Part shown: one piece after another, positions 1 to 64,000 of the stretch | How positions within the stretch are numbered: the first letter of the stretch is position 1 | How the letters are laid out: every line of letters begins with the position of its first letter | From: Terriglobus sp. RCC_193 | GTDB lineage: Bacteria; Acidobacteriota; Terriglobia; Terriglobales; Acidobacteriaceae | NCBI RefSeq assembly: GCF_041355105.1 | Contig: NZ_JBFUPK010000001.1 | Span: forward strand, 682,001 to 746,000 | Direction of reading: 5' to 3' | Length of the DNA: 64,000 bases | Made by a program: the position numbers and the translations under genes | The notes under the pieces: generated by a model | What the model was told of the DNA's origin: nothing | Seen by the model: only the letters and a program-made list of their open reading frames with translations | The model's database searches: none

Positions 1-137
1 ATGTGTTTGTGGACCGTGGCCAGCGAATTCAGACCGAGTCCAGCCGCAATTTCTTCATAGGAAGGGGAGTATCCCTTGCGCTGGGTAAAGCCTGAGAGGA
101 AGTCCAGAACCTCTTTTTGTCGCCGCGTAATCGCCAT
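1..137 (-). CDS. lexA: LexA repressor, N-terminal fragment
   Basis: LexA is the SOS-response repressor: it binds operator DNA through an N-terminal winged helix and inactivates itself by RecA-stimulated cleavage. Only the first 45 codons are in the window; the gene runs off the left edge. The reading begins MAITRRQKEVLDFL, followed by GYSPSYEEIA and LNSLATVHKH, which match the helix-turn-helix of LexA (helix 1, then the recognition-helix region). The ATG is at 135-137. No Shine-Dalgarno sequence precedes it, but a good -10 element ends 8 bases upstream, so the message may be leaderless. The gene is divergent from the regulatory genes that head the flagellar block. The protease domain cannot be seen here. 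Confidence 0.9.
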   Translation of the reverse strand, partial: MAITRRQKEVLDFLSGFTQRKGYSPSYEEIAAGLGLNSLATVHKH

Positions 138-375
138 GGCTGAAATTGTAGCGAATAAAAGGCGAACTGCAAGGTAAAAGTTTTTTGCACCAAGATAGGC
201 AATGGGGTGGCGTAGCTGTTCCCGATGTGGTACGACTCGCACACACTGCCGCCAGTGAATGATTGTTTTGCTCTCATGTCCGCGTCATCTTGAGATGGAG
301 ACAGGTGACGGATTGAAAAGCTCACCTGCCACAGATGGACAGATGAATCGCAGAAATGGACGCAAAGGAGCAGCA
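138..375. other. intergenic region between divergent lexA and the response regulator
   Basis: This 238-base gap holds the lexA promoter at its left end. CAGGTGA (302-308) and TCACCTG (322-328) form an inverted repeat with a 13-base spacer, upstream of the response-regulator start. It could be an operator or a leader hairpin; the sequence alone does not say which. The Shine-Dalgarno AAAGGAG lies just before the ATG at 376. Confidence 0.4.
145..172 (-). promoter_or_regulatory. sigma70-type promoter of lexA
   Basis: On the minus strand TTGCAG (167-172) and TACAAT (145-150) are separated by 16 bases, close to the housekeeping consensus. The -10 lies only 7 bases before the lexA ATG, which places the transcript start at about the first codon. 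I could not assign a LexA operator here with confidence. Confidence 0.6.
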
Positions 376-1113
376 ATGAGAGTGATGGTGGCAGAAGACG
401 ATACGGCACTTTCTTTGTTTTTGAAGAAGGCGCTTGAATTGGAAGGACACACCGTTCGCGCAGTTGCAGATGGCGCAAGTGCATTAGAAGGCATTCAGGA
501 AGATATGCCTGATCTGTTAGTGCTGGATCTGGGCCTGCCGCAGATGGATGGCGTGGATGTACTGCGGGCACTGCACGACCGGGTTGCGTCCATGTCTGTA
601 TTGGTATTGACAGGCCGGTCGCAGCTATCGGAAAAGATTGAATGTTTGAATCTGGGCGCGGATGACTATCTGTTGAAGCCATTCTCTATGTATGAATTAT
701 TAGCGCGTTGTAACGCGATTGGCCGACGCAGGATGGGGTCCGCAGCCGGTGTGTTGCAGTGCGCGGGGCTGCGTATGGATCGCATTCAGCGCACTGTTTC
801 GTATCAGGAAGAGGTGCTGGAATTTACCTCGAAGGAATTCATGCTGCTGGAGTATTTGCTGTTACAGAAGGGCCGCGCTGTGTCGCGACGTGAATTGCTG
901 CAGAACGTTTGGCAGATGTCCCCGGATGCTGGAACGAATGTGGTGGATGTGTATGTGAATTATCTTCGCCGCAAGTTGAGCACCGTCGGCGCGTCGCGGC
1001 TGGTGCAGACGATGCGCGGCGAGGGATATTGCATTGCCGCGAATAAAAATGATGCGCCACGATTCAACGCAATGCCGGCTGCTGGTTTTCATGCAGCCCT
1101 GGAGGTTGCATGA
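376..1113 (+). CDS. OmpR/PhoB-family response regulator
   Basis: A 245-residue transcriptional regulator. The N-terminal receiver has the acidic pair E7/D8-D9, phosphoacceptor D51 (LDLGLPQMDG), T79 and K100 (LLKPFS), so all catalytic positions look intact. The C-terminal half is a winged helix of the OmpR type, with RELLQNVW and the VDVYVNYLRRKL recognition-helix region followed by RGEGYCI. I chose ATG 376 because AAAGGAG sits 7 bases upstream and the receiver fold begins right there; an upstream in-frame start at 259 would add a tail unlike any receiver. The stop overlaps the next gene (ATGA), so the two are probably translationally coupled. Its place directly before a sigma54 activator and the flagellar genes suggests a role in controlling motility, but no target is visible. 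Confidence 0.85.
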   Translation: MRVMVAEDDTALSLFLKKALELEGHTVRAVADGASALEGIQEDMPDLLVLDLGLPQMDGVDVLRALHDRVASMSVLVLTGRSQLSEKIECLNLGADDYLLKPFSMYELLARCNAIGRRRMGSAAGVLQCAGLRMDRIQRTVSYQEEVLEFTSKEFMLLEYLLLQKGRAVSRRELLQNVWQMSPDAGTNVVDVYVNYLRRKLSTVGASRLVQTMRGEGYCIAANKNDAPRFNAMPAAGFHAALEVA

Positions 1114-1352
1114 ATCAGATGGAGTTGACCATGAAGGATGTTGCGCTGGAAGAACTGGATGACGCCATCCACGCGCTCTCACAGCCTATGACCGCGTTGC
1201 TGTTCGCCGTGGAGATGGCTTTTCTTCGCACTGCGCCGGAGCAGATTCAGGATGCGTTAAACACAGCGCGCACGGAGTGCCGTCGAGCGGTTTCGGAGCT
1301 GGAACGCGTACGTGAGGCAGCAGCGCGTTTGCGTGCGGAGGGATCGCAATGA
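1110..1352 (+). CDS. small protein resembling a histidine-kinase dimerisation (H-box) helix
   Basis: An 80-residue, mostly helical protein coupled to both neighbours by ATGA overlaps. Residues around H21 (AIHALSQPMTALL) resemble the H-box of HisKA domains, in which a histidine is followed by L-x-Q-P-L/M-T-A. There is no CA/ATPase domain (no N, G1 or G2 box) in this reading or in adjacent frames. If the match is real, this is a free-standing phosphotransfer or dimerisation helix that would sit between the OmpR-type regulator and the sigma54 activator. It could equally be a degenerate kinase remnant or an unrelated coiled-coil regulator. The function is inference; the gene itself is well supported by the tight overlaps. 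Confidence 0.6.
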   Translation: MNQMELTMKDVALEELDDAIHALSQPMTALLFAVEMAFLRTAPEQIQDALNTARTECRRAVSELERVREAAARLRAEGSQ

Positions 1353-2602
1353 GTGTTGTAGCGGCGGCATCGGTTCAACAGCGTTCCGTGGTGTTGGTGA
1401 TTCCGGATACGGAGTTGCGACACAAGCTTTCTTCTTTGCTTGCAGGCATGCGTTGGAATGTATTTCCTGCGTCTGGCGGGGCCGAGGCAATGATGCATCT
1501 TGGAAGTATGGCGCCAGAGGCGATGATCGTGGATCATTGGCTGCCGGACCTTGATGCGGCGGAGTTTGCGGAATATGCGGCGACCCTTTGCCCGGCGACG
1601 GATATGTTGCAGATGGACGGTAGCTGCAACGGTTCTGCAGCCCGTAGTGCGCGTCGCAATGAGCTTCTGCATGCACTGCGAGAGGCGCAGGAAAGCTGCA
1701 TGGAAACCGCACCTGCAACGGGGGGATTTGATGGTGCGGCCTGGCTGCATGCGCCTGTGACGCCACCATCTGTTGCGCCTGTGACTGCGGTCAAAGTAGT
1801 GCAGCCTGAGGTTTCGGAAGAGGTCAGGATGCATCTTCCAGAATTTGTTGGCGATGCTGTGAAGATGCGGGAGTTGGCGCAGCAGATTCGCCTGGTGGCT
1901 CCGCATGCCGCGAACGTTCTGGTGCTGGGAGAAACGGGTACGGGAAAAGAGCTGGTTGCAAAGGCTGTGCATCGATTGAGCCCTCGTGCAGGAAAACCAT
2001 TTGTGGTGCTGAACTGCGCTGCGATCCCGGAACACTTGTTGGAAGCTGAGTTGTTTGGTCATACGCGTGGCGCGTTTACGGGCGCTGTGACATCGCGTAT
2101 GGGGCGCATTGAAGCGGCGCATGGTGGCACGCTGTTTCTGGATGAAATCGGAGAGATGCCTCTGCCGCTCCAGGCGAAGATGCTTCGCTTCCTGGAGAAT
2201 GGCGAGATTCAGAAGGTGGGCGAAAATGAGCCCATTCGCGTGGATGTGCGCATTGTCGCGGCCACGCATCAGCCTTTGGAAGAGCTCGCGCATGATCATC
2301 GATTCCGGCTGGATCTGTACTATCGCCTTGCTGTATTTCCCGTGGAGATACCCGCGTTGCGTGAGAGGCGCGAGGATATTCCCATGCTGGTGGAACATAC
2401 ACTGCGCAAACTTGGCGACACTATGCCGCGCAAATCCATCAGCAGCGAAGCTCTTTCACTGTTAATGGATCTTGACTGGGCGGGCAATGTTCGTGAGCTT
2501 GGTCACATGATCCATCGCGCAGTGATTCTTTGCGGCGAGGAAGCGGGCATTCGGCCGGAACATATACGGCTGCCGGGGTGTATGCCCGCTATGCAACATT
2601 AG
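1349..2602 (+). CDS. sigma54-dependent activator, degenerate receiver, no HTH (FlgR/FlrC-like)
   Basis: A 417-residue AAA+ enhancer-binding-protein homologue that would use ATP hydrolysis to open sigma54 promoters. The N-terminal ~75 residues look like a shortened receiver: a D62 phosphoacceptor-like position ([10 protein letters not shown]) survives, but the acidic pair is reduced to D20 and the T and K positions are not recognisable. The central AAA+ domain is complete: Walker A GETGTGKE (193-200), the sigma54-contact loop GAFTGA (241-246), Walker [10 protein letters not shown] and the arginine-finger region. After the NVREL segment the protein ends within about 40 residues, with no Fis-type helix-turn-helix. 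Helicobacter FlgR is a known example of such an activator that works without DNA binding. It is the likely activator of the sigma54-type elements before flgB, fliL and flgF. Confidence 0.9.
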
Positions 2603-2630
2603 AAGATTCGCAATCAACCTTCCTATTGCA

Positions 2631-2658
2631 GTTAGGCCGCTCACAGGAGCGGCTTAAC
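2631..2658 (+). terminator. hairpin after the sigma54 activator gene
   Basis: A 12-bp stem (2631-2642 with 2647-2658, one G-U pair) closes on a tetraloop, ACAG, and is followed by the pyrimidine-rich TCTTGGTCTTCT. It ends two bases before the sigma54-type element of flgB. It probably separates the regulatory trio from the structural operon, though the T-tract is weak. Confidence 0.6.
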
Positions 2659-2660
2659 TC

Positions 2661-2677
2661 TTGGTCTTCTGCTTGCT
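2661..2677 (+). promoter_or_regulatory. sigma54-type (-24/-12) promoter upstream of flgB
   Basis: TTGG (2661-2664), nine bases, then TGCT (2674-2677) fits the -24/-12 pattern (GG-N10-GC). The expected start site at about 2688 leaves a 35-base leader holding the flgB Shine-Dalgarno. The same TTGG-N9-TGC[A/T] word occurs before fliL and flgF. Confidence 0.65.
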
Positions 2678-2722
2678 TCATCGTCAGTAAGTCGTTCTGA
2701 CTTGAGCGAAGGGAAGATTTTG

Positions 2723-3073
2723 ATGCTTGAGATGCCGACAGCGGATGCACTGGAGCGTTATCTAACGCTTGCGACACAGCAGATGAAGCTGACCGCGGAG
2801 AATATGGCCAATGTAGACACTCCTGGCTACCGCACGCAGGGCCTGGACTTTCAGGGTGAGTTTGGGAAGGCGCTGGATGCGCACAGTGTTGTTGGTGATC
2901 CGACGGTAAGTGATGTTGGTGGACTGACATCGCGGCCGGATGGCAATAATGTCTCACTCGATCGGGAATCGACGCTGATGGCGCAGACACAATTGCAATT
3001 TCGAACCGGTGTGGAACTGCTTCGGCATCAGTACTCGCAAATGATGGAAGCGATCAAGTCAGATGGTAAGTGA
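2723..3073 (+). CDS. flgB: flagellar basal-body rod protein FlgB
   Basis: FlgB is a proximal-rod subunit in the periplasm, at the rod/MS-ring junction. The 116-residue product has the conserved N-terminal ENMANVDTPGYR motif of rod and hook proteins, and a C-terminal helix (LLRHQYSQMMEAIK) expected to pack with the N-terminal helix. I chose ATG 2723 because AGGGAAG lies just upstream; a TTG at 2702 would add seven residues before it. It is the first gene of the flagellar block, followed after 10 bases by flgC, and lies under the sigma54-type element at 2661-2677. The length is slightly below the usual 120-140 residues. Confidence 0.95.
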   Translation: MLEMPTADALERYLTLATQQMKLTAENMANVDTPGYRTQGLDFQGEFGKALDAHSVVGDPTVSDVGGLTSRPDGNNVSLDRESTLMAQTQLQFRTGVELLRHQYSQMMEAIKSDGK

Positions 3074-3083
3074 GCCTAACTAA

Positions 3084-3530
3084 ATGAATCTTTTTGGAAT
3101 GATGCAGGTGACGAGTTCGGCCCTGACGGCACAGCGCGTGCGGGCCGACGTGGTGGCTGCAAATATGGCGAATGCCGAGACCACGCGAACCGAAGATGGA
3201 GTTCCGTATCAGCGGCAGAGTGTTGTGTTGCAGAGCGTGGGAGAAAACCCATTTGCTTCCGCGATGAAAAATTTTGGTGTGAACGATGCGAGTACGCCGG
3301 AAGGTGGTGTGAAAGTAGCAGAGATACTTAAGAGCGAGGCGCCGGCATTGCGACGTTATGAGCCTTCGCACCCGGATGCAGATGCAGATGGTTATGTCTC
3401 TTTTCCGGATATTAATCCAGTGACGGAGATGGTGGATCTGATGGGCGCCAGTCGCTCGTATGGCTTGAATGCAAGTGCTTTGCAGGCCGAAAAAGGCATG
3501 TTGAGCGCTTCGATTGACTTACTGAAGTAA
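3084..3530 (+). CDS. flgC: flagellar basal-body rod protein FlgC
   Basis: FlgC is the second proximal-rod subunit. The 148-residue protein has the rod signature near the N terminus (VVAANMANAETTRTEDG) and the C-terminal PDINPVTEMVDLM segment typical of FlgC, where NP followed by EMVDLM/EM is diagnostic. Length is normal for the family. It follows flgB by 10 bases and is followed by fliE after about 19, the order seen in many flgBC-fliEFGHIJ operons. Confidence 0.95.
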   Translation: MNLFGMMQVTSSALTAQRVRADVVAANMANAETTRTEDGVPYQRQSVVLQSVGENPFASAMKNFGVNDASTPEGGVKVAEILKSEAPALRRYEPSHPDADADGYVSFPDINPVTEMVDLMGASRSYGLNASALQAEKGMLSASIDLLK

Positions 3531-3549
3531 ACGGAAGGAAAAGAAAAAG

Positions 3550-3870
3550 ATGTTGCCGATTCAAAATCCCACATTGCTTCGTGAAGCTCTTTTGCAGAGC
3601 AGGATTCCGGTGGCTGCGGGGCCAAACTCTGCGGAGAGCGTTTCGTCTTCAAATGTCTTCGGAAATATGGTGCAGGCGACACAGGAGCAGATTCGCGCTA
3701 CCGATACGAAGGCACAGCAGGCGGTGACGGGATTGTTGAGTGGTCAGGGTGTGGATGTACACGAGGCCATGATCGCAACGCAGCAGGCGGACCTGACCTT
3801 TGAACTTGCGCTACAGGTGCGTAACAAAGCCGTGGCTGCTTACCAGCAGATGATGCAGATGCAGTTTTAA
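3550..3870 (+). CDS. fliE: flagellar hook-basal body complex protein FliE
   Basis: FliE links the MS ring to the proximal rod. The 106-residue protein carries the family's C-terminal block (SGQGVDVHEAMIATQQADLTF followed by LQVRNKAVAAYQQMMQMQ), rich in long amphipathic helix. It begins with ATG at 3550 after the purine-rich AAGGAAAAG. Its position between flgC and fliF is the conventional one. Confidence 0.95.
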   Translation: MLPIQNPTLLREALLQSRIPVAAGPNSAESVSSSNVFGNMVQATQEQIRATDTKAQQAVTGLLSGQGVDVHEAMIATQQADLTFELALQVRNKAVAAYQQMMQMQF

Positions 3871-3888
3871 CGCGACGGACGAGGAACG

Positions 3889-5571
3889 ATGGCAGCGACG
3901 ATGGAACCAGGAACGGCGATGAGTCGCAGCAACGCGATGCTGGCGACGTTCCGTGAACGATGGAGTGCCATGGAGCCTGCCCGCAGGCATCTGTTGGTGG
4001 GAAGTGTCGCAGCGTTGCTGGTCCTGTCCGGTATTTCCGTGTGGTGGAGTACGCGTACCGATTGGCGCGTCCTGTTCAGCGGGATGGATGGCAGAGATGC
4101 TGCGACCATGCAACAGCAATTGAGCGCGGCAGGGATTCGCTATCAGATCACGCCGGATGGAACGGCGCTGCAGGTTCCGGTGGAGCAACTGGACAAGGCT
4201 CGCGTTGCGATTTCGTCGTCGGGGCTGCCGCAATCCGGGCGCATGGGGTTTGAGCTTTTTGATAAGCCGAACTGGGTCGGAAGCGAGTTCGATGAAAAGG
4301 TGAATTATCAGCGTGCGCTGGAAGGAGAGTTGGAGCACACGATTGGAACATTGCAATCGGTGCGTTCAGCGCGGGTGCATGTGGTGTTGCCGAAGCAGGG
4401 TGCGTTTGCGTCGGAAGATCAGCCTGCAAAGGCTTCGGCTGTGCTGAAGTTGCGGCGATCGAATCTGCCACGGGAGCAGAGTGATGCGATTCGTAATCTG
4501 ATTGCAGGTTCGATTGAGGGTTTAAAGCCGGAAGCCGTGACGCTGGTGGACGCGGACGGACACATGGACTTCGCTGCAAATGCTGCGTCCGCCAATGATC
4601 GCGAAGAAGAGATTGCGCTGCAGAACAAGTTGACGCAGGTGCTGGAGCCGATGGCGGGTGCAGGCAATGTTCATGCGACGGTTTCGATCAGCTATGTGCA
4701 GGGATCGGAAGAACACACCGATGAGGTTTATGATCCGCAACTCTCTGCTCCGCTAAGTATGCAGCGGACGGAGCAGCTTGCGCAGGCATCGCGACCCGGT
4801 GGTGTTGCCGGCACGGGAAGCAACACACCCGCAGCGCAACCAACGGCGCAAAATGCTCCACTCAACGGTACGACCGCGGCGGTTGCTGCAGGACCATCCC
4901 CATCGACTGCAACGTCTGGTCAGACACAGAACTCGCATGAAGAGAGTACGCAGTATGCCGTGACACGACACGTGAGCCATACTGCCGAGTCACCTGGACG
5001 TATACGACGTATTACTGCTGCGGTTGTGGTGAATGACCGCGAGATTCGACAGATGAGTGGGAAAGAACTGCACACAGCATGGCAGCATCGCACCGCGGAG
5101 GAGATGAAGCAACTGCAGCAATTGGCGCAGGCAGCCGTGGGATATGACGAGAGACGGGGAGACTCCGTGGTGCTGGAGAATCTGGCATTTTCCGGGAATA
5201 ACGACGATGCCCAGGTGTCGGGCTGGTCACGATTTACAACGTCGACGACGGAGCTGTTGCGAACACAGCCTACGCTGCCACGAGCATTGGCAACATTGGC
5301 AGGTATTGTGCTGTTGGGGATGTTGGTACTCCGACCGTTGACGAAACAGACACAAAGCCTGTTACGGGCGCCTATGCCGGAACGTCCAATGTTGGCGGCA
5401 GCTTCGGCGGAAGAGGCGATTGCGAATGAAGCCGTGTTAGGAAGAAGCGGCGCCCACATGAACACCCAGCATATCTTTGATCGTGTGACGGAACAGATCA
5501 AGGCAGAGCCGAAAAGCAACACGAGATTAATCGGTTCCTGGATCAGGGCTGGTAGCGAGGAGTTGGACTAA
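3889..5571 (+). CDS. fliF: flagellar MS-ring protein FliF
   Basis: FliF forms the inner-membrane MS ring on which the export gate, rod and switch are built. The 560-residue protein has a first membrane segment at about residues 35-55 (LLVGSVAALLVLSGISVWW), periplasmic ring-building domains (the LFSGMDGRDAATMQQQL and FDKPNWVGSEFDEKVNYQRALEGEL regions), a low-complexity Ala/Thr/Pro/Gln linker at roughly 295-350, a second membrane segment near 460-480 (ATLAGIVLLGMLVL), and a cytoplasmic tail for FliG binding. Its stop is immediately followed by the fliG ATG with no spacer, which suggests coupled synthesis of these partners. Confidence 0.97.
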   Translation: MAATMEPGTAMSRSNAMLATFRERWSAMEPARRHLLVGSVAALLVLSGISVWWSTRTDWRVLFSGMDGRDAATMQQQLSAAGIRYQITPDGTALQVPVEQLDKARVAISSSGLPQSGRMGFELFDKPNWVGSEFDEKVNYQRALEGELEHTIGTLQSVRSARVHVVLPKQGAFASEDQPAKASAVLKLRRSNLPREQSDAIRNLIAGSIEGLKPEAVTLVDADGHMDFAANAASANDREEEIALQNKLTQVLEPMAGAGNVHATVSISYVQGSEEHTDEVYDPQLSAPLSMQRTEQLAQASRPGGVAGTGSNTPAAQPTAQNAPLNGTTAAVAAGPSPSTATSGQTQNSHEESTQYAVTRHVSHTAESPGRIRRITAAVVVNDREIRQMSGKELHTAWQHRTAEEMKQLQQLAQAAVGYDERRGDSVVLENLAFSGNNDDAQVSGWSRFTTSTTELLRTQPTLPRALATLAGIVLLGMLVLRPLTKQTQSLLRAPMPERPMLAAASAEEAIANEAVLGRSGAHMNTQHIFDRVTEQIKAEPKSNTRLIGSWIRAGSEELD

Positions 5572-6645
5572 ATGACTCCGACACCGGTTGCATTACCTTC
5601 TCCTTCGTCTCGCCTGGCTTTGCCGGAGATGCCGCTGCTGAATATTTCACCCCTGCGCAAGGCGGCCATCCTGATTGTGACCCTGGGCGAGGAAACTGCG
5701 AAGGCATTGTTGCGTGAGCTGGGTGAACTGGAGGTGCAGCGCCTGACCGAAGAGCTGTCTCGTGTGGGTGATATCAGCCCGGAAGAGCAGACGCAGGTAT
5801 TGCTGGAATTTTATGGCCTGCAGGAGACGCAGCAATACATGTTGCGTGGGGGCATGGATTATGCCACACGATTGCTCACAGAGACATTTGGCAGACAGCG
5901 CGCGCAGGAACTGATTCGCGATACCAACCGTGCAAGCGTGGAAGATAAGGCGAGTGACCTTGCGGCCTTGCAGAAGATGGATCCCACGCAGTTAAGCAAG
6001 TTCCTGGAGGGAGAACATCCTCAGACCGTTGCGGTGGTATTGGCGCATCTGAACCCGAAACGTGGCTCTTTGGTACTGATGCAATTGCCAGAGGATCTAC
6101 GCGTGGAGGCTGTACGCCGTCTTGCTGAGATGCGCCAGTTTTCACCGGAGATGGCGCAACGTGTCGCCATGATTCTTTACAAGCGAATCCATGCACTGGG
6201 CTCAACGGGCCGGCAATCCTATGCGGGATTCAAGGCAGTGGCCGATCTGCTGAATCGGATGGAGGGCAATGCGAGTCGCAGCATTCTGGACAGTATTGAG
6301 CAGCAGGAACCCACGCTGGCACTGGGAATTCGCAACCTGATGTTCACGTTTGAGGACCTGTTGACGGTGCCGCCGGGAAGTATTCGTGAGCTTGTCAGTG
6401 CAGCCGATAAAAGAATGCTCGCGCTGGCACTGAAATCTGCCGATGAGAATCTCAAGGCGCATTTGTTTGCCGCAATGAGTTCGCGCGCCGTGGAGATGTT
6501 GCAGGAGGACATGGAGACTCTCGGCCCTGTCCGTGGACGCGATGTCGCTCAGGCGCAACATGATCTGCTGTCGTTGGCCAGAAAGCTGGAGGCTGAGGGC
6601 AAGATGATTCTGAAGGTGGAGGCTGACGGTGATCTGGGACGATAA
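5572..6645 (+). CDS. fliG: flagellar motor switch protein FliG
   Basis: FliG is the torque-generating switch subunit that binds FliF, FliM and the stator. The 357-residue protein has the FliG N-terminal block starting LRKAAILIVTLGEE, the central FliM-contact motif EHPQTVAVVLAHL, and a C-terminal torque helix region rich in charged residues (SADENLKAHLFAAMSSRAVEMLQEDM split across the end). Length is about 20 residues more than in enterics because of an N-terminal extension of roughly 25 residues. It overlaps the GTG start of fliH by 17 bases. Confidence 0.97.
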   Translation: MTPTPVALPSPSSRLALPEMPLLNISPLRKAAILIVTLGEETAKALLRELGELEVQRLTEELSRVGDISPEEQTQVLLEFYGLQETQQYMLRGGMDYATRLLTETFGRQRAQELIRDTNRASVEDKASDLAALQKMDPTQLSKFLEGEHPQTVAVVLAHLNPKRGSLVLMQLPEDLRVEAVRRLAEMRQFSPEMAQRVAMILYKRIHALGSTGRQSYAGFKAVADLLNRMEGNASRSILDSIEQQEPTLALGIRNLMFTFEDLLTVPPGSIRELVSAADKRMLALALKSADENLKAHLFAAMSSRAVEMLQEDMETLGPVRGRDVAQAQHDLLSLARKLEAEGKMILKVEADGDLGR

Positions 6646-7273
6646 AGCCGGGTGCGACCCGAAGGTGGAACCTCTTGCATTTCGCAATGTGCAGGAGGGC
6701 GTGGCGGCATCGGAAGTTGCGATGGCGATGGAACCAACCGTTGTGGCCGATCCAATTCCATCACTGGATCAGACGCTCCGAGAAGCTCATGAACGCGGTC
6801 GGAGTGAGGCTATGGAAAGTTTGAAAGCGGAGATGGAACAAAAGGTTGCGGCAGAACGCGCAGCGGTTTCGCGAATGGTTCAGCAGTTCGAGGAGGAGAA
6901 GAAACGCTATTTCACCGAAGTGGAGAGTGAAGTGGTCCGTCTATCCCTGGCGATTGCAGAGCGTGTTCTCCATCGTGAGGCAGCAATGGACCCTACGCTG
7001 CTGGCAGGTGCGGCGCGTGTTGCGCTAGAGCAGGTAGCGGATGGAAGCGAAGCGGTGTTGCGGGTTGCCGCAGAAGAAGCTCAGTGCTGGAACGAAATGC
7101 TGGAAAAGGTGGCAACAGCCGTTCAGATTGAACCCGATGAGCATATGACAAAAGGTGAAGCTGTGTTGAAGACCCGCAGCGGAAGCGTGCAGCTTGGGCT
7201 GAAGGCACAGTTGGCGGAAATTGAGCGGGGCTTCTTTGAACTGCTCCGTTGCAGACCCGCCATGGTTGTATAA
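6629..7273 (+). CDS. fliH: flagellar assembly protein FliH
   Basis: FliH is the stator-like regulator of the export ATPase FliI. The 214-residue protein has an acidic N terminus, a long alanine/glutamate coiled coil at about residues 50-110 (EAHERGRSEAMESLKAEME and VQQFEEEKKRYF) and a C-terminal domain with the VVRLSLAIAERVLHRE segment typical of FliH/YscL. The start is GTG at 6629, preceded by GGAGG at good spacing and overlapping fliG. Sequence similarity in this family is low, so the assignment rests partly on position between fliG and fliI. Confidence 0.85.
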   Translation: MIWDDKAGCDPKVEPLAFRNVQEGVAASEVAMAMEPTVVADPIPSLDQTLREAHERGRSEAMESLKAEMEQKVAAERAAVSRMVQQFEEEKKRYFTEVESEVVRLSLAIAERVLHREAAMDPTLLAGAARVALEQVADGSEAVLRVAAEEAQCWNEMLEKVATAVQIEPDEHMTKGEAVLKTRSGSVQLGLKAQLAEIERGFFELLRCRPAMVV

Positions 7274-7277
7274 GCTG

Positions 7278-8585
7278 ATGGCGCTGGAAACATTTTTTCA
7301 CCAGCTTCGAGATGCCGTACCGGTTCGCCTTTATGGCGAAGTGGTGGAGGCGAACGGAAATTATGTGCAGTCTGTTGGGCCGCCGTGCTCTGTCGGCGAC
7401 TGCTGTGAGATTGAGACGGCGGAAGGAAAGCGGCATCTGGCAGAGGTGATCGGGTTTCGTGGCCAGCATGTACTTTCCATGCCTCTGACATCCGGTGCCG
7501 GGATTCGCTATGGTGATCGCGTCTGCGTCAGTCGGCATCGTGCCGGTATGAGTGTTGGCGAGGACATGCTGGGGCGGGTGTTGGATGCAAATGGATTGCC
7601 CGTGGATGGTCTGCCACCGGTGAATGGGAGTATGCAGCTACCGCTGGATCGCAATGCGCCGGCCCCTTTAGAACGTGTTCGCATGATTGAACCTCTTGGC
7701 ACAGGCGTGCGTGCCATCGATACGATGTTGACCGTTGCGCGTGGTCAGAGGATAGGCATCTTTGGTGGTTCGGGTGTTGGTAAAAGCACTCTGCTGGGTA
7801 TGATGACGCGGAATACTGCCGCAGATCTTACCGTTGTGGGATTAGTGGGGGAGCGAGGCAGAGAACTAATTGAGTTTCTGGAAGACTCTCTTGGTGAAGA
7901 GGGACGCCAACGTTCCGTGGTTCATATTGCAACATCGGATGAATCACCGCTGATGCGCATGCGCTGTGCGCTGGCGGCGACAACCACTGCGGAATACTTT
8001 GCGTCGCAGGGGAAACATGTATTGCTGATCCTGGATTCCGTAACGCGTTTTGCCATGGCTGCGCGAGAGATTGGCCTTGCCGCAGGCGAGCCACCGTCGA
8101 CGAAGGGGTATCCTCCGTCTGCATTTGCGAAGTTGGCACGTTTGCTGGAAAGGGCTGGAAACTTTGCGAATGGAAGCATCACGGGTTTCTATACGGTGTT
8201 GATGGAGGGCGATGACGAGCAGGATCCCGTGGTGGATAGTGCTCGTTCCATTCTGGATGGTCATTTTGTTCTTTCGCGTGAGATGGCAGGTGAAGGGATG
8301 TACCCGCCCATCGATGTTCTGCGATCGCTGAGCAGGTTGATGCCTGCGGTGGCAACCGCCCCACATCAAGAGAGAGCGCGTGAGGTACGTAGATTGATGA
8401 GCGCTTATGTGAAAGGTGAAGACCTGATTCGTGTGGGTGCGTACAAACCCGGAGCCGATCCTGAGCTGGATTGTGCGATTGCGTTGCGTCCTCGCTTCCG
8501 GTCACTGATGGAGCAAACGCCGCTGGAATTATCGTCATTTAACGATGCAGTGGATCGGTTGATGGCACTTCCGGAGATGGCATGA
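7278..8585 (+). CDS. fliI: flagellum-specific ATPase FliI
   Basis: FliI is the hexameric ATPase of the flagellar type III export apparatus, related to F1-beta. The 435-residue product has Walker A GIFGGSGVGKST, Walker B HVLLILDSVTRFAMAAREI, and the EPPSTKGYPPSAFAKL block diagnostic of FliI/YscN. ATG 7278 gives the family length and lies 4 bases after the fliH stop; an upstream in-frame ATG (7221) would overlap fliH with unrelated sequence. Overlaps fliJ by ATGA. Confidence 0.97.
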   Translation: MALETFFHQLRDAVPVRLYGEVVEANGNYVQSVGPPCSVGDCCEIETAEGKRHLAEVIGFRGQHVLSMPLTSGAGIRYGDRVCVSRHRAGMSVGEDMLGRVLDANGLPVDGLPPVNGSMQLPLDRNAPAPLERVRMIEPLGTGVRAIDTMLTVARGQRIGIFGGSGVGKSTLLGMMTRNTAADLTVVGLVGERGRELIEFLEDSLGEEGRQRSVVHIATSDESPLMRMRCALAATTTAEYFASQGKHVLLILDSVTRFAMAAREIGLAAGEPPSTKGYPPSAFAKLARLLERAGNFANGSITGFYTVLMEGDDEQDPVVDSARSILDGHFVLSREMAGEGMYPPIDVLRSLSRLMPAVATAPHQERAREVRRLMSAYVKGEDLIRVGAYKPGADPELDCAIALRPRFRSLMEQTPLELSSFNDAVDRLMALPEMA

Positions 8586-9049
8586 GTGTGCGCAGGAAGC
8601 GTCTGGAGAGGATCGTGTCTCTTCGGGACCAACTGCACCAACGGTCAGTTCTTGTGCTGAAAATGGCACAGGCGGAAGTCGCTGTGGCAATGCAGGCGGT
8701 CACCGACGGGCAACAACGAATATCCGCATACCGCACCGATCAAATGACGGCGATGGTGGATGGAGATCACGAGCAGTGGCTCATGGCGCGGTCAGGAACG
8801 ACATTGTCGTCGATTGCATCCGTGCAGATGCTTCAACACCAACGCACACGGGAGCAGGCAGTGGCAGTTGTGGCGCAGAACGAGGTGCAGCTAAGGCGCG
8901 AGTTGCGCCAGGTGGAGCAGGTGATGGCACGTGCAGTCCGCGAAGAACGTGTGTTCACGAGCCGCAAGGAGCAGCAGCAACTGGAAGAAGTAGCGCGGCT
9001 GGTGGGAAATTCGCGAGGGAAAATAAGTCTCCCGTTAGAACCTACATAG
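8582..9049 (+). CDS. fliJ: flagellar export chaperone FliJ
   Basis: A 155-residue, almost entirely helical protein in the fliJ position, overlapping fliI by 4 bases. It shows the FliJ pattern: a basic N terminus (RKRLERIVSLRDQ), a long antiparallel coiled coil, and a basic/glutamine-rich second helix (REERVFTSRKEQQQLEEV). FliJ acts like the gamma stalk of the ATPase and escorts export chaperones. The family is poorly conserved, so context carries much of the weight. The stop is followed within 12 bases by a perfect hairpin. Confidence 0.85.
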   Translation: MSVRRKRLERIVSLRDQLHQRSVLVLKMAQAEVAVAMQAVTDGQQRISAYRTDQMTAMVDGDHEQWLMARSGTTLSSIASVQMLQHQRTREQAVAVVAQNEVQLRRELRQVEQVMARAVREERVFTSRKEQQQLEEVARLVGNSRGKISLPLEPT

Positions 9050-9060
9050 AAATGCTTATC

Positions 9061-9087
9061 GAGATAGGCATTACGAATGCCTATCTC
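9061..9087 (+). repeat. perfect 12-bp inverted repeat between fliJ and fliK
   Basis: GAGATAGGCATT (9061-9072) and AATGCCTATCTC (9076-9087) are exact reverse complements around the 3-base loop ACG. No T-run follows, so an ordinary terminator is unlikely; attenuation or control of translation of fliK, which starts 6 bases later, is more plausible. Confidence 0.8.
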
Positions 9088-9093
9088 TGTGTG

Positions 9094-10530
9094 ATGCTGC
9101 CGAATACGATTCCTCTTTCCGGTATACCGACTACGATGCCAGGTGTGACATCTGAGGCAGCGTTTAAAGGTGACGGTTTACCTGTTTCACTTCCTTTCAA
9201 GGACCTATTACTAGAGCTACAAACCGCAGGGGAAGTAACTCCTCCGCTGCCAAATATTGTGGATACTGCTGCGACAGTAGTAACGGGTAGCGGAAAGTCG
9301 ACAGACCTTTCTTCTTTGGTTGTGAGTGACGATAGTGTGGTTCTGCCCGTACTGCAGCCAGCACCCAACGCGCTTGATAAGTCTGCTGTTCAGCAGGTCT
9401 CATCGAACTCCACAGAGAACAGTGCAGCAGCACCGCCAGGCAGTGAACTGCAACCAGATGGTCCTGCCGTACCGCAATCCGGTGACGACGAACCGCAGGT
9501 GATCCTTGTGCCTCCCATGCCCAAAGGATCGGTGACAGGAAAGCCCGACCGAAAGACGGATGCCGAGGTTCCCATAAAAAGTAAATTGCCGTCTAAACGA
9601 ACCGCGGCCTCGGAGACAATCCCTCCTGTTTCGACAGAAGTAACCGTGGTGAACGTGAGTAGTGCCGCCATCGATTCCAATACGCAAGCACCTCCTGCAC
9701 CGGCAGTATCGTTGGTAAACTCCCCGGTTGCAGGAGGCGCAGCAACGTCTTCTCAGAAGATTGCACCATCAAGCTCTGTTAAGTGGCCAGTGGCGATGGC
9801 GCAAGTGGCGTCTCAGAAAAATGAGCCCACGGACCAGGTGGATAAGGTTGTAGCGAGTGTCTTATCTTCCGCGGACGACCAGAGCTCTTCCCACGATGCA
9901 ATTGCGATAGAAAGTAACACGAAGGCTGGTCGTACTACGAGTCTCCGGGAGCCATCCTTCGTTGTTTCTTCTCCGCAGCCCGCTGCTATTTTTCATGCGT
10001 CCCTGTTGCGGGAGACGAGATCGAATGGGTCGTTCATAGTTTCGGACGATGAGCCGACGTTGACGGCTGCGGAAACATTAACGCCATCGACTGTCAGCGC
10101 TCCGGTGAGCCATCTTGATTTGCAGTGGAAAGATGGAATGCTGGGGGATATCTCAGTGCGTGCCGAAATGAGGGAAGGCGTTCTGCATGCCGTCGTGAAT
10201 GGCTCTCATGTAAGTTCCTCCGTCAGTCCTGCCGAGTTACATCAGTTTCTGGAAGAAAGTCGGATACCTGTGCATTCCCTCCAGATAAACGGCGTGGAGG
10301 GGGTGAAGCATATCTCAGAAGTTGGTGGCTTCGATGCGAATACTTCAGCCGGAACCGGAGCGCAGACCTCGCTTTCTTATCGTGATGAAAGCTCTGGTTC
10401 TTCTGCACGCAATCACGATCCGCACAACAGAGTTGACGAGGAAGACGAAGAGAAGCCGATAGCTGTCTTATCGGCTCCGATGACGCAAGCAGTACAGACA
10501 GAACTAAGCCATTTAAGTATCCATATTTGA
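9094..10530 (+). CDS. fliK: flagellar hook-length control protein FliK
   Basis: FliK measures hook length and switches export specificity. The product (478 residues from ATG 9094) has a long Ser/Thr/Pro/Ala-rich, low-complexity N-terminal part, as expected for the molecular ruler, and a C-terminal hook-length-control domain at about residues 340-410 (LDLQWKDGMLGDISVRAEM, LHAVVNG, LHQFLEES, LQINGVEGV). The start is uncertain: ATG 9094 follows a hairpin and lacks a clear Shine-Dalgarno; ATG 9052, two bases after the fliJ stop, would add 14 residues and put the hairpin inside the gene. The stop is just before the flgD ribosome-binding site. Confidence 0.88.
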   Translation: MLPNTIPLSGIPTTMPGVTSEAAFKGDGLPVSLPFKDLLLELQTAGEVTPPLPNIVDTAATVVTGSGKSTDLSSLVVSDDSVVLPVLQPAPNALDKSAVQQVSSNSTENSAAAPPGSELQPDGPAVPQSGDDEPQVILVPPMPKGSVTGKPDRKTDAEVPIKSKLPSKRTAASETIPPVSTEVTVVNVSSAAIDSNTQAPPAPAVSLVNSPVAGGAATSSQKIAPSSSVKWPVAMAQVASQKNEPTDQVDKVVASVLSSADDQSSSHDAIAIESNTKAGRTTSLREPSFVVSSPQPAAIFHASLLRETRSNGSFIVSDDEPTLTAAETLTPSTVSAPVSHLDLQWKDGMLGDISVRAEMREGVLHAVVNGSHVSSSVSPAELHQFLEESRIPVHSLQINGVEGVKHISEVGGFDANTSAGTGAQTSLSYRDESSGSSARNHDPHNRVDEEDEEKPIAVLSAPMTQAVQTELSHLSIHI

Positions 10531-10538
10531 GAGGTGAA

Positions 10539-10826
10539 ATGAATACGATTTCAAACAGCGCCCACGCAGTCGCAACGGCATTTGCTACCCAGGGGAGTGG
10601 AAGCAGCAATAGCGATTCTTCCACGACGGATGGGACAACGATTACTTCTACTGATTTCTTGACCCTTCTGGTCACCCAACTCAAGAACCAAGATCCTACG
10701 CAGCCCTCAGACCCAACTGAGTATGTTTCTCAATTAGTGGGTGTGAATAGCCTGCAGCAGCTTATCGATGTGAATAAGCAACTTACTTCTCTCGGCGGAT
10801 CCACTTCTACGACGAGCGCGTCGTAG
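10539..10826 (+). CDS. flgD: short hook-capping protein FlgD (N-terminal domain only)
   Basis: FlgD caps the growing hook. This version has 95 residues, against the usual 200-240. The conserved N-terminal assembly motif is present (DFLTLLVTQLKNQDPTQP, then YVSQLVGVNSLQQL), but the tudor/Ig-like domains that normally follow are missing; the protein ends in a Ser/Thr-rich tail. The stop is clean, with an intact flgE start 35 bases later, so this is a naturally short form rather than an obvious frameshift. The start at ATG 10539 has GAGGTG 2 bases upstream. Confidence 0.88.
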   Translation: MNTISNSAHAVATAFATQGSGSSNSDSSTTDGTTITSTDFLTLLVTQLKNQDPTQPSDPTEYVSQLVGVNSLQQLIDVNKQLTSLGGSTSTTSAS

Positions 10827-10861
10827 CAACAGTTACTTATCGAAGAAAGGAAGATACTGTC

Positions 10862-12088
10862 ATGCCCTCATTTTCTATTGCACTCAGCGGATTGCAGGCG
10901 GACTCTACCGCACTCAACACGATCGGAAACAACCTGGCCAACCTGAATACTACGGCGTTCAAAAAAGAGACCGTTAACTTTGCCGACATGTTCTATCAAA
11001 CAATCGGCACGTCCGGGTCAAGCGCTCCCATGCAGGTCGGCATCGGTACTCGTGTCTCATCTATCAGTAGCGACTTCTCCCAGGGGAACCTGAATTCCAC
11101 CGGAAACGCAACGGATATGGCGATTAATGGAAACGGGTTTTTCGTTGTCCAGCAGAGCGGAACGAATGAGTTGACGCGGACCGGGAACTTTCAGTTGAGT
11201 CCCACGGGAAATCTCACTACGAGCGAAGGCTATTCGGTTATGGGATATCCCGTAGTGAATGGAGTTCTCGATACGAATGCTGCTCTCATTCAGATGAATG
11301 TGCCGACAGCAAAGACACAATTGGCACACCCAACAACTGGATTTTCTTTCACGACGAGTCTCAATTCGAGTTCTGACGTGGGTGCTACGTATACCTCCTC
11401 TATGCCGATGTATGACTCGCAGGGAACAGCTCATAATGTGAGTGTGACGTTTACGAAAACGGCGAATAACGAATGGGGTTATAGCATTGCCATGCCGGGC
11501 GGGGATGCTGCGACGACATCGAATAACACTGGAACGCTTGAGTTTAATTCGGACGGAACACTTGCTTCACCCACTGGAGACGTAGCGGGGATCAGCTTTA
11601 GCGGACTTGCTGGAGGCGCTGGTGACATGACGTTGAGTTGGTCGCTGCGCGATGCAAACGGTAACAGTCTGATAACGCAAAGCGCCGGAACCTCCAGCAC
11701 AAATTCAAGCTTGCAGGATGGCTATCCATCTGGAACCTATAAGAGCTTTTCCGTGGATGCCCAGGGCGTGATGCGAGCGACCTACACGAATGGTGGCACG
11801 GAAGTATTAGGGCAAATCGCGATTGCGACCGTCGCAAGCCCAGAATCACTAGGACGCCTGGGGAGTAACCTGTATTCGGTAAATCAGGCGTCGGGAGCGA
11901 TGGATATTGGGGTTGCTGGAGCAGGAAGTCGTGGAAGCATTTCGGATAGCACGTTAGAGCAATCCAACGTGGATATTTCTACGGAGTTTGCGAACCTGAT
12001 CGTTGCCCAGCGTTCGTTCGAGGCAAATTCGAAGACCGTCACCGCCTTTGACACAATTACACAGGACACGATCAACATGATTCGGTAA
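10862..12088 (+). CDS. flgE: flagellar hook protein FlgE
   Basis: FlgE polymerises into the hook, the universal joint of the flagellum. The 408-residue protein starts with the axial-protein signature (LSGLQADSTALNTIGNNLANLNT) and ends with the matching C-terminal helix (LEQSNVDISTEF and FDTITQDTINMIR). The middle is Ser/Thr/Gly-rich and holds the outer domains. AAAGGAAG precedes the ATG. Length is typical. Confidence 0.97.
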   Translation: MPSFSIALSGLQADSTALNTIGNNLANLNTTAFKKETVNFADMFYQTIGTSGSSAPMQVGIGTRVSSISSDFSQGNLNSTGNATDMAINGNGFFVVQQSGTNELTRTGNFQLSPTGNLTTSEGYSVMGYPVVNGVLDTNAALIQMNVPTAKTQLAHPTTGFSFTTSLNSSSDVGATYTSSMPMYDSQGTAHNVSVTFTKTANNEWGYSIAMPGGDAATTSNNTGTLEFNSDGTLASPTGDVAGISFSGLAGGAGDMTLSWSLRDANGNSLITQSAGTSSTNSSLQDGYPSGTYKSFSVDAQGVMRATYTNGGTEVLGQIAIATVASPESLGRLGSNLYSVNQASGAMDIGVAGAGSRGSISDSTLEQSNVDISTEFANLIVAQRSFEANSKTVTAFDTITQDTINMIR

Positions 12089-12147
12089 GCAGTGACTCCA
12101 TTTGAGATGAGATCGCCTTAGTTTCGACTAATGCGGTCTTCTTCTTT

Positions 12148-12164
12148 TTGGTCCACGACATGCA
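12148..12164 (+). promoter_or_regulatory. sigma54-type (-24/-12) promoter upstream of fliL
   Basis: TTGG (12148-12151), nine bases, TGCA (12161-12164): the same pattern as before flgB and flgF. The GC doublet ends 12 bases before the ATG at 12176, so transcription would start almost at the first codon. Confidence 0.5.
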
Positions 12165-12175
12165 TCGCGTTGGGC

Positions 12176-12742
12176 ATGTCCAACGCAGCAACTGTTGATA
12201 CAACAACCACAGAAATCGTTACTCCAACCCCATCGAAGGTGGGACTTGGAGTGATCCTGATTCCGGTGCTCCTGTCCACGGTGTTAACCCTGGGTGTTGT
12301 GGGCGGCGGGGGCTTCTATCTGATTCGCTCGGGCAAGCTTGGGGCCATAGCTCAGGCTGCGCCTACTCAATCGGCCGTTGCCCCCATCATCGTGGTTGCG
12401 CCACCTGCATCGCACGTTCTTGCGTTGGAGCCGATGATCGTTAATCTTTCCGACGCAGGTGGCCATGCGTATTTACGTGCATCGGTAAGTTTGAGGATTA
12501 AGGACGAAGAGAAGGCTGAGAAGAAAGAAGAGAAGAAGGATCCGAAGGCAATCGATACCGTTTCTACTGAATTAAGAGATACGACGCTGGCAATACTTAG
12601 TCGGCAAACTTCTGACGAATTACTGCTTCCAGACGGCAGGGAAACGTTGAAGAAGGCGTTAGAGCATGAATACAAGCAACGCAATATTGAGATACCGGTT
12701 CTTGAGGTCTACTTTACGGATTTTCTGGTGCAGCGAGGATGA
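12176..12742 (+). CDS. fliL: flagellar basal-body-associated protein FliL
   Basis: FliL is a single-pass inner-membrane protein around the stator. The 188-residue product has a membrane segment at about residues 20-45 (VILIPVLLSTVLTLGVVGGG), then a periplasmic FliL domain (LALEPMIVNLSDAGGHAYLRA, a Lys/Glu-rich insert, LPDGRETLKKALEHEY, VLEVYFTDFLVQ). The C-terminal FTDFLVQ is characteristic. No Shine-Dalgarno precedes ATG 12176; an ATG at 12131 is an alternative that would add 15 residues and lie upstream of the sigma54-type element. The stop overlaps the next gene. Confidence 0.9.
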   Translation: MSNAATVDTTTTEIVTPTPSKVGLGVILIPVLLSTVLTLGVVGGGGFYLIRSGKLGAIAQAAPTQSAVAPIIVVAPPASHVLALEPMIVNLSDAGGHAYLRASVSLRIKDEEKAEKKEEKKDPKAIDTVSTELRDTTLAILSRQTSDELLLPDGRETLKKALEHEYKQRNIEIPVLEVYFTDFLVQRG

Positions 12743-13041
12743 ACGACTTTGAAAATACGGCTGCGCAGCAGTCGGCTGAGAAGACCGTGGAGCTTGCCGT
12801 ATCGGGCGGCTCGTTGATCCGAGGACAGGTACGTAACATTCCGTTTCGGTTGTCGGTGACGATTCCATTGCTTGGTTGGAGATTGCTCGGTTTGCGAGAC
12901 CTGCGGCAGGGGCAGTTGCTTCTCACTGGTGTCTCGGCCGCGGAGGATGTTCCGGTCAGTGTTGGTGATGCCTTACTGGGGCATGCCGAACTGGATAACG
13001 TTGATGGACAGATGGCTGTTCGACTCACGCGTCTGGACTGA
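12739..13041 (+). CDS. small SpoA-domain protein, FliN-like, between fliL and fliO
   Basis: A 100-residue protein whose C-terminal ~70 residues fit the SpoA/FliN C-terminal fold (LSVTIPLLGWRLLGLRDLRQGQLLLTGVS, then PVSVGDALLGHAELDNVDGQMAVRLTRL in pieces). It lies where fliM and fliN stand in the common fliLMNOPQR order, yet a clear fliM-fliN pair is present 6.4 kb downstream. It may be an extra switch/C-ring component or a SpoA protein serving the export sorting platform, or a diverged relic of the ancestral operon. It overlaps fliL by ATGA, which argues that it is expressed. Confidence 0.7.
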   Translation: MNDFENTAAQQSAEKTVELAVSGGSLIRGQVRNIPFRLSVTIPLLGWRLLGLRDLRQGQLLLTGVSAAEDVPVSVGDALLGHAELDNVDGQMAVRLTRLD

Positions 13042-13051
13042 TTGGAACAGC

Positions 13052-13330
13052 ATGGTCCTCCCTATCCGTACTGAAAACGGTTTTGATGTATCGACAGAAG
13101 CAGATGCTATCTCCGTGTCGCCCTGGATGTATCAGCTGCGGCGCTTTGTCAAAGCACTTGCCAAAACTCGGTCGCGGGAGAAATCACTCCGGCATATTGA
13201 AACACTTTCGTTTGGAACAAAGCGAAGTGTTCACCTGCTGGAATGTGAAGGCCAGCGCTTTCTTGTTGCGGATGGTCTAAGTGCACCTGTTCCGTTAACC
13301 CAGCGCTTTGCCGCGGAGGACAGGCGTTGA
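13052..13330 (+). CDS. fliO: FliO-like protein without a membrane segment
   Basis: FliO normally is a one-pass membrane protein that helps FliP assemble. This 92-residue product matches the cytoplasmic FliO domain: HIETLSFGTKRSVHLLECEG corresponds to the conserved LETLPLGPKRRLVLVEVDG-type stretch, followed by QRFLVADG. No hydrophobic helix is visible upstream of it in frame; sequence before the ATG at 13052 overlaps the SpoA gene in another frame. The start has GGAA nearby. Position directly before fliP, with a 4-base overlap, supports the assignment. Confidence 0.75.
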   Translation: MVLPIRTENGFDVSTEADAISVSPWMYQLRRFVKALAKTRSREKSLRHIETLSFGTKRSVHLLECEGQRFLVADGLSAPVPLTQRFAAEDRR

Positions 13331-14223
13331 TACGAACCATTCGTATGGTGGCACTTGCACTTCTGCTTGTCGCACATGTGTCGCTGATGGGACAAAGCTC
13401 GCATTCGTTCTGGGTGCACCCACCGGCGCCGGCATTGCGCGCGGCAAACGCTGTGCATGTTGCTCGTTCTCCGCAGAAAATTGCGAAGCCAGAGGCTGTT
13501 GGGAAGCGCAAAGAAGGAGGGGCCGCGACGTCGAATCGTCCTGCGACGAAAGTCGCAGAGCCTGCCGGAGCTCAAAGTATTGCCGAGGCTCTTGCGACAG
13601 GACATAGTTCGCAATGGACGGTTGTTGTTGGGCTTACGCTGTTGACACTGGCGCCTGCGATTCTTCTGGCGATGACGCCATTGATTCGGCTCCTGGTTGT
13701 CTTCCATTTTTTGAGACAGGCACTGGGAACGCAAACAGCCCCGTCGAATCAGGTCCTGATGGCATTGGGGTTGATGATGACCTGGTTTCTGATGCAACCC
13801 GTGATTACGCAGGTGAACGATGTGGCGGTTGCACCATATCGTGCCGGTGTGATGTCTGGGGAAGACGCACTTAGCAAAGCCACGGTTCCTGTGAAGACAT
13901 TCATGTTGCGCTATGCACGCGATAAAGATCTGGAATTGTTTGCGGCGGCATCGCAGCCGACACGTTTGCATCGACGTGAGGATGCGCCGATGCAGGTGGT
14001 GGTTCCGGCATACATGCTGAGTGAATTGAAGAGCGGGTTCCAGATCGGGGCAATACTTTTTCTTCCATTTCTATTAGTGGACCTTGTGGTTGCCAGTGTG
14101 ACCACGTCCATCGGTATGTTGCAGATGCCGCCTACTGTAATCTCCACGCCCGTGAAGATTCTGTTGTTCGTCATGGTGGATGGATGGCATCTGCTTGCAA
14201 GTTCACTCTTGAAGAGTTTTTGA
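13327..14223 (+). CDS. fliP: flagellar export gate protein FliP
   Basis: FliP is the main pore-forming subunit of the export gate. The 298-residue protein has an N-terminal signal peptide (MVALALLLVAHVSLMG), a variable basic stretch, then the strongly conserved core beginning LTLAPAILLAMTPLIRLLVVFHFLRQ in parts and the TAPSNQVLMALGLM motif; the C-terminal pair of helices ends with the PFLLVDLVVASV block. The start is TTG at 13327, overlapping the fliO stop, with GGAGGA 7 bases upstream; an ATG at 13345 is the alternative. Confidence 0.97.
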   Translation: MIRTIRMVALALLLVAHVSLMGQSSHSFWVHPPAPALRAANAVHVARSPQKIAKPEAVGKRKEGGAATSNRPATKVAEPAGAQSIAEALATGHSSQWTVVVGLTLLTLAPAILLAMTPLIRLLVVFHFLRQALGTQTAPSNQVLMALGLMMTWFLMQPVITQVNDVAVAPYRAGVMSGEDALSKATVPVKTFMLRYARDKDLELFAAASQPTRLHRREDAPMQVVVPAYMLSELKSGFQIGAILFLPFLLVDLVVASVTTSIGMLQMPPTVISTPVKILLFVMVDGWHLLASSLLKSF

Positions 14224-14236
14224 CAGGAGATACGCG

Positions 14237-14506
14237 ATGAGCCCGGATATGGTGACGGAACTGATGCGGCATCTTCTGCTGGAAGCGTTGTTGTTGAGTG
14301 CGCCTCTGTTGATCGTGGGATGCATGGTGAGTGTATTGCTTACGCTGATGCAGACATTAACTGGCATTCAGGAACAGACCATCACGGCGGTACCACGGTT
14401 GCTTGTTGTTTTCGCTGTTGGATTGATTAGTTTGCCCTGGTTTCTGCGACACGCGACGACCTACACGCTGCACCTGTGGTCAGACTTTCATCGGTATCTC
14501 GGATAA
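14237..14506 (+). CDS. fliQ: flagellar export gate protein FliQ
   Basis: An 89-residue protein with two membrane helices (about residues 17-40 and 52-75) and the FliQ motif LMQTLTGIQEQTITAVPRL around residue 35-53. FliQ subunits wrap the FliP5-FliR core of the export gate. ACAGGAGA precedes the ATG. Two bases separate it from fliR. Confidence 0.97.
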   Translation: MSPDMVTELMRHLLLEALLLSAPLLIVGCMVSVLLTLMQTLTGIQEQTITAVPRLLVVFAVGLISLPWFLRHATTYTLHLWSDFHRYLG

Positions 14507-14508
14507 GC

Positions 14509-15279
14509 ATGCAGGTAACAGATCAAGATGCGCTGAAACCACTCCTTGAAGCCGGCGTGCTGGTTCTATTGCGCTTCGGGAGTGCAATGGTGACGCTGCC
14601 GGTGTTTAGCTCGGTTGCCATTCCTGCCCGCGTGAAAGCGGTATTGATACTTGTGCTGACCATTGTGATTACACCCGTGGCGGCGCTCCAGCCGAATGCC
14701 CATTTAACACTCTCGGGTCCTGCGCTTATCAGTGAAGTCGTGGTGGGATTGTGTTTCGGTCTGACATTGATGCTGCTCTCGGAAGCCTTAGTGTTCAGTG
14801 CTGCGTTGATGGGATCGGCTTTCTCCTTTTCTCTTGCAAATCTGGTTGATCCAAATTCGCAGGTTGAAACAGAAGTATTAGGTACCGTGCTGAACTGGCT
14901 TGGCATGCTTGTGATGCTTGCTGCTGGCCTACATCGCACGATGCTGGCAGCCCTGCTGCGCACGCTGACAACTGTGCCGCTGGGACATGCGCCTGCGGGG
15001 ATTGCGTCTGCAAAGGCTTTTGCCGCGATGGCTTCCGGGATATTTCTCTCAGGAGTGCAACTGGCTGCGCCGGTTCTTGCTGCAGCCATTCTTGTCGAAG
15101 TAGCGGTGGGATTGGTGAGTCGACTTGCACCTGCGATGCCTGCGCAAATCGCCTCTGTTCCAGTGAAGACCATTGTTTCGTACATCGTACTCATCGGTGG
15201 CCTGTCATTGTGGCCGTTGTGGATTGAGCATCGTTTCGCAGCGTTACTGGATACAGCTCAAAGGAACATCCGGCTATGA
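14509..15279 (+). CDS. fliR: flagellar export gate protein FliR
   Basis: FliR completes the helical export-gate core with FliP and FliQ. The 256-residue protein has about six hydrophobic helices, and the FliR block ALVFSAALMGSAFSFSLAN followed by VDPNSQVE. ATG 14509 was chosen because it lies just after the fliQ stop and gives the family length. The stop overlaps flhB by ATGA. Confidence 0.95.
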   Translation: MQVTDQDALKPLLEAGVLVLLRFGSAMVTLPVFSSVAIPARVKAVLILVLTIVITPVAALQPNAHLTLSGPALISEVVVGLCFGLTLMLLSEALVFSAALMGSAFSFSLANLVDPNSQVETEVLGTVLNWLGMLVMLAAGLHRTMLAALLRTLTTVPLGHAPAGIASAKAFAAMASGIFLSGVQLAAPVLAAAILVEVAVGLVSRLAPAMPAQIASVPVKTIVSYIVLIGGLSLWPLWIEHRFAALLDTAQRNIRL

Positions 15280-16430
15280 GCGGCGAGCGCACAGAAAAGG
15301 CATCCGAGCAGCGGAAACGAAAATCGCGCGAGAAGGGCGAAGGTGTCCGTAGTCGAGAGTTGACGAATGCTGCTGCGATGGTAGGTGGGTTACTACTGTT
15401 GCGCGGTGCTGCAGAACAGTTTGCGATGCGCTGGAGTAATGCGTACACGGCTGCGGTGCACCTTGGTATGCGCTCCTATGACACACCGGAAGGTATGAGC
15501 CGGGCTCTTCCCGAGCTACTTCTTCCTGGCGTTACACCTGTGGCGGTGGTACTTGCAGGCGCGTTGTTTGCTGCGATTGCCGTTGGTGCCATGCAGACGG
15601 GAGGAGTGCAGATTCATGGCGCTGCGCTTGCATGGAAGCCAGGTCGCCTCAATCCGGCAACAAACATTAAAAATCTGTTTTCGGCGCGTTCCGTTCTGCG
15701 ATTTGCAAAGTCGTTGATCCCTGCGGCTGCAGTGGCAGCGCTTGCATCGATGGCGCTTCGTCGCTCTGTTTTGCCTATGCCCGTGATGAGTGAGGCAAGA
15801 CTTCCCAGTACATTGTCAGCTGCGTATGGAGTGGCGTTGGAGGCGGCGTGGATCTCACTTGGCTGGTCTGCCATCGACTACATCAATGAATGGCGATCGT
15901 GGAATACCTCACTGAAGATGACCAAGGAAGAGGTCAAGCAAGAGGTGAAGGAATCAAACGGGAACCCACAAACCAAGGGCAGGATTCGTCAGATTCAGCG
16001 CGCCATGCGGGGACGTCGCGTGAAGGCCGATTTATCGAAGGCCGCGGTGGTGATTACTAACCCTACGCATTATGCCGTTGCGCTTCAGTTTGACTTTGCC
16101 ACGATGACTGCGCCCAAGGTGCTGATGAAAGGGCGCGATCTGCATGCACTGGAGATTCGTGAAGAAGCACGATGGGCTGGTGTACCGATCGTGGAAAATC
16201 CACCTCTGGCGCGCGCGCTCTATCGCAGTGTGGACGAGGGCAGAGACATTCCTTTTGAACTGTATTCCGCGGTGGCAGCGATTCTTGCATTCCTTTTCCG
16301 CGAGAGCCGTCAGCGCGCGTCGTCCCATGCAACACATCACCGCAGTTATGGATACGCAGCACCCACTCGCATGATGCTGGGCTTGACTGAATATTCTGCA
16401 GCGTCAGACACAACCGGAGAGTCTTCATGA
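15276..16430 (+). CDS. flhB: flagellar export switch protein FlhB
   Basis: FlhB sets substrate specificity of the export apparatus: after self-cleavage it changes from rod/hook to filament cargo under FliK control. The 384-residue protein starts with a basic segment typical of FlhB (SEQRKRKSREKGEGVRSREL in part), has four membrane helices, and carries the autocleavage site NPTH at residues 262-265 (VVITNPTHYAVAL). Overlaps both fliR and flhA. Confidence 0.97.
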   Translation: MSGERTEKASEQRKRKSREKGEGVRSRELTNAAAMVGGLLLLRGAAEQFAMRWSNAYTAAVHLGMRSYDTPEGMSRALPELLLPGVTPVAVVLAGALFAAIAVGAMQTGGVQIHGAALAWKPGRLNPATNIKNLFSARSVLRFAKSLIPAAAVAALASMALRRSVLPMPVMSEARLPSTLSAAYGVALEAAWISLGWSAIDYINEWRSWNTSLKMTKEEVKQEVKESNGNPQTKGRIRQIQRAMRGRRVKADLSKAAVVITNPTHYAVALQFDFATMTAPKVLMKGRDLHALEIREEARWAGVPIVENPPLARALYRSVDEGRDIPFELYSAVAAILAFLFRESRQRASSHATHHRSYGYAAPTRMMLGLTEYSAASDTTGESS

Positions 16431-18547
16431 GTGAGATGGTTCAAAGCAAGCGCTTCGGCATGTTGGTTCATGCGAAGCCACTCCTTCTACCTGCTGCCGC
16501 AATGTGTGCCATCTTTGTGATGCTGGTACCGCTGCCAGCGGTCTTGCTGGATCTGCTTCTGGCTGTGTCAATTACAGCATCGCTCCTTGTCTTCCTGACT
16601 GCGGTACAGGTTAGGAAAGCTACCGATCTGTCTGTATTTCCAACGTTATTGCTATTGCTGACGCTGTTCCGGCTTTCGCTGAATCTGGCATCGAGTCGTC
16701 GCATTCTGCTGCATGGAAGTGAAGGCACCTCTGCCGCTGGCGATGTGATCCAGGCCTTTGGGCAGTTTGTTGTGGGTGGCAATTATGTCGTGGGATTCGT
16801 GCTGTTTCTCGCGTTGATTGCGATTCAGTTTCTGGTTGTGTCGCATGGTGCGGTGCGTACGGCAGAGGTGACGGCGCGCTTCACTCTGGATGCGTTGCCC
16901 GGTAAACAGATGGCCATTGATGCGGACATGAATGCTGGCCTGATTGATGAACAGACTGCCAGAAAGCGCCGGGAAAACATTGCGCGAGAGGCGGAGTTTT
17001 ACGGCGCCATGGATGGAGCCGCCAGATTCAATCAACGCGATGCCATGGCAACGATTTTAATTACCGCCATCAACATCATTGCCGGACTGCTGATTGGTGT
17101 ATTGCAGCAAGGTGTGGATCTACTGACCGCAGTCAAAACGTACACGATCCTGACAGTTGGGGATGGTCTGGTAACCCTGATCCCGAGTCTGTTGGTGTCG
17201 ATGGCCGGTGGCCTGGTGCTGACCCGCGCTTCCAGTTCGGGAACGCTTGATCAAGAGATCAACACGCAGCTCTTCTCGCAGAGGAATGTTTTGTTTCTTA
17301 CTGCCGGTGTGTTGACTGCGATGGCCTTGATCCCAGGAATTCCGAAGATCCCATTTCTGCTGGTAGCTCTAGGTGTCTTCTTTTTTGGCCGCGCACTGCC
17401 TGCAGAGAGTTTGAAGGTGGCTGAGGATGCGGTTGCAGGAGCAACAGGCAATTCTGTTGCGGGTGCACCAGCAATAGAGGACCTCACGGGCCTTCTGAAG
17501 GTTGATGAATTAACTCTCGAAATCGGATTTCAACTCATTCCAATGGTGGATGAAAAACAAAATGGCCAGATGCTCAACCGTGTGCGAGCACTGCGTCGAC
17601 ATCTCGCCACGGAGCTTGGGTTCATTGTTCCTCCAGTTCATATTACGGACAATCTTCGACTTCGTCCGCGAGAGTATGTTGTGCAGCTTCGCGGCAATGA
17701 GATTGGACGATGGCAGACGGAAGGCAATTGCATGCTTGCCGTGAACAGCGACCCCAAGGCACGCGTGATACCGGGAATGGAGACACGCGAGCCCGCTTTT
17801 GGTGTGCCTGCCCGATGGATTGATCCGGGATTAGAAGAGCAAGCTTTGGCCGCTGGATATTCCGTGGTGGATCAGACCGCGGTCATTGGAACGCATTTGG
17901 CGGAGTTGATCCGCCGGAATGCGTATGAGTTGCTGGGGCGTGCGGAGACAAAGCGTTTGCTGGATTCGGTGAACGAGAGTTATCCGAAGTTGATGGAAGA
18001 GTTGCTGCCCAAGTTGATGACGCTGGGCGAGATTCAAAAGGTGTTGCAGCAGTTGTTGCGTGAACAAGTGAGCATTCGCAACCTGGGAACAATTCTGGAA
18101 ACTATCGTGGAGTACGCTCCGCAATCGAAAGATGTGGTTTTCCTAACGGAGCAGATACGGCAGGTGTTGGCGCGGAATATTGTGCGCCCTCTTCTGGATG
18201 CTGAAGGCGGTTTGAATGTACTGACCCTGGAACGCTCACTGGAAGAGCAGATCATACGGACCTTTGATCCAGAGGGCGCTGTGCGGCTACTGGGTGGCAA
18301 TACACGCAGCGCTCCGTTGAGTACCAACTTTCTTCGTCCGTTGCTGGACTCTGTGAAACGCCTAACAGGCGATGCCACACCAATGGCAATTCCCGTGCTT
18401 CTTTGTCCTTCGCCGGCACGCTATCACCTGCGGCGTTGGCTGGAACCGTTTCTGCCCAAAGTAACTGTACTTTCACCGGGCGAGATTCCTCCAGAGGTGC
18501 GCGTGCGCAGTCTGGGGACGGTAGGACAGCAGTTGGCAGGTGGTTAA
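16427..18547 (+). CDS. flhA: flagellar export protein FlhA
   Basis: FlhA forms the nonameric ring of the export apparatus and uses the proton motive force. The 706-residue product has eight membrane segments in the first ~320 residues, the FHIPEP signature region (FLTAVQVRKATDLSVFPTLLL area, DALPGKQMAIDADMNAGLID, ARKRRENIAREAEFYGAMDGA), then a cytoplasmic ring domain of about 350 residues. Length is normal. In many bacteria flhF and flhG follow; here fliA follows directly. Confidence 0.97.
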   Translation: MSEMVQSKRFGMLVHAKPLLLPAAAMCAIFVMLVPLPAVLLDLLLAVSITASLLVFLTAVQVRKATDLSVFPTLLLLLTLFRLSLNLASSRRILLHGSEGTSAAGDVIQAFGQFVVGGNYVVGFVLFLALIAIQFLVVSHGAVRTAEVTARFTLDALPGKQMAIDADMNAGLIDEQTARKRRENIAREAEFYGAMDGAARFNQRDAMATILITAINIIAGLLIGVLQQGVDLLTAVKTYTILTVGDGLVTLIPSLLVSMAGGLVLTRASSSGTLDQEINTQLFSQRNVLFLTAGVLTAMALIPGIPKIPFLLVALGVFFFGRALPAESLKVAEDAVAGATGNSVAGAPAIEDLTGLLKVDELTLEIGFQLIPMVDEKQNGQMLNRVRALRRHLATELGFIVPPVHITDNLRLRPREYVVQLRGNEIGRWQTEGNCMLAVNSDPKARVIPGMETREPAFGVPARWIDPGLEEQALAAGYSVVDQTAVIGTHLAELIRRNAYELLGRAETKRLLDSVNESYPKLMEELLPKLMTLGEIQKVLQQLLREQVSIRNLGTILETIVEYAPQSKDVVFLTEQIRQVLARNIVRPLLDAEGGLNVLTLERSLEEQIIRTFDPEGAVRLLGGNTRSAPLSTNFLRPLLDSVKRLTGDATPMAIPVLLCPSPARYHLRRWLEPFLPKVTVLSPGEIPPEVRVRSLGTVGQQLAGG

Positions 18548-18581
18548 CGTGGCTACGAGACGCAGCCGTACGACAGGAGAA

Positions 18582-19472
18582 ATGTACATGGAGCAGCCTG
18601 GACATTCAGAGGAACGAAGCATAGGCGACATTCCTGGTGGTGTATTGTTTGGTGGAAATGCGGGATCATTTGCCGGGGTGGATGCCTATGGATCCATAGG
18701 CATCGAACCACTGCGAATGCATCAGGCTGTGCGAGACCAGTTGCTGGTGGAGCACCTTTCCACGGTTCGATTTGTTGCGCGACGGATCCATGAGCGCCTG
18801 CCGCAGCATGTGGATATCGACGATCTGGTCTCAGCAGGCATTGTCGGATTGATGGATGCCTTTGCCAAGTTTGACCACGCCAAACAAGTCCAATTCAAAA
18901 GCTATGCGCAGTTTCGTATACGCGGCGCCATTCTGGATTCGTTACGCACGCTGGATTGGAGTCCGCGCGAGCTTCGCAGAAAAGGGCGTGCGGTGGAAGA
19001 TGCGGTTCGCACACTTACACAGCGCCTGGGGCGCTCTCCTGTCGAAACAGAAGTCGCGGATGAGATGGCGATGTCGCTTCAGGAGTATCAGCAACTGCTT
19101 GGTGAATTGAAGGGGCTGGAGATTGGCAGTCTTAACCTGGAGCGCAATGAAGACGGCGGTGACGACGAGTTATCGTATCTTCCGGGTTCGGAGAGTGATG
19201 AGCCGCTCTTTCGCTGCCTGAAAGGTGAGTTGCGTCAGCGGTTGGTGGATGCAATCGAGGGGCTTCCGGAGAAGGAGCGCATGGTGGTGTCTCTCTACTA
19301 TCATGAAGAACTTACGATGAAAGAAATTGGTGTTGTTCTGGGGGTTGTGGAATCGCGCGTATCGCAGATTCATACCTCGGCCGTGGTAAAGCTTCGTGCT
19401 GCGCTGACCGACCTTGGCGCTGAGAAGGCCGCTGCACGCAGTCGCAGAAAGAGCGTGGCACATGGCCGCTGA
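18582..19472 (+). CDS. fliA: flagellar sigma factor FliA (sigma28/WhiG family)
   Basis: FliA directs RNA polymerase to late flagellar promoters and is held inactive by FlgM. Regions 1.2-2 (VRFVARRIHERLPQHVDIDDL, SAGIVGLMDAFAKFD, QFKSYAQFRIRGAILDSLR) and region 4 (ELTMKEIGVVLGVVESRVSQIH) are intact in the 296-residue product. The start is probably ATG 18582, with CAGGAGA just upstream; an in-frame ATG six bases later is equally possible. The N terminus is about 45 residues longer than usual and Gly-rich. A fitting promoter exists before flgM at 26001-26027. It overlaps fliM by 11 bases. Confidence 0.95.
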   Translation: MYMEQPGHSEERSIGDIPGGVLFGGNAGSFAGVDAYGSIGIEPLRMHQAVRDQLLVEHLSTVRFVARRIHERLPQHVDIDDLVSAGIVGLMDAFAKFDHAKQVQFKSYAQFRIRGAILDSLRTLDWSPRELRRKGRAVEDAVRTLTQRLGRSPVETEVADEMAMSLQEYQQLLGELKGLEIGSLNLERNEDGGDDELSYLPGSESDEPLFRCLKGELRQRLVDAIEGLPEKERMVVSLYYHEELTMKEIGVVLGVVESRVSQIHTSAVVKLRAALTDLGAEKAAARSRRKSVAHGR

Positions 19473-20376
19473 CTCCGCTCCTGCAACCGACGCGGCAGCG
19501 TTTAACTTCAGTCGTGCAGGGCTGGTGGCCAATGATCAGTTGCGCACACTGCGCACGCTGGACGAACAGTTTGCACGCAATCTGACACACACGCTTGGAG
19601 CGTGGTTGCGAACTACCATCACCATTGCACCTCAGCCGGCCTCGCAGGTGACTTTCAGCCAATTCATGGAGCAGACGTCCGCAGGATGTTTTGTGCTTCC
19701 GCTTCGCATGGATCCGATGCATGTACGCGCCGCGCTGTCGCTGGATATTCAACTGGCCCCGGCGATTATTGATCTTTTATTGGGTGGAAGTGGAAAGACG
19801 ACTCGCATCGATCGTGAACTCACGGAGATTGAAGAAGCGGTCCTCGGGTCGGTTCTGGATATCGTGCTTCGGGAATGGACAAGCGCCTGGACGGCCATGG
19901 GGGTGGAGTTTCTTGGCGAACGGCGCGAACGGGACAGTCATGGACAACGATTGATGCCGCTGCAGGAGAAAGTCCTGTTTGTGCGGTTTGCAATCACGCT
20001 GGCGGATGTTACAGGCGACCTGCTGTTCTGCCTTCCGTCGTCGGCAGTGACTTCGACGATGAAAGCCATGTCGCATCGTCAAGATCGACAACGGATGCGA
20101 ACGACAGAAGAGCGAGCTCGCATGGAATTACGCATAGGAAATGCGAAGCTGCGGATGGCGCTTCTTCTACCCGCAATGCGTCTCTATGCGCAGGATCTTC
20201 GGACACTGAAACCGGGTGTCACGCTTGGCCTGCCGTTACAGAGCGGAGCTACTGCGGAATTGAGGGTAGGTAACGTAACGGTCTATCGCGCGCGCCCGGT
20301 ACGTTACGGAGAACAGCGTGGCGCCCAGTTGATGCAGTTGGTAGAAACGCTCAGAACGGAGGCGGGAACCGAATGA
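19462..20376 (+). CDS. fliM: flagellar motor switch protein FliM lacking the CheY-binding peptide
   Basis: FliM is the middle C-ring protein. The 304-residue product aligns with FliM from the FNFSRAGL... QLRTLRTLDEQFARNL segment (matching the YDFRRPDR... region), through the CheC-like middle domain (LLLGGSGKTTRIDRELTEIE) to a SpoA domain at the C terminus. The ~35-residue N-terminal arm with the L-S-Q-x-E-I-D-A-L-L motif that binds phospho-CheY is absent: the protein starts only about 16 residues before FNFSR. No in-frame start upstream restores the motif; that DNA encodes the FliA C terminus in another frame. Overlaps fliN by ATGA. Confidence 0.93.
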   Translation: MAADSAPATDAAAFNFSRAGLVANDQLRTLRTLDEQFARNLTHTLGAWLRTTITIAPQPASQVTFSQFMEQTSAGCFVLPLRMDPMHVRAALSLDIQLAPAIIDLLLGGSGKTTRIDRELTEIEEAVLGSVLDIVLREWTSAWTAMGVEFLGERRERDSHGQRLMPLQEKVLFVRFAITLADVTGDLLFCLPSSAVTSTMKAMSHRQDRQRMRTTEERARMELRIGNAKLRMALLLPAMRLYAQDLRTLKPGVTLGLPLQSGATAELRVGNVTVYRARPVRYGEQRGAQLMQLVETLRTEAGTE

Positions 20377-20717
20377 ACGAAATGTATGGAGCAGGTGAAC
20401 CGGCTATGGAGCAGGAGATTGAACAGCCTTCCGTGGAATCACTCCTTACCGGGGATAGAGATGCCTTCCTGGATATTGAGGTGGAAGCACGCATTCATCT
20501 TGGAAGTCGTGAGATGCTGCTCTCCGAAGTGCTGGAGTTAAACCCAGGCGATGTTCTGGAGTTGGATCGTCTTGTATCTGACCCAGTCGACCTCCTTGTT
20601 GGAGACCGAATCGTTGCACGTGGCGAAGTCGTAATAGTGGGTGGCAATTTTGCACTGCAGGTGACAGAGGTTGCTGTGCCTCGCCTGCGACTGGAGAGTG
20701 TCAGATGTCTTCATTAA
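20373..20717 (+). CDS. fliN: flagellar motor switch protein FliN
   Basis: FliN forms the bottom of the C ring. The 114-residue protein has an acidic N terminus and a complete SpoA domain (IEVEARIHLGSREMLLSEVL, LNPGDVLELDRLVSDPVDLL, GDRIVARGEVVIVGGNFALQV). Length and order after fliM are typical. The next gene starts inside its last five codons. Confidence 0.95.
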   Translation: MNEMYGAGEPAMEQEIEQPSVESLLTGDRDAFLDIEVEARIHLGSREMLLSEVLELNPGDVLELDRLVSDPVDLLVGDRIVARGEVVIVGGNFALQVTEVAVPRLRLESVRCLH

Positions 20718-21643
20718 TGCATGGCAGAGGAGCACAGGTACTTTCTGTCCCGACGACTTCTTTGGAGTCACCAGATGCTGCCTTGAAGGTTCGTGAATTG
20801 GTTGCTGGCGCATGCCTTTGCGGTTCACGCCTTCCGCTGCAGGTGCGCTTCGGTCTGAGAAGTCGCACGCGTCCTGTTGTAGAAGGCCGCTGGTGCTGCA
20901 GCGAACAGTGTTTGCGGGCGCGTGTGGCGTCATTTGTGCGTCGAGGCTTACCGAAGCACTCATTGCGGCAAGAACATCAGCACCGTGTTCCGTTGGGACT
21001 TCTGTTGTTGTCGCAGAGCGCTATTACGCAGGAACAACTACGATTTGCGCGTGACCATGCGGAATACACCGGCGAACGTATCGGGACAGTTCTTGTTCAA
21101 CATTGCGGACTCTCAGAACAACGGCTGGTGCAAGGGCTTGCGGCCCAATGGGGTTGCACCGCCTGGGATATCAAGGGAAGTATTCCGGATGGCATGGCGT
21201 GTATCGCTCCGTATGCCGTATTGCGAGCGGCAGAGATGCTGCCTCTGCGTATGCATGCCGATGGAACGATCAGCGTAGCGTTTGCGGCTGCACCGGATGC
21301 ACAGGCCGTGTTCGCCGTACGCAGGATTCATGATCGGCCGGTGGATGCGGGCATTGCTGCTGTAAGTGACTTTGCTTCCGCGGTGGATCACATCAAGAGG
21401 CAGGCCGCAGTTCCGGTGGTGGAGCTTTACTGTGAAGACGAAGCGGATCTGGTGCGGATACTCACGCGGACGATTCAGCGCCAGGCGCCTGTCGAAAGCC
21501 GGTGGGCCCGCGTGCGTGACATGGTGTGGGTTCGCATGTGGCTGGAGCTATCGGCGCTTGCCGGAGGCTTGCAGCAAACGGAAGATGTGATGGATTTTAT
21601 CTTTCATCTTCCCGGCGGGAATGCGGATGCTGCGAAGCGTTAA
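20705..21643 (+). CDS. MshEN-like (possible c-di-GMP-binding) protein in the switch operon
   Basis: A 312-residue protein of unknown role. Residues 37-69 hold C37-x-C39 and C64-C65-x3-C69, a possible zinc site. Residues ~96-148 look like an MshEN (GspE/PilB N-terminal) domain: R125-I-G127, L130, G135-L136, L141, L145, Q148 fit the 24-residue MshEN motif, and a weaker copy lies exactly 29 residues earlier (L97-G98, L101, I107, L112). Tandem spacing of 29 matches the known MshEN arrangement, which binds c-di-GMP; the first copy lacks the arginine and glutamine, so binding is uncertain. No ATPase motif follows, unlike GspE/PilB. It starts within fliN, so it is co-expressed with the switch, suggesting a link between second messenger and motor. 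That role is inference. Confidence 0.65.
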   Translation: MSSLMHGRGAQVLSVPTTSLESPDAALKVRELVAGACLCGSRLPLQVRFGLRSRTRPVVEGRWCCSEQCLRARVASFVRRGLPKHSLRQEHQHRVPLGLLLLSQSAITQEQLRFARDHAEYTGERIGTVLVQHCGLSEQRLVQGLAAQWGCTAWDIKGSIPDGMACIAPYAVLRAAEMLPLRMHADGTISVAFAAAPDAQAVFAVRRIHDRPVDAGIAAVSDFASAVDHIKRQAAVPVVELYCEDEADLVRILTRTIQRQAPVESRWARVRDMVWVRMWLELSALAGGLQQTEDVMDFIFHLPGGNADAAKR

Positions 21644-21669
21644 ATCGTTCTAAACTCAACGACGTTTTA

Positions 21670-21686
21670 TTGGATGCGTGCGTGCA
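21670..21686 (+). promoter_or_regulatory. sigma54-type (-24/-12) promoter upstream of flgF
   Basis: TTGG (21670-21673), nine bases, TGCA (21683-21686) in the 55-base gap before flgF. The expected start site at about 21697 is next to the ATG at 21699, so the Shine-Dalgarno GTGGAG (21691-21696) might not be transcribed from it. Confidence 0.45.
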
Positions 21687-21698
21687 TTGTCGTGGAGT

Positions 21699-22451
21699 AT
21701 GGATAGCGGACTCTATGCGGCGTACACCGGACTGCTTGCACGAACGCAGGCCCTGGAAACTGCTGCTAATAATCTTGCGAATGCCAATACCAATGGGTTT
21801 CGCGCGCAGCAGGACTATTTCCGTGGTGTGTTGGCGGCTTATAGCCCTGAGGCAAAGAGCGATGGCTTAAGCAGCGCGGTGAATCAGTATTCCATGCTGG
21901 CAGGAAGCCGACTCAACCTGGCGCAGGGACAACTAACGACAACGGGAAACCCTCTGGATGTCGCGTTGAATGGCGATGGTTTTTTTCAGATCAAGACGGC
22001 GCATGGCACTCAGTTGACAAGGGACGGAGCGTTTCTGCGCGCGAGTGATGGAACGCTGACGACGCAGCAGGGGGAGCCTGTTCTGGATGCTGCTGGTGCA
22101 CCGATTGTGTTACCCACGGGTGCGGTCCACATCGGCAGTGGTGGAGATATCTCCGTCAGCACGGCGGATGGCGTCAGCTCCATTGCCGGAAGTCTGGGGA
22201 TCGTGAACTACAGTGCGGACGATCTGGCGGCAGTGGGTGGGAATCGTTTCACGGTGCGCGATGGTGCGAAAGCAACGGCTTCTAGTGCAGAGGTGCGTGA
22301 GGGGCAGCTTGAAGGTGCGAACGAGGATGCCGTGCAAGGAACGATGCAACTCATGTTGATCCAACGGCAGGCAGAGATGATGCAGAAGGCATTGAACGTC
22401 TTCCATAACGAGTTTGATAAGACCGCGGCTGAAGAGCTGGGTAAGGTTTAG
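21699..22451 (+). CDS. flgF: flagellar rod protein FlgF
   Basis: FlgF is a proximal-rod subunit. The 250-residue product begins MDSGLYAAYTGLLARTQALE, followed by the rod signature AANNLANANTNGFR, and ends with a matching C-terminal helix region (MQLMLIQRQAEMMQKAL). The start MDSG is the conventional FlgF start and has GTGGAG immediately upstream. It is followed by flgG after 23 bases. Confidence 0.93.
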   Translation: MDSGLYAAYTGLLARTQALETAANNLANANTNGFRAQQDYFRGVLAAYSPEAKSDGLSSAVNQYSMLAGSRLNLAQGQLTTTGNPLDVALNGDGFFQIKTAHGTQLTRDGAFLRASDGTLTTQQGEPVLDAAGAPIVLPTGAVHIGSGGDISVSTADGVSSIAGSLGIVNYSADDLAAVGGNRFTVRDGAKATASSAEVREGQLEGANEDAVQGTMQLMLIQRQAEMMQKALNVFHNEFDKTAAEELGKV

Positions 22452-22474
22452 CGCAATAGCAAAGAGGTGAGGCA

Positions 22475-23263
22475 ATGATTCGTGCACTGTACACAGCTGC
22501 CAGTGGTATGAGCGCGCAGCAGGCAAACCTGGACACGGTTGCCAATAACCTGGCGAACTCGTCCACTACCGGATTTCGCCGGCGCAACCTTCAATTTGAA
22601 GATATGTACTACCAGAATCTGGTAACACCCGGTGCGGCACAGACCACAAGCACAACGCAGGCGGGTTTACAGATCGGACTTGGAACCCATGCCGTATCAA
22701 CCGAAGTTATAAACACGCAGGGAGATTTCAATCAGACCGGCAATCAGCTTGACCTTGCGATTAGTGGTACTGGCTTCTTCCAGATAACCAGGCCGGATGG
22801 CACCACGGCATATACGCGCGATGGCAGCTTCCATCTGAATTCTTCCGGTCAGATGACGGATGCGAATGGCGAGCTTCTGTCTCCATCCATCACGATTCCG
22901 ACGAATGCAACGAATGTCAGCATTTCGCAATATGGTGTGGTGACTGCGACGATTCCGGGGCAGACGACTGCGGCCACGCTTGGACAGATTCAGTTGGCGA
23001 CATTCGCCAACCCGGGAGGTCTAAGTTCCGTTGGTGGCAACCTGCTTGTTGCCACGGGAGCTTCTGGGACTCCGATTGTCGACAACCCAGGAGGCACTAC
23101 AGGATTGGGCACGTTGCAGCAGGGGTATCTGGAAGCAAGCAACGTGGATGTGGTGGAAGAGTTTGTGCAGATGGTGCTGGCACAACGTGCGTATGAGAGT
23201 AATTCGAAGGTGATCAAGACTGCGGATGATATGTATTCGCAGGTCAACAATATGGTGCGTTGA
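22475..23263 (+). CDS. flgG: flagellar distal-rod protein FlgG
   Basis: FlgG builds the distal rod. The 262-residue protein starts MIRALYTAASGMSAQQANLD with VANNLANSSTTGFRRRN, and ends with the FlgG-specific LEASNVDVVEEFVQMVLAQRAYE and SNSKVIKTADDMYSQVNNM stretches (quoted in parts). Length matches the family norm of 260-262. GAGGTGAGG precedes the ATG. The stop overlaps flgA. Confidence 0.98.
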   Translation: MIRALYTAASGMSAQQANLDTVANNLANSSTTGFRRRNLQFEDMYYQNLVTPGAAQTTSTTQAGLQIGLGTHAVSTEVINTQGDFNQTGNQLDLAISGTGFFQITRPDGTTAYTRDGSFHLNSSGQMTDANGELLSPSITIPTNATNVSISQYGVVTATIPGQTTAATLGQIQLATFANPGGLSSVGGNLLVATGASGTPIVDNPGGTTGLGTLQQGYLEASNVDVVEEFVQMVLAQRAYESNSKVIKTADDMYSQVNNMVR

Positions 23264-23805
23264 TGCGGTTGCGGTGGGTTTTCTTTTTGATCTGTTGCTG
23301 GATACCCGCACCGCTGGTGGCTGAGTGTGCTGCTACGCCGGAGATGGCAGCGAAAGCTGCTTTGGGAGGACACGCAAGCGGCAGTGAAGGGAACGCGGGA
23401 TATCGACTGGAAGAGGTTGAGGTGGATCCTGTGCTGCGGCGTGCATGGATGCGTGTGCGCCGTTGCGATATGCCGAATGCGCCTGCTGTGCTGGTCCCGA
23501 TCTCGGCGCCTGTGAGAATGGCAGCTTCTATTACGCCTGACGCACAGCCGAAGGACGTTGCGATCGAGCGCCTTGCGCCTGAGGTCTCGCACCAGATCCT
23601 TGTTCAGGCAGGGCAGTCCGTACATGCTTTTTTTACTTCGCCGGTCATGCATATGGAGGTGGCGGCGCAGGCGCTGCAGCCCGGGAGCGCGGGACAAACC
23701 ATCTCGCTTCTATTGAAGCGTCGTCCGGGTGCGCCTGCAGATGAGCCAGAGCACAGAATTCGTGGCATGGTGCGTGCAGATGGTTCCGTAGAGGTAACGC
23801 CGTGA
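23263..23805 (+). CDS. flgA: flagellar P-ring assembly chaperone FlgA (short)
   Basis: FlgA helps FlgI assemble the P ring in the periplasm. The 180-residue protein has a signal peptide (WVFFLICCWIPAPLVAEC) and a C-terminal SAF-like domain: VQAGQSVHAFFTSPVMHMEV, ALQPGSAGQTISLLL and GMVRADGSVEV match the FlgA pattern. It is shorter than the usual 210-230 residues. ATG 23263 overlaps the flgG stop; the end overlaps flgH. Confidence 0.85.
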   Translation: MRLRWVFFLICCWIPAPLVAECAATPEMAAKAALGGHASGSEGNAGYRLEEVEVDPVLRRAWMRVRRCDMPNAPAVLVPISAPVRMAASITPDAQPKDVAIERLAPEVSHQILVQAGQSVHAFFTSPVMHMEVAAQALQPGSAGQTISLLLKRRPGAPADEPEHRIRGMVRADGSVEVTP

Positions 23806-24563
23806 ACCCCGCGAATGTATCCATGCCCGTGTTGCAATATCGGTTTATTGCGATGAGTGCAGGCGTTCTGCTGCTGCTGGGCGCAGTTCTTATGCATGGG
23901 CAGGCGAAGCCGATTACTGCGGCCAATGCGACGCGTTCCGCAAAAGATCCGGCCGTTGGCTCATTGGATGAATATCTGCGAAAGGTGCACGCGGAATCGA
24001 TGGCAAACCAGCCTGCGGCTGGCGCTATCTGGACAGAGGGAAGTCGTTTTTCTCGGCTTGCCGCAGATGTGCGTGCGCTGCAGACGCATGATCTGGTGCA
24101 GGTGGTGGTCTCAGAAGGTCTGCAGTCATCGACGGACGGAACGGTAAAGGGAAGCCGGTCGTCTTCTGCAAGTTCCGCAGTCTCGTCGCTTTTTCAAAAA
24201 CTATCTGCTGCCTCGGCGGCGCAGAATTTAGTCAACATGAATGCGCAGTCTGCATTGAATGCGCAGGGACAGAGCGCGAACAACTCCTCCTTAACCACAG
24301 TGCTTGGTGGTGAAGTGGTGGAGGTACTGCCGAATGGGATGTTGTTGATTGAGGCAGCTCGCCAGGTGGAGTTCAGTCAGCAGACGCAGACAGTGGTATT
24401 GCGTGGGCTGGTGCGACCGGAGGATATCTCACAGGCGAATCGTGTTCTTTCCACTTCCATCAGCGACCTGACGTTGCAGGTGCGCGGTCACGGTATTGTC
24501 ACAGATTACACACATCGGCCAAACGTCCTGGTGCGTCTGCTGCAGCGCGCACTCATTTTCTGA
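23802..24563 (+). CDS. flgH: flagellar L-ring protein FlgH without a lipobox
   Basis: FlgH forms the outer-membrane L ring. The 253-residue product has the family core (IWTEGSRFSRLAADVRAL, DLVQVVVSE, NSSLTTVLGGEVVEVLPNG, LVRPEDISQANRVLSTSISD). FlgH is normally a lipoprotein, but the N-terminal hydrophobic stretch here (AMSAGVLLLLGAVLMHGQA) contains no cysteine, so a type I signal peptide is expected. The start is GTG at 23802 (GTGA overlap with flgA); ATG codons at 23820 and 23853 are alternatives, and none introduces a lipobox. Confidence 0.92.
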   Translation: MNPANVSMPVLQYRFIAMSAGVLLLLGAVLMHGQAKPITAANATRSAKDPAVGSLDEYLRKVHAESMANQPAAGAIWTEGSRFSRLAADVRALQTHDLVQVVVSEGLQSSTDGTVKGSRSSSASSAVSSLFQKLSAASAAQNLVNMNAQSALNAQGQSANNSSLTTVLGGEVVEVLPNGMLLIEAARQVEFSQQTQTVVLRGLVRPEDISQANRVLSTSISDLTLQVRGHGIVTDYTHRPNVLVRLLQRALIF

Positions 24564-24567
24564 ACCT

Positions 24568-25698
24568 ATGACTTGCTCACGTACATTCCGAGTTATCGCA
24601 ACATTCGCATTGCTGCTGATGATGCAGCGTTGCCTCCTTGCAGATCCCGTTCCCACTGCGGTGCAGCGGCAGGCACGCATTAAGGACATTGCATCCATTG
24701 AGGGGATCCGCGAAAACCAGCTTGTGGGTTATGGCATTGTCGTGGGCCTGAATGGGACGGGGGATAGTCAGCAGACGGCGTTCCCCGCACAGACACTGGC
24801 TGCGACTTTGTTGCGCATGGGGGTCAGTATCCCGGCGACTTCGATCCGCGTACAGAATATGGCGGCTGTCTTTATCTCGGCGTCGCTGCCACCATTTGCT
24901 CGATCGGGAACGCGGATTGACCTGACTGTTTCTTCTGCTGGTGACGCTCGCAGCCTGGAGGGCGGGCTTCTTTTGATGACACCGCTTTATGGCGCTGACG
25001 GCAAGATTTACGCAGAAGCACAGGGGCCGCTTGTGCTTGGTGGTTACTCCGTTTCTGCCAATGGAAACACTAAGTCGATGAATCACCCAACGACGGCACG
25101 TGTTCCGCAGGGAGGTTCGGTGGAACGCGGTGTTGCTCTGGAGATTGCGGGTAAAACAAGTTTCATGTTCCTGCTGCAGGATGCGGATTTTCGCAGTGCG
25201 GAGTCGGTTGCGTCTGCGATCAACAAAGAATTGGGCCGTACCGCGGCACATGCGATCAACAGTCGCAGCGTGGAGCTGCAGGTGAAATCTGGAGAAGATG
25301 TGCCTGAGCTGCTTTCACGCGTGGAAGCGATTGAGGTCGCACTGTATCCCAAAGCGAAGGTTGTGGTGAATGAACGCACCGGAACGGTGGTCATTGGAGG
25401 CAACGTGGTGTTGCAGCCGGCATCGATTCTGCATGGTGGTCTTGCAGTGAACATCGTGAGCGAATTTGAAGTGTCGCAGCCCAATTCGTTTTCGCAGGGA
25501 CAGACGAAGGTGGTGCAGCAGACGCAGGTAGATGTGAAGGATAAGCCGGTGAATCGCATCGACCTGAAGGGTGGGTCCACCGTGGAGGACCTGGTGCGTA
25601 GCCTGCAGATGATCGGCGCGTCAGCGCGTGATGTAATTTCCATTCTCCAGGCGATGAAGTCAGCCGGAGCGATGGAAGCAGAGATCGAGGTGCTGTGA
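24568..25698 (+). CDS. flgI: flagellar P-ring protein FlgI
   Basis: FlgI forms the P ring in the peptidoglycan layer. The 376-residue protein has a signal peptide (FALLLMMQRCLLADP) and the conserved body: RIKDIASIEGIRENQLVGYG, VVGLNGTGDSQQT, FPAQTLAATLLRMGV, VVVNERTGTVVIGGNV, LVRSLQMIGASARDVISIL. ATG 24568 is the first start that gives a normal signal peptide; it lies 5 bases after the flgH stop. The stop shares a base with the flgJ ATG. Confidence 0.97.
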   Translation: MTCSRTFRVIATFALLLMMQRCLLADPVPTAVQRQARIKDIASIEGIRENQLVGYGIVVGLNGTGDSQQTAFPAQTLAATLLRMGVSIPATSIRVQNMAAVFISASLPPFARSGTRIDLTVSSAGDARSLEGGLLLMTPLYGADGKIYAEAQGPLVLGGYSVSANGNTKSMNHPTTARVPQGGSVERGVALEIAGKTSFMFLLQDADFRSAESVASAINKELGRTAAHAINSRSVELQVKSGEDVPELLSRVEAIEVALYPKAKVVVNERTGTVVIGGNVVLQPASILHGGLAVNIVSEFEVSQPNSFSQGQTKVVQQTQVDVKDKPVNRIDLKGGSTVEDLVRSLQMIGASARDVISILQAMKSAGAMEAEIEVL

Positions 25699-26003
25699 TG
25701 ATTTCACGGGGGTCGGTCGTCAATACACAAACAGACACTGCTTCGAATGCGATACGCCATACGAAGCTGGTGCATGCGGCACAGCAGTTTGAAGCAGTGA
25801 TGATGGGCGAGTTAATGAAGCCGCTGGGGAGCGGTGCGGCCATCGGAGAGGATGCTGATGAAAGCTCGTCCAATCCTATGCAGAGCTATGGCGTGGAAGC
25901 GATGGCAGGGGCATTGGCGCGTTCTGGAGCGCTGGGCTTTGCGGACAAGATGGTGAAAGCCGTGGAATCGCACGAGCAGAAAAATGTTGCCACAACCACC
26001 TAA
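25698..26003 (+). CDS. flgJ: rod-binding protein FlgJ, N-terminal domain only
   Basis: A 101-residue protein with the rod-binding (Rod_bind) motif AAQQFEAVMMGELMKPLG and GVEAMAGALARSGALGFADKM. Enteric FlgJ continues into a muramidase domain; that part is absent, as in many non-enteric bacteria, so a separate peptidoglycan hydrolase is needed to open the wall for the rod. Its stop codon TAA is also the start of the TAAA box of the flgM sigma28 promoter. Confidence 0.9.
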   Translation: MISRGSVVNTQTDTASNAIRHTKLVHAAQQFEAVMMGELMKPLGSGAAIGEDADESSSNPMQSYGVEAMAGALARSGALGFADKMVKAVESHEQKNVATTT

Positions 26004-26027
26004 AGTTCTTTCGCAAGGAGCCGATAT
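26001..26027 (+). promoter_or_regulatory. sigma28 (FliA) promoter of flgM-flgN-flgK-flgL
   Basis: TAAA (26001-26004), exactly 15 bases, GCCGATAT (26020-26027): one base from the sigma28 consensus TAAA-N15-GCCGATAA. The predicted start at about 26034 leaves a short leader before the flgM ATG at 26049. The TAAA box overlaps the flgJ stop codon. Confidence 0.85.
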
Positions 26028-26048
26028 GCAGGAGAAAGGGGACTCGCA

Positions 26049-26351
26049 ATGGCGCAGATGAATGGGATCGGAAGCAATGCACTGACGAACGGAGTGGTTG
26101 ACCGGACGGACCGCACGCCACAAACGGATAAACCGTCCAGGTCAACCGCTGTGGATGCTACGAAAACACAGGCATCGCAGGATGTGGCCAGTTTCAGCGG
26201 CGCAGGCAGTGTGTTGGCTGTGGCATCTGCCAATACCGACGATGTACGTACGGATCGCGTGGCATCTCTGAAAGCGGCGGTCGATTCCGGCAACTATAAC
26301 GTTCCTGCCGATGCTGTGGCGGATAAGCTCTTGAGTTCAATGTTGGAATAG
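26049..26351 (+). CDS. flgM: anti-sigma28 factor FlgM
   Basis: FlgM binds FliA and is exported once the hook is finished, releasing late gene expression. The 100-residue protein has a disordered, Thr/Asp-rich N-terminal half and the FlgM C-terminal helix pair (VRTDRVASLKAAVDSGNY, VPADAVADKLLSSML). It lies directly after a sigma28 promoter, which gives the usual feedback loop. The gap to the next gene is two bases. Confidence 0.93.
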   Translation: MAQMNGIGSNALTNGVVDRTDRTPQTDKPSRSTAVDATKTQASQDVASFSGAGSVLAVASANTDDVRTDRVASLKAAVDSGNYNVPADAVADKLLSSMLE

Positions 26352-26353
26352 GT

Positions 26354-26587
26354 ATGCACACACTGATTCAGGCAGCATCACGCGCTCTTGTCCAACAGGA
26401 TGCGGACGAGTTGGAACGTCTGGTAGAGGCTGCCCTGGCACAAAGCGTTCATCCATTGAGTCTGAACTTACGCGAGTTATCCAATGCTACGGATGTTCTT
26501 GCACGGCAGGTGCGTGTGGCGGAAGTGCATCTGGGGATCTCATCACAGCTACCCACGCAGAAAGAGCACAACCCATGGGCACTTTAA
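26354..26587 (+). CDS. small helical protein in the flgN position
   Basis: A 77-residue helical protein between flgM and flgK, where flgN (the export chaperone for FlgK and FlgL) normally stands. Its start is two bases after the flgM stop and its end overlaps flgK by 13 bases. The composition (Leu/Ala/Glu-rich helices, ELERLVEAALAQ, LRELSNATDVLARQV) is compatible with FlgN, but it is about half the normal length of 140 residues and I cannot see a diagnostic motif. A shortened chaperone is inference from position. Confidence 0.55.
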   Translation: MHTLIQAASRALVQQDADELERLVEAALAQSVHPLSLNLRELSNATDVLARQVRVAEVHLGISSQLPTQKEHNPWAL

Positions 26588-27930
26588 TTGGTCTTCTGCA
26601 TCTCAGCTCAAGCGCGCTGGCTGCAGACCAGGTGGCGCTTTCTGCGACTGCATCCAACATCAGCAATCAAAATACCGATGGTTACACGCGCCGTGTTGCC
26701 AGCTTTTCCAGCTCGGATATGGTGAATGTGAGCGGCATTTCGACCAGTTCTGGTGTGACTGCGACCGTGACCGCTCAGCGAGACCGTGTTCTGCAACGAT
26801 CTTTGCAGCAGGCTACGGAAGCTTCGAGTGCCAGCAGCGCGCGCGCTACTGCGCTGGATAATGTACAGTCGCTGTTCACGATCGATAGCTCCGGTGCTGA
26901 CGCATCCGGGATTGGTGCGGCGATCAGTGACTTCTTTAACAGCGTAACGTCGCTTGCATCGTCGGCTTCAGACACGAATGCTCGGCAGACTGCCTATACC
27001 GCTGCGCAGGCGCTGGTAACGACGATGAATCGGACGGCATCGCAACTGGCATCGCAGACGGCATCGCTCAATCAACAGATTGGTACGTCTGTGGATCAGG
27101 TCAACAGTCTTCTCAGCAATATTGCATCGTTGAACAAACAGATTCAGCAAACGGGCGGCCAGGATACGAGTGGCTTGCAGGATCAGCGCGACCAGGCGGT
27201 TCTCTCGCTTGCAAAGCTGGTGGATGTGAATACGGTCACGGCAACGGATGGCACGGTGAATCTTTCACTGTCAGACGGGACGCCCCTGTTGAACGGAACG
27301 CAAGCGATCAACCTGAGTACAGCTACGGTGAATGGCAACGTACACATTCTTTCCAATGGAAATGACGTTACCGGTTCGATTCTGTCGGGCAGTATCGGTG
27401 GTTTGCTGCAGGTTCGTGATCAGGATATTCCTGCCGTGCAGCAACAACTGGACACGGTCGTATCGGCGATTGCATCTGCGGTGAATACTCAGAACGCCAG
27501 CGGAACTGACGCAAGCGGGAATGCTGGAGGAGATATTTTCTCTGGCAATACTGCGGCAACACTGAAGCTGGCCATCAGCAGTGGCGATGGTATTGCCACA
27601 TCTTCGGATGGGAGCAATGCCGCGGCGATTGGGGCAGTTGCATCGCAGGCAATTGTAGGATCGCTGACGGCGTCTGGAGCTTTCTCCTCAATGATCACAT
27701 CGCTGGGGCAAACGGTATCCTCTGTCAGCACAACCAAATCCGCGAACGATGCCGTGCTGGCACAAACCTCGACGCAGGTGGCGAATGTGTCGGGTGTTTC
27801 GCTGGATACGGAAGCTGCCAATCTCACACAGTATCAGCGGGCGTATGAAGCGGCGGCGAAGGTTATGTCCATTGTGAATGAACTGATGGCACAGGCGATT
27901 AATCTCGGCCAGCAGACGACGGTGTCGTAA
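26575..27930 (+). CDS. flgK: hook-filament junction protein FlgK (HAP1)
   Basis: FlgK is the first of two adaptor proteins between hook and filament. The 451-residue protein has the N-terminal signature (LHLSSSALAADQVALSATAS followed by NISNQNTDGYTRR), the coiled region around residues 150-200 (LNQQIGTSVDQVNSLLSNIA, LNKQIQ, LQDQRDQAVLSLAKLVDVNT), and the C-terminal EAANLTQYQRAYEAAAKVM motif. It is under the flgM sigma28 promoter. Confidence 0.96.
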   Translation: MGTLIGLLHLSSSALAADQVALSATASNISNQNTDGYTRRVASFSSSDMVNVSGISTSSGVTATVTAQRDRVLQRSLQQATEASSASSARATALDNVQSLFTIDSSGADASGIGAAISDFFNSVTSLASSASDTNARQTAYTAAQALVTTMNRTASQLASQTASLNQQIGTSVDQVNSLLSNIASLNKQIQQTGGQDTSGLQDQRDQAVLSLAKLVDVNTVTATDGTVNLSLSDGTPLLNGTQAINLSTATVNGNVHILSNGNDVTGSILSGSIGGLLQVRDQDIPAVQQQLDTVVSAIASAVNTQNASGTDASGNAGGDIFSGNTAATLKLAISSGDGIATSSDGSNAAAIGAVASQAIVGSLTASGAFSSMITSLGQTVSSVSTTKSANDAVLAQTSTQVANVSGVSLDTEAANLTQYQRAYEAAAKVMSIVNELMAQAINLGQQTTVS

Positions 27931-27953
27931 TGCGGCCAGCAGGAGAATGACCC

Positions 27954-28835
27954 ATGTTGAATAGCACCACATCATTGCAGCAGATGCTGTCATCCCTATC
28001 GAACCTGAGCGATCAACAGACTCGCATCTCGCAGGAGATGTCTTCTGGACTTCGTATCACGTCACTGGGAGATGATCCTGTAGCGTCGGGCCAGGCGGTA
28101 ACGATGGCCGATACATTGCGGCAGGACGCAGCATTTCTGTCCACGGCCAACAGCGCTACCAATCGTATGCAGACTGCAGATACTGCTTTGGGGTCGGTTG
28201 TGTCGCAGCTAACATCCGCGATCAGTACCGCGACAGGCGCGTTGAGCGGCACTGGAAATGCAACAACGCGTGCCGTAGCTGCGCAATCGCTGGCTTCTAT
28301 TCGCGACACGATAGTCTCACTTGCCAATAGCAGTTATGGCGGAGCTTATCTGTTCTCCGGATCTTCTACCGCAACTCCTTTTACGGAAGATGCTTCGGGA
28401 AATGTAACTTATACCGGAAATAACGACGCGACAAGTGTCGCACTGACATCGGGCGGCACGGTGAGCACCTCTCTTGCAGGGAGTAGTATTTTCACGGCAT
28501 CCGGAGCGTCGGTCTTTGACGCTTTGAACAACATCATTACGGCATTGCAGAGCGGAACATCGACAGATCCAGCATCGCTTGTGGGCGGACTACGGGATGC
28601 GTTGAATAATGTCATTTCGCAACGTGCCACTTTGAACTCCGCGCAGAGCCGGCTTTCGGGCGAGAGTGATTACATCACTGCCCAGAAGACGAATCTCCTG
28701 GCACAGCAATCGTCGCTGTTGTCTGCCGATACGCCAACGCTCGCAACGGAGCTTTCGGCAGTGACCACGCAGCGCTCCGCGTTGCTGAGTACGATCGCGG
28801 TGGTGCAAAAGGGAAGCCTCTTCGACTATCTCTAA
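27954..28835 (+). CDS. flgL: hook-filament junction protein FlgL (HAP3)
   Basis: FlgL is the second junction protein, related to flagellin. The 293-residue product has the flagellin-like N terminus (SNLSDQQTRISQEMSSGLRI, SLGDDPVASGQA) and a matching C-terminal helix. CAGGAGA precedes the ATG. It ends the flagellar block; no filament or cap gene follows. The TCTAACAGCGG after the stop is followed by a 7-bp hairpin (28846-28852 with 28865-28871) without a T-run. Confidence 0.94.
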   Translation: MLNSTTSLQQMLSSLSNLSDQQTRISQEMSSGLRITSLGDDPVASGQAVTMADTLRQDAAFLSTANSATNRMQTADTALGSVVSQLTSAISTATGALSGTGNATTRAVAAQSLASIRDTIVSLANSSYGGAYLFSGSSTATPFTEDASGNVTYTGNNDATSVALTSGGTVSTSLAGSSIFTASGASVFDALNNIITALQSGTSTDPASLVGGLRDALNNVISQRATLNSAQSRLSGESDYITAQKTNLLAQQSSLLSADTPTLATELSAVTTQRSALLSTIAVVQKGSLFDYL

Positions 28836-28874
28836 CAGCGGCGTGATGCCGATATCCGGTACACTCGGCATGTG

Positions 28875-29099
28875 ATGGGCGCGCTCAGTTTTCTATGGAA
28901 CAGCACACGCGGTGCAAGACTGCGTCCGTGGCGCAGTCCTTACCTGCTATGGCGTATTGAGACCTATTCAGGCATGCATGCCGAGGAGATTGGTGCGAAG
29001 GATGTGATGCGCTTCCTCTGGCAGGAGAAGTGGCAGTTCCTGCGGTTTCTTCGCTGGACAGAAGAGATCCGCAAAGAGAGCAAAACCCCACATGCCTGA
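28875..29099 (+). CDS. small basic protein of unknown function, coupled to the xylanase gene
   Basis: A 74-residue protein rich in Trp, Arg and aromatic residues (SFLWNSTRGARLRPWRSPYL, RIETYSGMHAEEI, WQEKWQFLRFLRWTEEI). No membrane segment or known domain is visible. The start is ATG 28875 (a GTG three bases earlier is possible). It overlaps the start of the GH10 gene by 8 bases, which argues that it is translated and co-expressed. I do not recognise it; the conserved-looking Trp/Arg pattern suggests a nucleic-acid or protein-binding role at most. Confidence 0.65.
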   Translation: MGALSFLWNSTRGARLRPWRSPYLLWRIETYSGMHAEEIGAKDVMRFLWQEKWQFLRFLRWTEEIRKESKTPHA

Positions 29100-30297
29100 G
29101 GTGCGTTCCTTGAGCCGTAGAGAGTTGCTCCAGGGTGCAGTGGCCTCTGCCGCTATGGTTGCGGTGACTGGATGCGGCCCAAAGAGGACGACTGGCTCCA
29201 GGTATGGATTGCCAGGAGTGGACGTGAGCGGGGCTCACTCTTTGAAGGCACACGCGATGGATGCGCGTATGCTCTTTGGTTTCGCGGTGAATACGCAGAA
29301 GCTGCGCGATGATACGGCCTATCGCGCTCTTATAGAACAGCAGTGCAGCATCATCGTCGCGGAGAATGCGATGAAATGGCGTGCGCTACGCCCGGCTATC
29401 GACCAATTTTCCTTTGCAGATGCGGATGCACTGGTGGAATTTGCTGCCCGGCGTCACATCCGTCTGCGCGGCCATAACCTTTGTTGGCATGAGGCGCTGC
29501 CGGAGTGGTTCTCGAAACAGGTGACGCAGGTGAATGCGCGCCAGTTGCTGCGGGACCATATCCGCACCGTTGCCGGTCGTTATGCCGGGCGGATGCATTC
29601 CTGGGATGTTGTGAACGAGGCGATCGAGGTGAAGGATGGCCGTCCAGATGGTCTTCGCAACACTCCCTGGCTGCAACTCATCGGCACGGATTACATCGAA
29701 ATGGCGTTTCGTGTGGCGCGAGACGCCGATCCGTCGGCGTTGTTGACCTATAACGAGTACGGGATTGAGCAGGAAACGCAGGAAGCCGCCAGGAAGCGGG
29801 CGGCGGTGTTGCTGATGCTGCGGCGGTTGAAGCAACGAAATGTGCCGTTGGACGCCGTTGGTATTCAGTCCCATTTGCAGGCGCAACCCTTGTATGGCTA
29901 TGGGGCTGGTTTGCAGCGGTTTGTGCAGGATTGCCGTGAGATGGGGCTGGAAGTCTTTATTACGGAACTGGATGTGAACGACCGGACGCTGCCTGCCGAT
30001 GTTGCAACGCGGGATATTGGCGTGGCCAATCGCTATCGCAGCTATCTGGATCTGCTGCTGCCGGAAAGAAATGTGACTGCTGTGCTGACATGGGGCGTTT
30101 CAGACGCGGGGACATGGCTCAACAACGGCAAGGACCGGGCGAGGGAAGACGGTTTACCCCAACGACCTCTGCTGTTTGACGGTCACCTGAAGGCGAAACC
30201 GGCATTTGCGGCAGTACGGGACGCTTTTGACACCCGGCGACCGACGGGTGCCTTGCAGGGTACTCCGCCGTCGCAGAAACCATTGCCAAAACTGTAG
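29092..30297 (+). CDS. secreted endo-1,4-beta-xylanase, glycoside hydrolase family 10
   Basis: GH10 enzymes cut internal beta-1,4 bonds of xylan with retention of configuration. The 401-residue protein has a twin-arginine-like N terminus (SRRELLQGAVASAAMVAV) ending in a lipobox-like VTGC, so it may be an exported lipoprotein. The TIM-barrel motifs are clear: NAMKW, RLRGHNLCWHEALPEWF, the acid/base glutamate in SWDVVNEAIE, and the nucleophile glutamate in VFITELDVNDR; TWGVSDAGTW near the end corresponds to the conserved WGxxD segment. It fits a plant-polymer-degrading soil bacterium. It begins inside the preceding small gene. Confidence 0.93.
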   Translation: MPEVRSLSRRELLQGAVASAAMVAVTGCGPKRTTGSRYGLPGVDVSGAHSLKAHAMDARMLFGFAVNTQKLRDDTAYRALIEQQCSIIVAENAMKWRALRPAIDQFSFADADALVEFAARRHIRLRGHNLCWHEALPEWFSKQVTQVNARQLLRDHIRTVAGRYAGRMHSWDVVNEAIEVKDGRPDGLRNTPWLQLIGTDYIEMAFRVARDADPSALLTYNEYGIEQETQEAARKRAAVLLMLRRLKQRNVPLDAVGIQSHLQAQPLYGYGAGLQRFVQDCREMGLEVFITELDVNDRTLPADVATRDIGVANRYRSYLDLLLPERNVTAVLTWGVSDAGTWLNNGKDRAREDGLPQRPLLFDGHLKAKPAFAAVRDAFDTRRPTGALQGTPPSQKPLPKL

Positions 30298-30304
30298 GTT
30301 GCCT

Positions 30305-30333
30305 TTGGCGAATCGTAATCCCGGTGGTATCCT
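30305..30333 (+). promoter_or_regulatory. probable sigma70 promoter of rpsO
   Basis: TTGGCG (30305-30310), 17 bases, TATCCT (30328-30333), with TGG immediately before the -10. It lies in the 86-base gap between the xylanase stop and rpsO. Confidence 0.45.
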
Positions 30334-30383
30334 GTTTCATAGACCAAATCGGCTTGATTGAATTTTAGGAGCACTACAAGACA

Positions 30384-30650
30384 GTGTTGGCAACAGTTAA
30401 AAAGAACGAGATCATCAGCAAGTATCGTGTGCACGATACCGATACCGGCAGCCCCGAAGTGCAGATCGCTATTCTGAGCGAGCGCATCGGTCAGTTGACC
30501 GAGCATTTCAAGACGCACAAGAAGGACCATGGTTCGCGCCGCGGCCTGCTGATGCTGGTATCCAAGCGCCGCAGCCTGCTGGATTACCTGAAGAAGAACG
30601 ACTCCGACCGCTATCGCGAAGTGATCGCAAAGCTCGGCATCCGTAAGTAA
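30384..30650 (+). CDS. rpsO: 30S ribosomal protein S15
   Basis: S15 binds 16S rRNA early in 30S assembly. The 88-residue protein has the family's conserved [38 protein letters not shown] and [10 protein letters not shown] blocks at the expected positions and the standard length. The start is GTG at 30384, with TTTAGGAG about 10 bases upstream. It pairs with pnp downstream, as in most bacteria. Confidence 0.98.
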
Positions 30651-30940
30651 ATCTTCCTTCAAGTTATTCCGAGGGCCGCTTCTCGTGCATTCGTTTATCG
30701 GGAGCACCGTATCTGTTGTGCCGGGACGTTTTCGTCCCGGCCACACGCTCTTTCACAGGAGCGTGAACGGTTGAGCCTACTCTTCGGCACATCCTGTGTT
30801 CCGTTCCGGATGTCGTCCGGAACTACCCCCGCATCGTTATTTTCAAGAATTTCGCGCCACGCAGGCCAGTGTGCCGTGCGTGCGCATGCGCTTGTCTGCG
30901 CAAATCCATTTCCATACATCACAAAGAGAGAAAACCCGCT
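30651..30940 (+). promoter_or_regulatory. rpsO-pnp intergenic leader with three hairpins
   Basis: Three stem-loops follow one another: GCCGGGACG (30720-30728) with CGTCCCGGC (30733-30741) around TTTT; CACGCTC (30744-30750) with GAGCGTG (30759-30765); GTTCCGGA (30803-30810) with TCCGGAAC (30816-30823). None is followed by a T-run. In other bacteria pnp leaders form RNase III substrates used for PNPase autoregulation, and this leader could work the same way. Confidence 0.6.
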
Positions 30941-33334
30941 ATGAAGCAGGAGATTATCGTTGAGCTTGCCGGTGGCAAGTCCATCAAATTTGAGACGGGC
31001 CGCATTGCCAAGCAGGCATCCGGCGCGGCTTTCGTAAGCAGCGGCGACACGGTTATTCTGGCAACGGCCGTTGGCGCTCCGGAGCCGAAGGAAGGCATCG
31101 ACTTCTTTCCGCTAACCGTTGAATATCGTGAAACCAGCTATGCTGGTGGCCGCATCCCCGGTGGCTTCATCAAGCGCGAAGGACGCCCTTCTGAGAAGGA
31201 AATCCTCACCTCGCGCCAGATTGACCGCCCCATTCGTCCCTTGTTCGCAGAGACTTACCGCAACGAAACCCAGGTGGTTGCGTTCGTGTACTCCGCAGAC
31301 AAGCAGAACGATCCAGATGCGATTGCGATCAATGGTGCATCGTGCGCCTTGGCGCTGTCGGATATTCCGTTCCTCGGCCCCATCGGTGCGGTTCGCATTG
31401 GTATTGTCGATGACCAGTTCATCGTGAACCCCACCTATGAGGAGCGTCAGAAGAGTCTTCTGAACATCATGGTGGCCGGTACGAAGGACGGCATCACGAT
31501 GGTGGAGTCCGGCGCGAAGGAAGTGTCGGAAGACAAGGCTGTTGAGGCAATCGAGTTTGCGCATGAGCAGATCAAGCTGATCTGCGCTGCCATCAATGAA
31601 CTGGTCGCGAAGGCTGGCAAGCCGAAGCGTGCCGTTGCAGAAGCCGAAGACCTTTCCGGCTACTACAACGAACTGAAGGGGCAGATCGGCGAAGAACTGG
31701 CCGACGCTCTGAACACGCAGAAATACGCCAAGACCGAGAGCTACAGCAAGATCGCTGAGATCAAGTCGCGCCTGAAGAAGGCTCTGCCTGAAGGCGATGC
31801 TGCCGCAGCCAAGCGCCTGGGCAAGGTCTACGAACTGCTTCGCGAAAACATCTTCCGCGATCAGGTTCTTAAGGACCGCATCCGTCCCGACCGTCGCGCA
31901 TTCGATCAGGTTCGCGCTATCGACATCGAAGTGGGAGTTCTGCCGCGCACGCATGGTTCGGCTCTGTTCACCCGTGGTGAGACGCAGGCTCTGGTCACCG
32001 CAACGCTCGGCACCGGCGACGATGCACAGCGTCTGGAGACTTACGAAGGCGAACAGAAGCGTCGCTTCATGCTGCACTATAACTTCCCGCCGTATTCCGT
32101 TGGTGAAGTTGGACGTATGACCGGCACCGGTCGTCGCGAAATCGGCCACGGCGCGCTGGCGTCGCGTGCGATTGAGGCGGTTCTGCCGGACGAGAAGTCC
32201 TCGCCGTACACGCTGCGCGTGGTGTCGGACATCACGGAATCGAACGGTTCTTCCTCCATGGCTTCGGTCTGCGGCGCTTCGCTGTCGCTGATGCAGGCGG
32301 GCATTCCTCTGAAGGCTGCTGTGGCCGGTATCGCAATGGGCCTGGTAAAGGAAGGCGATGATTACGCCGTCCTGACTGACATTGCCGGTGCGGAAGACCA
32401 CTATGGCGATATGGACTTCAAGGTAGCCGGAACGCGCGAGGGTATTACCGCGCTGCAGATGGATATCAAGATCATGGGCATTACCGCCCAGATCATGCGT
32501 GAGGCTCTGGCACAGGCCAAGGCTGCTCGCATCTTCCTGCTGGACAAGATGGATGCGGTGATCGCGTCGGCGTCGGAAGAGAAGTCGCGTTACGCTCCGC
32601 AGATCAAGACCCTGCAGATTCCGACGGACAAGATTCGTGACCTGATCGGACCTGGCGGTAAGGTGATCCGCGGCATTATCGAAGCCACGCAGGTGAAGAT
32701 CGACGTGGACGACAGCGGTAAGGTTGATGTTTCGTCGAGCGATCCCGATGGTCTGGCACGCGCGATCCAGATGATTTCCGATCTGACTGCGGTTCCTGAG
32801 CCCGGTAAGACCTACCTGGGTAAGGTGGTTCGTCTGGCAGAGTTCGGCGCGTTCGTCGAAATCTTCCCCGGTACGGATGGCCTGCTCCACGTTTCGGAGA
32901 TCGCAGAGCATCGTGTGAAGGACGTGAAGGACGAACTGCGCGAAGGCGATCAGATCCTGGTGAAGGTACTGGCGATTGAAGGCAACCGTATCAAGCTGAG
33001 CCGAAAGGCTGTTCTGAAGGAGCAGCGCGCGAAGCTTGGTCTGCCTGATCCGCAGGTAGAAGAGGGCAGTAGCGATCCTGCGCCGCGTGCTCCGCGTCCG
33101 GCAACTCCTGCTCCGACGGAGACCATCACGCTGGAAGGTGGCGATGACTACGACGAGGACGATGATCTGGACGATGAGGGCGAGGACGAAGGTGATGAGC
33201 CCGATGCCGCGAACCCGGATGCGCCGTCGCAGAATGCAGGCGACGCAGCTCAGGCACAGCGTCGTCGTCGCCGTCGTCGTGGCGGACGTCGTGCACCTGG
33301 TGCTGGTGGCAACAGCGGTGCTCCTCGCGCGTAA
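30941..33334 (+). CDS. pnp: polyribonucleotide nucleotidyltransferase (PNPase)
   Basis: PNPase degrades RNA 3' to 5' by phosphorolysis and is part of the RNA degradosome in many bacteria. The 797-residue product has two RNase PH domains (catalytic core FMLHYNFPPYSVGEVGRM and SNGSSSMASVCGASLSLM in the second), an all-helical linker, a KH domain (IRDLIGPGGKVIRGI) and an S1 domain (GKVVRLAEFGAFVEIFPG). After about residue 715 it carries an extra tail of roughly 80 residues: Pro/Ala-rich, then strongly acidic (YDEDDDLDDEGEDEGDE), then an arginine run RRRRRRRGGRR. ATG 30941 gives the canonical start MKQEIIVELAGG. Confidence 0.98.
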   Translation: MKQEIIVELAGGKSIKFETGRIAKQASGAAFVSSGDTVILATAVGAPEPKEGIDFFPLTVEYRETSYAGGRIPGGFIKREGRPSEKEILTSRQIDRPIRPLFAETYRNETQVVAFVYSADKQNDPDAIAINGASCALALSDIPFLGPIGAVRIGIVDDQFIVNPTYEERQKSLLNIMVAGTKDGITMVESGAKEVSEDKAVEAIEFAHEQIKLICAAINELVAKAGKPKRAVAEAEDLSGYYNELKGQIGEELADALNTQKYAKTESYSKIAEIKSRLKKALPEGDAAAAKRLGKVYELLRENIFRDQVLKDRIRPDRRAFDQVRAIDIEVGVLPRTHGSALFTRGETQALVTATLGTGDDAQRLETYEGEQKRRFMLHYNFPPYSVGEVGRMTGTGRREIGHGALASRAIEAVLPDEKSSPYTLRVVSDITESNGSSSMASVCGASLSLMQAGIPLKAAVAGIAMGLVKEGDDYAVLTDIAGAEDHYGDMDFKVAGTREGITALQMDIKIMGITAQIMREALAQAKAARIFLLDKMDAVIASASEEKSRYAPQIKTLQIPTDKIRDLIGPGGKVIRGIIEATQVKIDVDDSGKVDVSSSDPDGLARAIQMISDLTAVPEPGKTYLGKVVRLAEFGAFVEIFPGTDGLLHVSEIAEHRVKDVKDELREGDQILVKVLAIEGNRIKLSRKAVLKEQRAKLGLPDPQVEEGSSDPAPRAPRPATPAPTETITLEGGDDYDEDDDLDDEGEDEGDEPDAANPDAPSQNAGDAAQAQRRRRRRRGGRRAPGAGGNSGAPRA

Positions 33335-33350
33335 CACTTGTTACTGGAAT

Positions 33351-33392
33351 AAGAAGAAGACCGCGGCAAAAATGCCGCGGTCTTCTTCTTTT
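33351..33392 (+). terminator. rho-independent terminator after pnp
   Basis: An 18-bp perfect stem (33351-33368 with 33373-33390) closes on AAAA. The right arm ends in TCTTCTTCTT followed by TT, giving a U-rich end on the plus strand. Confidence 0.9.
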
Positions 33393-33448
33393 GACCTTGT
33401 CGCAACAGCCAGCGCCGCAGCATACGCTATCCTGAAGGTGCTTCCACT

Positions 33449-35233
33449 GTGCTCCCCCATCTCTTTGACCCTGGAAGGCGCGTGAACGCTTCAGCGATAC
33501 GAAAAGTCCTTTGGATATACCTGCTGCTGCTGGTGCCGCTGGCATGGTTTTCTGCGCGGTATGATGCCTACGGCATCGATGGAGACGCCGTAGCCTATAT
33601 GGATCTGGCCGATCTGATCCGCGGACACAACCTGCACGCGGCAGTGAATGGCTATTGGCACCCGCTATACCCGGCGTTTCTGGCTGCGGCGCAGGCGATA
33701 TTCCATGTGAACCGCTGGAATGAACTGGGCGCGTATTACGCGGTGAATGTCCTTATCTTTTTTCTGGAAGTGGGCAGCATCCTACTTCTGGTGCATGGAC
33801 TGGTGCGTCTGCGTAAACGGTTAGCACCCGCCGTGGAGAGCCTGCTCTCTGCCGAGCTGCTTTCCCTGTTTGGTCTTTCGCTGCTGGTGATTGCCACCAC
33901 GCGTGAGCTCTCGTTGGGCAAAGTTCGAACGGACAGTCTTCTGCAGGCGTTGATACTTTCTGGTGTGGGGCTGTTGCTGGAAGCACTGGCTGCGGAGGGC
34001 AGCGCGGCATTCTTGTATGCAGGATTGATGGGGCTCACGCTGGGTTTTGCCTATCTGACCAAGTCATTTGCATTCTTACTGATGCTCTTGTGTGTCGCCG
34101 CGCTTGTGTCGTTTTCAGTGTTGGTGTGTAAACGGCGTATACCTGCGGTGCTTGTGCAAAGCATCGTTGCATTCGTCGCCTTTGGGGTTGTCGCTGGGCC
34201 TTATGTTGCAGCGCTTTCCCGTCAGCATCATCGATTTGATTTTGGCGACTCCGGCAGTTTGAACTACATCTGGTATGTCTCCGGCACAGAGAAGATGCAT
34301 CTGCAGCAGCGGATGACGGACTCATTCGGGTCGGCGACGGTCGAGTTGAAGCATCCTGAGCAGGAATTGATGCGGACGCCGGGTGTCTATAGCTACACGC
34401 AGATGCAGCACGGAACGTATGCACCGTGGTTTGATCCGACCTACTGGAACGATCACATTACGGCGAAATTTTCGCTGTCCCGGCTGGTCTCGCGTGACGA
34501 GCGCAATGTAGTGCTCGTCTTCCGCTATCTGTTGAATCATCCGGAGCCGCTGCTGTTGCTCCTTGTTCTGTTGCTGACATGCGGCAGGCTCAATTGGCGT
34601 GGCCGTTACGCATGGCCTTCCGTGGGATTGGGCATTTTGATCTGGGCGATTTACGCTCTCGTGAATGTGGAAGAGCGTTACGTAACGGCGGGATATCTGC
34701 TGATTGTAATTGCGGTTTTCGCTGCATTTGAAAAGCGCAAACCGTATGAAAGCACTTTGCTGGTTTTGCCGTCTGCGGTATTGCTTCTGTTTGCTCTGTT
34801 GCCTTTGGGAGCGATGGCGCGCCAGGCGGCAGAAAGTCGGCGGCAGCTTTCTATCATGGGACAGGTGCCAGCGTGGCGTGACGCGCAGATCTTTGGTGCC
34901 GCAGAAGGATTGCAGAAGATGGGCCTGACGACCGGTGACAGCATTGCCTGTATTGGAACCATTGCCTGCGTCAATGACCACTACTGGGCGCGTGTGGCTG
35001 GCGTTCGTATCGTCGATGAAATATATGCGCCTGAAGCGAAGCATCTGGCCATGCAACTGGATGCGATGCCGAATCGACAGCAGGCATATGAAGCCCTTCG
35101 CACTCAGGGAGCGAAGGTAATCGTGGGGGCGTTTGACCCGGGAGAGATGAACAGCAACCATCCCGCCACAGAAGGGTGGCAACGGCTTGGTGAGACTAAG
35201 TATTACGCTCTCCGGTTAAGCCCGAAGTCTTAA
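33449..35233 (+). CDS. integral-membrane glycosyltransferase-like protein (GT39/ArnT type)
   Basis: A 594-residue protein with about ten hydrophobic helices. The first periplasmic loop holds the acidic motif YGIDGDAVAYMDLADLI, followed by YWHPLYPAFLAAAQ, which resembles the D-E/D-x-x-Y...H-P-P-L pattern of GT39-like and related polyprenyl-phosphate-sugar-dependent transferases. The C-terminal ~150 residues form a soluble domain. The acceptor cannot be told. Start GTG 33449 has GAAGGTG at good spacing; GTG 33482 is an alternative. A GT2 gene that could supply the lipid-linked sugar follows after 8 bases. Confidence 0.75.
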   Translation: MLPHLFDPGRRVNASAIRKVLWIYLLLLVPLAWFSARYDAYGIDGDAVAYMDLADLIRGHNLHAAVNGYWHPLYPAFLAAAQAIFHVNRWNELGAYYAVNVLIFFLEVGSILLLVHGLVRLRKRLAPAVESLLSAELLSLFGLSLLVIATTRELSLGKVRTDSLLQALILSGVGLLLEALAAEGSAAFLYAGLMGLTLGFAYLTKSFAFLLMLLCVAALVSFSVLVCKRRIPAVLVQSIVAFVAFGVVAGPYVAALSRQHHRFDFGDSGSLNYIWYVSGTEKMHLQQRMTDSFGSATVELKHPEQELMRTPGVYSYTQMQHGTYAPWFDPTYWNDHITAKFSLSRLVSRDERNVVLVFRYLLNHPEPLLLLLVLLLTCGRLNWRGRYAWPSVGLGILIWAIYALVNVEERYVTAGYLLIVIAVFAAFEKRKPYESTLLVLPSAVLLLFALLPLGAMARQAAESRRQLSIMGQVPAWRDAQIFGAAEGLQKMGLTTGDSIACIGTIACVNDHYWARVAGVRIVDEIYAPEAKHLAMQLDAMPNRQQAYEALRTQGAKVIVGAFDPGEMNSNHPATEGWQRLGETKYYALRLSPKS

Positions 35234-35241
35234 GTCATGCC

Positions 35242-36429
35242 ATGATGAATGCAATGAGCTCACAGGAAGCCGCACATACAGGTTCGTTGGAACTCACAGT
35301 TGTTATGCCCTGCCTGAACGAGGCAGAAACACTTGCCGTTTGCGTAGACAAAGCGATAGCGGCACTGCGCGAGAACAACATCGCAGGGGAAGTGGTGGTT
35401 GCGGACAACGGTTCCACCGACGGTTCGCAGCAGATTGCCACAGACCACGGCGCACGGGTAGTGAACGTACCTATCCGTGGTTACGGAGCTGCATTAAACG
35501 CGGGCATTCTCGCCGCGCAAGGCAAGTATGTGTTGATGGCGGATGCGGACGACAGCTACAACTTCGCGCATATTCCGCGGTTCCTGGAACAACTTCGCAA
35601 TGGCGCAGATCTGGTTATGGGCAATCGCTTCGCCGGTGGAATTGGGCCGGGAGCGATGCCGCCGCTGCATAAATATCTTGGCAATCCGGTCCTGAGCTGG
35701 ATGGGACGCACGCTGTTCCACACACCCGTTGGCGACTTCCATTGTGGCATCCGTGCCTTCAGTAAGAACGCCTATGAGTCTCTCGCGCTGCGCACCACGG
35801 GCATGGAGTTTGCCAGCGAGATGGTGGTGAAGGCGTCGCTGCAGAAACAGAAGATTGTCGAAGTGCCGACGACGTTGCAGAAGGATGGCCGCAGCCGTCC
35901 TCCGCATCTGAAAACGTGGCGTGACGGATGGCGTCACTTCCGCTTTCTCCTGTTGTATTCGCCGCGTTGGCTCTTCCTGTTTCCTGGTCTCACGCTGATG
36001 CTTGGCGGTTTTGGGTTGATGGCATGGCTGCTGCCTGCGGAGCGTCCGCTGGGACATGTCAACCTGGGCGTGGATACGCTGGCCTATGCGGCTGCGGCTG
36101 TGTTGTTAGGCTTCCAACTTGTCTTCTTTGGTGTTGCGGCGAAAGTGTTTGCCATCACCGAGGGACTTCTGCCGGAAGACGAAAGCTTTGACCGTTGGTT
36201 TCGGTACATCACGCTGGAAACCGGCCTGATTGCAGGCGTATTGCTACTGCTGGTGGGTGTCGGAATTGCCATCTCTTCGGTTGTCGGATGGGCGCATACG
36301 GGCTATGGCCCACTACCTCCGGTAGAGATGATGCGTCGCACGCTGCCTGCCATGTTGTGCCTGATGTTGGGAACGCAGGTTTGTTTCGGTAGCTTCTTCC
36401 TTAGCCTTCTGGGTCTGCGTCGCCGGTAA
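35242..36429 (+). CDS. family 2 glycosyltransferase (dolichyl/polyprenyl-phosphate sugar synthase type)
   Basis: A 395-residue protein with an N-terminal GT-A domain (VVMPCLNEAETL, VVADNGSTDGS, VLMADADDSYNF as the DXD-like site, NRFAGGI, FHCGIRAF) and four C-terminal membrane helices from about residue 235. This architecture matches polyprenyl-phosphate mannose/glucose synthases of the DPM1/GtrB group, which load a sugar onto the lipid carrier for a GT39-like enzyme. The membrane transferase is encoded directly upstream, so the pair may act in one glycosylation pathway; the pathway itself is not evident. Confidence 0.85.
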   Translation: MMNAMSSQEAAHTGSLELTVVMPCLNEAETLAVCVDKAIAALRENNIAGEVVVADNGSTDGSQQIATDHGARVVNVPIRGYGAALNAGILAAQGKYVLMADADDSYNFAHIPRFLEQLRNGADLVMGNRFAGGIGPGAMPPLHKYLGNPVLSWMGRTLFHTPVGDFHCGIRAFSKNAYESLALRTTGMEFASEMVVKASLQKQKIVEVPTTLQKDGRSRPPHLKTWRDGWRHFRFLLLYSPRWLFLFPGLTLMLGGFGLMAWLLPAERPLGHVNLGVDTLAYAAAAVLLGFQLVFFGVAAKVFAITEGLLPEDESFDRWFRYITLETGLIAGVLLLLVGVGIAISSVVGWAHTGYGPLPPVEMMRRTLPAMLCLMLGTQVCFGSFFLSLLGLRRR

Positions 36430-36480
36430 ACGGCGAACGCGAGCCTTGCACAAGCCTGTTTTATTTACACTAGGCCGCAG

Positions 36481-36891
36481 ATGGCAGCTTCGATGTACAT
36501 CGTCGTTGAGGGAGACGATCCCGGCTTCGATACGTTTGTGAACGGTCGCGCACTGGCGCGTAACGAAGATCCGCTGGAACGTCTGGCGATCCACCTGGGC
36601 GTGCGTCCTCTCATTGATTTCTTTTCCGCGGATGACAACGCCATGGCGCTGTTGCTTGAAGAAGGCGCTGGCGATCCTGAGTTACAGGGAAGGCTGCTTC
36701 CACCGCAGTGGTTCAGCGGATACGAAGGATTGGCCACGGTGTCGCCCATGCTGCAGGCATTGAAAGAAGATCCTGCGCTGATCGGCAGCGAGGGTGAGTT
36801 CATTCGCGAAGAGCTGGAGGAGTATGAAACAGTTCTTCGCAAAGCTGCGGACCGCGGAGTGCGCTGGCATCTTGCGGTGAGTTTTCGCTGA
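36481..36891 (+). CDS. conserved-looking acidic protein of unknown function
   Basis: A 136-residue soluble protein, acidic overall, with no signal peptide or membrane segment. Notable stretches are MYIVVEGDDPGFDTFVNGRA near the start, IDFFSADDNAMALLLEEG in the middle and REELEEYETVLRKAADRGVRW at the end, the last predicted helical. I do not recognise a family. It lies between the GT2 gene and a dienelactone-hydrolase-like gene on the same strand, 21 bases before the latter. Confidence 0.7.
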   Translation: MAASMYIVVEGDDPGFDTFVNGRALARNEDPLERLAIHLGVRPLIDFFSADDNAMALLLEEGAGDPELQGRLLPPQWFSGYEGLATVSPMLQALKEDPALIGSEGEFIREELEEYETVLRKAADRGVRWHLAVSFR

Positions 36892-36912
36892 GACAGAAAT
36901 GGAGATGGAACT

Positions 36913-37665
36913 GTGATCCTTGCACCGCACGAATATGTAACCCTTGAAACTCCTTATGGCCCCATGCGCACGCATATCGTGCGTCCGGCAGCTCCTGGCA
37001 AGTATCCGGGACTGGTGTTTTATTCGGAGATATTTCAGGTTACCGAGCCCATCCGTCGCACGGCTGCGTTGCTTGCAGGGCACGGCTATGTCGTTGCCAT
37101 GCCAGAGGTTTACCATGAGTTTCTGCCCGTGGGTGAAGTGCTGGCATACGATCAGGCCGGCAGCGACGTGGGCAACAAGCACAAGTATGAAAAGGAACTG
37201 GCCAGCTATGACGCGGATACGCGCGCGGTGCTGGATCACCTGAAATCGCGCGAGGATTGCACAGGCGAGCTTGGCGCCATTGGCATCTGTCTTGGTGGTC
37301 ATCTGTCGTTCCGCGCTGCCTTTGAGCCAGACGTGCGTGCCACGGTTTGCTTCTATGGCACGGACATCCACAAAGGTTCGCTGGGCAAGGGGCAGAACGA
37401 TGATTCGTTAGCCCGTGCTGCAGAGATCAAAGGTGAGTTGCTGATGATCTGGGGGCGACAGGACCCGCACATTCCGTTGGAAGGACGTCGTACGATCCTT
37501 GCGCGTTTGGATGAGTTGAACCTTCGCTTTGCATGGCATGAAGTAAACGGAGCACATGCGTTCATGCGCGATGAAGGCGCCCGCTACGATCCAGCACTTG
37601 CACTGCACCTGTATCGCGAGACACTGGACTTTTTTGCGCGACGACTGGGACAGGGAGACCGATAG
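36913..37665 (+). CDS. dienelactone hydrolase family protein
   Basis: A 250-residue alpha/beta-hydrolase of the DLH family. The nucleophile is a cysteine in GAIGICLGGHLSF, the acid is probably the Asp in WGRQDPHIP, and the histidine lies in NGAHAFMRDEG; this Cys-Asp-His triad is characteristic. The family cleaves lactones such as dienelactone or acts on related esters; no ring-cleavage genes are nearby, so the substrate is unknown. The start is GTG at 36913 with GGAGATGGAA upstream. The gene is convergent with the mlaF-like gene, only 2 bases away at the 3' end. Confidence 0.88.
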   Translation: MILAPHEYVTLETPYGPMRTHIVRPAAPGKYPGLVFYSEIFQVTEPIRRTAALLAGHGYVVAMPEVYHEFLPVGEVLAYDQAGSDVGNKHKYEKELASYDADTRAVLDHLKSREDCTGELGAIGICLGGHLSFRAAFEPDVRATVCFYGTDIHKGSLGKGQNDDSLARAAEIKGELLMIWGRQDPHIPLEGRRTILARLDELNLRFAWHEVNGAHAFMRDEGARYDPALALHLYRETLDFFARRLGQGDR

Positions 37666-37667
37666 GG

Positions 37668-38474
37668 TTACGAGAGGAAGTTCTGCAACCACGGGTCTTC
37701 GCTGTGAGTCAGCTCCAGCGTGGACCCGTCGAAGACGACTCGCCCTTCGTTCAAGACCAGGAATTTTGTGTTCTGATCCACACCGCCATCCGGGATGAGT
37801 TGTGCGGACTTTGTCGCGCTATCCCAATGATGCGTGGCCAGGAAGAACGCGTCCTGCAGGCGGTGCGTAATCATCAGGGAGGCAGTGTGGGATTCATCAC
37901 GCTGCTTCAGGACCAACTCCACAATCGTCGTGGATGTAATGGGGTCCAGGCCGCCCGTGGGCGAATCGTAAAGGATCAAGTCAGGCTTGGTGATCAACGC
38001 ACGCGCGATGGAGACGCGACGCCGCATACCGCCGGAAAGCTCTGATGGAAACTTGTTGATGGCCTGGCTGAGTTCCACGAACTCCAGTGACTCTTCCACT
38101 CGCTTATGCGCTTCTGCCGGGTCAACACCCTCTTCGTTCAGGCGATAGGCCACGTTGTCTTCCACGTTCATGGAATCAAACAGGGCAGACTCCTGGAAGA
38201 CCATGCCCACGCGACGCCGCATCTTGAAGAGTTCCTGCTGCGTCATGGTGGTGATCTCCTGGCCGAAGATGCGGATGCTGCCGCTGTCCGGTGGAATCAG
38301 TCCATTGATGATCTTCAGCAGAACGCTTTTGCCGCCGCCCGCGGGCCCCAGCAGGATACAGGTTTCGCCGCTGTACAGCGTGAAGCTGACATCGTCGAGA
38401 ACGTGATTGTTATCGAAGGCGATGCTGACGTTTCGAACCTCGAGCACCGGTTCTTTGGTTTTTTCTTCTGGCAT
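37668..38474 (-). CDS. MlaF-type ABC transporter ATP-binding protein
   Basis: The ATPase partner of an MlaE-like permease, part of the family that moves phospholipids (Mla) or other lipids between membranes. The 268-residue protein has Walker A GPAGGGKSVLL, the signature SGGMRRRVSIARAL, Q- and H-loop regions, and D-loop GGLDPIT. Walker B reads LILYDSP, so the usual catalytic glutamate after the aspartate is a serine. ATG 38474 follows GGTGA at good spacing; GTG 38483 is the alternative and would overlap the mlaE stop. No MCE-domain (MlaD) gene follows. Confidence 0.88.
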   Translation of the reverse strand: MPEEKTKEPVLEVRNVSIAFDNNHVLDDVSFTLYSGETCILLGPAGGGKSVLLKIINGLIPPDSGSIRIFGQEITTMTQQELFKMRRRVGMVFQESALFDSMNVEDNVAYRLNEEGVDPAEAHKRVEESLEFVELSQAINKFPSELSGGMRRRVSIARALITKPDLILYDSPTGGLDPITSTTIVELVLKQRDESHTASLMITHRLQDAFFLATHHWDSATKSAQLIPDGGVDQNTKFLVLNEGRVVFDGSTLELTHSEDPWLQNFLS

Positions 38475-38479
38475 CGCGA

Positions 38480-39259
38480 TCACCGCCCGAAAATGCCGAT
38501 GGTCAGGCGGCTGATGAGAAAGTCCACCACGATGATCAACACAGAGGACACCACGACGGCCTGGGTGGTGGCTTTGCCCACACCCTGGGTCCCACCCTTG
38601 GTGCTCATGCCGAAGTAGCAGCCCACCGTGGCAATAATGAACCCAAAGAAGACAGGCTTGGTCATGCCCTGGACCACATCCCCGTAGTTCAGAGCGCGGT
38701 AACTGGTGCGCCAGTAGGAGTGTCCGTTCAGCCCCAGCATAAAGACGCCGACAAGACCGCCGCCCAGCATACCTACCGCGTCCGAAATGACCGTAAGCCA
38801 GAAGAGCATGAAGACCGTTGCAGAGACGCGTGGCGCGACGAGTTTGCGGATGGGGTCGACGCCGAGGGCACGCATGGCGTCGAGTTGCTCCGTCACCTTC
38901 ATGGAACCAAGCTCGCTGGCCATACCCGAGGCGTTACGGCCCGAGACCATCAGGCCGGTCAGCACAGGGCCAAGCTCCTTCACCATGGAGAGCGCAACGA
39001 GTGTGCCGGTCATGGAGACGGCGCCGAACTCCTTCAGGGAAGACACAGACTGCAGGGCGAGAACGCATCCGGTGAAAAAGCCCGACAGAATCACGATGGG
39101 CAACGATCCGATGCCGATGGAATCCATCTGCGTGAAGATGTCGGAAAAGTAGATGGGACGCGAAAAGAGAGAGGCGATGGAGCGACCGCAGAGCAGGGAA
39201 TACTCCTGCACGGACCACAGCTTGTCTTTTGTAAATTCGGTTGGCGAAACAAACTTCAT
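38480..39259 (-). CDS. MlaE-family lipid ABC transporter permease
   Basis: A 259-residue inner-membrane protein with about five helices and the MlaE core: LPIVILSGFFTGCVLALQS, VKELGPVLTGLMVSGRNASG (quoted in part), and ELGSMKVTEQLDAMRALGVDP, all diagnostic. It is upstream of and nearly overlaps the ATPase gene. The partners needed for a full Mla system (MlaD, MlaB, MlaC) are not in the window. It is divergent from the dehydrogenase-hpn operon. Confidence 0.92.
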   Translation of the reverse strand: MKFVSPTEFTKDKLWSVQEYSLLCGRSIASLFSRPIYFSDIFTQMDSIGIGSLPIVILSGFFTGCVLALQSVSSLKEFGAVSMTGTLVALSMVKELGPVLTGLMVSGRNASGMASELGSMKVTEQLDAMRALGVDPIRKLVAPRVSATVFMLFWLTVISDAVGMLGGGLVGVFMLGLNGHSYWRTSYRALNYGDVVQGMTKPVFFGFIIATVGCYFGMSTKGGTQGVGKATTQAVVVSSVLIIVVDFLISRLTIGIFGR

Positions 39260-39382
39260 CCGTGGTCGCTGGCCTGTCCTTAAAAGTTTTGGAAGTCCCG
39301 GTCAAGGTATCAGATGCGAAGAAGGGATCATCCGTTTCGGATCGTCTGCCCAACACTGCAACAGGTGAGAAAATAGTAACGA

Positions 39383-40450
39383 ATGGCAAAGACGATGCAA
39401 GCCGTAGTTCTCCATGGCAGGGAAGACCTGAGGCTGGAGACGGTTTCTGTTCCAGAAATTGGTCCCGGAGAGCTTTTGGTTCGCGCTGGCGCGGCCTTGA
39501 CCTGTGGGACAGACCTGAAGGTGTTCCGCCGCGGATACCACGCGAAAATGCTGGTCCCTCCCACGCTCTTCGGGCATGAAATTGCCGGAACCATCGTGGC
39601 TATGGGTGAGGGAGTTGCCGGTTTTCAGCCCGGTGATCGTGTTGTGGCGTCGAATTCGGCTCCTTGTGGCGTTTGCCTGTTCTGCCGTCGCGATCAGCCG
39701 AACCTGTGCAGCGATTTGATGTTTAATAACGGCGCCTATGCCGAATATATCCGTATTCCGGCGCGCATCGTGGAGAAGAATACACTGCACATCCCGGACG
39801 GAGTTCCGTTTGAGCAAGCTGCTCTGATGGAGCCATTGGCGTGTGTGGTCCTGGGGTTGGAGCAATGTTTCCCCAAGCCGGGTGACACTCTGGTGGTTAT
39901 CGGAGCCGGTCCGATTGGACTCATGTTCATCCGCACGGCGCACATTAGCGGGTGCCGTGTGATTGCCGTGGTGAAGCGTGATGACCAGGTTGCCAGCGCG
40001 AGGAGATTTGGCGCGGATGAAGTGGTTCAGATTGCGGATGGCGTCGATACCGTTGCGGCTGTGCGTGCTCTGACGCCTGAAAATGAAGGCGCGGACATTG
40101 TGGTGGAATGTGTTGCCACACCGGCCACGTGGGAGCAGTCCGTCGACATGGTGCGTAAGGGCGGCACGGTGAATTTCTTCGGCGGCCCACCAAGCGGTAC
40201 GGTCGTGGCGCTGGATACCAATCGGCTGCACTACGGCGACATCACTCTGAAGGCCACGTTCCATCACACACCGGCCACGAATCGCCGTGCTTTTGAACTC
40301 ATCACCAGCGGACGCATGCATGCGGAAGATTTCATTACTGCCACCGCATCGTTGAGTGATGTACCGGATGTTTTCGCGAAGATGCTGGTACGCAGCGGCA
40401 ACCGCATGCTCGACATCAAGACGGCCATCCTGCCCGGGAGCGCGGCATGA
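39383..40450 (+). CDS. zinc-dependent medium-chain dehydrogenase, first gene of the hpn operon
   Basis: A 355-residue MDR-family alcohol/polyol dehydrogenase. It shows the catalytic-zinc region (TCGTDLKVF, then GHEIAG), four structural-zinc cysteines (CGVCLFCRRDQPNLC) and a Rossmann fold (VVIGAGPIGLMF). The closest general types are sorbitol/threonine dehydrogenases; the substrate is unknown. It starts after AGGTGAG and ends in an ATGA overlap with hpnC, so it is made together with the squalene-synthesis enzymes. Whether it acts in hopanoid metabolism, for example on a side-chain polyol, is inference from this coupling only. Confidence 0.85.
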   Translation: MAKTMQAVVLHGREDLRLETVSVPEIGPGELLVRAGAALTCGTDLKVFRRGYHAKMLVPPTLFGHEIAGTIVAMGEGVAGFQPGDRVVASNSAPCGVCLFCRRDQPNLCSDLMFNNGAYAEYIRIPARIVEKNTLHIPDGVPFEQAALMEPLACVVLGLEQCFPKPGDTLVVIGAGPIGLMFIRTAHISGCRVIAVVKRDDQVASARRFGADEVVQIADGVDTVAAVRALTPENEGADIVVECVATPATWEQSVDMVRKGGTVNFFGGPPSGTVVALDTNRLHYGDITLKATFHHTPATNRRAFELITSGRMHAEDFITATASLSDVPDVFAKMLVRSGNRMLDIKTAILPGSAA

Positions 40451-41397
40451 CGTCCGTGGCAGAGCAGCGGCTGGAAGGCGCTCCAGTGGAATTACTGGAG
40501 CCAGCCACGCGTCCCACGCTGGAGGAGGCGCAGGCATGGTGCAAGGCGCTGGCTGAATCGCATTACGAAAACTTCCATGTAGCCACGGCATTCCTGTCGA
40601 AGCCGTTGCGTTCACACTTTCATGCGGTGTATGCCTTCTGCCGCGTGTCGGATGATCTGGGGGATGAAGTCGCGGACACGGCAACAGCCACGCGCCTGTT
40701 GTCTACGTGGCGCCAGATGTTGGATGAGTGCTACGACGCGCCGGAATTGTCGCGGCATCCTGTCTTTGTTGCTTTGCGGCCAACGATCGTGGCTTGCGAT
40801 TTGCCGAAGCAACCATTTACCGATCTCATTGCAGCGTTTGAGCTAGACCAGGTGAAGACGCGTTTTGCTACGTTGCGCGAGGACGAAGAATACTCCGTGT
40901 ATTCGGCAAATCCGGTTGGCTCGTTGGTGCTGTATCTGTGCGGCTATCGTGATCCTGCGCTTCATGCGTTGAGCCATAAGACATGCACGGCACTGCAGCT
41001 TGCAAACTTCTGGCAGGATGTGGGCGAAGACCTGCACGAACGCGACCGTATCTATCTGCCGCAGGATCGGATGGAGAAGTTTGGCGTGACGGAAGCGGAC
41101 CTTCGCAGCGGACGCGAGACGGCTGGCTATCGCACGATGTTGCAGGAACTATGCGCAGAGACGCGCGTGATGTTGCTGGAAGGCGCACCGTTGATTGATC
41201 GCGTGGACCGCGAACTTGCGGCGACGCTGCGGCTCTTTACGCAGGGCGGCCTTGCCATCCTGGATGCAATTGCAGCCATTGGGTACAACACGCTGAGTCA
41301 GCGCCCTGAAGTCAGCAAGAGTGCAAAGTTAAAGCTGCTGTTTGGCGCCGGACTGAGTAAGCTTGGTGTGCATCGTGGATCGCGGGGTCTCCGTTGA
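40447..41397 (+). CDS. hpnC: squalene synthase HpnC (hydroxysqualene synthase step)
   Basis: HpnC belongs to the HpnCDE route, which converts two farnesyl diphosphates to squalene for hopanoids: HpnD makes presqualene diphosphate, HpnC hydroxysqualene, HpnE squalene. The 316-residue protein has an all-alpha trans-prenyltransferase fold with the first Asp motif in CRVSDDLGDE and the second in NFWQDVGEDLHERDRIYLP. SHYENFHVATAFL near the N terminus is typical of HpnC. It overlaps the genes on both sides. Confidence 0.93.
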   Translation: MTSVAEQRLEGAPVELLEPATRPTLEEAQAWCKALAESHYENFHVATAFLSKPLRSHFHAVYAFCRVSDDLGDEVADTATATRLLSTWRQMLDECYDAPELSRHPVFVALRPTIVACDLPKQPFTDLIAAFELDQVKTRFATLREDEEYSVYSANPVGSLVLYLCGYRDPALHALSHKTCTALQLANFWQDVGEDLHERDRIYLPQDRMEKFGVTEADLRSGRETAGYRTMLQELCAETRVMLLEGAPLIDRVDRELAATLRLFTQGGLAILDAIAAIGYNTLSQRPEVSKSAKLKLLFGAGLSKLGVHRGSRGLR

Positions 41398-42377
41398 AGA
41401 TGCGTCGCACAGTGCAACTCGAAGCCGCGTATGCGGAGTGCTGCGCCATTGCCAAGCGCGAAGCCAAGAATTTTTACTATGGCTTCCTCGCGTTGCCAAA
41501 ACACAAGCGCGAAGCCATGTGCGCCGTGTATGCGTTTATGCGTCGTGCAGATGACATCAGCGACGATGAAAGTTTCACGCTCGAAACGCGCCGCATGCAA
41601 ATGGCTGGATGGCTGGCTTCCTGGAACGGGTTTCGCCGCGCGGCGTTTCATGATGAGTCGCCCGTGCTGCCGGAAGATAAGCGTGATCATGCTGTCTTTC
41701 TTGCGGTTGCGGACGTGCAGCAGAGTTTCGGCGTGTCGGACAATCTGTTGGAACAGCTTATCGTTGGCACCACGATGGACCTGAAGGTGGAGCCGCCGCA
41801 GGGTGTTCGCCGCATACAGTTGGAGAGCCGCACGGTAGATGTTTACGAGACGATGCAGGCGCTGGAAGGCTATTGCTACCTTGTGGCGTCTGTCGTGGGG
41901 CTTACGACGATCCGTATCTTCGGCTACTGCGATCACGTTGCGGAAGAGTATGCAGAGAAGATTGGGCTTGCGTTTCAACTGACGAATATTCTGCGCGATG
42001 TGAAGGAAGATGCAGAACGTGGCCGTGTCTATCTTCCGGAAGACCTGCTCGCAAAGCATCAATTAACAGCACAGGATGTTCTGGCAGCGTCTGCAAGCGG
42101 CTCAATGCGTCCGGAGTTGCGCACATTGCTTGCGGAAGTTGCCACTCGCGCAGAGAAATACTACGCTGCTGCGGAGGATTTGATCCCGCTGCTCGACCGC
42201 GATAGCCGGCCCGCGATGCGCGTTCTCATTACGATCTATCACCTGTTGCTGAAGGAGATCGTTGCACGCAACTATGACGTGCTGCAGCAGCGTGTGAGCG
42301 TCTCTACAGGACGCAAGTTGCGTGTGCTGGCGGGCGGCATGGTGCGTGCACTGCTGGCTCGCGGAGGAACGGCGTGA
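41394..42377 (+). CDS. hpnD: presqualene diphosphate synthase HpnD
   Basis: A 327-residue head-to-head prenyl synthase. Diagnostic pieces are AKNFYYGFLALPKHKR, MRRADDISDDE (first Asp motif), EGYCYLVASVVGLTTI and NILRDVKEDAERGRVYLPEDLL (second Asp motif, in parts). HpnD condenses two farnesyl diphosphates to presqualene diphosphate. The start is TTG at 41394, overlapping the hpnC stop with a GGGG-rich ribosome site; ATG 41400 is the alternative. Confidence 0.94.
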   Translation: MKMRRTVQLEAAYAECCAIAKREAKNFYYGFLALPKHKREAMCAVYAFMRRADDISDDESFTLETRRMQMAGWLASWNGFRRAAFHDESPVLPEDKRDHAVFLAVADVQQSFGVSDNLLEQLIVGTTMDLKVEPPQGVRRIQLESRTVDVYETMQALEGYCYLVASVVGLTTIRIFGYCDHVAEEYAEKIGLAFQLTNILRDVKEDAERGRVYLPEDLLAKHQLTAQDVLAASASGSMRPELRTLLAEVATRAEKYYAAAEDLIPLLDRDSRPAMRVLITIYHLLLKEIVARNYDVLQQRVSVSTGRKLRVLAGGMVRALLARGGTA

Positions 42378-43753
42378 GCGTTCCGTCGTTTGACGTTATC
42401 GTTGTCGGTGCAGGTCTGGCTGGTCTTGCTGCAGCGTCGTCGTTGTCCGCGGCAGGTGCATCGGTACTCATACTGGAGCGCAAGCCCTTCGTCGGCGGTC
42501 GTGCATATTCCTATGAACATCCTGTTCTGCACGAAGAGATTGATTGCCAGCACGTGCTGCTGGGATGCTGCACAAACCTGATTGATTTATGTGCGAAGTC
42601 GGGTGTAGCGGATCGTATCCGCTGGTATGACGAACTGACGTTTCTGCAGCCGGGAAATGCGCCGCGCACACGCCTGAAACCCGGCGGTATGCCTGCGCCG
42701 TTTCATACTTCGTTTGATTTCCTGCGCGCACCCATGCTGGCCATGAAGGACAAGGTTGCGGTTGCGCGCGGATTGATGGAGTTTCTGCGTGGCTATCCGC
42801 AGGATGACAGCGAAAGCTTTGCCACATGGTTAAAGCGCACCGGACAAACAGAAGGCGCGATCAAGCATCTGTGGGAACCGGTGATCGTTGGTGCGTTAAA
42901 CGATAGTTTTGAAAACTGTTCTACGAAGTACGCCGGGCAGGTCTTTCACGAATCATTTTTGAAATCTGCAGAAGGTGGACGTCTGGGGATTCCGACTCTG
43001 CCGCTGTCGCAGTTTTACGGCTACGTAGCTGAACAATGTGTGCGGCAGGGTGCGGAGCTTCGTCTATCGCAGTCGGTAACAGCGCTGCGCAGGAATGAAG
43101 ACGCGTGGCGGGTGAGTACGTCTGAAGGCGATTTTGTTGCGCATAACGTAATTCTGGCGACGAATTTTCATCAGACAGCAAGCCTGTTACCACAGGCGAA
43201 TGACGCATTTCAGCACTTCAAGAACGCACCCATCACAACGGTTCATCTGTGGTTTGATCGTCAGATTACAGAGCTGGATCATGCTGTGTTGCTGGATACC
43301 GGCATCCAGTGGCTCTTTCACAAATCGCGCATCCGCCGCTGGACCGTAGAGCGCGGAAGCTATTGCGAACTGGTGATCTCCGCATCATTTGAGCAGCTTC
43401 ACCAGACGCGCGAGGCTATCTTCTCCAACGCATTGCGCGAACTCGCCATGTTCTTCCCCGCGGTGAACGAAGCGAAGTTGGTAAAGAGCGGCATCCTGAA
43501 GGAAGCGCGCGCCACGTTCTCCGTTACACCGGGGCTTGACGTACATCGTCCGAAGCAGGATACGGGGCTGCCCGGCCTGTTCATTGCGGGTGACTGGACT
43601 GCTACAGGATGGCCTTCCACTATGGAAGGCGCGGTACGCAGCGGACGTCTTGCGGCAGAGGCATTGAGTGTTTCTGCTGGTCAGAACATGCGTTTTCTTG
43701 CCCAGGAGCCACAGGCATCTGGACTGATGCAGTGGATTGCCACTCGCCGTTAA
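42374..43753 (+). CDS. hpnE: squalene-associated FAD-dependent desaturase HpnE
   Basis: HpnE reduces hydroxysqualene to squalene. The 459-residue flavoprotein has an N-terminal FAD site (VIVVGAGLAGLAAASSL, then LERKPFVGGRAYSY) and a C-terminal FAD-binding segment (GLFIAGDWTATGWPSTMEGA, followed by RSGRLAAEAL). DCQHVLLGCCTNL is typical of HpnE. The start is GTG at 42374 overlapping hpnD. The squalene-hopene cyclase gene is not in the window. Confidence 0.94.
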   Translation: MSVPSFDVIVVGAGLAGLAAASSLSAAGASVLILERKPFVGGRAYSYEHPVLHEEIDCQHVLLGCCTNLIDLCAKSGVADRIRWYDELTFLQPGNAPRTRLKPGGMPAPFHTSFDFLRAPMLAMKDKVAVARGLMEFLRGYPQDDSESFATWLKRTGQTEGAIKHLWEPVIVGALNDSFENCSTKYAGQVFHESFLKSAEGGRLGIPTLPLSQFYGYVAEQCVRQGAELRLSQSVTALRRNEDAWRVSTSEGDFVAHNVILATNFHQTASLLPQANDAFQHFKNAPITTVHLWFDRQITELDHAVLLDTGIQWLFHKSRIRRWTVERGSYCELVISASFEQLHQTREAIFSNALRELAMFFPAVNEAKLVKSGILKEARATFSVTPGLDVHRPKQDTGLPGLFIAGDWTATGWPSTMEGAVRSGRLAAEALSVSAGQNMRFLAQEPQASGLMQWIATRR

Positions 43754-43900
43754 ACCGCAGAACATATTCGTCTTAACGAAAAATTGCCGGCGAACATGCG
43801 CCAGGACTCACAAAGTTTTACCTTCCGCGCAACAATCTCAAGAACACGCGTGTCAGTAGGGATGTAGCGAGCCTGCGTGCTTGCCGGAGGTTGTTGCCCG

Positions 43901-46114
43901 ATGCGTGCCTCGAATGCTTTTCGTGCCGGTCTTTCTGCGGTTCTCTGTGGCACCCTGGCGGCACCGGCTATGCCCGCCGCGCCGCGAGTCAATCCTGTGC
44001 GACCGCTGGATCGGAACGCACGTGCGGAGTTGATGCTGCAACGCTTCACCTTCGGTCCTACGGCATCGGATCTTCAAAGCATTCGCAGCGTCGGTATTGA
44101 GACATGGTTCCAGCAGCAGTTGAATCCAGAGAACATTCCCGACTCGAGTTTTGAAACGCGCATGGACGTCTATCCCGCGTTGCGCATGACACAGGCAGAG
44201 CGACTGCAGCGCTATCCGGAACCAGCGACGGTTCGTGTGTTGGCACGCAGCGGGAAATTGCCTGCCGATCCGGAGTTGCGCGCTATTGTCAGCGATCAGG
44301 TGGAGTTCTACCAGATGGTGCAGGACAATAAAGCCGCCAAGGCGCAGCCTGCTGGCAACAACATGGCTGCTCCCATGATGAACGGCGCAGCAGAAAAGCC
44401 TACTGCGCAGACAGCAGCGCAGGTGCAAGCGCAGGCCGCAGTTGTCAATCTGGAACAGACCACACCCGCGATGGAAAAGCCGCAGGTGGATGCCATTCTC
44501 GCCCTCTCCCCGAATGACCGTTACGTGCAACTCCTGCACATGCCTCCTGCAGAACTGATTGCGCTGCGCAAAGGCGCACGTGGCCCTCTGGAAGCGAAGC
44601 TTGTCGATGGCATGTCTCCTTTGCAGAAGGAAACGCTTCTGGCTCTTTCCGGCACCAACCGCATGATCAACGCGGAAACACAGGGCGCGCGGCTGTTACG
44701 TGATATCTATTCGCAACGACAACTGGAAGCCGTGATGACAGATTTCTGGCTGAATCACTTCAACATTTTCAGTGGCAAAGACGGCCAGGAGCCTTCACTG
44801 ATTCCGCAATATGAGCAAACGATCCGCGACCACGCACTGGGACATTTTGAAGACCTTCTGGTGGCCACGGCGCAGAGTCCAGCCATGCTTCGTTATCTGG
44901 ATAACGCCACCAGTACCGGCCCGAATTCGCTGGCAGCACAGCGTGAAAGACGCAACCCAAAGAACAAATCGAATTCAGGATTGAATGAGAATTACGGGCG
45001 CGAGCTCATGGAGCTACACACGCTTGGTGTGAATGGGGGATACACACAGAAAGACGTCACCGAAGTGGCAAAAGTGTTCACGGGATGGACACTGGAACGC
45101 CCTTACGACGGTGGTGATTACTCCTTCAATCCCAATCGCCATGAGCCGGGAAGCAAGACGGTATTGGGCAAAACGATTAAGTCTGGTGGCGAAGATGAAG
45201 GCCGTGAAGTACTGCACATGCTGGCCACCAGCCCTGCGACAGCTCACTTCATCAGTACCGAGCTTGCACAGCGATTTGTAAGTGACGCACCGCCGAAGGC
45301 GATGGTAGATCGCATGGCACAAACGTTTCTCAAATCGAACGGCGATATCAAAGCGGTGCTGCTGGCGATGGTGCATTCTCAGGAGTTCTTCACCACAGCG
45401 ACCGTGAATGCAAAGTTGAAGACGCCGCTGGAATACGTCACCAGTGCAGTACGTGCAAGCGGCGCAGAGGTGACAAATCCATTGCCACTGGTGCAATCGC
45501 TACAGCAGCTTGGTATGCCTTTGTATGGATGCATGCCACCGACTGGTTACAAGTGGGATGAAGAGACATGGTTAAGTTCTTCGGCGCTGATCAATCGCAT
45601 GAACTTTTCGCTGACGCTGGCAACAAATCGCGTTGGCGGTGTGAGTGTGGATTGGACGCCGGTGATCGCAGATTCGAATGCAGCAACCACGCATCCTGTG
45701 GCGATGACTTCAACTGCATTGTCTAATCCGGAGGCGATGCGTAAGGAATCGTTGCTGGAGGCGAAGCTCTTTGAGGTTCCGGTTAGTGCGCAGACACGCT
45801 CTGCCGTTATTTCGCAAGGCAATGACAATGTAGCAGCGCAGGCTTCGCAGCAGTTCTCTCAGACGAACAACGGTCGAGTGCTAACGCCGGCTGAGAGAGA
45901 TGCGCAGCAGCAGGACAAGTTGGACGAGATGATGATGGGCCACCGCAACGGAATGCCGCCACCCACGAAAGCAGCAGGCGCAGTGAAGGGGCAGGCGGTT
46001 GTGCAGCGCGGTCTGGGTGCAACACCAGCAAAGATGGGACCGCCACCTGCGGATAAACAGGCTGCGGCAATGGCAGGACTCCTGCTTGGTGCGCCGGAGT
46101 TTCAACGGCGGTAA
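43901..46114 (+). CDS. secreted DUF1800 family protein
   Basis: A 737-residue protein with an N-terminal signal peptide (FRAGLSAVLCGTLAAPAMPA). The DUF1800 body has LMLQRFTFGPTASDLQSI, FWLNHFNIFSGK, YGRELMELHTLGVNGGYTQ (a hallmark) and VFTGWTLERP. Pro/Ala/Gln-rich low-complexity stretches lie at about residues 150-195 and 620-700. The biochemical role of the family is not established; it is usually encoded with a DUF1501 protein, as here, 30 bases downstream. ATG 43901 was chosen as the start of a normal signal peptide. Confidence 0.9.
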   Translation: MRASNAFRAGLSAVLCGTLAAPAMPAAPRVNPVRPLDRNARAELMLQRFTFGPTASDLQSIRSVGIETWFQQQLNPENIPDSSFETRMDVYPALRMTQAERLQRYPEPATVRVLARSGKLPADPELRAIVSDQVEFYQMVQDNKAAKAQPAGNNMAAPMMNGAAEKPTAQTAAQVQAQAAVVNLEQTTPAMEKPQVDAILALSPNDRYVQLLHMPPAELIALRKGARGPLEAKLVDGMSPLQKETLLALSGTNRMINAETQGARLLRDIYSQRQLEAVMTDFWLNHFNIFSGKDGQEPSLIPQYEQTIRDHALGHFEDLLVATAQSPAMLRYLDNATSTGPNSLAAQRERRNPKNKSNSGLNENYGRELMELHTLGVNGGYTQKDVTEVAKVFTGWTLERPYDGGDYSFNPNRHEPGSKTVLGKTIKSGGEDEGREVLHMLATSPATAHFISTELAQRFVSDAPPKAMVDRMAQTFLKSNGDIKAVLLAMVHSQEFFTTATVNAKLKTPLEYVTSAVRASGAEVTNPLPLVQSLQQLGMPLYGCMPPTGYKWDEETWLSSSALINRMNFSLTLATNRVGGVSVDWTPVIADSNAATTHPVAMTSTALSNPEAMRKESLLEAKLFEVPVSAQTRSAVISQGNDNVAAQASQQFSQTNNGRVLTPAERDAQQQDKLDEMMMGHRNGMPPPTKAAGAVKGQAVVQRGLGATPAKMGPPPADKQAAAMAGLLLGAPEFQRR

Positions 46115-46144
46115 CGAAGCAACAGTAAGGCGAGAGGTAGCACA

Positions 46145-47392
46145 ATGTTTTCACGGCGGGCATTTGTAAAGAACGGCGCTCTTGCATTAGTCGGTACAGC
46201 AACAGTTCCGCAGTTCCTGGTGCGTTCCGTGATGGCGGAACAGGCTACTGCACAAGCCAACGGGAAGAAGCTTGTGGTGTTGTTTCAACGCGGCGCGGCG
46301 GACGGTCTGAACATCGTGGTGCCGTATCGCGAGAAGAACTACTATGCGATGCGTCCGAACATTGCCATTCAACCGAATGAAGTGCTGGATCTGGATGGGC
46401 AGTTTGGATTACACCCCGCCATGGCTCCGCTGCTGCCGCTGTATCAGAAGGGACATCTGGCTGTGGTACATGCCGTGGGTTCGCCGGATACCACGCGGTC
46501 ACACTTCGATGCGCAGGACTACATGGAGAGCGGCACGCCCGGCATCAAGAGTACGCAGGATGGATGGCTGAATCGTGCGTTGCAGGCGGAGCGTGTCGAT
46601 CCCAAGGCGGCAAGAGCATTTCGTGCTGTGGCGCTGGGAACCCAGGTGCCTCGTACGTTGCAGGGGCGTCTGCCTGCAGTTGCTGTGTCGAACGTGGCGA
46701 ACTTCTCCGTGGGCAACAGCCAGGGTGCGCAAGCCACGGCTGTCTCCAACGCGTTTCAGGAGATGTATGCCGGAACGCATGATCGCATCCTGAGTGGTGA
46801 AGGGCAGGAGACGTTTGAGGCTGTGCGGATGCTAAAGGCAACTGATCCTGCGCATTATCAGCCTGCCAATGGCGTTGTGTATCCGAGCACTTCCTTCGCC
46901 AACAGCCTGAAGCAGGTGGCGCAGTTGATGAAGGCTAATCTCGGCGTGGAAGCGGCGTTTGCCGACATCAACGACTGGGACACACATCAGGCGCAGGGAG
47001 CAGTGCAGGGACGTCTTGCGAATCGGCTGAAGGAGTTCAGCGAGGCGATTGCGTGCTTCTGGAATGACATGGGGCAGGATGCCGAGCACATCACGCTGGT
47101 CACGATGAGTGAGTTTGGTCGTACTGCACGACAGAACGGTACCGGCGGCACAGATCATGGGCATGGCAACGTGATGTTTGTGCTGGGAGGCACTATTCGC
47201 GGGGGCAAGGTCTATGGTGAATGGCCCGGATTGGAAGACCACCAGTTGAATGAGGGACGCGATCTGGCGATCACCACGGACTTCCGGCAGGTATTGGCCG
47301 AAGCGACGCAACATGCGTTGGGAACACGCGATCTTTCCCAGGTGTTTCCGGGCGCCAAACTGGGGCAGGATCAGTATCTGCAGTTTGTTTAA
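46145..47392 (+). CDS. DUF1501 family protein with Tat signal
   Basis: A 415-residue protein with a twin-arginine signal (SRRAFVKNGALALVGTA). DUF1501 belongs to the alkaline-phosphatase/sulfatase-like fold: LVVLFQRGAADGLNIVVPY, LHPAMAPLLPLYQKGHLAVVHAVG, and the late motif MSEFGRTARQNGTGGTDHG are diagnostic, with the last likely at the metal site. AGGCGAGAGG precedes the ATG. It forms a pair with the DUF1800 gene; the two may handle the same extracellular substrate. Confidence 0.92.
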   Translation: MFSRRAFVKNGALALVGTATVPQFLVRSVMAEQATAQANGKKLVVLFQRGAADGLNIVVPYREKNYYAMRPNIAIQPNEVLDLDGQFGLHPAMAPLLPLYQKGHLAVVHAVGSPDTTRSHFDAQDYMESGTPGIKSTQDGWLNRALQAERVDPKAARAFRAVALGTQVPRTLQGRLPAVAVSNVANFSVGNSQGAQATAVSNAFQEMYAGTHDRILSGEGQETFEAVRMLKATDPAHYQPANGVVYPSTSFANSLKQVAQLMKANLGVEAAFADINDWDTHQAQGAVQGRLANRLKEFSEAIACFWNDMGQDAEHITLVTMSEFGRTARQNGTGGTDHGHGNVMFVLGGTIRGGKVYGEWPGLEDHQLNEGRDLAITTDFRQVLAEATQHALGTRDLSQVFPGAKLGQDQYLQFV

Positions 47393-47695
47393 GGATGGTT
47401 TCAAACGCACGTTTGGACACGGAAATGTCGTCATCTGATATGTCACGACGTATCCATTTAGATTCCTGTGAAAGCATCCTTTGGACCGCGCAACCTTTAG
47501 TCGAAAATTGCGTCTTATTGGATGTAGTCAGCAATTAGCCGGGGTCACCCTCTACGACACCGGTTTCACCTATCCGCAACAAATCTTCCCACCTTTTATG
47601 TAAGGCTCCCAGAGTATCGGGAGCCTTCACTTCTATAGGGCGGTATGGGCTGTGGGTGATGCCTGTTGTCAGCGTGCGTGACTGTCAAGTATGTA
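47393..47695. terminator. gap between DUF1501 and doxX genes with a bidirectional hairpin
   Basis: In this 303-base convergent gap, AAGGCTCCC (47602-47610) pairs with GGGAGCCTT (47619-47627) around an 8-base loop. It could end both transcripts. The rest holds no gene, tRNA or further repeat that I can see. Confidence 0.6.
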
Positions 47696-48118
47696 CTACT
47701 CGATGCTGAGACGACGGTCGAGGGAGAGCATGCCGGCACCGAAGGCGGCTGCGACGAGGGCCAGTACGCAGATGGCGAGCGGGTACTTGGAGGCGTCGTA
47801 GGCAGGGTAGGTGACCTTGGCGATGCCGACGATCAGGGTGATGGTGATCAGCGCGCCGAAGAGGCGTGTAAACAGTCCCAGTAGGATGCAGAAGCCACCC
47901 AGAAACTCCACCAGTGCGGAGATGGTGCCGAGCCATGCGGGCATTCCCAGCGTCATCACGTAGTGGTTCCACTTCTCAATGGCGGAGAAGAGGTTATTGC
48001 CGTGCAGACCGCCGTGCGGAATCACCTTATGCCAGCTTGCGGAGATGAGCGCCGCACCAAAGACAAGACGCAGGATCAACAGGGTAAAGGGTTGCAGACG
48101 GTCGAAAAATCGGCCCAT
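47696..48118 (-). CDS. DoxX family membrane protein
   Basis: A 140-residue protein with four membrane helices. The DoxX pattern is clear: LLILRLVFGAALISASWHKV, GLHGNNLFSAIEKWNHYVMTLGMP in parts, LVEFLGGFCILLGLFTRL. The family includes subunits of quinol oxidases and proteins linked to redox stress, but most members have no known role. GAGAGGTG lies upstream of the ATG. A minus-strand neighbour of an alpha/beta-hydrolase-like gene, 53 bases upstream. Confidence 0.88.
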   Translation of the reverse strand: MGRFFDRLQPFTLLILRLVFGAALISASWHKVIPHGGLHGNNLFSAIEKWNHYVMTLGMPAWLGTISALVEFLGGFCILLGLFTRLFGALITITLIVGIAKVTYPAYDASKYPLAICVLALVAAAFGAGMLSLDRRLSIE

Positions 48119-48171
48119 GAAAACACACCTCTCAAAGTCAGGCTAAGGTGTTTTCGCTGTATTCCTTGTAG

Positions 48172-49086
48172 CTATTTCGTTGTGGGTGCCAATACCGGCA
48201 CGGGGCCACCGGGCAGGATGCTGTCCAGGAAGCGGGCCAGCGCAGCCCTTTCCACGACGGCGTCGTGGGTGGGTACCTCGACGGTCAGCTTGGGGTCGGC
48301 GGCACCCTGATAGGTGGCAGTGCGGGCCTTATCCAGTGGGCCGACGGTGTAGAGCAGCTTGGGTGTAGCCAGGTGCTGCAGGCCGTCGAGCGGGAAGCCA
48401 TCGTGGAAGACCAGGTGCATGGGATAGAGCAGTACTCGGGCGTCGGCGCGGACACGGGTTTCCACTGACGGGTCGGCGTTGTAGGCGATCAGACCTGCGC
48501 CGGGACCGTAGTTCTGGAGTAGTTGCGTGCCGATGGAGACGCCGATACCGCTGCCGAAGACCAGCACATGATCCGGCTGGATGTGGCGCGTTCCGGTGAG
48601 GTATTCCCATGCAGAGACGGCGTCGGCCAGCATGTGGTCCTGGCTGGGATGCGGGCGCTGTGCACTGTCGCCGTAGCCGCGGTAGTCGAAGGCGAGCACG
48701 TTGAGGCCGAGGTCGCGCAAGGCAGCGATCTGTGTGCTGTCCGCGGCATCAAGCTGACCGTCTGCGCCGCGGAGGTAGAGGACGGCGTAGGAGGCGCGCG
48801 GCGATTCCGCGCCGGCGGTGATCCATTCGCCGGAGAGCTGCGGCTGGCCGCTGGCGTCGGTGCCGAAGCGGAGCTTCTCCGAGGCTAACCCGGTTCCTCC
48901 GTTGGCCTTGCGCGTGGGGTGAAGGACAAGCTGCCAGGAACCCATGTAGATCATCGCTCCCATTGCCAGATAGGCGCAGACGAAGGCCGCGCCAATCGTG
49001 AGGCCGAGCATTTTGAGGAGCCAGCGCGGATCGATGACCTGGACGGTTTTGGGTGGGTTCTGCTGCTTTTTCTTTGACTTCGCCAT
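48172..49086 (-). CDS. membrane-anchored alpha/beta-hydrolase-fold protein with a Gly at the nucleophile position
   Basis: A 304-residue protein: basic N terminus (MAKSKKKQQ), one membrane segment at about residues 28-50, then an alpha/beta-hydrolase domain (LAFDYRGYGDSA as the beta-4 signature). The nucleophile elbow, normally G-x-S-x-G, reads FGSGIGVS, so glycine occupies the serine position. An Asp (GPLDKAR) and a His (VPTHDAV) stand where the other triad members are expected. It may be catalytically inactive or use the neighbouring serine. Substrate unknown. Confidence 0.8.
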   Translation of the reverse strand: MAKSKKKQQNPPKTVQVIDPRWLLKMLGLTIGAAFVCAYLAMGAMIYMGSWQLVLHPTRKANGGTGLASEKLRFGTDASGQPQLSGEWITAGAESPRASYAVLYLRGADGQLDAADSTQIAALRDLGLNVLAFDYRGYGDSAQRPHPSQDHMLADAVSAWEYLTGTRHIQPDHVLVFGSGIGVSIGTQLLQNYGPGAGLIAYNADPSVETRVRADARVLLYPMHLVFHDGFPLDGLQHLATPKLLYTVGPLDKARTATYQGAADPKLTVEVPTHDAVVERAALARFLDSILPGGPVPVLAPTTK

Positions 49087-49139
49087 TCGTTTTCCATGGT
49101 ATCGCGCCGGTACGGGGGGACCCCTCCCCTATGTTTTCT

Positions 49140-49223
49140 AAAATCTTCTTTCTAAATGGGTTACGGTTTTTAGTGGCTGTAAAATCGTCTTTCTGCTGGG
49201 GTTAGGGGCAAAATCGTCTTTCT
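49140..49223. repeat. three direct copies of AAAATCGTCTTTCT
   Basis: Copies lie at 49140-49153 (one mismatch), 49181-49194 and 49210-49223. The last two are linked by CTGGGGTTAGGGGC-type sequence. They stand between the hydrolase-like gene and the repeat-rich gap and do not fit a coding frame. Confidence 0.75.
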
Positions 49224-49754
49224 AAAGCCTTTAGCTGTTAGCTCTTGGCTTTTTGCTTTCCTTTGTTTTTATTTTAGTTGGTTTTGGGGAAATACCATGC
49301 CAACTCTATTTCCTTTGGTTTGTTGGGGTTGGATGGTTTGGGGCTTGACAGCACTTTGGGTGGTTCTCGACGCCTTCGGCGTGGGCCAGCCGCGTGGTTC
49401 TGCGAGGCGCGCGGGGTTGAGGGTATGCTCCTTTTTCCTTTTTGGCAGCGTATTCCGCTCAGACCCCGATAAGCCGAAACCGTGATCCGGAGAAGGCCAT
49501 ATCTCATGGCATGGTATTGCTCGCCCGTGTGACCTATATCAGTTGGGAATAGACAACCCAATTTTTATCTAATTGAATTATCCGCTGAATCTCGTGGCTA
49601 GTAATAAGTTCGCGGAGCGCGTTTAAGCCTCGCCGTAAGCGAAGCTGATTTGGATTTGTCGATGGTCCGATAGAGCGGGCCTTTGGCCCTTTGTCTTCGC
49701 GGGCTTGCTACCTAGGCCTTCGGCCTAGGCTAATATCTCGTCGCGCCTTTGGCG

Positions 49755-49898
49755 CTTGATTCGTTGCCACGCTGGCTATTTCGTCGTGGCCATGGTGTTT
49801 GATTCGATGCCACGCTGGCTATTCGTCGCGGTTCTGGCGCTTGGTTCGTTGCGACGTTGACTATTTCGTGGTGGCCGTGGCGTTTGATTCGTGCGCTG
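49755..49898. repeat. 43-bp imperfect tandem repeat, about 3.4 copies
   Basis: Units start at 49755, 49798, 49840 and 49883 with lengths 43, 42 and 43, then a partial copy. Each begins with a form of [CT]TTGATTCGTTGCCACG and contains GGCTATTTCGT. Copies differ by several substitutions, and there is no unique spacer, so this is not a CRISPR array. Confidence 0.8.
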
Positions 49899-49940
49899 TT
49901 TGTGGGTTTTCGATTTCCTGTTGCGTCGTAGAGGGTGTGA

Positions 49941-49985
49941 GGAATGCAGGTCCTTCGGCTTCACTTCGTTTCGCTCAGGATGACG
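49941..49985. repeat. HPERSE-type dispersed repeat
   Basis: On the minus strand this reads CGTCATCCTGAGCGAAACG followed by AAGTGAAGCCGAAGGACCTG, which resembles a dispersed repeat family whose translations contain HPERSE-like peptides and cause many false gene calls. It explains the open frame at 49776-50033. Confidence 0.65.
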
Positions 49986-50043
49986 GCCTTTGGCCGTTAG
50001 AGCTTCGCTAGTGGGACGGCCTTTTGGCCGCAAGAGCTTCGCT
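49982..50043. repeat. two direct copies of a GACGGCC...AGAGCTTCGCT unit
   Basis: GACGGCCTTTGGCCGTTAG + AGCTTCGCT (49982-50009) recurs at 50015-50043 with an extra T and CA for TT. Each unit contains a GGCC[T]TT[T]GGCC palindrome. Confidence 0.75.
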
Positions 50044-50127
50044 TTGCGAAGCTGGTTTGGATTTGTGGCTGAGGAGGATTCGTCGATGAGAGGGGATCGC
50101 GGTTCGATGGTTTCTTGTTCGCAACAA

Positions 50128-50162
50128 AAAGCCCGTCATCCTTGTTGGGGATGACGGGCTTT
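50128..50162 (-). terminator. rho-independent terminator of the carboxypeptidase-regulatory-like gene
   Basis: A 14-bp stem (50128-50141 with 50149-50162). Read on the minus strand it is followed by TTGTTGCG after a T-rich right arm, 20 bases downstream of the stop at 50182. Confidence 0.85.
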
Positions 50163-50181
50163 GTTTGGAAGTGCTTTGTGA

Positions 50182-51495
50182 CTACGCGTTCTTCTGACGC
50201 TCGAGTGCGTTCTGCAGAACGATCTCAAGCGCGGGCTTTACGCGGGCGTATTGTTCTTCGGTGATTTTTCCGGTCAGCTTGTCGCTTTCCAGTTGGAAGA
50301 GTTCGTCGCGCAGGACGCTGAGGAGCGTTGTCGGAGCAATATTCGCGTGAGAGGGAACAACGGTGGTCGGGGTGGAGCTGTTTGTCGTCGCGTCGGGAGT
50401 GGTTGCTGTTGCAGGCGTGTTTTGCGGACGAGAGAGAAGGAAGCCTGCTCCGGCTGCGAGTGCGAGGCCTACGCCTGCGATGATCCACCACTTGTACTTG
50501 GAGAGCGGATCGGGGGTGTCGATGGGGTTGCCGAGGCCGCCGCCGGGCTTTTCAGCAGATGCGCCGGTGGGCTGAGCCTGCATGGGCCCTTGTGCTGCAC
50601 CGGGTGCTCCCTGGGGTGCTTGCGGGCTGCCGTCGGTGGTTTCGGTGGGCTTGGGAAGCTGGCCGCTGCCGCTGACGGTGAACTCTGCCACGTCGTTCGC
50701 GCCGAGGTTGCGGGCGACGAAGGTTTGCGCGTCCACCTCGTCCTGCACGGGTGCCCACGGGGTGCTGCCGCCGTCGAACTTCATCTGCTTCGGCATCATG
50801 ACGATGACGTTGTCCGCAGGCATGACGGTGGTTGGGGTGAGTTTCATGCTGCCGGAGTACGGCACGTGGTAGCTGACCTGGAACTGCGTCTGGCCGCCGG
50901 GACGGATGGCGAAGTTGAAGCTGTAGTGGCCCTTCTTGGGCAACGGCATGGGCTGCGACTGGACGGTCATGCCGCCGGGGCCTTGTGCTGCTCCGCCTTC
51001 AATGACTGCGCCTTCAGGAAGCGTGAAGTCAAAGGTGGCTTCCGGGGAGAACTGTGTCTTGGGCGGTGCGGAGTCGTTCTTGAGGAAGAAGTGCTGCACG
51101 ACGCGCAGGTTCTTGCCGTCGGAGTCTGTCTGCAGGCGCATGACGTCGGCTTCGAGCTTTACGCCGGGGACTTTGGCGGCGACGCTGTAGACGTCGATGT
51201 CAACGCTGGTGGTCCCCGGAGGCGCTGGCTTGAAGTAGTTCGCTCCCTCATGCGTGACGCGGACGAGATGGATGCCTTCGTCGGGAACGTTGAGCTCGTA
51301 GTGGCCCTTGGCGTCGGAGGTGGTGTGCGTGGCTTCCTGCATGCCCTGCGCAAGACGGATGAGCGTGACGGTGTCACCTGCGGACGGCTTGTTGACAGTG
51401 CCGTTGGTGACGGTGCCAGTGATGGTGCTGGCAGCGAAGGCGGAGAACGGCAGCGCAAGGAGCGCCGCGAGGGCTTTGAGTTGGAAGTGACGCAT
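50182..51495 (-). CDS. secreted/membrane protein with carboxypeptidase-regulatory-like domain and SHOCT-like tail
   Basis: A 437-residue protein: signal peptide (LKALAALLALPFSAFAA), a carboxypeptidase-regulatory-like beta sandwich (ITGTVTNGTVNKPSAGDTV, TSDAKGHYELNVPDEG, FKPAPPGTTSVDIDVY), a further beta-rich domain, a Pro/Gln/Ala-rich linker at about 280-325, one membrane helix at ~335-355 (WWIIAGVGLALAAGAGFLL), a Thr/Pro linker, and a C-terminal helical piece (LFQLESDKLTGKITEEQYAR) that resembles a SHOCT motif. The topology suggests an exported sensor-like or adhesin-like protein with a cytoplasmic tail. Function unknown. Confidence 0.85.
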   Translation of the reverse strand: MRHFQLKALAALLALPFSAFAASTITGTVTNGTVNKPSAGDTVTLIRLAQGMQEATHTTSDAKGHYELNVPDEGIHLVRVTHEGANYFKPAPPGTTSVDIDVYSVAAKVPGVKLEADVMRLQTDSDGKNLRVVQHFFLKNDSAPPKTQFSPEATFDFTLPEGAVIEGGAAQGPGGMTVQSQPMPLPKKGHYSFNFAIRPGGQTQFQVSYHVPYSGSMKLTPTTVMPADNVIVMMPKQMKFDGGSTPWAPVQDEVDAQTFVARNLGANDVAEFTVSGSGQLPKPTETTDGSPQAPQGAPGAAQGPMQAQPTGASAEKPGGGLGNPIDTPDPLSKYKWWIIAGVGLALAAGAGFLLSRPQNTPATATTPDATTNSSTPTTVVPSHANIAPTTLLSVLRDELFQLESDKLTGKITEEQYARVKPALEIVLQNALERQKNA

Positions 51496-51523
51496 CGTCT
51501 TTTAGTTTAACTGCTGAAAAGAG

Positions 51524-51566
51524 CGAACGCAGCGTGCGCGGCGGACCGCTGCGAGCGCTGCGTTCG
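51524..51566 (-). terminator. hairpin after the penicillin-acylase-family gene
   Basis: CGAACGCAGCG (51524-51534) pairs with CGCTGCGTTCG (51556-51566) over an internally structured 21-base loop. On the minus strand it is followed by CTCTTTTC, which fits a terminator 17 bases after the stop at 51583. Confidence 0.7.
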
Positions 51567-51582
51567 TTCCTGGATATGCCAG

Positions 51583-53790
51583 CTAGAACGTCTCGCGGGA
51601 GCTCAGGTTTGCGAGGACTTCTTTGCGGATGCGCCACACGTCGCGCCACTGCTTCTTTTCAGCAAGGGGCAGTTCGTCGGTGTGGAAGGGTGAGCCGGGC
51701 TGGGACGATTCGCCGTAGTAGACGAAGGTTTTGGCCTGTTTGACGCCGGTTTTGCTGAATTCCAGCGCTACGGTGAAGCCGTCGCCGTGGACGGGTGTTT
51801 TCTTGCCGTCGATCAGGGGACCCCAGGTGATGACGCGGAAGATGCCGAGGTTGCCGGGGCCGCCGTTGCCGGGGAGGCTGACGCCGTTGAGGGCTTCGCC
51901 GCGCGGCGCGGATGTGTTGCCGTCGGACTGGCCGTTGATTTCAAACTTCATCACTTCGCCCCAGGGGCGGTCGGGTGCGCCGTAGGTCTTGACGGTTTCG
52001 TCGTAGGCGGCGTCGAGCATCTGCGCGGCGAGTTTGGGGTCCTTGATGCCGCTCGGCGTGGTCAGAGGTTCGTCGTACTTGTAAGGCACGGCGAAGTTCT
52101 GCATGGATTTTGGAGTCTGCATGCCGACGGAGGGGCCGATGAACTTCTGCGCCCACACGTAGAAGAGGAATGCGCCGCGGGAGTTGGCTTCGGCGGCGTG
52201 GTCCCAGTTCTTGAGGATTTCGGCGGCCTTCTTCGCCTTGGGTGAGCCGTACTGTGCGACGGCGGATTGCAGGTCGTCCATCATGCGGTCGGCCATCTCC
52301 ATGCGGGTGGAGAACTTCTTCTGCAACAGCATGTCAAAGGTAAACTTCTGGTCTTCGCTGAGCATGCGCAGGGCGCGGTCGGAGCGGAAGAGTGGGAAGA
52401 AGGATGAGACGTACGCCGGGTACTTTGCGCGGTCGATCATGGTGGGCCATGCGGCGTCCCAAGGCGGCTGGTTGGAGTTCTGGATGTAGCCGCTGGCGGG
52501 ATCGACCTGCTTGGGCAGTTCATCGTAGCTGAGGATGCCGTGCGGCATGGTTCCGCTGGTGGAGCCATCGACGGGTTTGGTCCACATGGCCCAGTCGCCG
52601 GTGCGGCGCGGGACGTTGGCGTTGAAGAGGTATTCAATGTGGCCATCGCGGTCCGCGTACAGGATGTTGTACATGGGGACTTCGAGTCGCTTGAGCTGCG
52701 TTTGATACTCGGCGAGATTGTGCGCGGTGTCCATCTTCCAGTACTGCTCCAGGAAGAAGGGCTTGTCGAGGCCCGCGGCGTAGAGTGCGATGGGGATGCC
52801 GTTGTCGCGGCGCACGATGGGGCCGTGGACGGTCTTCTGCACCTGCACGATTTCGGTGGTCAGGCTGCCGTCCTTCTGCTTCACGCGGAAGGGATATTGC
52901 GCGGTTTCGTACTTGAGGACTTTGCCGTCGTAGAGATAGCCGCCGTCCTGCTCCTTGATGGTGAATTGCAGTGCGCCGTTGTTGGTGTTGACCGTGTTGG
53001 TGATGGCTACGTAGTCGGAAAAGCAGAAGCGCATGACGGGCAGACCGATCTGCGATGCGCCGAAGAGATTGATGCCGGGCGCGACGAGTTGCGCTTCAAA
53101 GTAGCTCTGTTCGCCTGCCATGGCGAGATGCGGATTCATGAGCAGCATCGCGTTGCCGCTGGTGGTGTGTGAGGGACCGATGGCCCAGCCGTTGGAGCCG
53201 TCCTGCATGTCCATGTTGGTGGGAGCGAATGGCGATTCCAGTGCGGCGGTTTCGGTGTTGCGCGCATCCATGAGGCGGCTGCCGGCTACGAATTCGAAGT
53301 TGACGAAGTGATGCGTGTGTTGCACGACATCGAGCGCGGTGATGGGGAGGACTTGCTTTGCTTCGGCGCTGAGTCTGTCGGGGTGTTTGGCGGCGTAAGC
53401 ATTGATGCCAGCGGCGAAGGCTTCAAGGTAACCGCGGAACTCTGGCGTTTGTTCGGAGAGCCAGAGGGCAGAGCGTTTTGGCACTTCGTTGAGCCAGACC
53501 CAGCGGTCGGTTTTGAGGTTGCGATCGCCGTCGCCCGGGCCGTAAATTTCGCTGGAGCGGCCGCGTGATCCGGCCATGACGTGCATCAGGAGTTCGCCGT
53601 GGGCTTCAGTCTGCGCGTAGCCGTAGAGGTAGAACATGTCCTTCGTCGATTTGGCGAAGATGTGAGGGACGCCCCACTTGTCCCAGAGAATCTCTGAGCC
53701 CTTTTGCGGCTGGTACTTTGACTGTGCGAGGGCAGGGAGGCAGGTGGCCGCGATGAGGGCAGCGGAGAGAATACGGCGGCGCAAGAGCAT
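51583..53790 (-). CDS. penicillin acylase family protein (N-terminal-nucleophile amidohydrolase)
   Basis: These enzymes are made as a precursor, exported, and cut into alpha and beta chains; the new N-terminal Ser of the beta chain is the nucleophile. The 735-residue product has a signal peptide (ILSAALIAATCLPALAQ), the alpha-chain motif ILWDKWGVPHIFA, the GYAQTEAHGELLMHVMAG region, and the cleavage/nucleophile site GSNGWAIGPSHT followed by LLMNPHL, all characteristic. Substrates in the family include penicillins, acyl-homoserine lactones and lipopeptides; which applies here cannot be told. Confidence 0.9.
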   Translation of the reverse strand: MLLRRRILSAALIAATCLPALAQSKYQPQKGSEILWDKWGVPHIFAKSTKDMFYLYGYAQTEAHGELLMHVMAGSRGRSSEIYGPGDGDRNLKTDRWVWLNEVPKRSALWLSEQTPEFRGYLEAFAAGINAYAAKHPDRLSAEAKQVLPITALDVVQHTHHFVNFEFVAGSRLMDARNTETAALESPFAPTNMDMQDGSNGWAIGPSHTTSGNAMLLMNPHLAMAGEQSYFEAQLVAPGINLFGASQIGLPVMRFCFSDYVAITNTVNTNNGALQFTIKEQDGGYLYDGKVLKYETAQYPFRVKQKDGSLTTEIVQVQKTVHGPIVRRDNGIPIALYAAGLDKPFFLEQYWKMDTAHNLAEYQTQLKRLEVPMYNILYADRDGHIEYLFNANVPRRTGDWAMWTKPVDGSTSGTMPHGILSYDELPKQVDPASGYIQNSNQPPWDAAWPTMIDRAKYPAYVSSFFPLFRSDRALRMLSEDQKFTFDMLLQKKFSTRMEMADRMMDDLQSAVAQYGSPKAKKAAEILKNWDHAAEANSRGAFLFYVWAQKFIGPSVGMQTPKSMQNFAVPYKYDEPLTTPSGIKDPKLAAQMLDAAYDETVKTYGAPDRPWGEVMKFEINGQSDGNTSAPRGEALNGVSLPGNGGPGNLGIFRVITWGPLIDGKKTPVHGDGFTVALEFSKTGVKQAKTFVYYGESSQPGSPFHTDELPLAEKKQWRDVWRIRKEVLANLSSRETF

Positions 53791-54020
53791 GATCGGCTCC
53801 TCGTGTGTCGCTGAGATGAATGGGTGCTGAGGGGAGAGTAACAGATGGGGGACATCTGTAAAGCGCCGTCATCCATCTTCCATCCCCGCTGTTTTTCTTT
53901 ACCTCTCCCGCTAAAGACAAGAGAGGTAAAGAAATTATTTATAGTTCCATGCAGAGGGGCCCGGCTGAAACCGGGCCCCTTCAAAACCTCATATTTCAAA
54001 ACCGTATCTGTGGATACGAC
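53791..54020. other. hpt-acylase gap with two hairpins
   Basis: A 13-bp inverted repeat, TTCTTTACCTCTC (53895-53907) with GAGAGGTAAAGAA (53921-53933), and a GC-rich one, AGGGGCCCGG (53955-53964) with CCGGGCCCCT (53971-53980). The second is the likely terminator of hpt (minus strand), though its T-tract is poor. The rest presumably holds the acylase promoter, which I cannot place. Confidence 0.6.
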
Positions 54021-54578
54021 CTAAGCCTTGTCTTCGGGGAACAGGCGGATGTCCGCCACGTTGCGATACTTCTCTGCGTAATCCATGCCATAACCAATCA
54101 CAAACTGATTGGGGATGCTGAAGCCGACGTAATCCGCTTCAATGGGAACAAGGCGCCGCTCCGGCTTATCGAGGCAGGTGGCAATCTTCAGCGATGCGGG
54201 CTTGTGTTGCAGCATCAGGCGACGCAGATAGCTCAAGGTCAGGCCGGTATCAAGAATGTCTTCCACCACGATGACATTCTTGCCTTCAATGGGAGTATCC
54301 AGGTCTTTGATGAGCTTGACTGCGCCGCTGGTGGTCTTGCCTTTACCGTAAGAGGACACCGCGACGAAATCGAAGGTGTTGTCCACTTCAATGGCTCGCG
54401 CCAGGTCTGCGAGGAAGATCGCGGCTCCCTTCAACACGCCGACAAGGACGATGCTGTCGCCTTTATAGTCGTCGCTGATCTGTTTGCCGATGGCTTTGAC
54501 GCGCTCGGCAATCTGGTCTGCGGAAAAGAGAATCTCGCACTCGGAGGCGGGAACTGCGGGTGTGGTGGGTTGTGCCAT
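54021..54578 (-). CDS. hpt: hypoxanthine phosphoribosyltransferase
   Basis: Hpt salvages hypoxanthine and guanine to IMP and GMP using PRPP. The 185-residue product has the PRPP-binding motif VVEDILDTGLTL, the N-terminal VGVLKGAAIFLADLAR segment, SSYGKGKTTSG of the flexible loop, and the C-terminal ADYVGFSIPNQFVIGYGMDY block. ATG 54578 begins MAQPTTPAVP and gives the family length. The gene is divergent from lgt, 62 bases between the starts. Confidence 0.95.
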   Translation of the reverse strand: MAQPTTPAVPASECEILFSADQIAERVKAIGKQISDDYKGDSIVLVGVLKGAAIFLADLARAIEVDNTFDFVAVSSYGKGKTTSGAVKLIKDLDTPIEGKNVIVVEDILDTGLTLSYLRRLMLQHKPASLKIATCLDKPERRLVPIEADYVGFSIPNQFVIGYGMDYAEKYRNVADIRLFPEDKA

Positions 54579-54640
54579 GAGGTATAGCGTAACCGATGGA
54601 GGCATTCCGGGGCGCATCCCCGATATACTGGGTGAAGCGC

Positions 54641-55468
54641 ATGTTTCCGTATCTTCACCTCGGCTCAGTCACCCTGGGCACCTTTGGCATCCTGATGTGG
54701 CTTGCGGCCGTGACCGCGGCCTGGGTGCTGCACCGCTCTTTTGTTCGCGCTGGCGTTACGGCAGACGCAATTGTGGTCGTCGCCACGGTCATGATTGCCG
54801 GCGTCATCGGCGCCAAAGTCTGGCACGAACTGCAGAACCCCTTCGCACTCCGCATGCAGATGGAGGAGATCATCCTGCCCGGATGGCACGAACCCGGCCA
54901 GGTCCTTCTGCGCTTCCTGCACTGGTTCCAGGCAGGATTTGCGTGGTTTGGTGGCCTTCTGTTCGGCGTGGGAACGCTCATGTGGCAGGGGCGCTCACTG
55001 AAGATCGGCGCCGTCCGCATCCTCGATTTTGCAGCTCCTGCAGCCGCAATCGGCTACGGTGTGGGCCGCATCGGCTGCCTTACCTCCGGCGATGGCGACT
55101 ACGGTATTGCGACGAAACTGCCATGGGGCGTCCACATCCACGATGACGCGCTTGACCCGCCGCAGCCCAATCCTCCGGACCTGCTGGTTCACCCCACACC
55201 GGTGTATGAGTTCCTGTTTTCTGTGGCGCTTGGCTGGTACCTGTGGGTGCGCGGACGGAAGAATCTGCCCATCGGTCAGCTCACCGGCGAATACCTTGCC
55301 CTCAGCGGTGTAGGCCGTTTTCTGGTGGAGATTATTCGCCGCAATGAGAAGCTCTATCTGGGCATGAGCAACGCGCAGGTGGCGGCGCTGGCGACGATTG
55401 TGATCGGCTTGATCCTGATTGCGATCGCAAAGCATCAGCCTGTAACGGAGACCGCCGAAGCCGTTTAA
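54641..55468 (+). CDS. lgt: prolipoprotein diacylglyceryl transferase
   Basis: Lgt transfers diacylglycerol from phosphatidylglycerol to the lipobox cysteine, the first step in lipoprotein maturation. The 275-residue membrane protein begins MFPYLHLGSVTLGTFGI and has the Lgt signature in variant form (VGRIGCLTSGDGDYG), the conserved HPTPVYEFLF and SGVGRFLVEIIRRNE segments, and about seven helices. A TATACT (54624-54629) 11 bases before ATG 54641 may be the -10 of a leaderless message. The second-step enzyme lspA is encoded 6 kb away. Confidence 0.92.
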   Translation: MFPYLHLGSVTLGTFGILMWLAAVTAAWVLHRSFVRAGVTADAIVVVATVMIAGVIGAKVWHELQNPFALRMQMEEIILPGWHEPGQVLLRFLHWFQAGFAWFGGLLFGVGTLMWQGRSLKIGAVRILDFAAPAAAIGYGVGRIGCLTSGDGDYGIATKLPWGVHIHDDALDPPQPNPPDLLVHPTPVYEFLFSVALGWYLWVRGRKNLPIGQLTGEYLALSGVGRFLVEIIRRNEKLYLGMSNAQVAALATIVIGLILIAIAKHQPVTETAEAV

Positions 55469-56154
55469 AGCTGCTTCAGAAACGCCTTCGCCTCTTCCAG
55501 TTCGGGGAATAATCGTTCTTCGGCCTGGAATTCGCGTGAGTGCACGCATCGCCGCCCGGCACGCACACGTACCGGATGCTTCAGATGCAGCATCTCGTGG
55601 TACATCAGGTACTCAATCGCATAGCGTGGCACCTTTGGCCCATCAAAGATGCGGCTCACCACGATGGTGTTGTGCGCCGCGTCATAATGGCCCAGCATTC
55701 TGCGGGCACGATGCGCGCTCCATGTCAGTACGGGCCGACCCAGCAGGCCGTGAAAGAAGCGGCGATTGATGGTCTCAAAGATCTCTTCCAGATCGTAATA
55801 GTGGCCCAGATGCGTGTGAATCTGTTTGCGGCCACGCGTCTGCCGCGCCTGTTCCGCCTGCCTGCTCACCGCGTCGGATTGCGTGTAACGACGGTAGCGA
55901 TCAGCATGAAATGCTTCAATCGGCTTGCGGTACAGCTTGGCGAGAAGGATGTGTGCGATGGCCTGCAGGACGGAGGGCGGTGCGCCCTCAAGCAAGTCCG
56001 AGAGGCTGACATGCAGGCGGCCTTCGCGTAGCCGGATTGTGGTATTCAGCGAGACAAATCGGCGGAATTTGATCTCAAACGGGGGCATGGGCGCACGCGG
56101 TCGAAGATCGCGATACGCAACCTGAAATATCTGCTGCAGTTCCAACGGTGTCAC
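55465..56154 (-). CDS. SprT/DUF45-like metalloprotease family protein
   Basis: A 229-residue protein (counted from GTG 56154) with a zinc-protease motif HEMLHLKHP in the last third, preceded by YAIEYLMY and followed by SREFQAEERLFPELEEA. TWSAHRARRMLGHYDAAHNT and IVVSRIFDGPKVP are the strands before the active site, as in the SprT-like/DUF45 group. No signal peptide, so cytoplasmic. The start is uncertain: no ATG lies near the beginning of the conserved part, and an upstream open frame only reflects overlap with the preceding gene. It converges with lgt and overlaps it by 4 bases. Confidence 0.8.
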   Translation of the reverse strand: MTPLELQQIFQVAYRDLRPRAPMPPFEIKFRRFVSLNTTIRLREGRLHVSLSDLLEGAPPSVLQAIAHILLAKLYRKPIEAFHADRYRRYTQSDAVSRQAEQARQTRGRKQIHTHLGHYYDLEEIFETINRRFFHGLLGRPVLTWSAHRARRMLGHYDAAHNTIVVSRIFDGPKVPRYAIEYLMYHEMLHLKHPVRVRAGRRCVHSREFQAEERLFPELEEAKAFLKQL

Positions 56155-56177
56155 TACAAGTAGTGTAAATGCGCGCG

Positions 56178-56726
56178 TTATTCGCGATGAATTTCGCCCA
56201 CGCCACCCGGGTTCGCATTCTTGTCGGGTGGATGTGCCTTGAAGTACGCGGCCTGTGCGGGGATCATCTCCGTCACTTCGGCTTTGACGTCGGCAACGGT
56301 TTCCAGCGCCAGTTTCCGCGTCAGTTCGTAGCTGTCGTCTACGGGCGGCTGTTTCAGCACGCTCTCCCAACGTTCCATCGCTGTGACCAGTTTCGGGAGC
56401 GGTTTCCGCAGATCGCGATGTGCCTTGTCATACTCCACAAGGTTGTCTTCAAACTCATCGACCAGCCCGGCAATTTCGTCCATGTTCTGTTTCAGATCTT
56501 CACGGCGGCCCTGTGCGCGTTTGTCGGTCAGGATGGACTGCATTCGGTGCACGCGGGTTTCAATGATTTCCTGAAACACAACGACGCGCTGCGCGGGGTC
56601 AGCGGCGGCATCGCGAATTTTCTCTTCCTCTGCTTCTGAGATGGCCGTGGAATGCCGCTGGCCATGTGCCGCAAGGGCACACAGCATGACCCAACCACAT
56701 AGACGGAGAAAGCGTTTCGCCAGCAT
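56178..56726 (-). CDS. secreted helical protein of unknown function (pair member 2)
   Basis: A 182-residue protein with a signal peptide (FLRLCGWVMLCALAAHG), followed by highly charged helical sequence (ISEAEEEKIRDAAADPAQRV, LKQNMDEIAGLVDEFEDNLV, LVTAMERWESVLKQ). No catalytic motif is visible. It begins 4 bases after the stop of a similar secreted helical protein, and both speak of the same pattern of regularly spaced charged helices, so they may form a periplasmic complex or be distant paralogues. Function unknown. Confidence 0.75.
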   Translation of the reverse strand: MLAKRFLRLCGWVMLCALAAHGQRHSTAISEAEEEKIRDAAADPAQRVVVFQEIIETRVHRMQSILTDKRAQGRREDLKQNMDEIAGLVDEFEDNLVEYDKAHRDLRKPLPKLVTAMERWESVLKQPPVDDSYELTRKLALETVADVKAEVTEMIPAQAAYFKAHPPDKNANPGGVGEIHRE

Positions 56727-56730
56727 CTGC

Positions 56731-57234
56731 TTATTTGGCAAAGATGGCACTCAACAACGTCGTCTGCGCCTGATCCAGTCGCTTCAGCGCGGACTGCACC
56801 ACAGGCTTCATGTCACCGGAAGCTTCACGCACCAGATCCTTCAATCGCCGATTGGTGGTGTGGAGCAGCATTTCAGTCTTCTTCAGACCTTTGCTGTCCA
56901 GCTTCAGGGTGATTTCCATTTGCGAAGTGCAGGCTTCCAGTTGTTTCAGCGTGGCCTGTGCGTGTTCTTCATCGCCGTCAGCAATCTGTTTCGTAGCCAG
57001 CAAGCTGATTTTGTCCGCCAGATCGGCGAATAGCTGCATCTGCTCGCGTGGCGGCGCCTGTTCCGCGCGCAGTTGCAGCGTGGCAATCATTGTGGGGTCA
57101 ATCGTGCCAAGATTGTCTGCTGCATGCAAAGCCAGCGGCATAAGCGCCATCATGGCACCGCAGCACGCTGCGGCACGAAGGCGCGAAGGAAGAATTGCGT
57201 GAGACCGGAACTGCGAGGGCACTGCGAAATGCAT
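56731..57234 (-). CDS. secreted helical protein of unknown function (pair member 1)
   Basis: A 167-residue exported protein: signal peptide with LRAAACCGAMMALMPLALHA, then helices such as MQLFADLADKISLLATKQI, LKQLEACTSQMEITLKLDS and LLHTTNRRLKDLVREAS. One cysteine lies in the mature part. The start at 57234 has GGGAGGTG just upstream. It stands between a periplasmic TPR gene and a similar helical protein in the ileS-lspA-uvrA operon. I do not recognise a family. Confidence 0.75.
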   Translation of the reverse strand: MHFAVPSQFRSHAILPSRLRAAACCGAMMALMPLALHAADNLGTIDPTMIATLQLRAEQAPPREQMQLFADLADKISLLATKQIADGDEEHAQATLKQLEACTSQMEITLKLDSKGLKKTEMLLHTTNRRLKDLVREASGDMKPVVQSALKRLDQAQTTLLSAIFAK

Positions 57235-57269
57235 AGCACACCTCCCCAAAGCCGGGGCACATACGAGGC

Positions 57270-58589
57270 CTACCTGGTTCTTGTCAGGATTTGCAGCCGC
57301 TGCTGCGCCTGCCACTCCTGATCCGGATACTTACCGCCAGACTCTGACAGAAACTGGCGGTATGCATCTGCCGCCTGCTTCGTGTGATGCAAAGTATCAT
57401 GCGCCGATGCCTCAAGAAAAGTAAAGGGGGGAGAAGAAGGCGCCAGCGGCTGTCGAATGGCCAGTGCTTTCAGGACCGTGGCGGCGTCCTTGTTGGCAGA
57501 AGCGGCGAACGCCAATTCGCCCGCTGCCTGCGCCAAAGCGGTTTTGGAAGGGAACTTGTCCGGCTGGGATACCGCTTTCTGCAGCAACGGCTCCGCTTCC
57601 GGTGAGCGCCGCAGCCGGATCAGCGTGTCCGCCGCCTCCGTCATCAGCGTTACATCGTCCGGCGAAGTTTTCAGGAGGGCGGTGTAGATCGGTTCCGCTT
57701 TTTCCGGGGCACCTGCCGCCGAATACGCTCGTGCCAGAAGCATGGCCACGGCGACGTTTCCGGGTTCGTTCGTATGAAGCGACTCCAGCGCCGGTACCGC
57801 TGCTTCGGGTTTTCCCTGCAGTAGCTGTTCCGATGCGCGTTCGGCTATCAGCGCGTGGTTGCCGGGATGTTGGGCGAGTGCGCTGGTCAACACCTGATCT
57901 GCCTGCACAAATTTCTTTTGCCGGGTCAGCGTCCGGGCGTACCCCATCGCCACATCCACGCTGGCAGGGTTGAGCGAGAACGCGTGCGTATAAGCTTGCT
58001 CGGCGGCGGCATCATCGCCCATAGCCTCGGCGATTTCCGCGGCGGAGGCAGCATCGTCCGGTGTTTCGGGCGCATACTTCAATGCCGAGAGCAGATCATT
58101 GCGCGCCATCTCCGGGTTCGACTTCAGATCGAGTTCTGCCAGCGCACGCCATGCGCGCGCCAGCAAATCCCTGCCTGCGCCTTCGATCTTGGTTGCGGAG
58201 CGCAACTGCTCCTGTGCCTTTGCTGTTTCGCCCATGCGCGCGTAGAGCAGGCCCAGCGACACGTGCGCGCCTGCATCATCGTTCTTCAGCGCAATGGATT
58301 TTGCATAGGCTGCTGCCGCGTCCGCATCCTGATTCAGCGCATCGTGGGCAAATCCCAGGTCGTAAAACACGCGCGCGTTTGTCTGCGTCTCTGTGGCGAG
58401 CGGTGTTAATAACGTGACGGCGTCGGCATACTTGCCATTCGCGATGGCGTCTTCTGCTTTGGCCAGCGTTGCCTGCGAAGCGGAAGGCGCAGTTTGCTGC
58501 TGCGGCACTGTAGACGTAGTGCCTGGAGGCAGATCCATCTGTGCGACTGCGGGAAGGGAGAGCAGCAATGCTGCTGCCAGAATTCTCAT
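57270..58589 (-). CDS. exported tetratricopeptide-repeat protein
   Basis: A 439-residue protein: signal peptide (MRILAAALLLSLPAVAQ) and about ten TPR units, for example KAEDAIANGKYADAVTLLTP, VFYDLGFAHDALNQDADAAA, AHVSLGLLYARMGETAKAQE and VAMLLARAYSAAGAPEKAEP. TPR arrays are protein-binding scaffolds; a periplasmic or outer-membrane-associated assembly role is plausible, not shown. ATG 58589 overlaps the uvrA stop by 4 bases, so the two are translationally coupled although their jobs seem unrelated. Confidence 0.88.
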   Translation of the reverse strand: MRILAAALLLSLPAVAQMDLPPGTTSTVPQQQTAPSASQATLAKAEDAIANGKYADAVTLLTPLATETQTNARVFYDLGFAHDALNQDADAAAAYAKSIALKNDDAGAHVSLGLLYARMGETAKAQEQLRSATKIEGAGRDLLARAWRALAELDLKSNPEMARNDLLSALKYAPETPDDAASAAEIAEAMGDDAAAEQAYTHAFSLNPASVDVAMGYARTLTRQKKFVQADQVLTSALAQHPGNHALIAERASEQLLQGKPEAAVPALESLHTNEPGNVAVAMLLARAYSAAGAPEKAEPIYTALLKTSPDDVTLMTEAADTLIRLRRSPEAEPLLQKAVSQPDKFPSKTALAQAAGELAFAASANKDAATVLKALAIRQPLAPSSPPFTFLEASAHDTLHHTKQAADAYRQFLSESGGKYPDQEWQAQQRLQILTRTR

Positions 58590-61500
58590 GCCACTGCACC
58601 TTCCAGTACTGGTTTCAGGTAGCGTCCGGTGTATGACTCGGGCACACGTGCGATCTCTTCCGGCGTACCGACGGCGACTACCTGGCCACCAGCGGAGCCG
58701 CCTTCCGGACCCATGTCGATGATCCAGTCGGCGCTCTTGATGATGTCCATGTTGTGCTCAATCACCAGCAGCGAGCCGCCGCCATCAATCAGTTTGCGGA
58801 AGGCATGCAATAGCGTTGCCACATCGGCAAAGTGCAGGCCGGTCGTTGGTTCATCCAGGATGTAGAGCACGCGACTTGCGGCCTTCTTCGTTTCACCGCG
58901 TGACGAGGTAGAACGAATGTTGGCAAGGTGCGAAGCGAGCTTTACGCGTTGTGCTTCACCGCCGGAGAGCGTTGTTGCCGACTGTCCGAGACGGACATAG
59001 CCCAGTCCAACTTCTTCCAATACCTGCAGCCGATCCACGATCTTCGGATTACCGGCAAAGTAGTGCACCGCATCGCGCACGGTCATGTTCAGTACGTCGT
59101 GGATGTTGCGGTTTTTGTACTTGATGTCGAGGATGCCGGGCTTGTAACGCGTGCCATTGCACTCTTCACAGGGGAGTTCCACATCGGCAAGGAACTGCAT
59201 TTCGACTGTGACGGTGCCGTCGCCTTCGCAGGTATCGCAGCGTCCACCGGGAACGTTGAAACTGAACGAACCGGCGGTGTATCCCTTGCGACGCGCATCC
59301 GGCTGTGAGGCAAATAATTCGCGAATGGCATCGAACGCCTTGATGTATGTCACAGGGTTGGAGCGTGGCGTACGTCCGATGGGCGACTGATCCACGAGTA
59401 CAACTTCGCGGATGAAGTGTGTCCCGGTGAGTTCGCGGTATAGCTGCTGGACGTCGCTGCTTACGCCTTCCACGCCAAGTGAAAACTCCAGCGCACGATG
59501 CAGCACCTGATGAACGATGGTGCTCTTGCCGGAGCCGCTGACGCCGGTGACGACCGTTAACATGCCTAACGGTATTTCGATGTCAACGCCGCGCAGATTG
59601 TGGATGCGTGCGCCCTTGAGCTTCAACATTTCGCGTGTTGGCTCACGACGTTCTGCGGGCACAGGAATCCGCGAACGTCCGGAGAGATACTTGCCGGTGA
59701 TGGAGTGGTCGTCCTTGCGGATTTCCGCTACCGTTCCCGTTGCAAGCAGGTGACCGCCGAGTTCACCTGCTCCGGGGCCGAGGTCAATCAGCCGATCTGC
59801 ACTGGTGATGACATCGGGATCATGTTCCACGACGAGGATGGTGTTACCCAGATCGCGGAGTTCGTGAAGAATCTTAACCAGTTTTGCGGTGTCGCGAGAG
59901 TGGAGGCCGATGGAAGGTTCGTCCAATACATACAGAGCGCCGACCAAACGCGAACCCAGCGATGTGGCAAGCTGAATGCGCTGCGATTCGCCACCGCTTA
60001 GCGTGGACGACAGGCGATCCAGCGTCAGGTATTCCAGCCCAACCTGTTCCAGAAATCCGATGCGTTGTCGTACTTCTTCGAGGATCTTTCCGGCGATTTC
60101 TGTTTGCGCGGGCGATAGCTTCAGATCATCGAAGAATGCGCGAGCAGCACTGATCGTCAGCCCTGCGGCCTCGCAGATGTTCTTCTCATTCAGCAGGACT
60201 GCGCGGGCTTCTGCACGTAACCGTTGTCCGCGACAATCCGGGCATGGCGCGTAGCCCCGATATTTCGAAAGAAACACGCGCACATGCAGCTTGTATTTTT
60301 TCGTATCCAATAGTCGGAAGAAGCCGCGAATGCCGGGGAAGCCTGTTCCGCCATCCCAGATTGCGTTCTGCTGCGCCGGTGTCAGGTCATACCAGGGTGT
60401 CTTGAGCGGGATATTGTTTGCCTGCGCAAAGCGCTTCATCACGCCGTGATATTCGCGATACTTCGGCTTCGTCCATGGATCAATCGCGCCTTCGTCGAGC
60501 GTCTTTGACTTGTCGGGGATGATGAGGTCGGGATCGAAGTCGATGGTATTGCCAAAGCCCTGGCAGCGTGGGCAAGCGCCGAAGGGATTGTTGAAGCTGA
60601 AGAGGCGCGGTTCGGGATCGCGATAGGCACGATGGCAGTTCACGCATTCAAATGCGGCAGAGAAGCGCAGGCGCTGCGGTTCGCTCTCATCGCGCGGTGC
60701 GGTGAGGAAGACGATCTCGCCACTTTCGCGGTAGCCCGTTTCAATGGCGTCGACGATGCGCGAACGTACATCCGCGCTCACGCTGAGGCGATCGGCAAGG
60801 ACGTAGATTGGTTCGCTGAAGTTCAGTTCCAGCAACGATTCCGGCGTGGAGAATTCAACGATGTTGCTGTTCTGAAACAGGCGATTGAAGCCTCTACGGC
60901 GTAGCTCAACAAGTCGTTCTTTCAGAGGTTCAGAAGGATCGACAACTGTCTGCTCCGCGGTTTTTGTCTTTTTTGCAGCTACTTTCTTCGCTTTCGGCTG
61001 CGGAGCTTCTTCCACCACAGGAGTTGCAAACTCCTGCATCGGTTCCAACACGACCTCGCGTCGCACGATAGGGAATAGCGCATATAACCGCGCACCCTCT
61101 TCCATCGCCAGAACCGCAGTGGCAATTTCGTCAACCGTGTCACGCTTCACGATGCCGCCACAGTGAACGCACATGACCGTGCCGCAGCGTGCGTACAGGA
61201 GGCGCATGTAGTCGTAAATTTCCGTTGCTGTCGCGACGGTCGAACGAGGATTGCGTGTCTGATTCTTTTGTTTGATGGCGATGGCGGGAGCGAGGCCGTC
61301 CATGTGTTCTACATCGGGCTTTTCGATGCGCTCCAAAAACTGCCGCGCGTATGCCGAAAGCGATTCGACATAACGTCGCTGGCCTTCGGCGTACACCGTG
61401 TCAAACGCGAGAGAACTCTTACCCGATCCAGACACGCCGCTTACCACGGTGAGCATGTTGTGCGGAATATCGACGTCGATGCCCTTGAGGTTATGCGTGC

Positions 61501-61618
61501 GTGCGCCACGAATCACGATGTGATCGTTGGGTGAAACCGGTTTTCGTTCCACGGCGACGCCGTCCTTCTGAGCCGATGGAAGCGGAGTCGATGGACCTGC
61601 TTTCTTCTCAGGCGCCAC
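58586..61618 (-). CDS. uvrA: excinuclease ABC subunit A
   Basis: UvrA is the damage-recognition ATPase of nucleotide excision repair. The 1010-residue product has two ABC modules: Walker A GVSGSGKSSLAFDT and GVSGSGKSTIVHQ, signatures LSGGESQRIQLAT and LSGGEAQRVKLAS, and the zinc modules CVNC...CPRC and CDTC...CEEC. Length exceeds the usual ~940 because of an N-terminal extension of about 30 residues and a Lys/Ala-rich insert (PKAKKVAAKKTKTAEQ) in the first half. It begins inside lspA (11-base overlap). LexA is at the other end of the window; no SOS box is evident here. Confidence 0.97.
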   Translation of the reverse strand: MAPEKKAGPSTPLPSAQKDGVAVERKPVSPNDHIVIRGARTHNLKGIDVDIPHNMLTVVSGVSGSGKSSLAFDTVYAEGQRRYVESLSAYARQFLERIEKPDVEHMDGLAPAIAIKQKNQTRNPRSTVATATEIYDYMRLLYARCGTVMCVHCGGIVKRDTVDEIATAVLAMEEGARLYALFPIVRREVVLEPMQEFATPVVEEAPQPKAKKVAAKKTKTAEQTVVDPSEPLKERLVELRRRGFNRLFQNSNIVEFSTPESLLELNFSEPIYVLADRLSVSADVRSRIVDAIETGYRESGEIVFLTAPRDESEPQRLRFSAAFECVNCHRAYRDPEPRLFSFNNPFGACPRCQGFGNTIDFDPDLIIPDKSKTLDEGAIDPWTKPKYREYHGVMKRFAQANNIPLKTPWYDLTPAQQNAIWDGGTGFPGIRGFFRLLDTKKYKLHVRVFLSKYRGYAPCPDCRGQRLRAEARAVLLNEKNICEAAGLTISAARAFFDDLKLSPAQTEIAGKILEEVRQRIGFLEQVGLEYLTLDRLSSTLSGGESQRIQLATSLGSRLVGALYVLDEPSIGLHSRDTAKLVKILHELRDLGNTILVVEHDPDVITSADRLIDLGPGAGELGGHLLATGTVAEIRKDDHSITGKYLSGRSRIPVPAERREPTREMLKLKGARIHNLRGVDIEIPLGMLTVVTGVSGSGKSTIVHQVLHRALEFSLGVEGVSSDVQQLYRELTGTHFIREVVLVDQSPIGRTPRSNPVTYIKAFDAIRELFASQPDARRKGYTAGSFSFNVPGGRCDTCEGDGTVTVEMQFLADVELPCEECNGTRYKPGILDIKYKNRNIHDVLNMTVRDAVHYFAGNPKIVDRLQVLEEVGLGYVRLGQSATTLSGGEAQRVKLASHLANIRSTSSRGETKKAASRVLYILDEPTTGLHFADVATLLHAFRKLIDGGGSLLVIEHNMDIIKSADWIIDMGPEGGSAGGQVVAVGTPEEIARVPESYTGRYLKPVLEGAVA

Positions 61619-62156
61619 GAACTTCTCCTTCGGAGGCAGACGACGCTTCTTCCTGCGGCCAGATCATCTCCGTCAGCAATAGCACCGCACCCACGCAGAT
61701 GGCCGAATCCGCGACGTTGAAGTCCGGCCAGTGATACGAGCCGATGTGCACTTCGAGAAAGTCCACCACGTAATGCAGCACGGCGCGGTCATACACGTTG
61801 CCGATGGCTCCGCCCAGAATCAGTGCGAAGCCAACGCTTGCGGAAGACCACGCCTTTCCATAGCGCCACAGCAGGAAGGTGATTCCAATGGTGACCAGAA
61901 GCGAAAACACCACCAGGCCAAGACGCACCGCAATGGGTGAAGCGGCGTCTGCAAACATGGAGAATGCCGCGCCCGTGTTCAGCACATGCGTGATGCGGAA
62001 CACCTTCGGAATTACGACAATGCCTGTGCCGCTTTCAACATGCGTCGCCACAACGATCTTCGTGATGCGGTCGAGCGCGATGACGGCGACTGCAATCAGC
62101 AGAAGCCACCATCGCGCATCACGCGACGTCCTGGATTTGGAATGCGTCTCGCTCAA
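61608..62156 (-). CDS. lspA: lipoprotein signal peptidase (signal peptidase II)
   Basis: LspA removes the signal peptide of lipoproteins after Lgt has acted. The 182-residue membrane protein has four helices and the two catalytic aspartate motifs: GGAIGNVYDRAVLHYVVDFL (Asp of NxxDR) and FNVADSAICVGAVLLL (Asp of FNxAD). LDRITKIVV and LNTGAAFSMF near the N terminus also match. The start is TTG at 62156, preceded by AGGAGT. It follows ileS by 6 bases, a widespread gene order. Confidence 0.94.
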   Translation of the reverse strand: MSETHSKSRTSRDARWWLLLIAVAVIALDRITKIVVATHVESGTGIVVIPKVFRITHVLNTGAAFSMFADAASPIAVRLGLVVFSLLVTIGITFLLWRYGKAWSSASVGFALILGGAIGNVYDRAVLHYVVDFLEVHIGSYHWPDFNVADSAICVGAVLLLTEMIWPQEEASSASEGEVRGA

Positions 62157-62162
62157 GAACGT

Positions 62163-64000
62163 CTACTCCTGTGCGTAAGGTTGAAAGCTAATTTTCTCCA
62201 GCGCATCCGCACACCGTGCGCACACCGTGGGATAGCGGCCTTCGCTGCCAACATCATCGGTGTAGCGCCAGCAGCGTTCGCAGCGCGTTCCTTCAGCCTT
62301 TACAAAACGAACCTGCAACGGCGCGTTCTCTATCTGCTTCAGGACAACCTGCGACACGCCAAACAGCTCTGGCAATTGGCGCTCGTATTTCGACAGCGCG
62401 ACTGCGATTTCACCGCTGGGCACTTCCACTTCAATGCGTGCTTCCAGTGCTTTACCGATCTCCTTCGCTGCACGCGCCGCTTCCAGTACCTTGAGCGCGG
62501 CTTCGCGAACGGTGCGGATTTGCGCCATGTCCTTCAGCAGTTCAGACGAAGCAGGGGCGAGATCGGAAGCAGCGGAGAACTCCGCAATATGAACGCTCTT
62601 TGCGCGTCCTGATACTTCCGGCAGATATCCCCACACCTCGTCCGCAGTGAAGGAAAGGATGGGAGCGATCAGGCGCACGAGTGTCTCAGTGATCTTCCAT
62701 GCCGCTGTCTGCGCACTCAGTCTGCGCGTGTCCTTCGGAGCCAGCGTGTAGAGGCGGTCCTTCAGTACGTCGAGATAGAACGCTGATAGTTCGGAGTTGC
62801 CGAACTCATTGAGTGCATGGAAGACGCGATGAAATTCAAAGTTGTCATAGGCGTTTCGAACCTTTTCGACGAGTTCTGAAGTGCGCGCCAGCATGTACTG
62901 GTCAAGCGCTTCCATCTCGTTCCACGCCACTTCGTCCGTTGCCGGAACGAAGCCGTCGAGGTTGGCGAGCAGGAAGCGGAAGGTGTTGCGCAGTTTGCGG
63001 TAGATCTCTTCCGCAAGGCGCTTCATCAGCGGTACGGATGCGATGACATCTTCGCGGAAGTCGACGGAGGCAACCCAGAGGCGAACGATGTCGCCGCCGA
63101 GCTCATCCATTACTTTGACCGGATCGACGCCGTTGCCCAGTGACTTCGAGAAAGCGCGGCGCTGTTCATCCAGTGTCCAGCCGGATGTAGCGACGTACTT
63201 GTACGGTGCGACACCGCGGAGAGCCACGGAAGTCAGCAGTGAGGAATGGAACCATCCGCGGTGCTGATCGCCGCCTTCGGTATACATGTCGGCGGGGAAA
63301 CGAAGTTCCGGTTCTGTCTCCAGCACGGCGTGCCATGATGAACCCGACTCGAACCAGACGTCGAGGATGTCCATCTCCTTGCGGAACTCAGCACTGCCGC
63401 ACTTGCACTTTGTACCCGCAGGCAGAAGCTCTTCGGCGCTGTACTTGTACCAGGCGTCGGCGCTCTCCGCTTCAAATTTCTTCACGATGGACGCATTGAT
63501 CGCGGCATCGTTCAGTGGCTCATGACACTTCTGACAGAGGAACACCGCGATGGGCACGCCCCAGATGCGCTGCCTGCTGACGCACCAGTCGGGGCGCGTC
63601 GCAATCATGTTGCTGATGCGCTCCTGGCCCCATGCGGGATCCCATGTGACTTTGGCAATTTCATCCAGTGCGCTCTGGCGGAAGGTGCGGCCGTCGGGCA
63701 TCTGCGTTTCCATGCCGATGAACCACTGCTCCGTGGCGCGATAGATCACCGGTTTGTGGCAGCGCCAGCAGTGCGGATAGCTGTGATGGATTTCGCTTTG
63801 CGACATCAGCGCGCCGCGATCCTTCAGCAATTCGATGATGGGCGCGTTTGCTTTGTGAACGTTGAGGTTGTCGTATTCAGGCAGGCCGTTGCGAAGGCGT
63901 CCTGCCTCGTCCACATCGCAAGCCTGGCTCAGGGCATATTTCCTGCCGGTCGCGAAGTCGTCCGGGCCGTGCGCGGGTGCCGTGTGCACGCCGCCGGTGC
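62163..64000 (-). CDS. ileS: isoleucyl-tRNA synthetase, C-terminal two thirds (gene runs off the window)
   Basis: IleRS charges tRNA-Ile and edits valine. The visible ~612 residues start within the editing domain (TGGVHTAPAHGPDD) and run through the catalytic domain (WCVSRQRIWGVPIAVFL, DVWFESGSSWHAVL), the anticodon-binding helices, and a C-terminal zinc module (CERCWRYTDD, CARC). The KMSKS loop reads AFSKSLGN, lacking the first Lys-Met pair but keeping the second lysine. The N-terminal part with HIGH lies outside the window. First visible gene of the lspA-uvrA operon. Confidence 0.96.
   Translation of the reverse strand, partial: TGGVHTAPAHGPDDFATGRKYALSQACDVDEAGRLRNGLPEYDNLNVHKANAPIIELLKDRGALMSQSEIHHSYPHCWRCHKPVIYRATEQWFIGMETQMPDGRTFRQSALDEIAKVTWDPAWGQERISNMIATRPDWCVSRQRIWGVPIAVFLCQKCHEPLNDAAINASIVKKFEAESADAWYKYSAEELLPAGTKCKCGSAEFRKEMDILDVWFESGSSWHAVLETEPELRFPADMYTEGGDQHRGWFHSSLLTSVALRGVAPYKYVATSGWTLDEQRRAFSKSLGNGVDPVKVMDELGGDIVRLWVASVDFREDVIASVPLMKRLAEEIYRKLRNTFRFLLANLDGFVPATDEVAWNEMEALDQYMLARTSELVEKVRNAYDNFEFHRVFHALNEFGNSELSAFYLDVLKDRLYTLAPKDTRRLSAQTAAWKITETLVRLIAPILSFTADEVWGYLPEVSGRAKSVHIAEFSAASDLAPASSELLKDMAQIRTVREAALKVLEAARAAKEIGKALEARIEVEVPSGEIAVALSKYERQLPELFGVSQVVLKQIENAPLQVRFVKAEGTRCERCWRYTDDVGSEGRYPTVCARCADALEKISFQPYAQE

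Follow-up and report, generated by a model that had tools for sequence, protein, structure and literature searches.

The 64,000-nt stretch of Terriglobus sp. RCC_193 DNA analysed here (the window) carries a flagellar cluster in which an open reading frame of 312 amino acids, here called X, lies at 20705..21643 on the forward strand. Translation upheld the coordinates, strand, start and length that an earlier note on this DNA had given for it. The ATG of X sits within fliN (20373..20717, +; Pfam FliMN_C, 9.4e-24), ahead of the fliN stop at 20715-20717, and the two genes overlap by 13 nt (20705..20717, +), so that X does begin inside fliN as had been proposed. A candidate ribosome-binding site for X, GGAG, can be read inside fliN as well (20693..20696, +), eight bases 5' of the ATG. 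Upstream lie fliM (19462..20376, +; Pfam FliM, 3.3e-30) and, before it, a sigma factor gene (18540..19472, +) with Pfam matches to sigma70 r2, r3 and r4, called FliA-like here from its context, and the gene next after X is flgF-like (21678..22451, +; Pfam Flg_bb_rod and LlgE_F_G_D1). As identified by Pfam, the flagellar cluster opens with an OmpR-type regulator (295-1113, +), has a sigma-54 activator at its head (1349-2602, +) and includes FlgM (26049-26351). An 80-aa frame at the head of the cluster (1110-1352, +), with a HisKA-only match below Pfam's cut-off, overlaps both the regulator and the activator. Elsewhere in the window, an extra small FliMN_C (SpoA-type) protein of 100 aa, distinct from FliM and FliN, is encoded upstream of fliP (12739-13041, +), and a glycosyl hydrolase family 10 gene lies beyond the flagellar cluster (29257-30297, +). 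Searches of the genome for c-di-GMP genes gave 15 GGDEF matches and 2 PilZ matches, the latter in frames of 1524 and 123 aa, neither of which is of the size of YcgR (about 240 aa), and a single match to PF05157, in a 555-aa frame.

The EIDAL-type peptide of FliM binds CheY, and a strict pattern found no such peptide at the N-terminus of the window FliM. The absence of a CheY-binding peptide from the fliM preceding X, to which attention had been drawn, therefore holds for the window but is no general rule: the peptide was found in 32 of 35 FliM frames in group A, 4 of 15 in group B and 9 of 52 from the remainder of the phylum together with the test loci, counts from which variants may be missing because the pattern was strict.

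Domain architecture and predicted fold of X

From its N-terminus, X consists of a Cys4 finger, a complete MshEN domain and a small C-terminal beta-alpha-beta-beta-beta domain. The two MshEN-type motifs described earlier were recovered by alignment, the first at residues 96-119 (20990..21061, +) being degenerate (P96, S105, R116, A119) and the second, clearer one at residues 125-148 (21077..21148, +) keeping R125, I126, G127, L141, L145 and Q148. Their spacing of 24 + 5 + 24 residues is exactly that published for MshEN, described in the available text of PMC5013675 as two 24-residue motifs with a 5-residue spacer. The NCBIfam profile NF053729 ('c-di-GMP_motif') matched residues 96-148 of the window protein at 39.2 bits against a cut-off of 38 (E 4.4e-10), and its sequence relatives in the PDB were PilF, PilB and MshE, with Thermus PilF matching at E 1.7e-11. 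Judged from the NF053729 and PilF matches, the motif pair is more than chance. The search with an MshEN profile that the earlier note had suggested was thus positive with NF053729 and negative with Pfam MshEN (PF05157), for which window X gave no match at E <= 1. The Pfam profile matches only 29 of 56 orthologues at E <= 0.01, and NF053729 matches all 56 members of set A3 at E <= 1e-3, the Acidipila rosea member scoring 37.2 bits, just below the cut-off of 38.

The predicted structure of X (model me34ccdee5130; pLDDT 84, pTM 0.80) contains the MshEN_N four-helix and MshEN_C fold and matches c-di-GMP-bound MshE and PilF. The MshEN_C subdomain covers residues 149-233 (21149..21403, +) and is followed at residues 236-301 (21410..21607, +) by the C-terminal domain, which was delimited from the alignment and the models, carries the conserved residues W275 and R277, and gave only weak fold matches. 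The finger spans residues 37-69 (20813..20911, +) in the form C-x1-C-x25-C-x3-C. The Cys cluster reported before, C37-x-C39 and C64C65-x3-C69, is present, and the orthologue alignment shows C37, C39, C65 and C69 to be conserved and C64 not. The family form is C-x4-C-x(mostly 20-25)-C-x3-C, with C-x4-C ... C-x3-C in 137 of 140 distinct orthologues, as against C-x1-C in the shortened knuckle of the window copy. Both predicted models place the second Cys pair at the N-terminus of a helix that runs from residue 67 and is preceded by a short hairpin, so the finger appears treble-clef-like and would be a putative zinc binder; no Pfam finger family matched window X. No ATPase domain was matched by Pfam either and the protein ends at 312 aa, in keeping with the claim that it lacks a GspE/PilB ATPase, and the lack of a Pfam PilZ match together with the predicted MshEN fold agrees with the view that X differs in fold from YcgR.

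Ligand positions in the family and in the window copy

Conservation of the ligand site was scored at 12 MshE contact positions mapped from PMC5013675, with R, K, L or P allowed at position 1 and the two turn glycines not included. The set comprised 140 distinct sequences out of 160, after removal of rows with identical last 150 residues and of L222; G435, G458, G051 and other later loci stand outside it. All 12 positions are kept in 127 of the 140 distinct orthologues, which makes the X family probably a c-di-GMP receptor by the test of its sequences. By set, the 12 positions are kept in 98/102 members of group A, 10/17 of group B, 1/2 relic sequences and 18/19 from other classes. The turn glycines, as aligned, are more variable, with Gly at the G47 position in 10/102 sequences of group A, 13/17 of group B and 18/19 of other classes, and at the G18 position in 94/102, 13/17 and 3/19, respectively. 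At position 1 of motif I, 102/102 group A and 16/17 group B sequences have Pro, and 18/19 from other classes have Arg, Lys or Leu. PilF GSPII-C, which has Pro at position 1 of its second motif, is reported in PMC11731258 to bind about like MshE, and very tight binding is linked there with Lys or Leu at this position. The same source describes a ligand-contacting Arg of MshE located ahead of the first motif; R94, equated here with that residue, is kept in 101/102 group A, 15/17 group B and 9/19 other-class sequences. Cys, Trp and Arg positions are likewise kept across classes in the alignment. Both motifs are carried by the homologues, and the loss of the second motif, named earlier as grounds for abandoning the idea, did not occur.

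The 12-position test is failed by 13 of these 140 orthologues. The window copy is among them, with R116 at the L29 position and A119 at Q32 (it also has P96 at R9 and S105 at the turn glycine G18), and is therefore a poor candidate for c-di-GMP sensing itself. The c-di-GMP-sensing idea of the earlier note is accordingly plausible at the level of the family and does not extend readily to the protein for which it was proposed. Among the changes given in the available text of PMC5013675 for the loss of binding in XpsE is L29R, and changes of Q32 in MshE cost no more than fivefold in binding according to the same text, so that loss of binding by window X is not certain. Motif I is identical in a sister species (G435, L238). 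Pairwise dN/dS against this species is 0.096 for X, 0.076 for fliM and 0.085 for flgF, and all such pairwise values are rough because dS is mostly above 1; the window copy is kept under strong purifying selection, with dN/dS of about 0.1, and is not decaying. The MshEN core differs between the two species at 1 of 53 residues and the N-terminus at 18 of 36. Because the sister species shares the ligand changes and the shortened Cys knuckle under purifying selection, window X is probably functional while binding c-di-GMP weakly or not at all, and the remodelled core, being the most constrained part of the protein, points to docking.

Distribution, synteny and collapsed loci

When X was split from PilB by E-value (E <= 2.1e-9) and frame length, standalone X was found in 70 of 150 genomes of the same family, FlhA in 69 and both in 66. 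Genomes with X only were G051, G079 (76% complete, with fliM-fliN-X on a 3-kb contig), G086 and G101, and those with FlhA only were G064, G084 and G087 (73% complete). The gene directly upstream of X is fliN in 59 of 61 fetched family loci, and fliN precedes X in 78 of 80 named GTDB loci (titled, for example, Acidipila, Terracidiphilus, Paracidobacterium or Acidobacteria MAGs), the other two being without upstream sequence. The 13-nt overlap is predicted for 29 of the 61 family genes and 69 of the 78 named loci with fliN, under a rule for choosing orthologue starts that prefers those near the fliN stop. In other classes of Acidobacteriota, X was found downstream of fliN in 18 of 20 fetched loci, mostly with flgF behind it, at a distance from fliN of 120-2036 nt (16 loci measured). 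X is thus no local oddity: it forms a family across Acidobacteriota, nearly always encoded behind fliN, and the proposed link to the C-ring operon is conserved across the window's family and beyond.

FlhA could be found in 127 of 396 genomes of the phylum, 36 in the window's family and 91 outside it. Of these 36, 34 contain X, the exceptions being G064 and G376, and an X match is present in at least 21 of the 91, a lower bound because the profile is family-based, which includes G348, whose locus was not fetched, and G383, in which X lies outside the flagellar operon. Gene labels at these loci were taken from similarity to window genes, and unlabelled genes in between may be missed. X is absent from the flagellar loci of G064, G084 and G376, occurs in only one of the two flagellar loci of G480 and is present in both loci of G141 and of G045; it is therefore dispensable for a flagellar locus. 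Where no X was recognised, the slot between fliN and flgF holds an HDOD protein in L259 (4968-5912, +) and L262 (5790-6500, -) and a DUF6115 protein in L249. An X-like finger and MshEN protein also occurs outside the flagellar operon in L222 (4779-5630, -), near secD/secF-looking genes, with FlhA elsewhere in that genome.

Four genomes (G458, G051, G086 and G101) keep X without FlhA or FliG. In genus g43 (G101, G043), the locus has shrunk to four genes, for an OmpR-type regulator, a sigma-54 activator, a FliA-like sigma factor and X, and nothing next to them could be recognised as a structural flagellar gene. Searches of G101 (88% complete) for FlhA, FliG and FliM gave no match, and G043 also has a flagellar locus with an X of its own. 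Between the two X genes of g43, dN/dS is 0.18-0.26. Shrunken flagellar loci with these four genes only were seen at L224 (9893-14906, -) and L226 (4027-8840, +). Three other collapsed loci keep FliM-FliN-X without an adjoining fliA. At L261, in G458, a truncated regulator precedes the three genes; at L228, in G051, a receiver and OmpR-type DNA-binding domain is fused in frame to FliM (2674-4068, +); and at L086, in G028, which has a full flagellar locus (L078) besides, an FlgC-like N-terminus is fused in frame to FliM (3015-4094, +). A further locus, L053, keeps fliN-X without fliA or fliM. The relic X genes are placed apart in the tree, that of L261 with its genus, those of L228 and L086 in group B and the g43 pair in group A. 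Pairs involving L086 and L261 have dN/dS within the range of intact operons, and L228 gave 0.25 for fliM and 0.37 for fliN, with X saturated; except perhaps for the g43 pair, these values mix the time before and after the loss. The fliN-X pair also persists in G128, G095 and G047, whose FliM is encoded away from it, and in G072, where FliG, only a piece of FlhA and no FliM were found. The flagellar operons at L035, L037 and L065 showed no FliM in the interval from fliA to fliN, and their genomes have a FliM match elsewhere. X has thus survived the flagellum repeatedly, in the company of FliN more frequently than of FliA.

Possible roles of X and known c-di-GMP systems

The explanation placed first, with a probability of about 0.5, is that X serves the Acidobacteriota flagellum as an accessory regulator acting beside FliN, was ancestrally a c-di-GMP receptor, and in the window's lineage would dock with weak or no binding. 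In the ancestral protein, the MshEN four-helix subdomain would clamp c-di-GMP between its two motifs, and this would change how the subdomains are arranged; presented jointly by the MshEN domain, the Cys4 finger and the C-terminal domain, the new arrangement may alter how X touches FliN/FliM of the C-ring, tuning motor output or C-ring assembly. With a ligand site remodelled by L29R- and Q32A-type changes and a shortened Cys knuckle, window X would most likely keep docking and bind c-di-GMP weakly or not at all, as the MshEN-fold domains of PilB and GspE do in docking PilZ or GspL. FliN and the C-ring are put first as the partner at roughly even odds; a contact with FliN is favoured because X overlaps or adjoins fliN and because the pair persists where fliM is elsewhere. 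Counting against the receptor part are the group B sequences, of which only 10 of 17 keep all 12 positions, and the rarity of Gly at G47 in group A (10 of 102). A broader version, offered tentatively, would make X the founder of a new kind of c-di-GMP effector for flagella. This finger-bearing MshEN protein, devoid of an ATPase, would dock on FliN and link the C-ring to c-di-GMP, would act in addition on FliA or on regulators that open the cluster, and in the window's genus would have lost its ligand switch and become ligand-independent; on that account, the additional targets would be the reason why X outlives the flagellum in several lineages.

The C-ring switch partner suggested in the earlier note is likely, but a pure C-ring role explains neither the survival of X in the four genomes without FlhA or FliG nor the g43 gene, which stands beside FliA without fliM or fliN. 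Because X is kept in this way in one genus, a role with sigma-28 is a live rival, in which X would be a c-di-GMP-gated regulator of FliA with RsiG-WhiG-like logic and an MshEN sensor, FliN being a mere operon neighbour. This is held to be unlikely overall. In its favour, intact loci with sufficient sequence almost always have a FliA-like gene ahead of fliM-fliN-X, the window included, the X genes of the shrunken g43 loci differ with dN/dS of 0.18-0.26, and the G064 locus that lacks X also lacks fliA; G084, however, keeps fliA-fliM-fliN with no X behind, the FliA-X pair stands alone in only one genus, where G043 has a second X in its flagellar locus, and L086, L228, L261 and L053 keep X with no fliA beside it. 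Moreover, the window cluster already has FlgM, and it is fliN, not fliA, that X overlaps and adjoins.

It is equally improbable that the MshEN fold is a docking or assembly module only, as a C-ring or export adaptor, with c-di-GMP binding nowhere its function. Docking by this fold has precedent in the available text of PMC8389850, where the MshEN fold of X. citri PilB docks PilZ and the N-terminal domains of GspE/EpsE dock GspL/EpsL, and it suits both the window lineage, in which ligand positions were lost from an almost perfectly conserved core, and the 7 of 17 group B members that fail the ligand test; the 12 positions kept in 98/102 group A and 18/19 other-class sequences are, however, hard to explain without a ligand. 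The operon might instead carry X as a passenger, the relic of a truncated PilB/GspE. An MshEN domain without ATPase and a patchy occurrence outside the family would suit this reading, but it is very improbable indeed given a dN/dS of about 0.1, conservation of Cys, Trp and Arg positions from class to class, an added finger and C-terminal domain, and intact genes in genomes without FlhA and FliG.

Acidobacteriota are abundant soil bacteria, and the MshEN domain is familiar from pili, secretion ATPases and glycosyltransferases; to our knowledge, c-di-GMP effectors that act on the motor use PilZ or CheY-like folds. In the literature searched by titles and abstract openings, mostly outside subscription journals, no flagellar-operon MshEN protein was among the matches listed. 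FleQ and FliI are named as further flagellar targets of c-di-GMP in the accessible part of PMC5013675. If correct, an MshEN protein tied to FliN would be a second-messenger input to the Acidobacteriota rotor by another fold. A lineage that lacks ligand positions and keeps X under selection would be a natural test separating ligand sensing from docking, and the collapsed loci, which reveal the genes that persist once the flagellum is gone, allow a direct experimental decision between action at the C-ring and action on sigma-28.

Among known systems, RsiG of the Streptomyces RsiG-WhiG pair is the counterpart in the FliA reading, as a receptor for c-di-GMP that acts on a sigma factor of the FliA family, and X is encoded with such a factor in the window and most intact loci; RsiG, however, binds c-di-GMP by motifs in its helices and has no MshEN domain and no Cys finger. 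The YcgR/MotI flagellar brakes have the PilZ fold and share with X the proposed logic of a c-di-GMP effector at the flagellar motor, whereas X has no PilZ match, a different fold and probably, from its gene order, a contact with FliN. In the available text of PMC12713396, YcgR contacts MotA, FliG and FliM. The N-terminal domain of X. citri PilB, with its PilZ partner (PMC8389850, in part), resembles window X as we infer it, being an MshEN fold without the c-di-GMP motif that serves docking, but is part of a pilus ATPase, unlike X. Also close to X are the c-di-GMP receptor MshEN domains of the MshE, PilB and PilF ATPases (PMC5013675 and PMC11731258, in their accessible parts), with which X shares the 53-residue tandem motif, the 5-residue spacer and the MshEN_N and MshEN_C fold; most X orthologues likewise keep the ligand positions, whereas X of the window's family has Pro at position 1 of motif I and the window copy has lost further positions, and X differs from all three in lacking the ATPase, in the Cys4 finger in front and the beta-alpha-beta-beta-beta domain behind, and in being encoded behind fliN.
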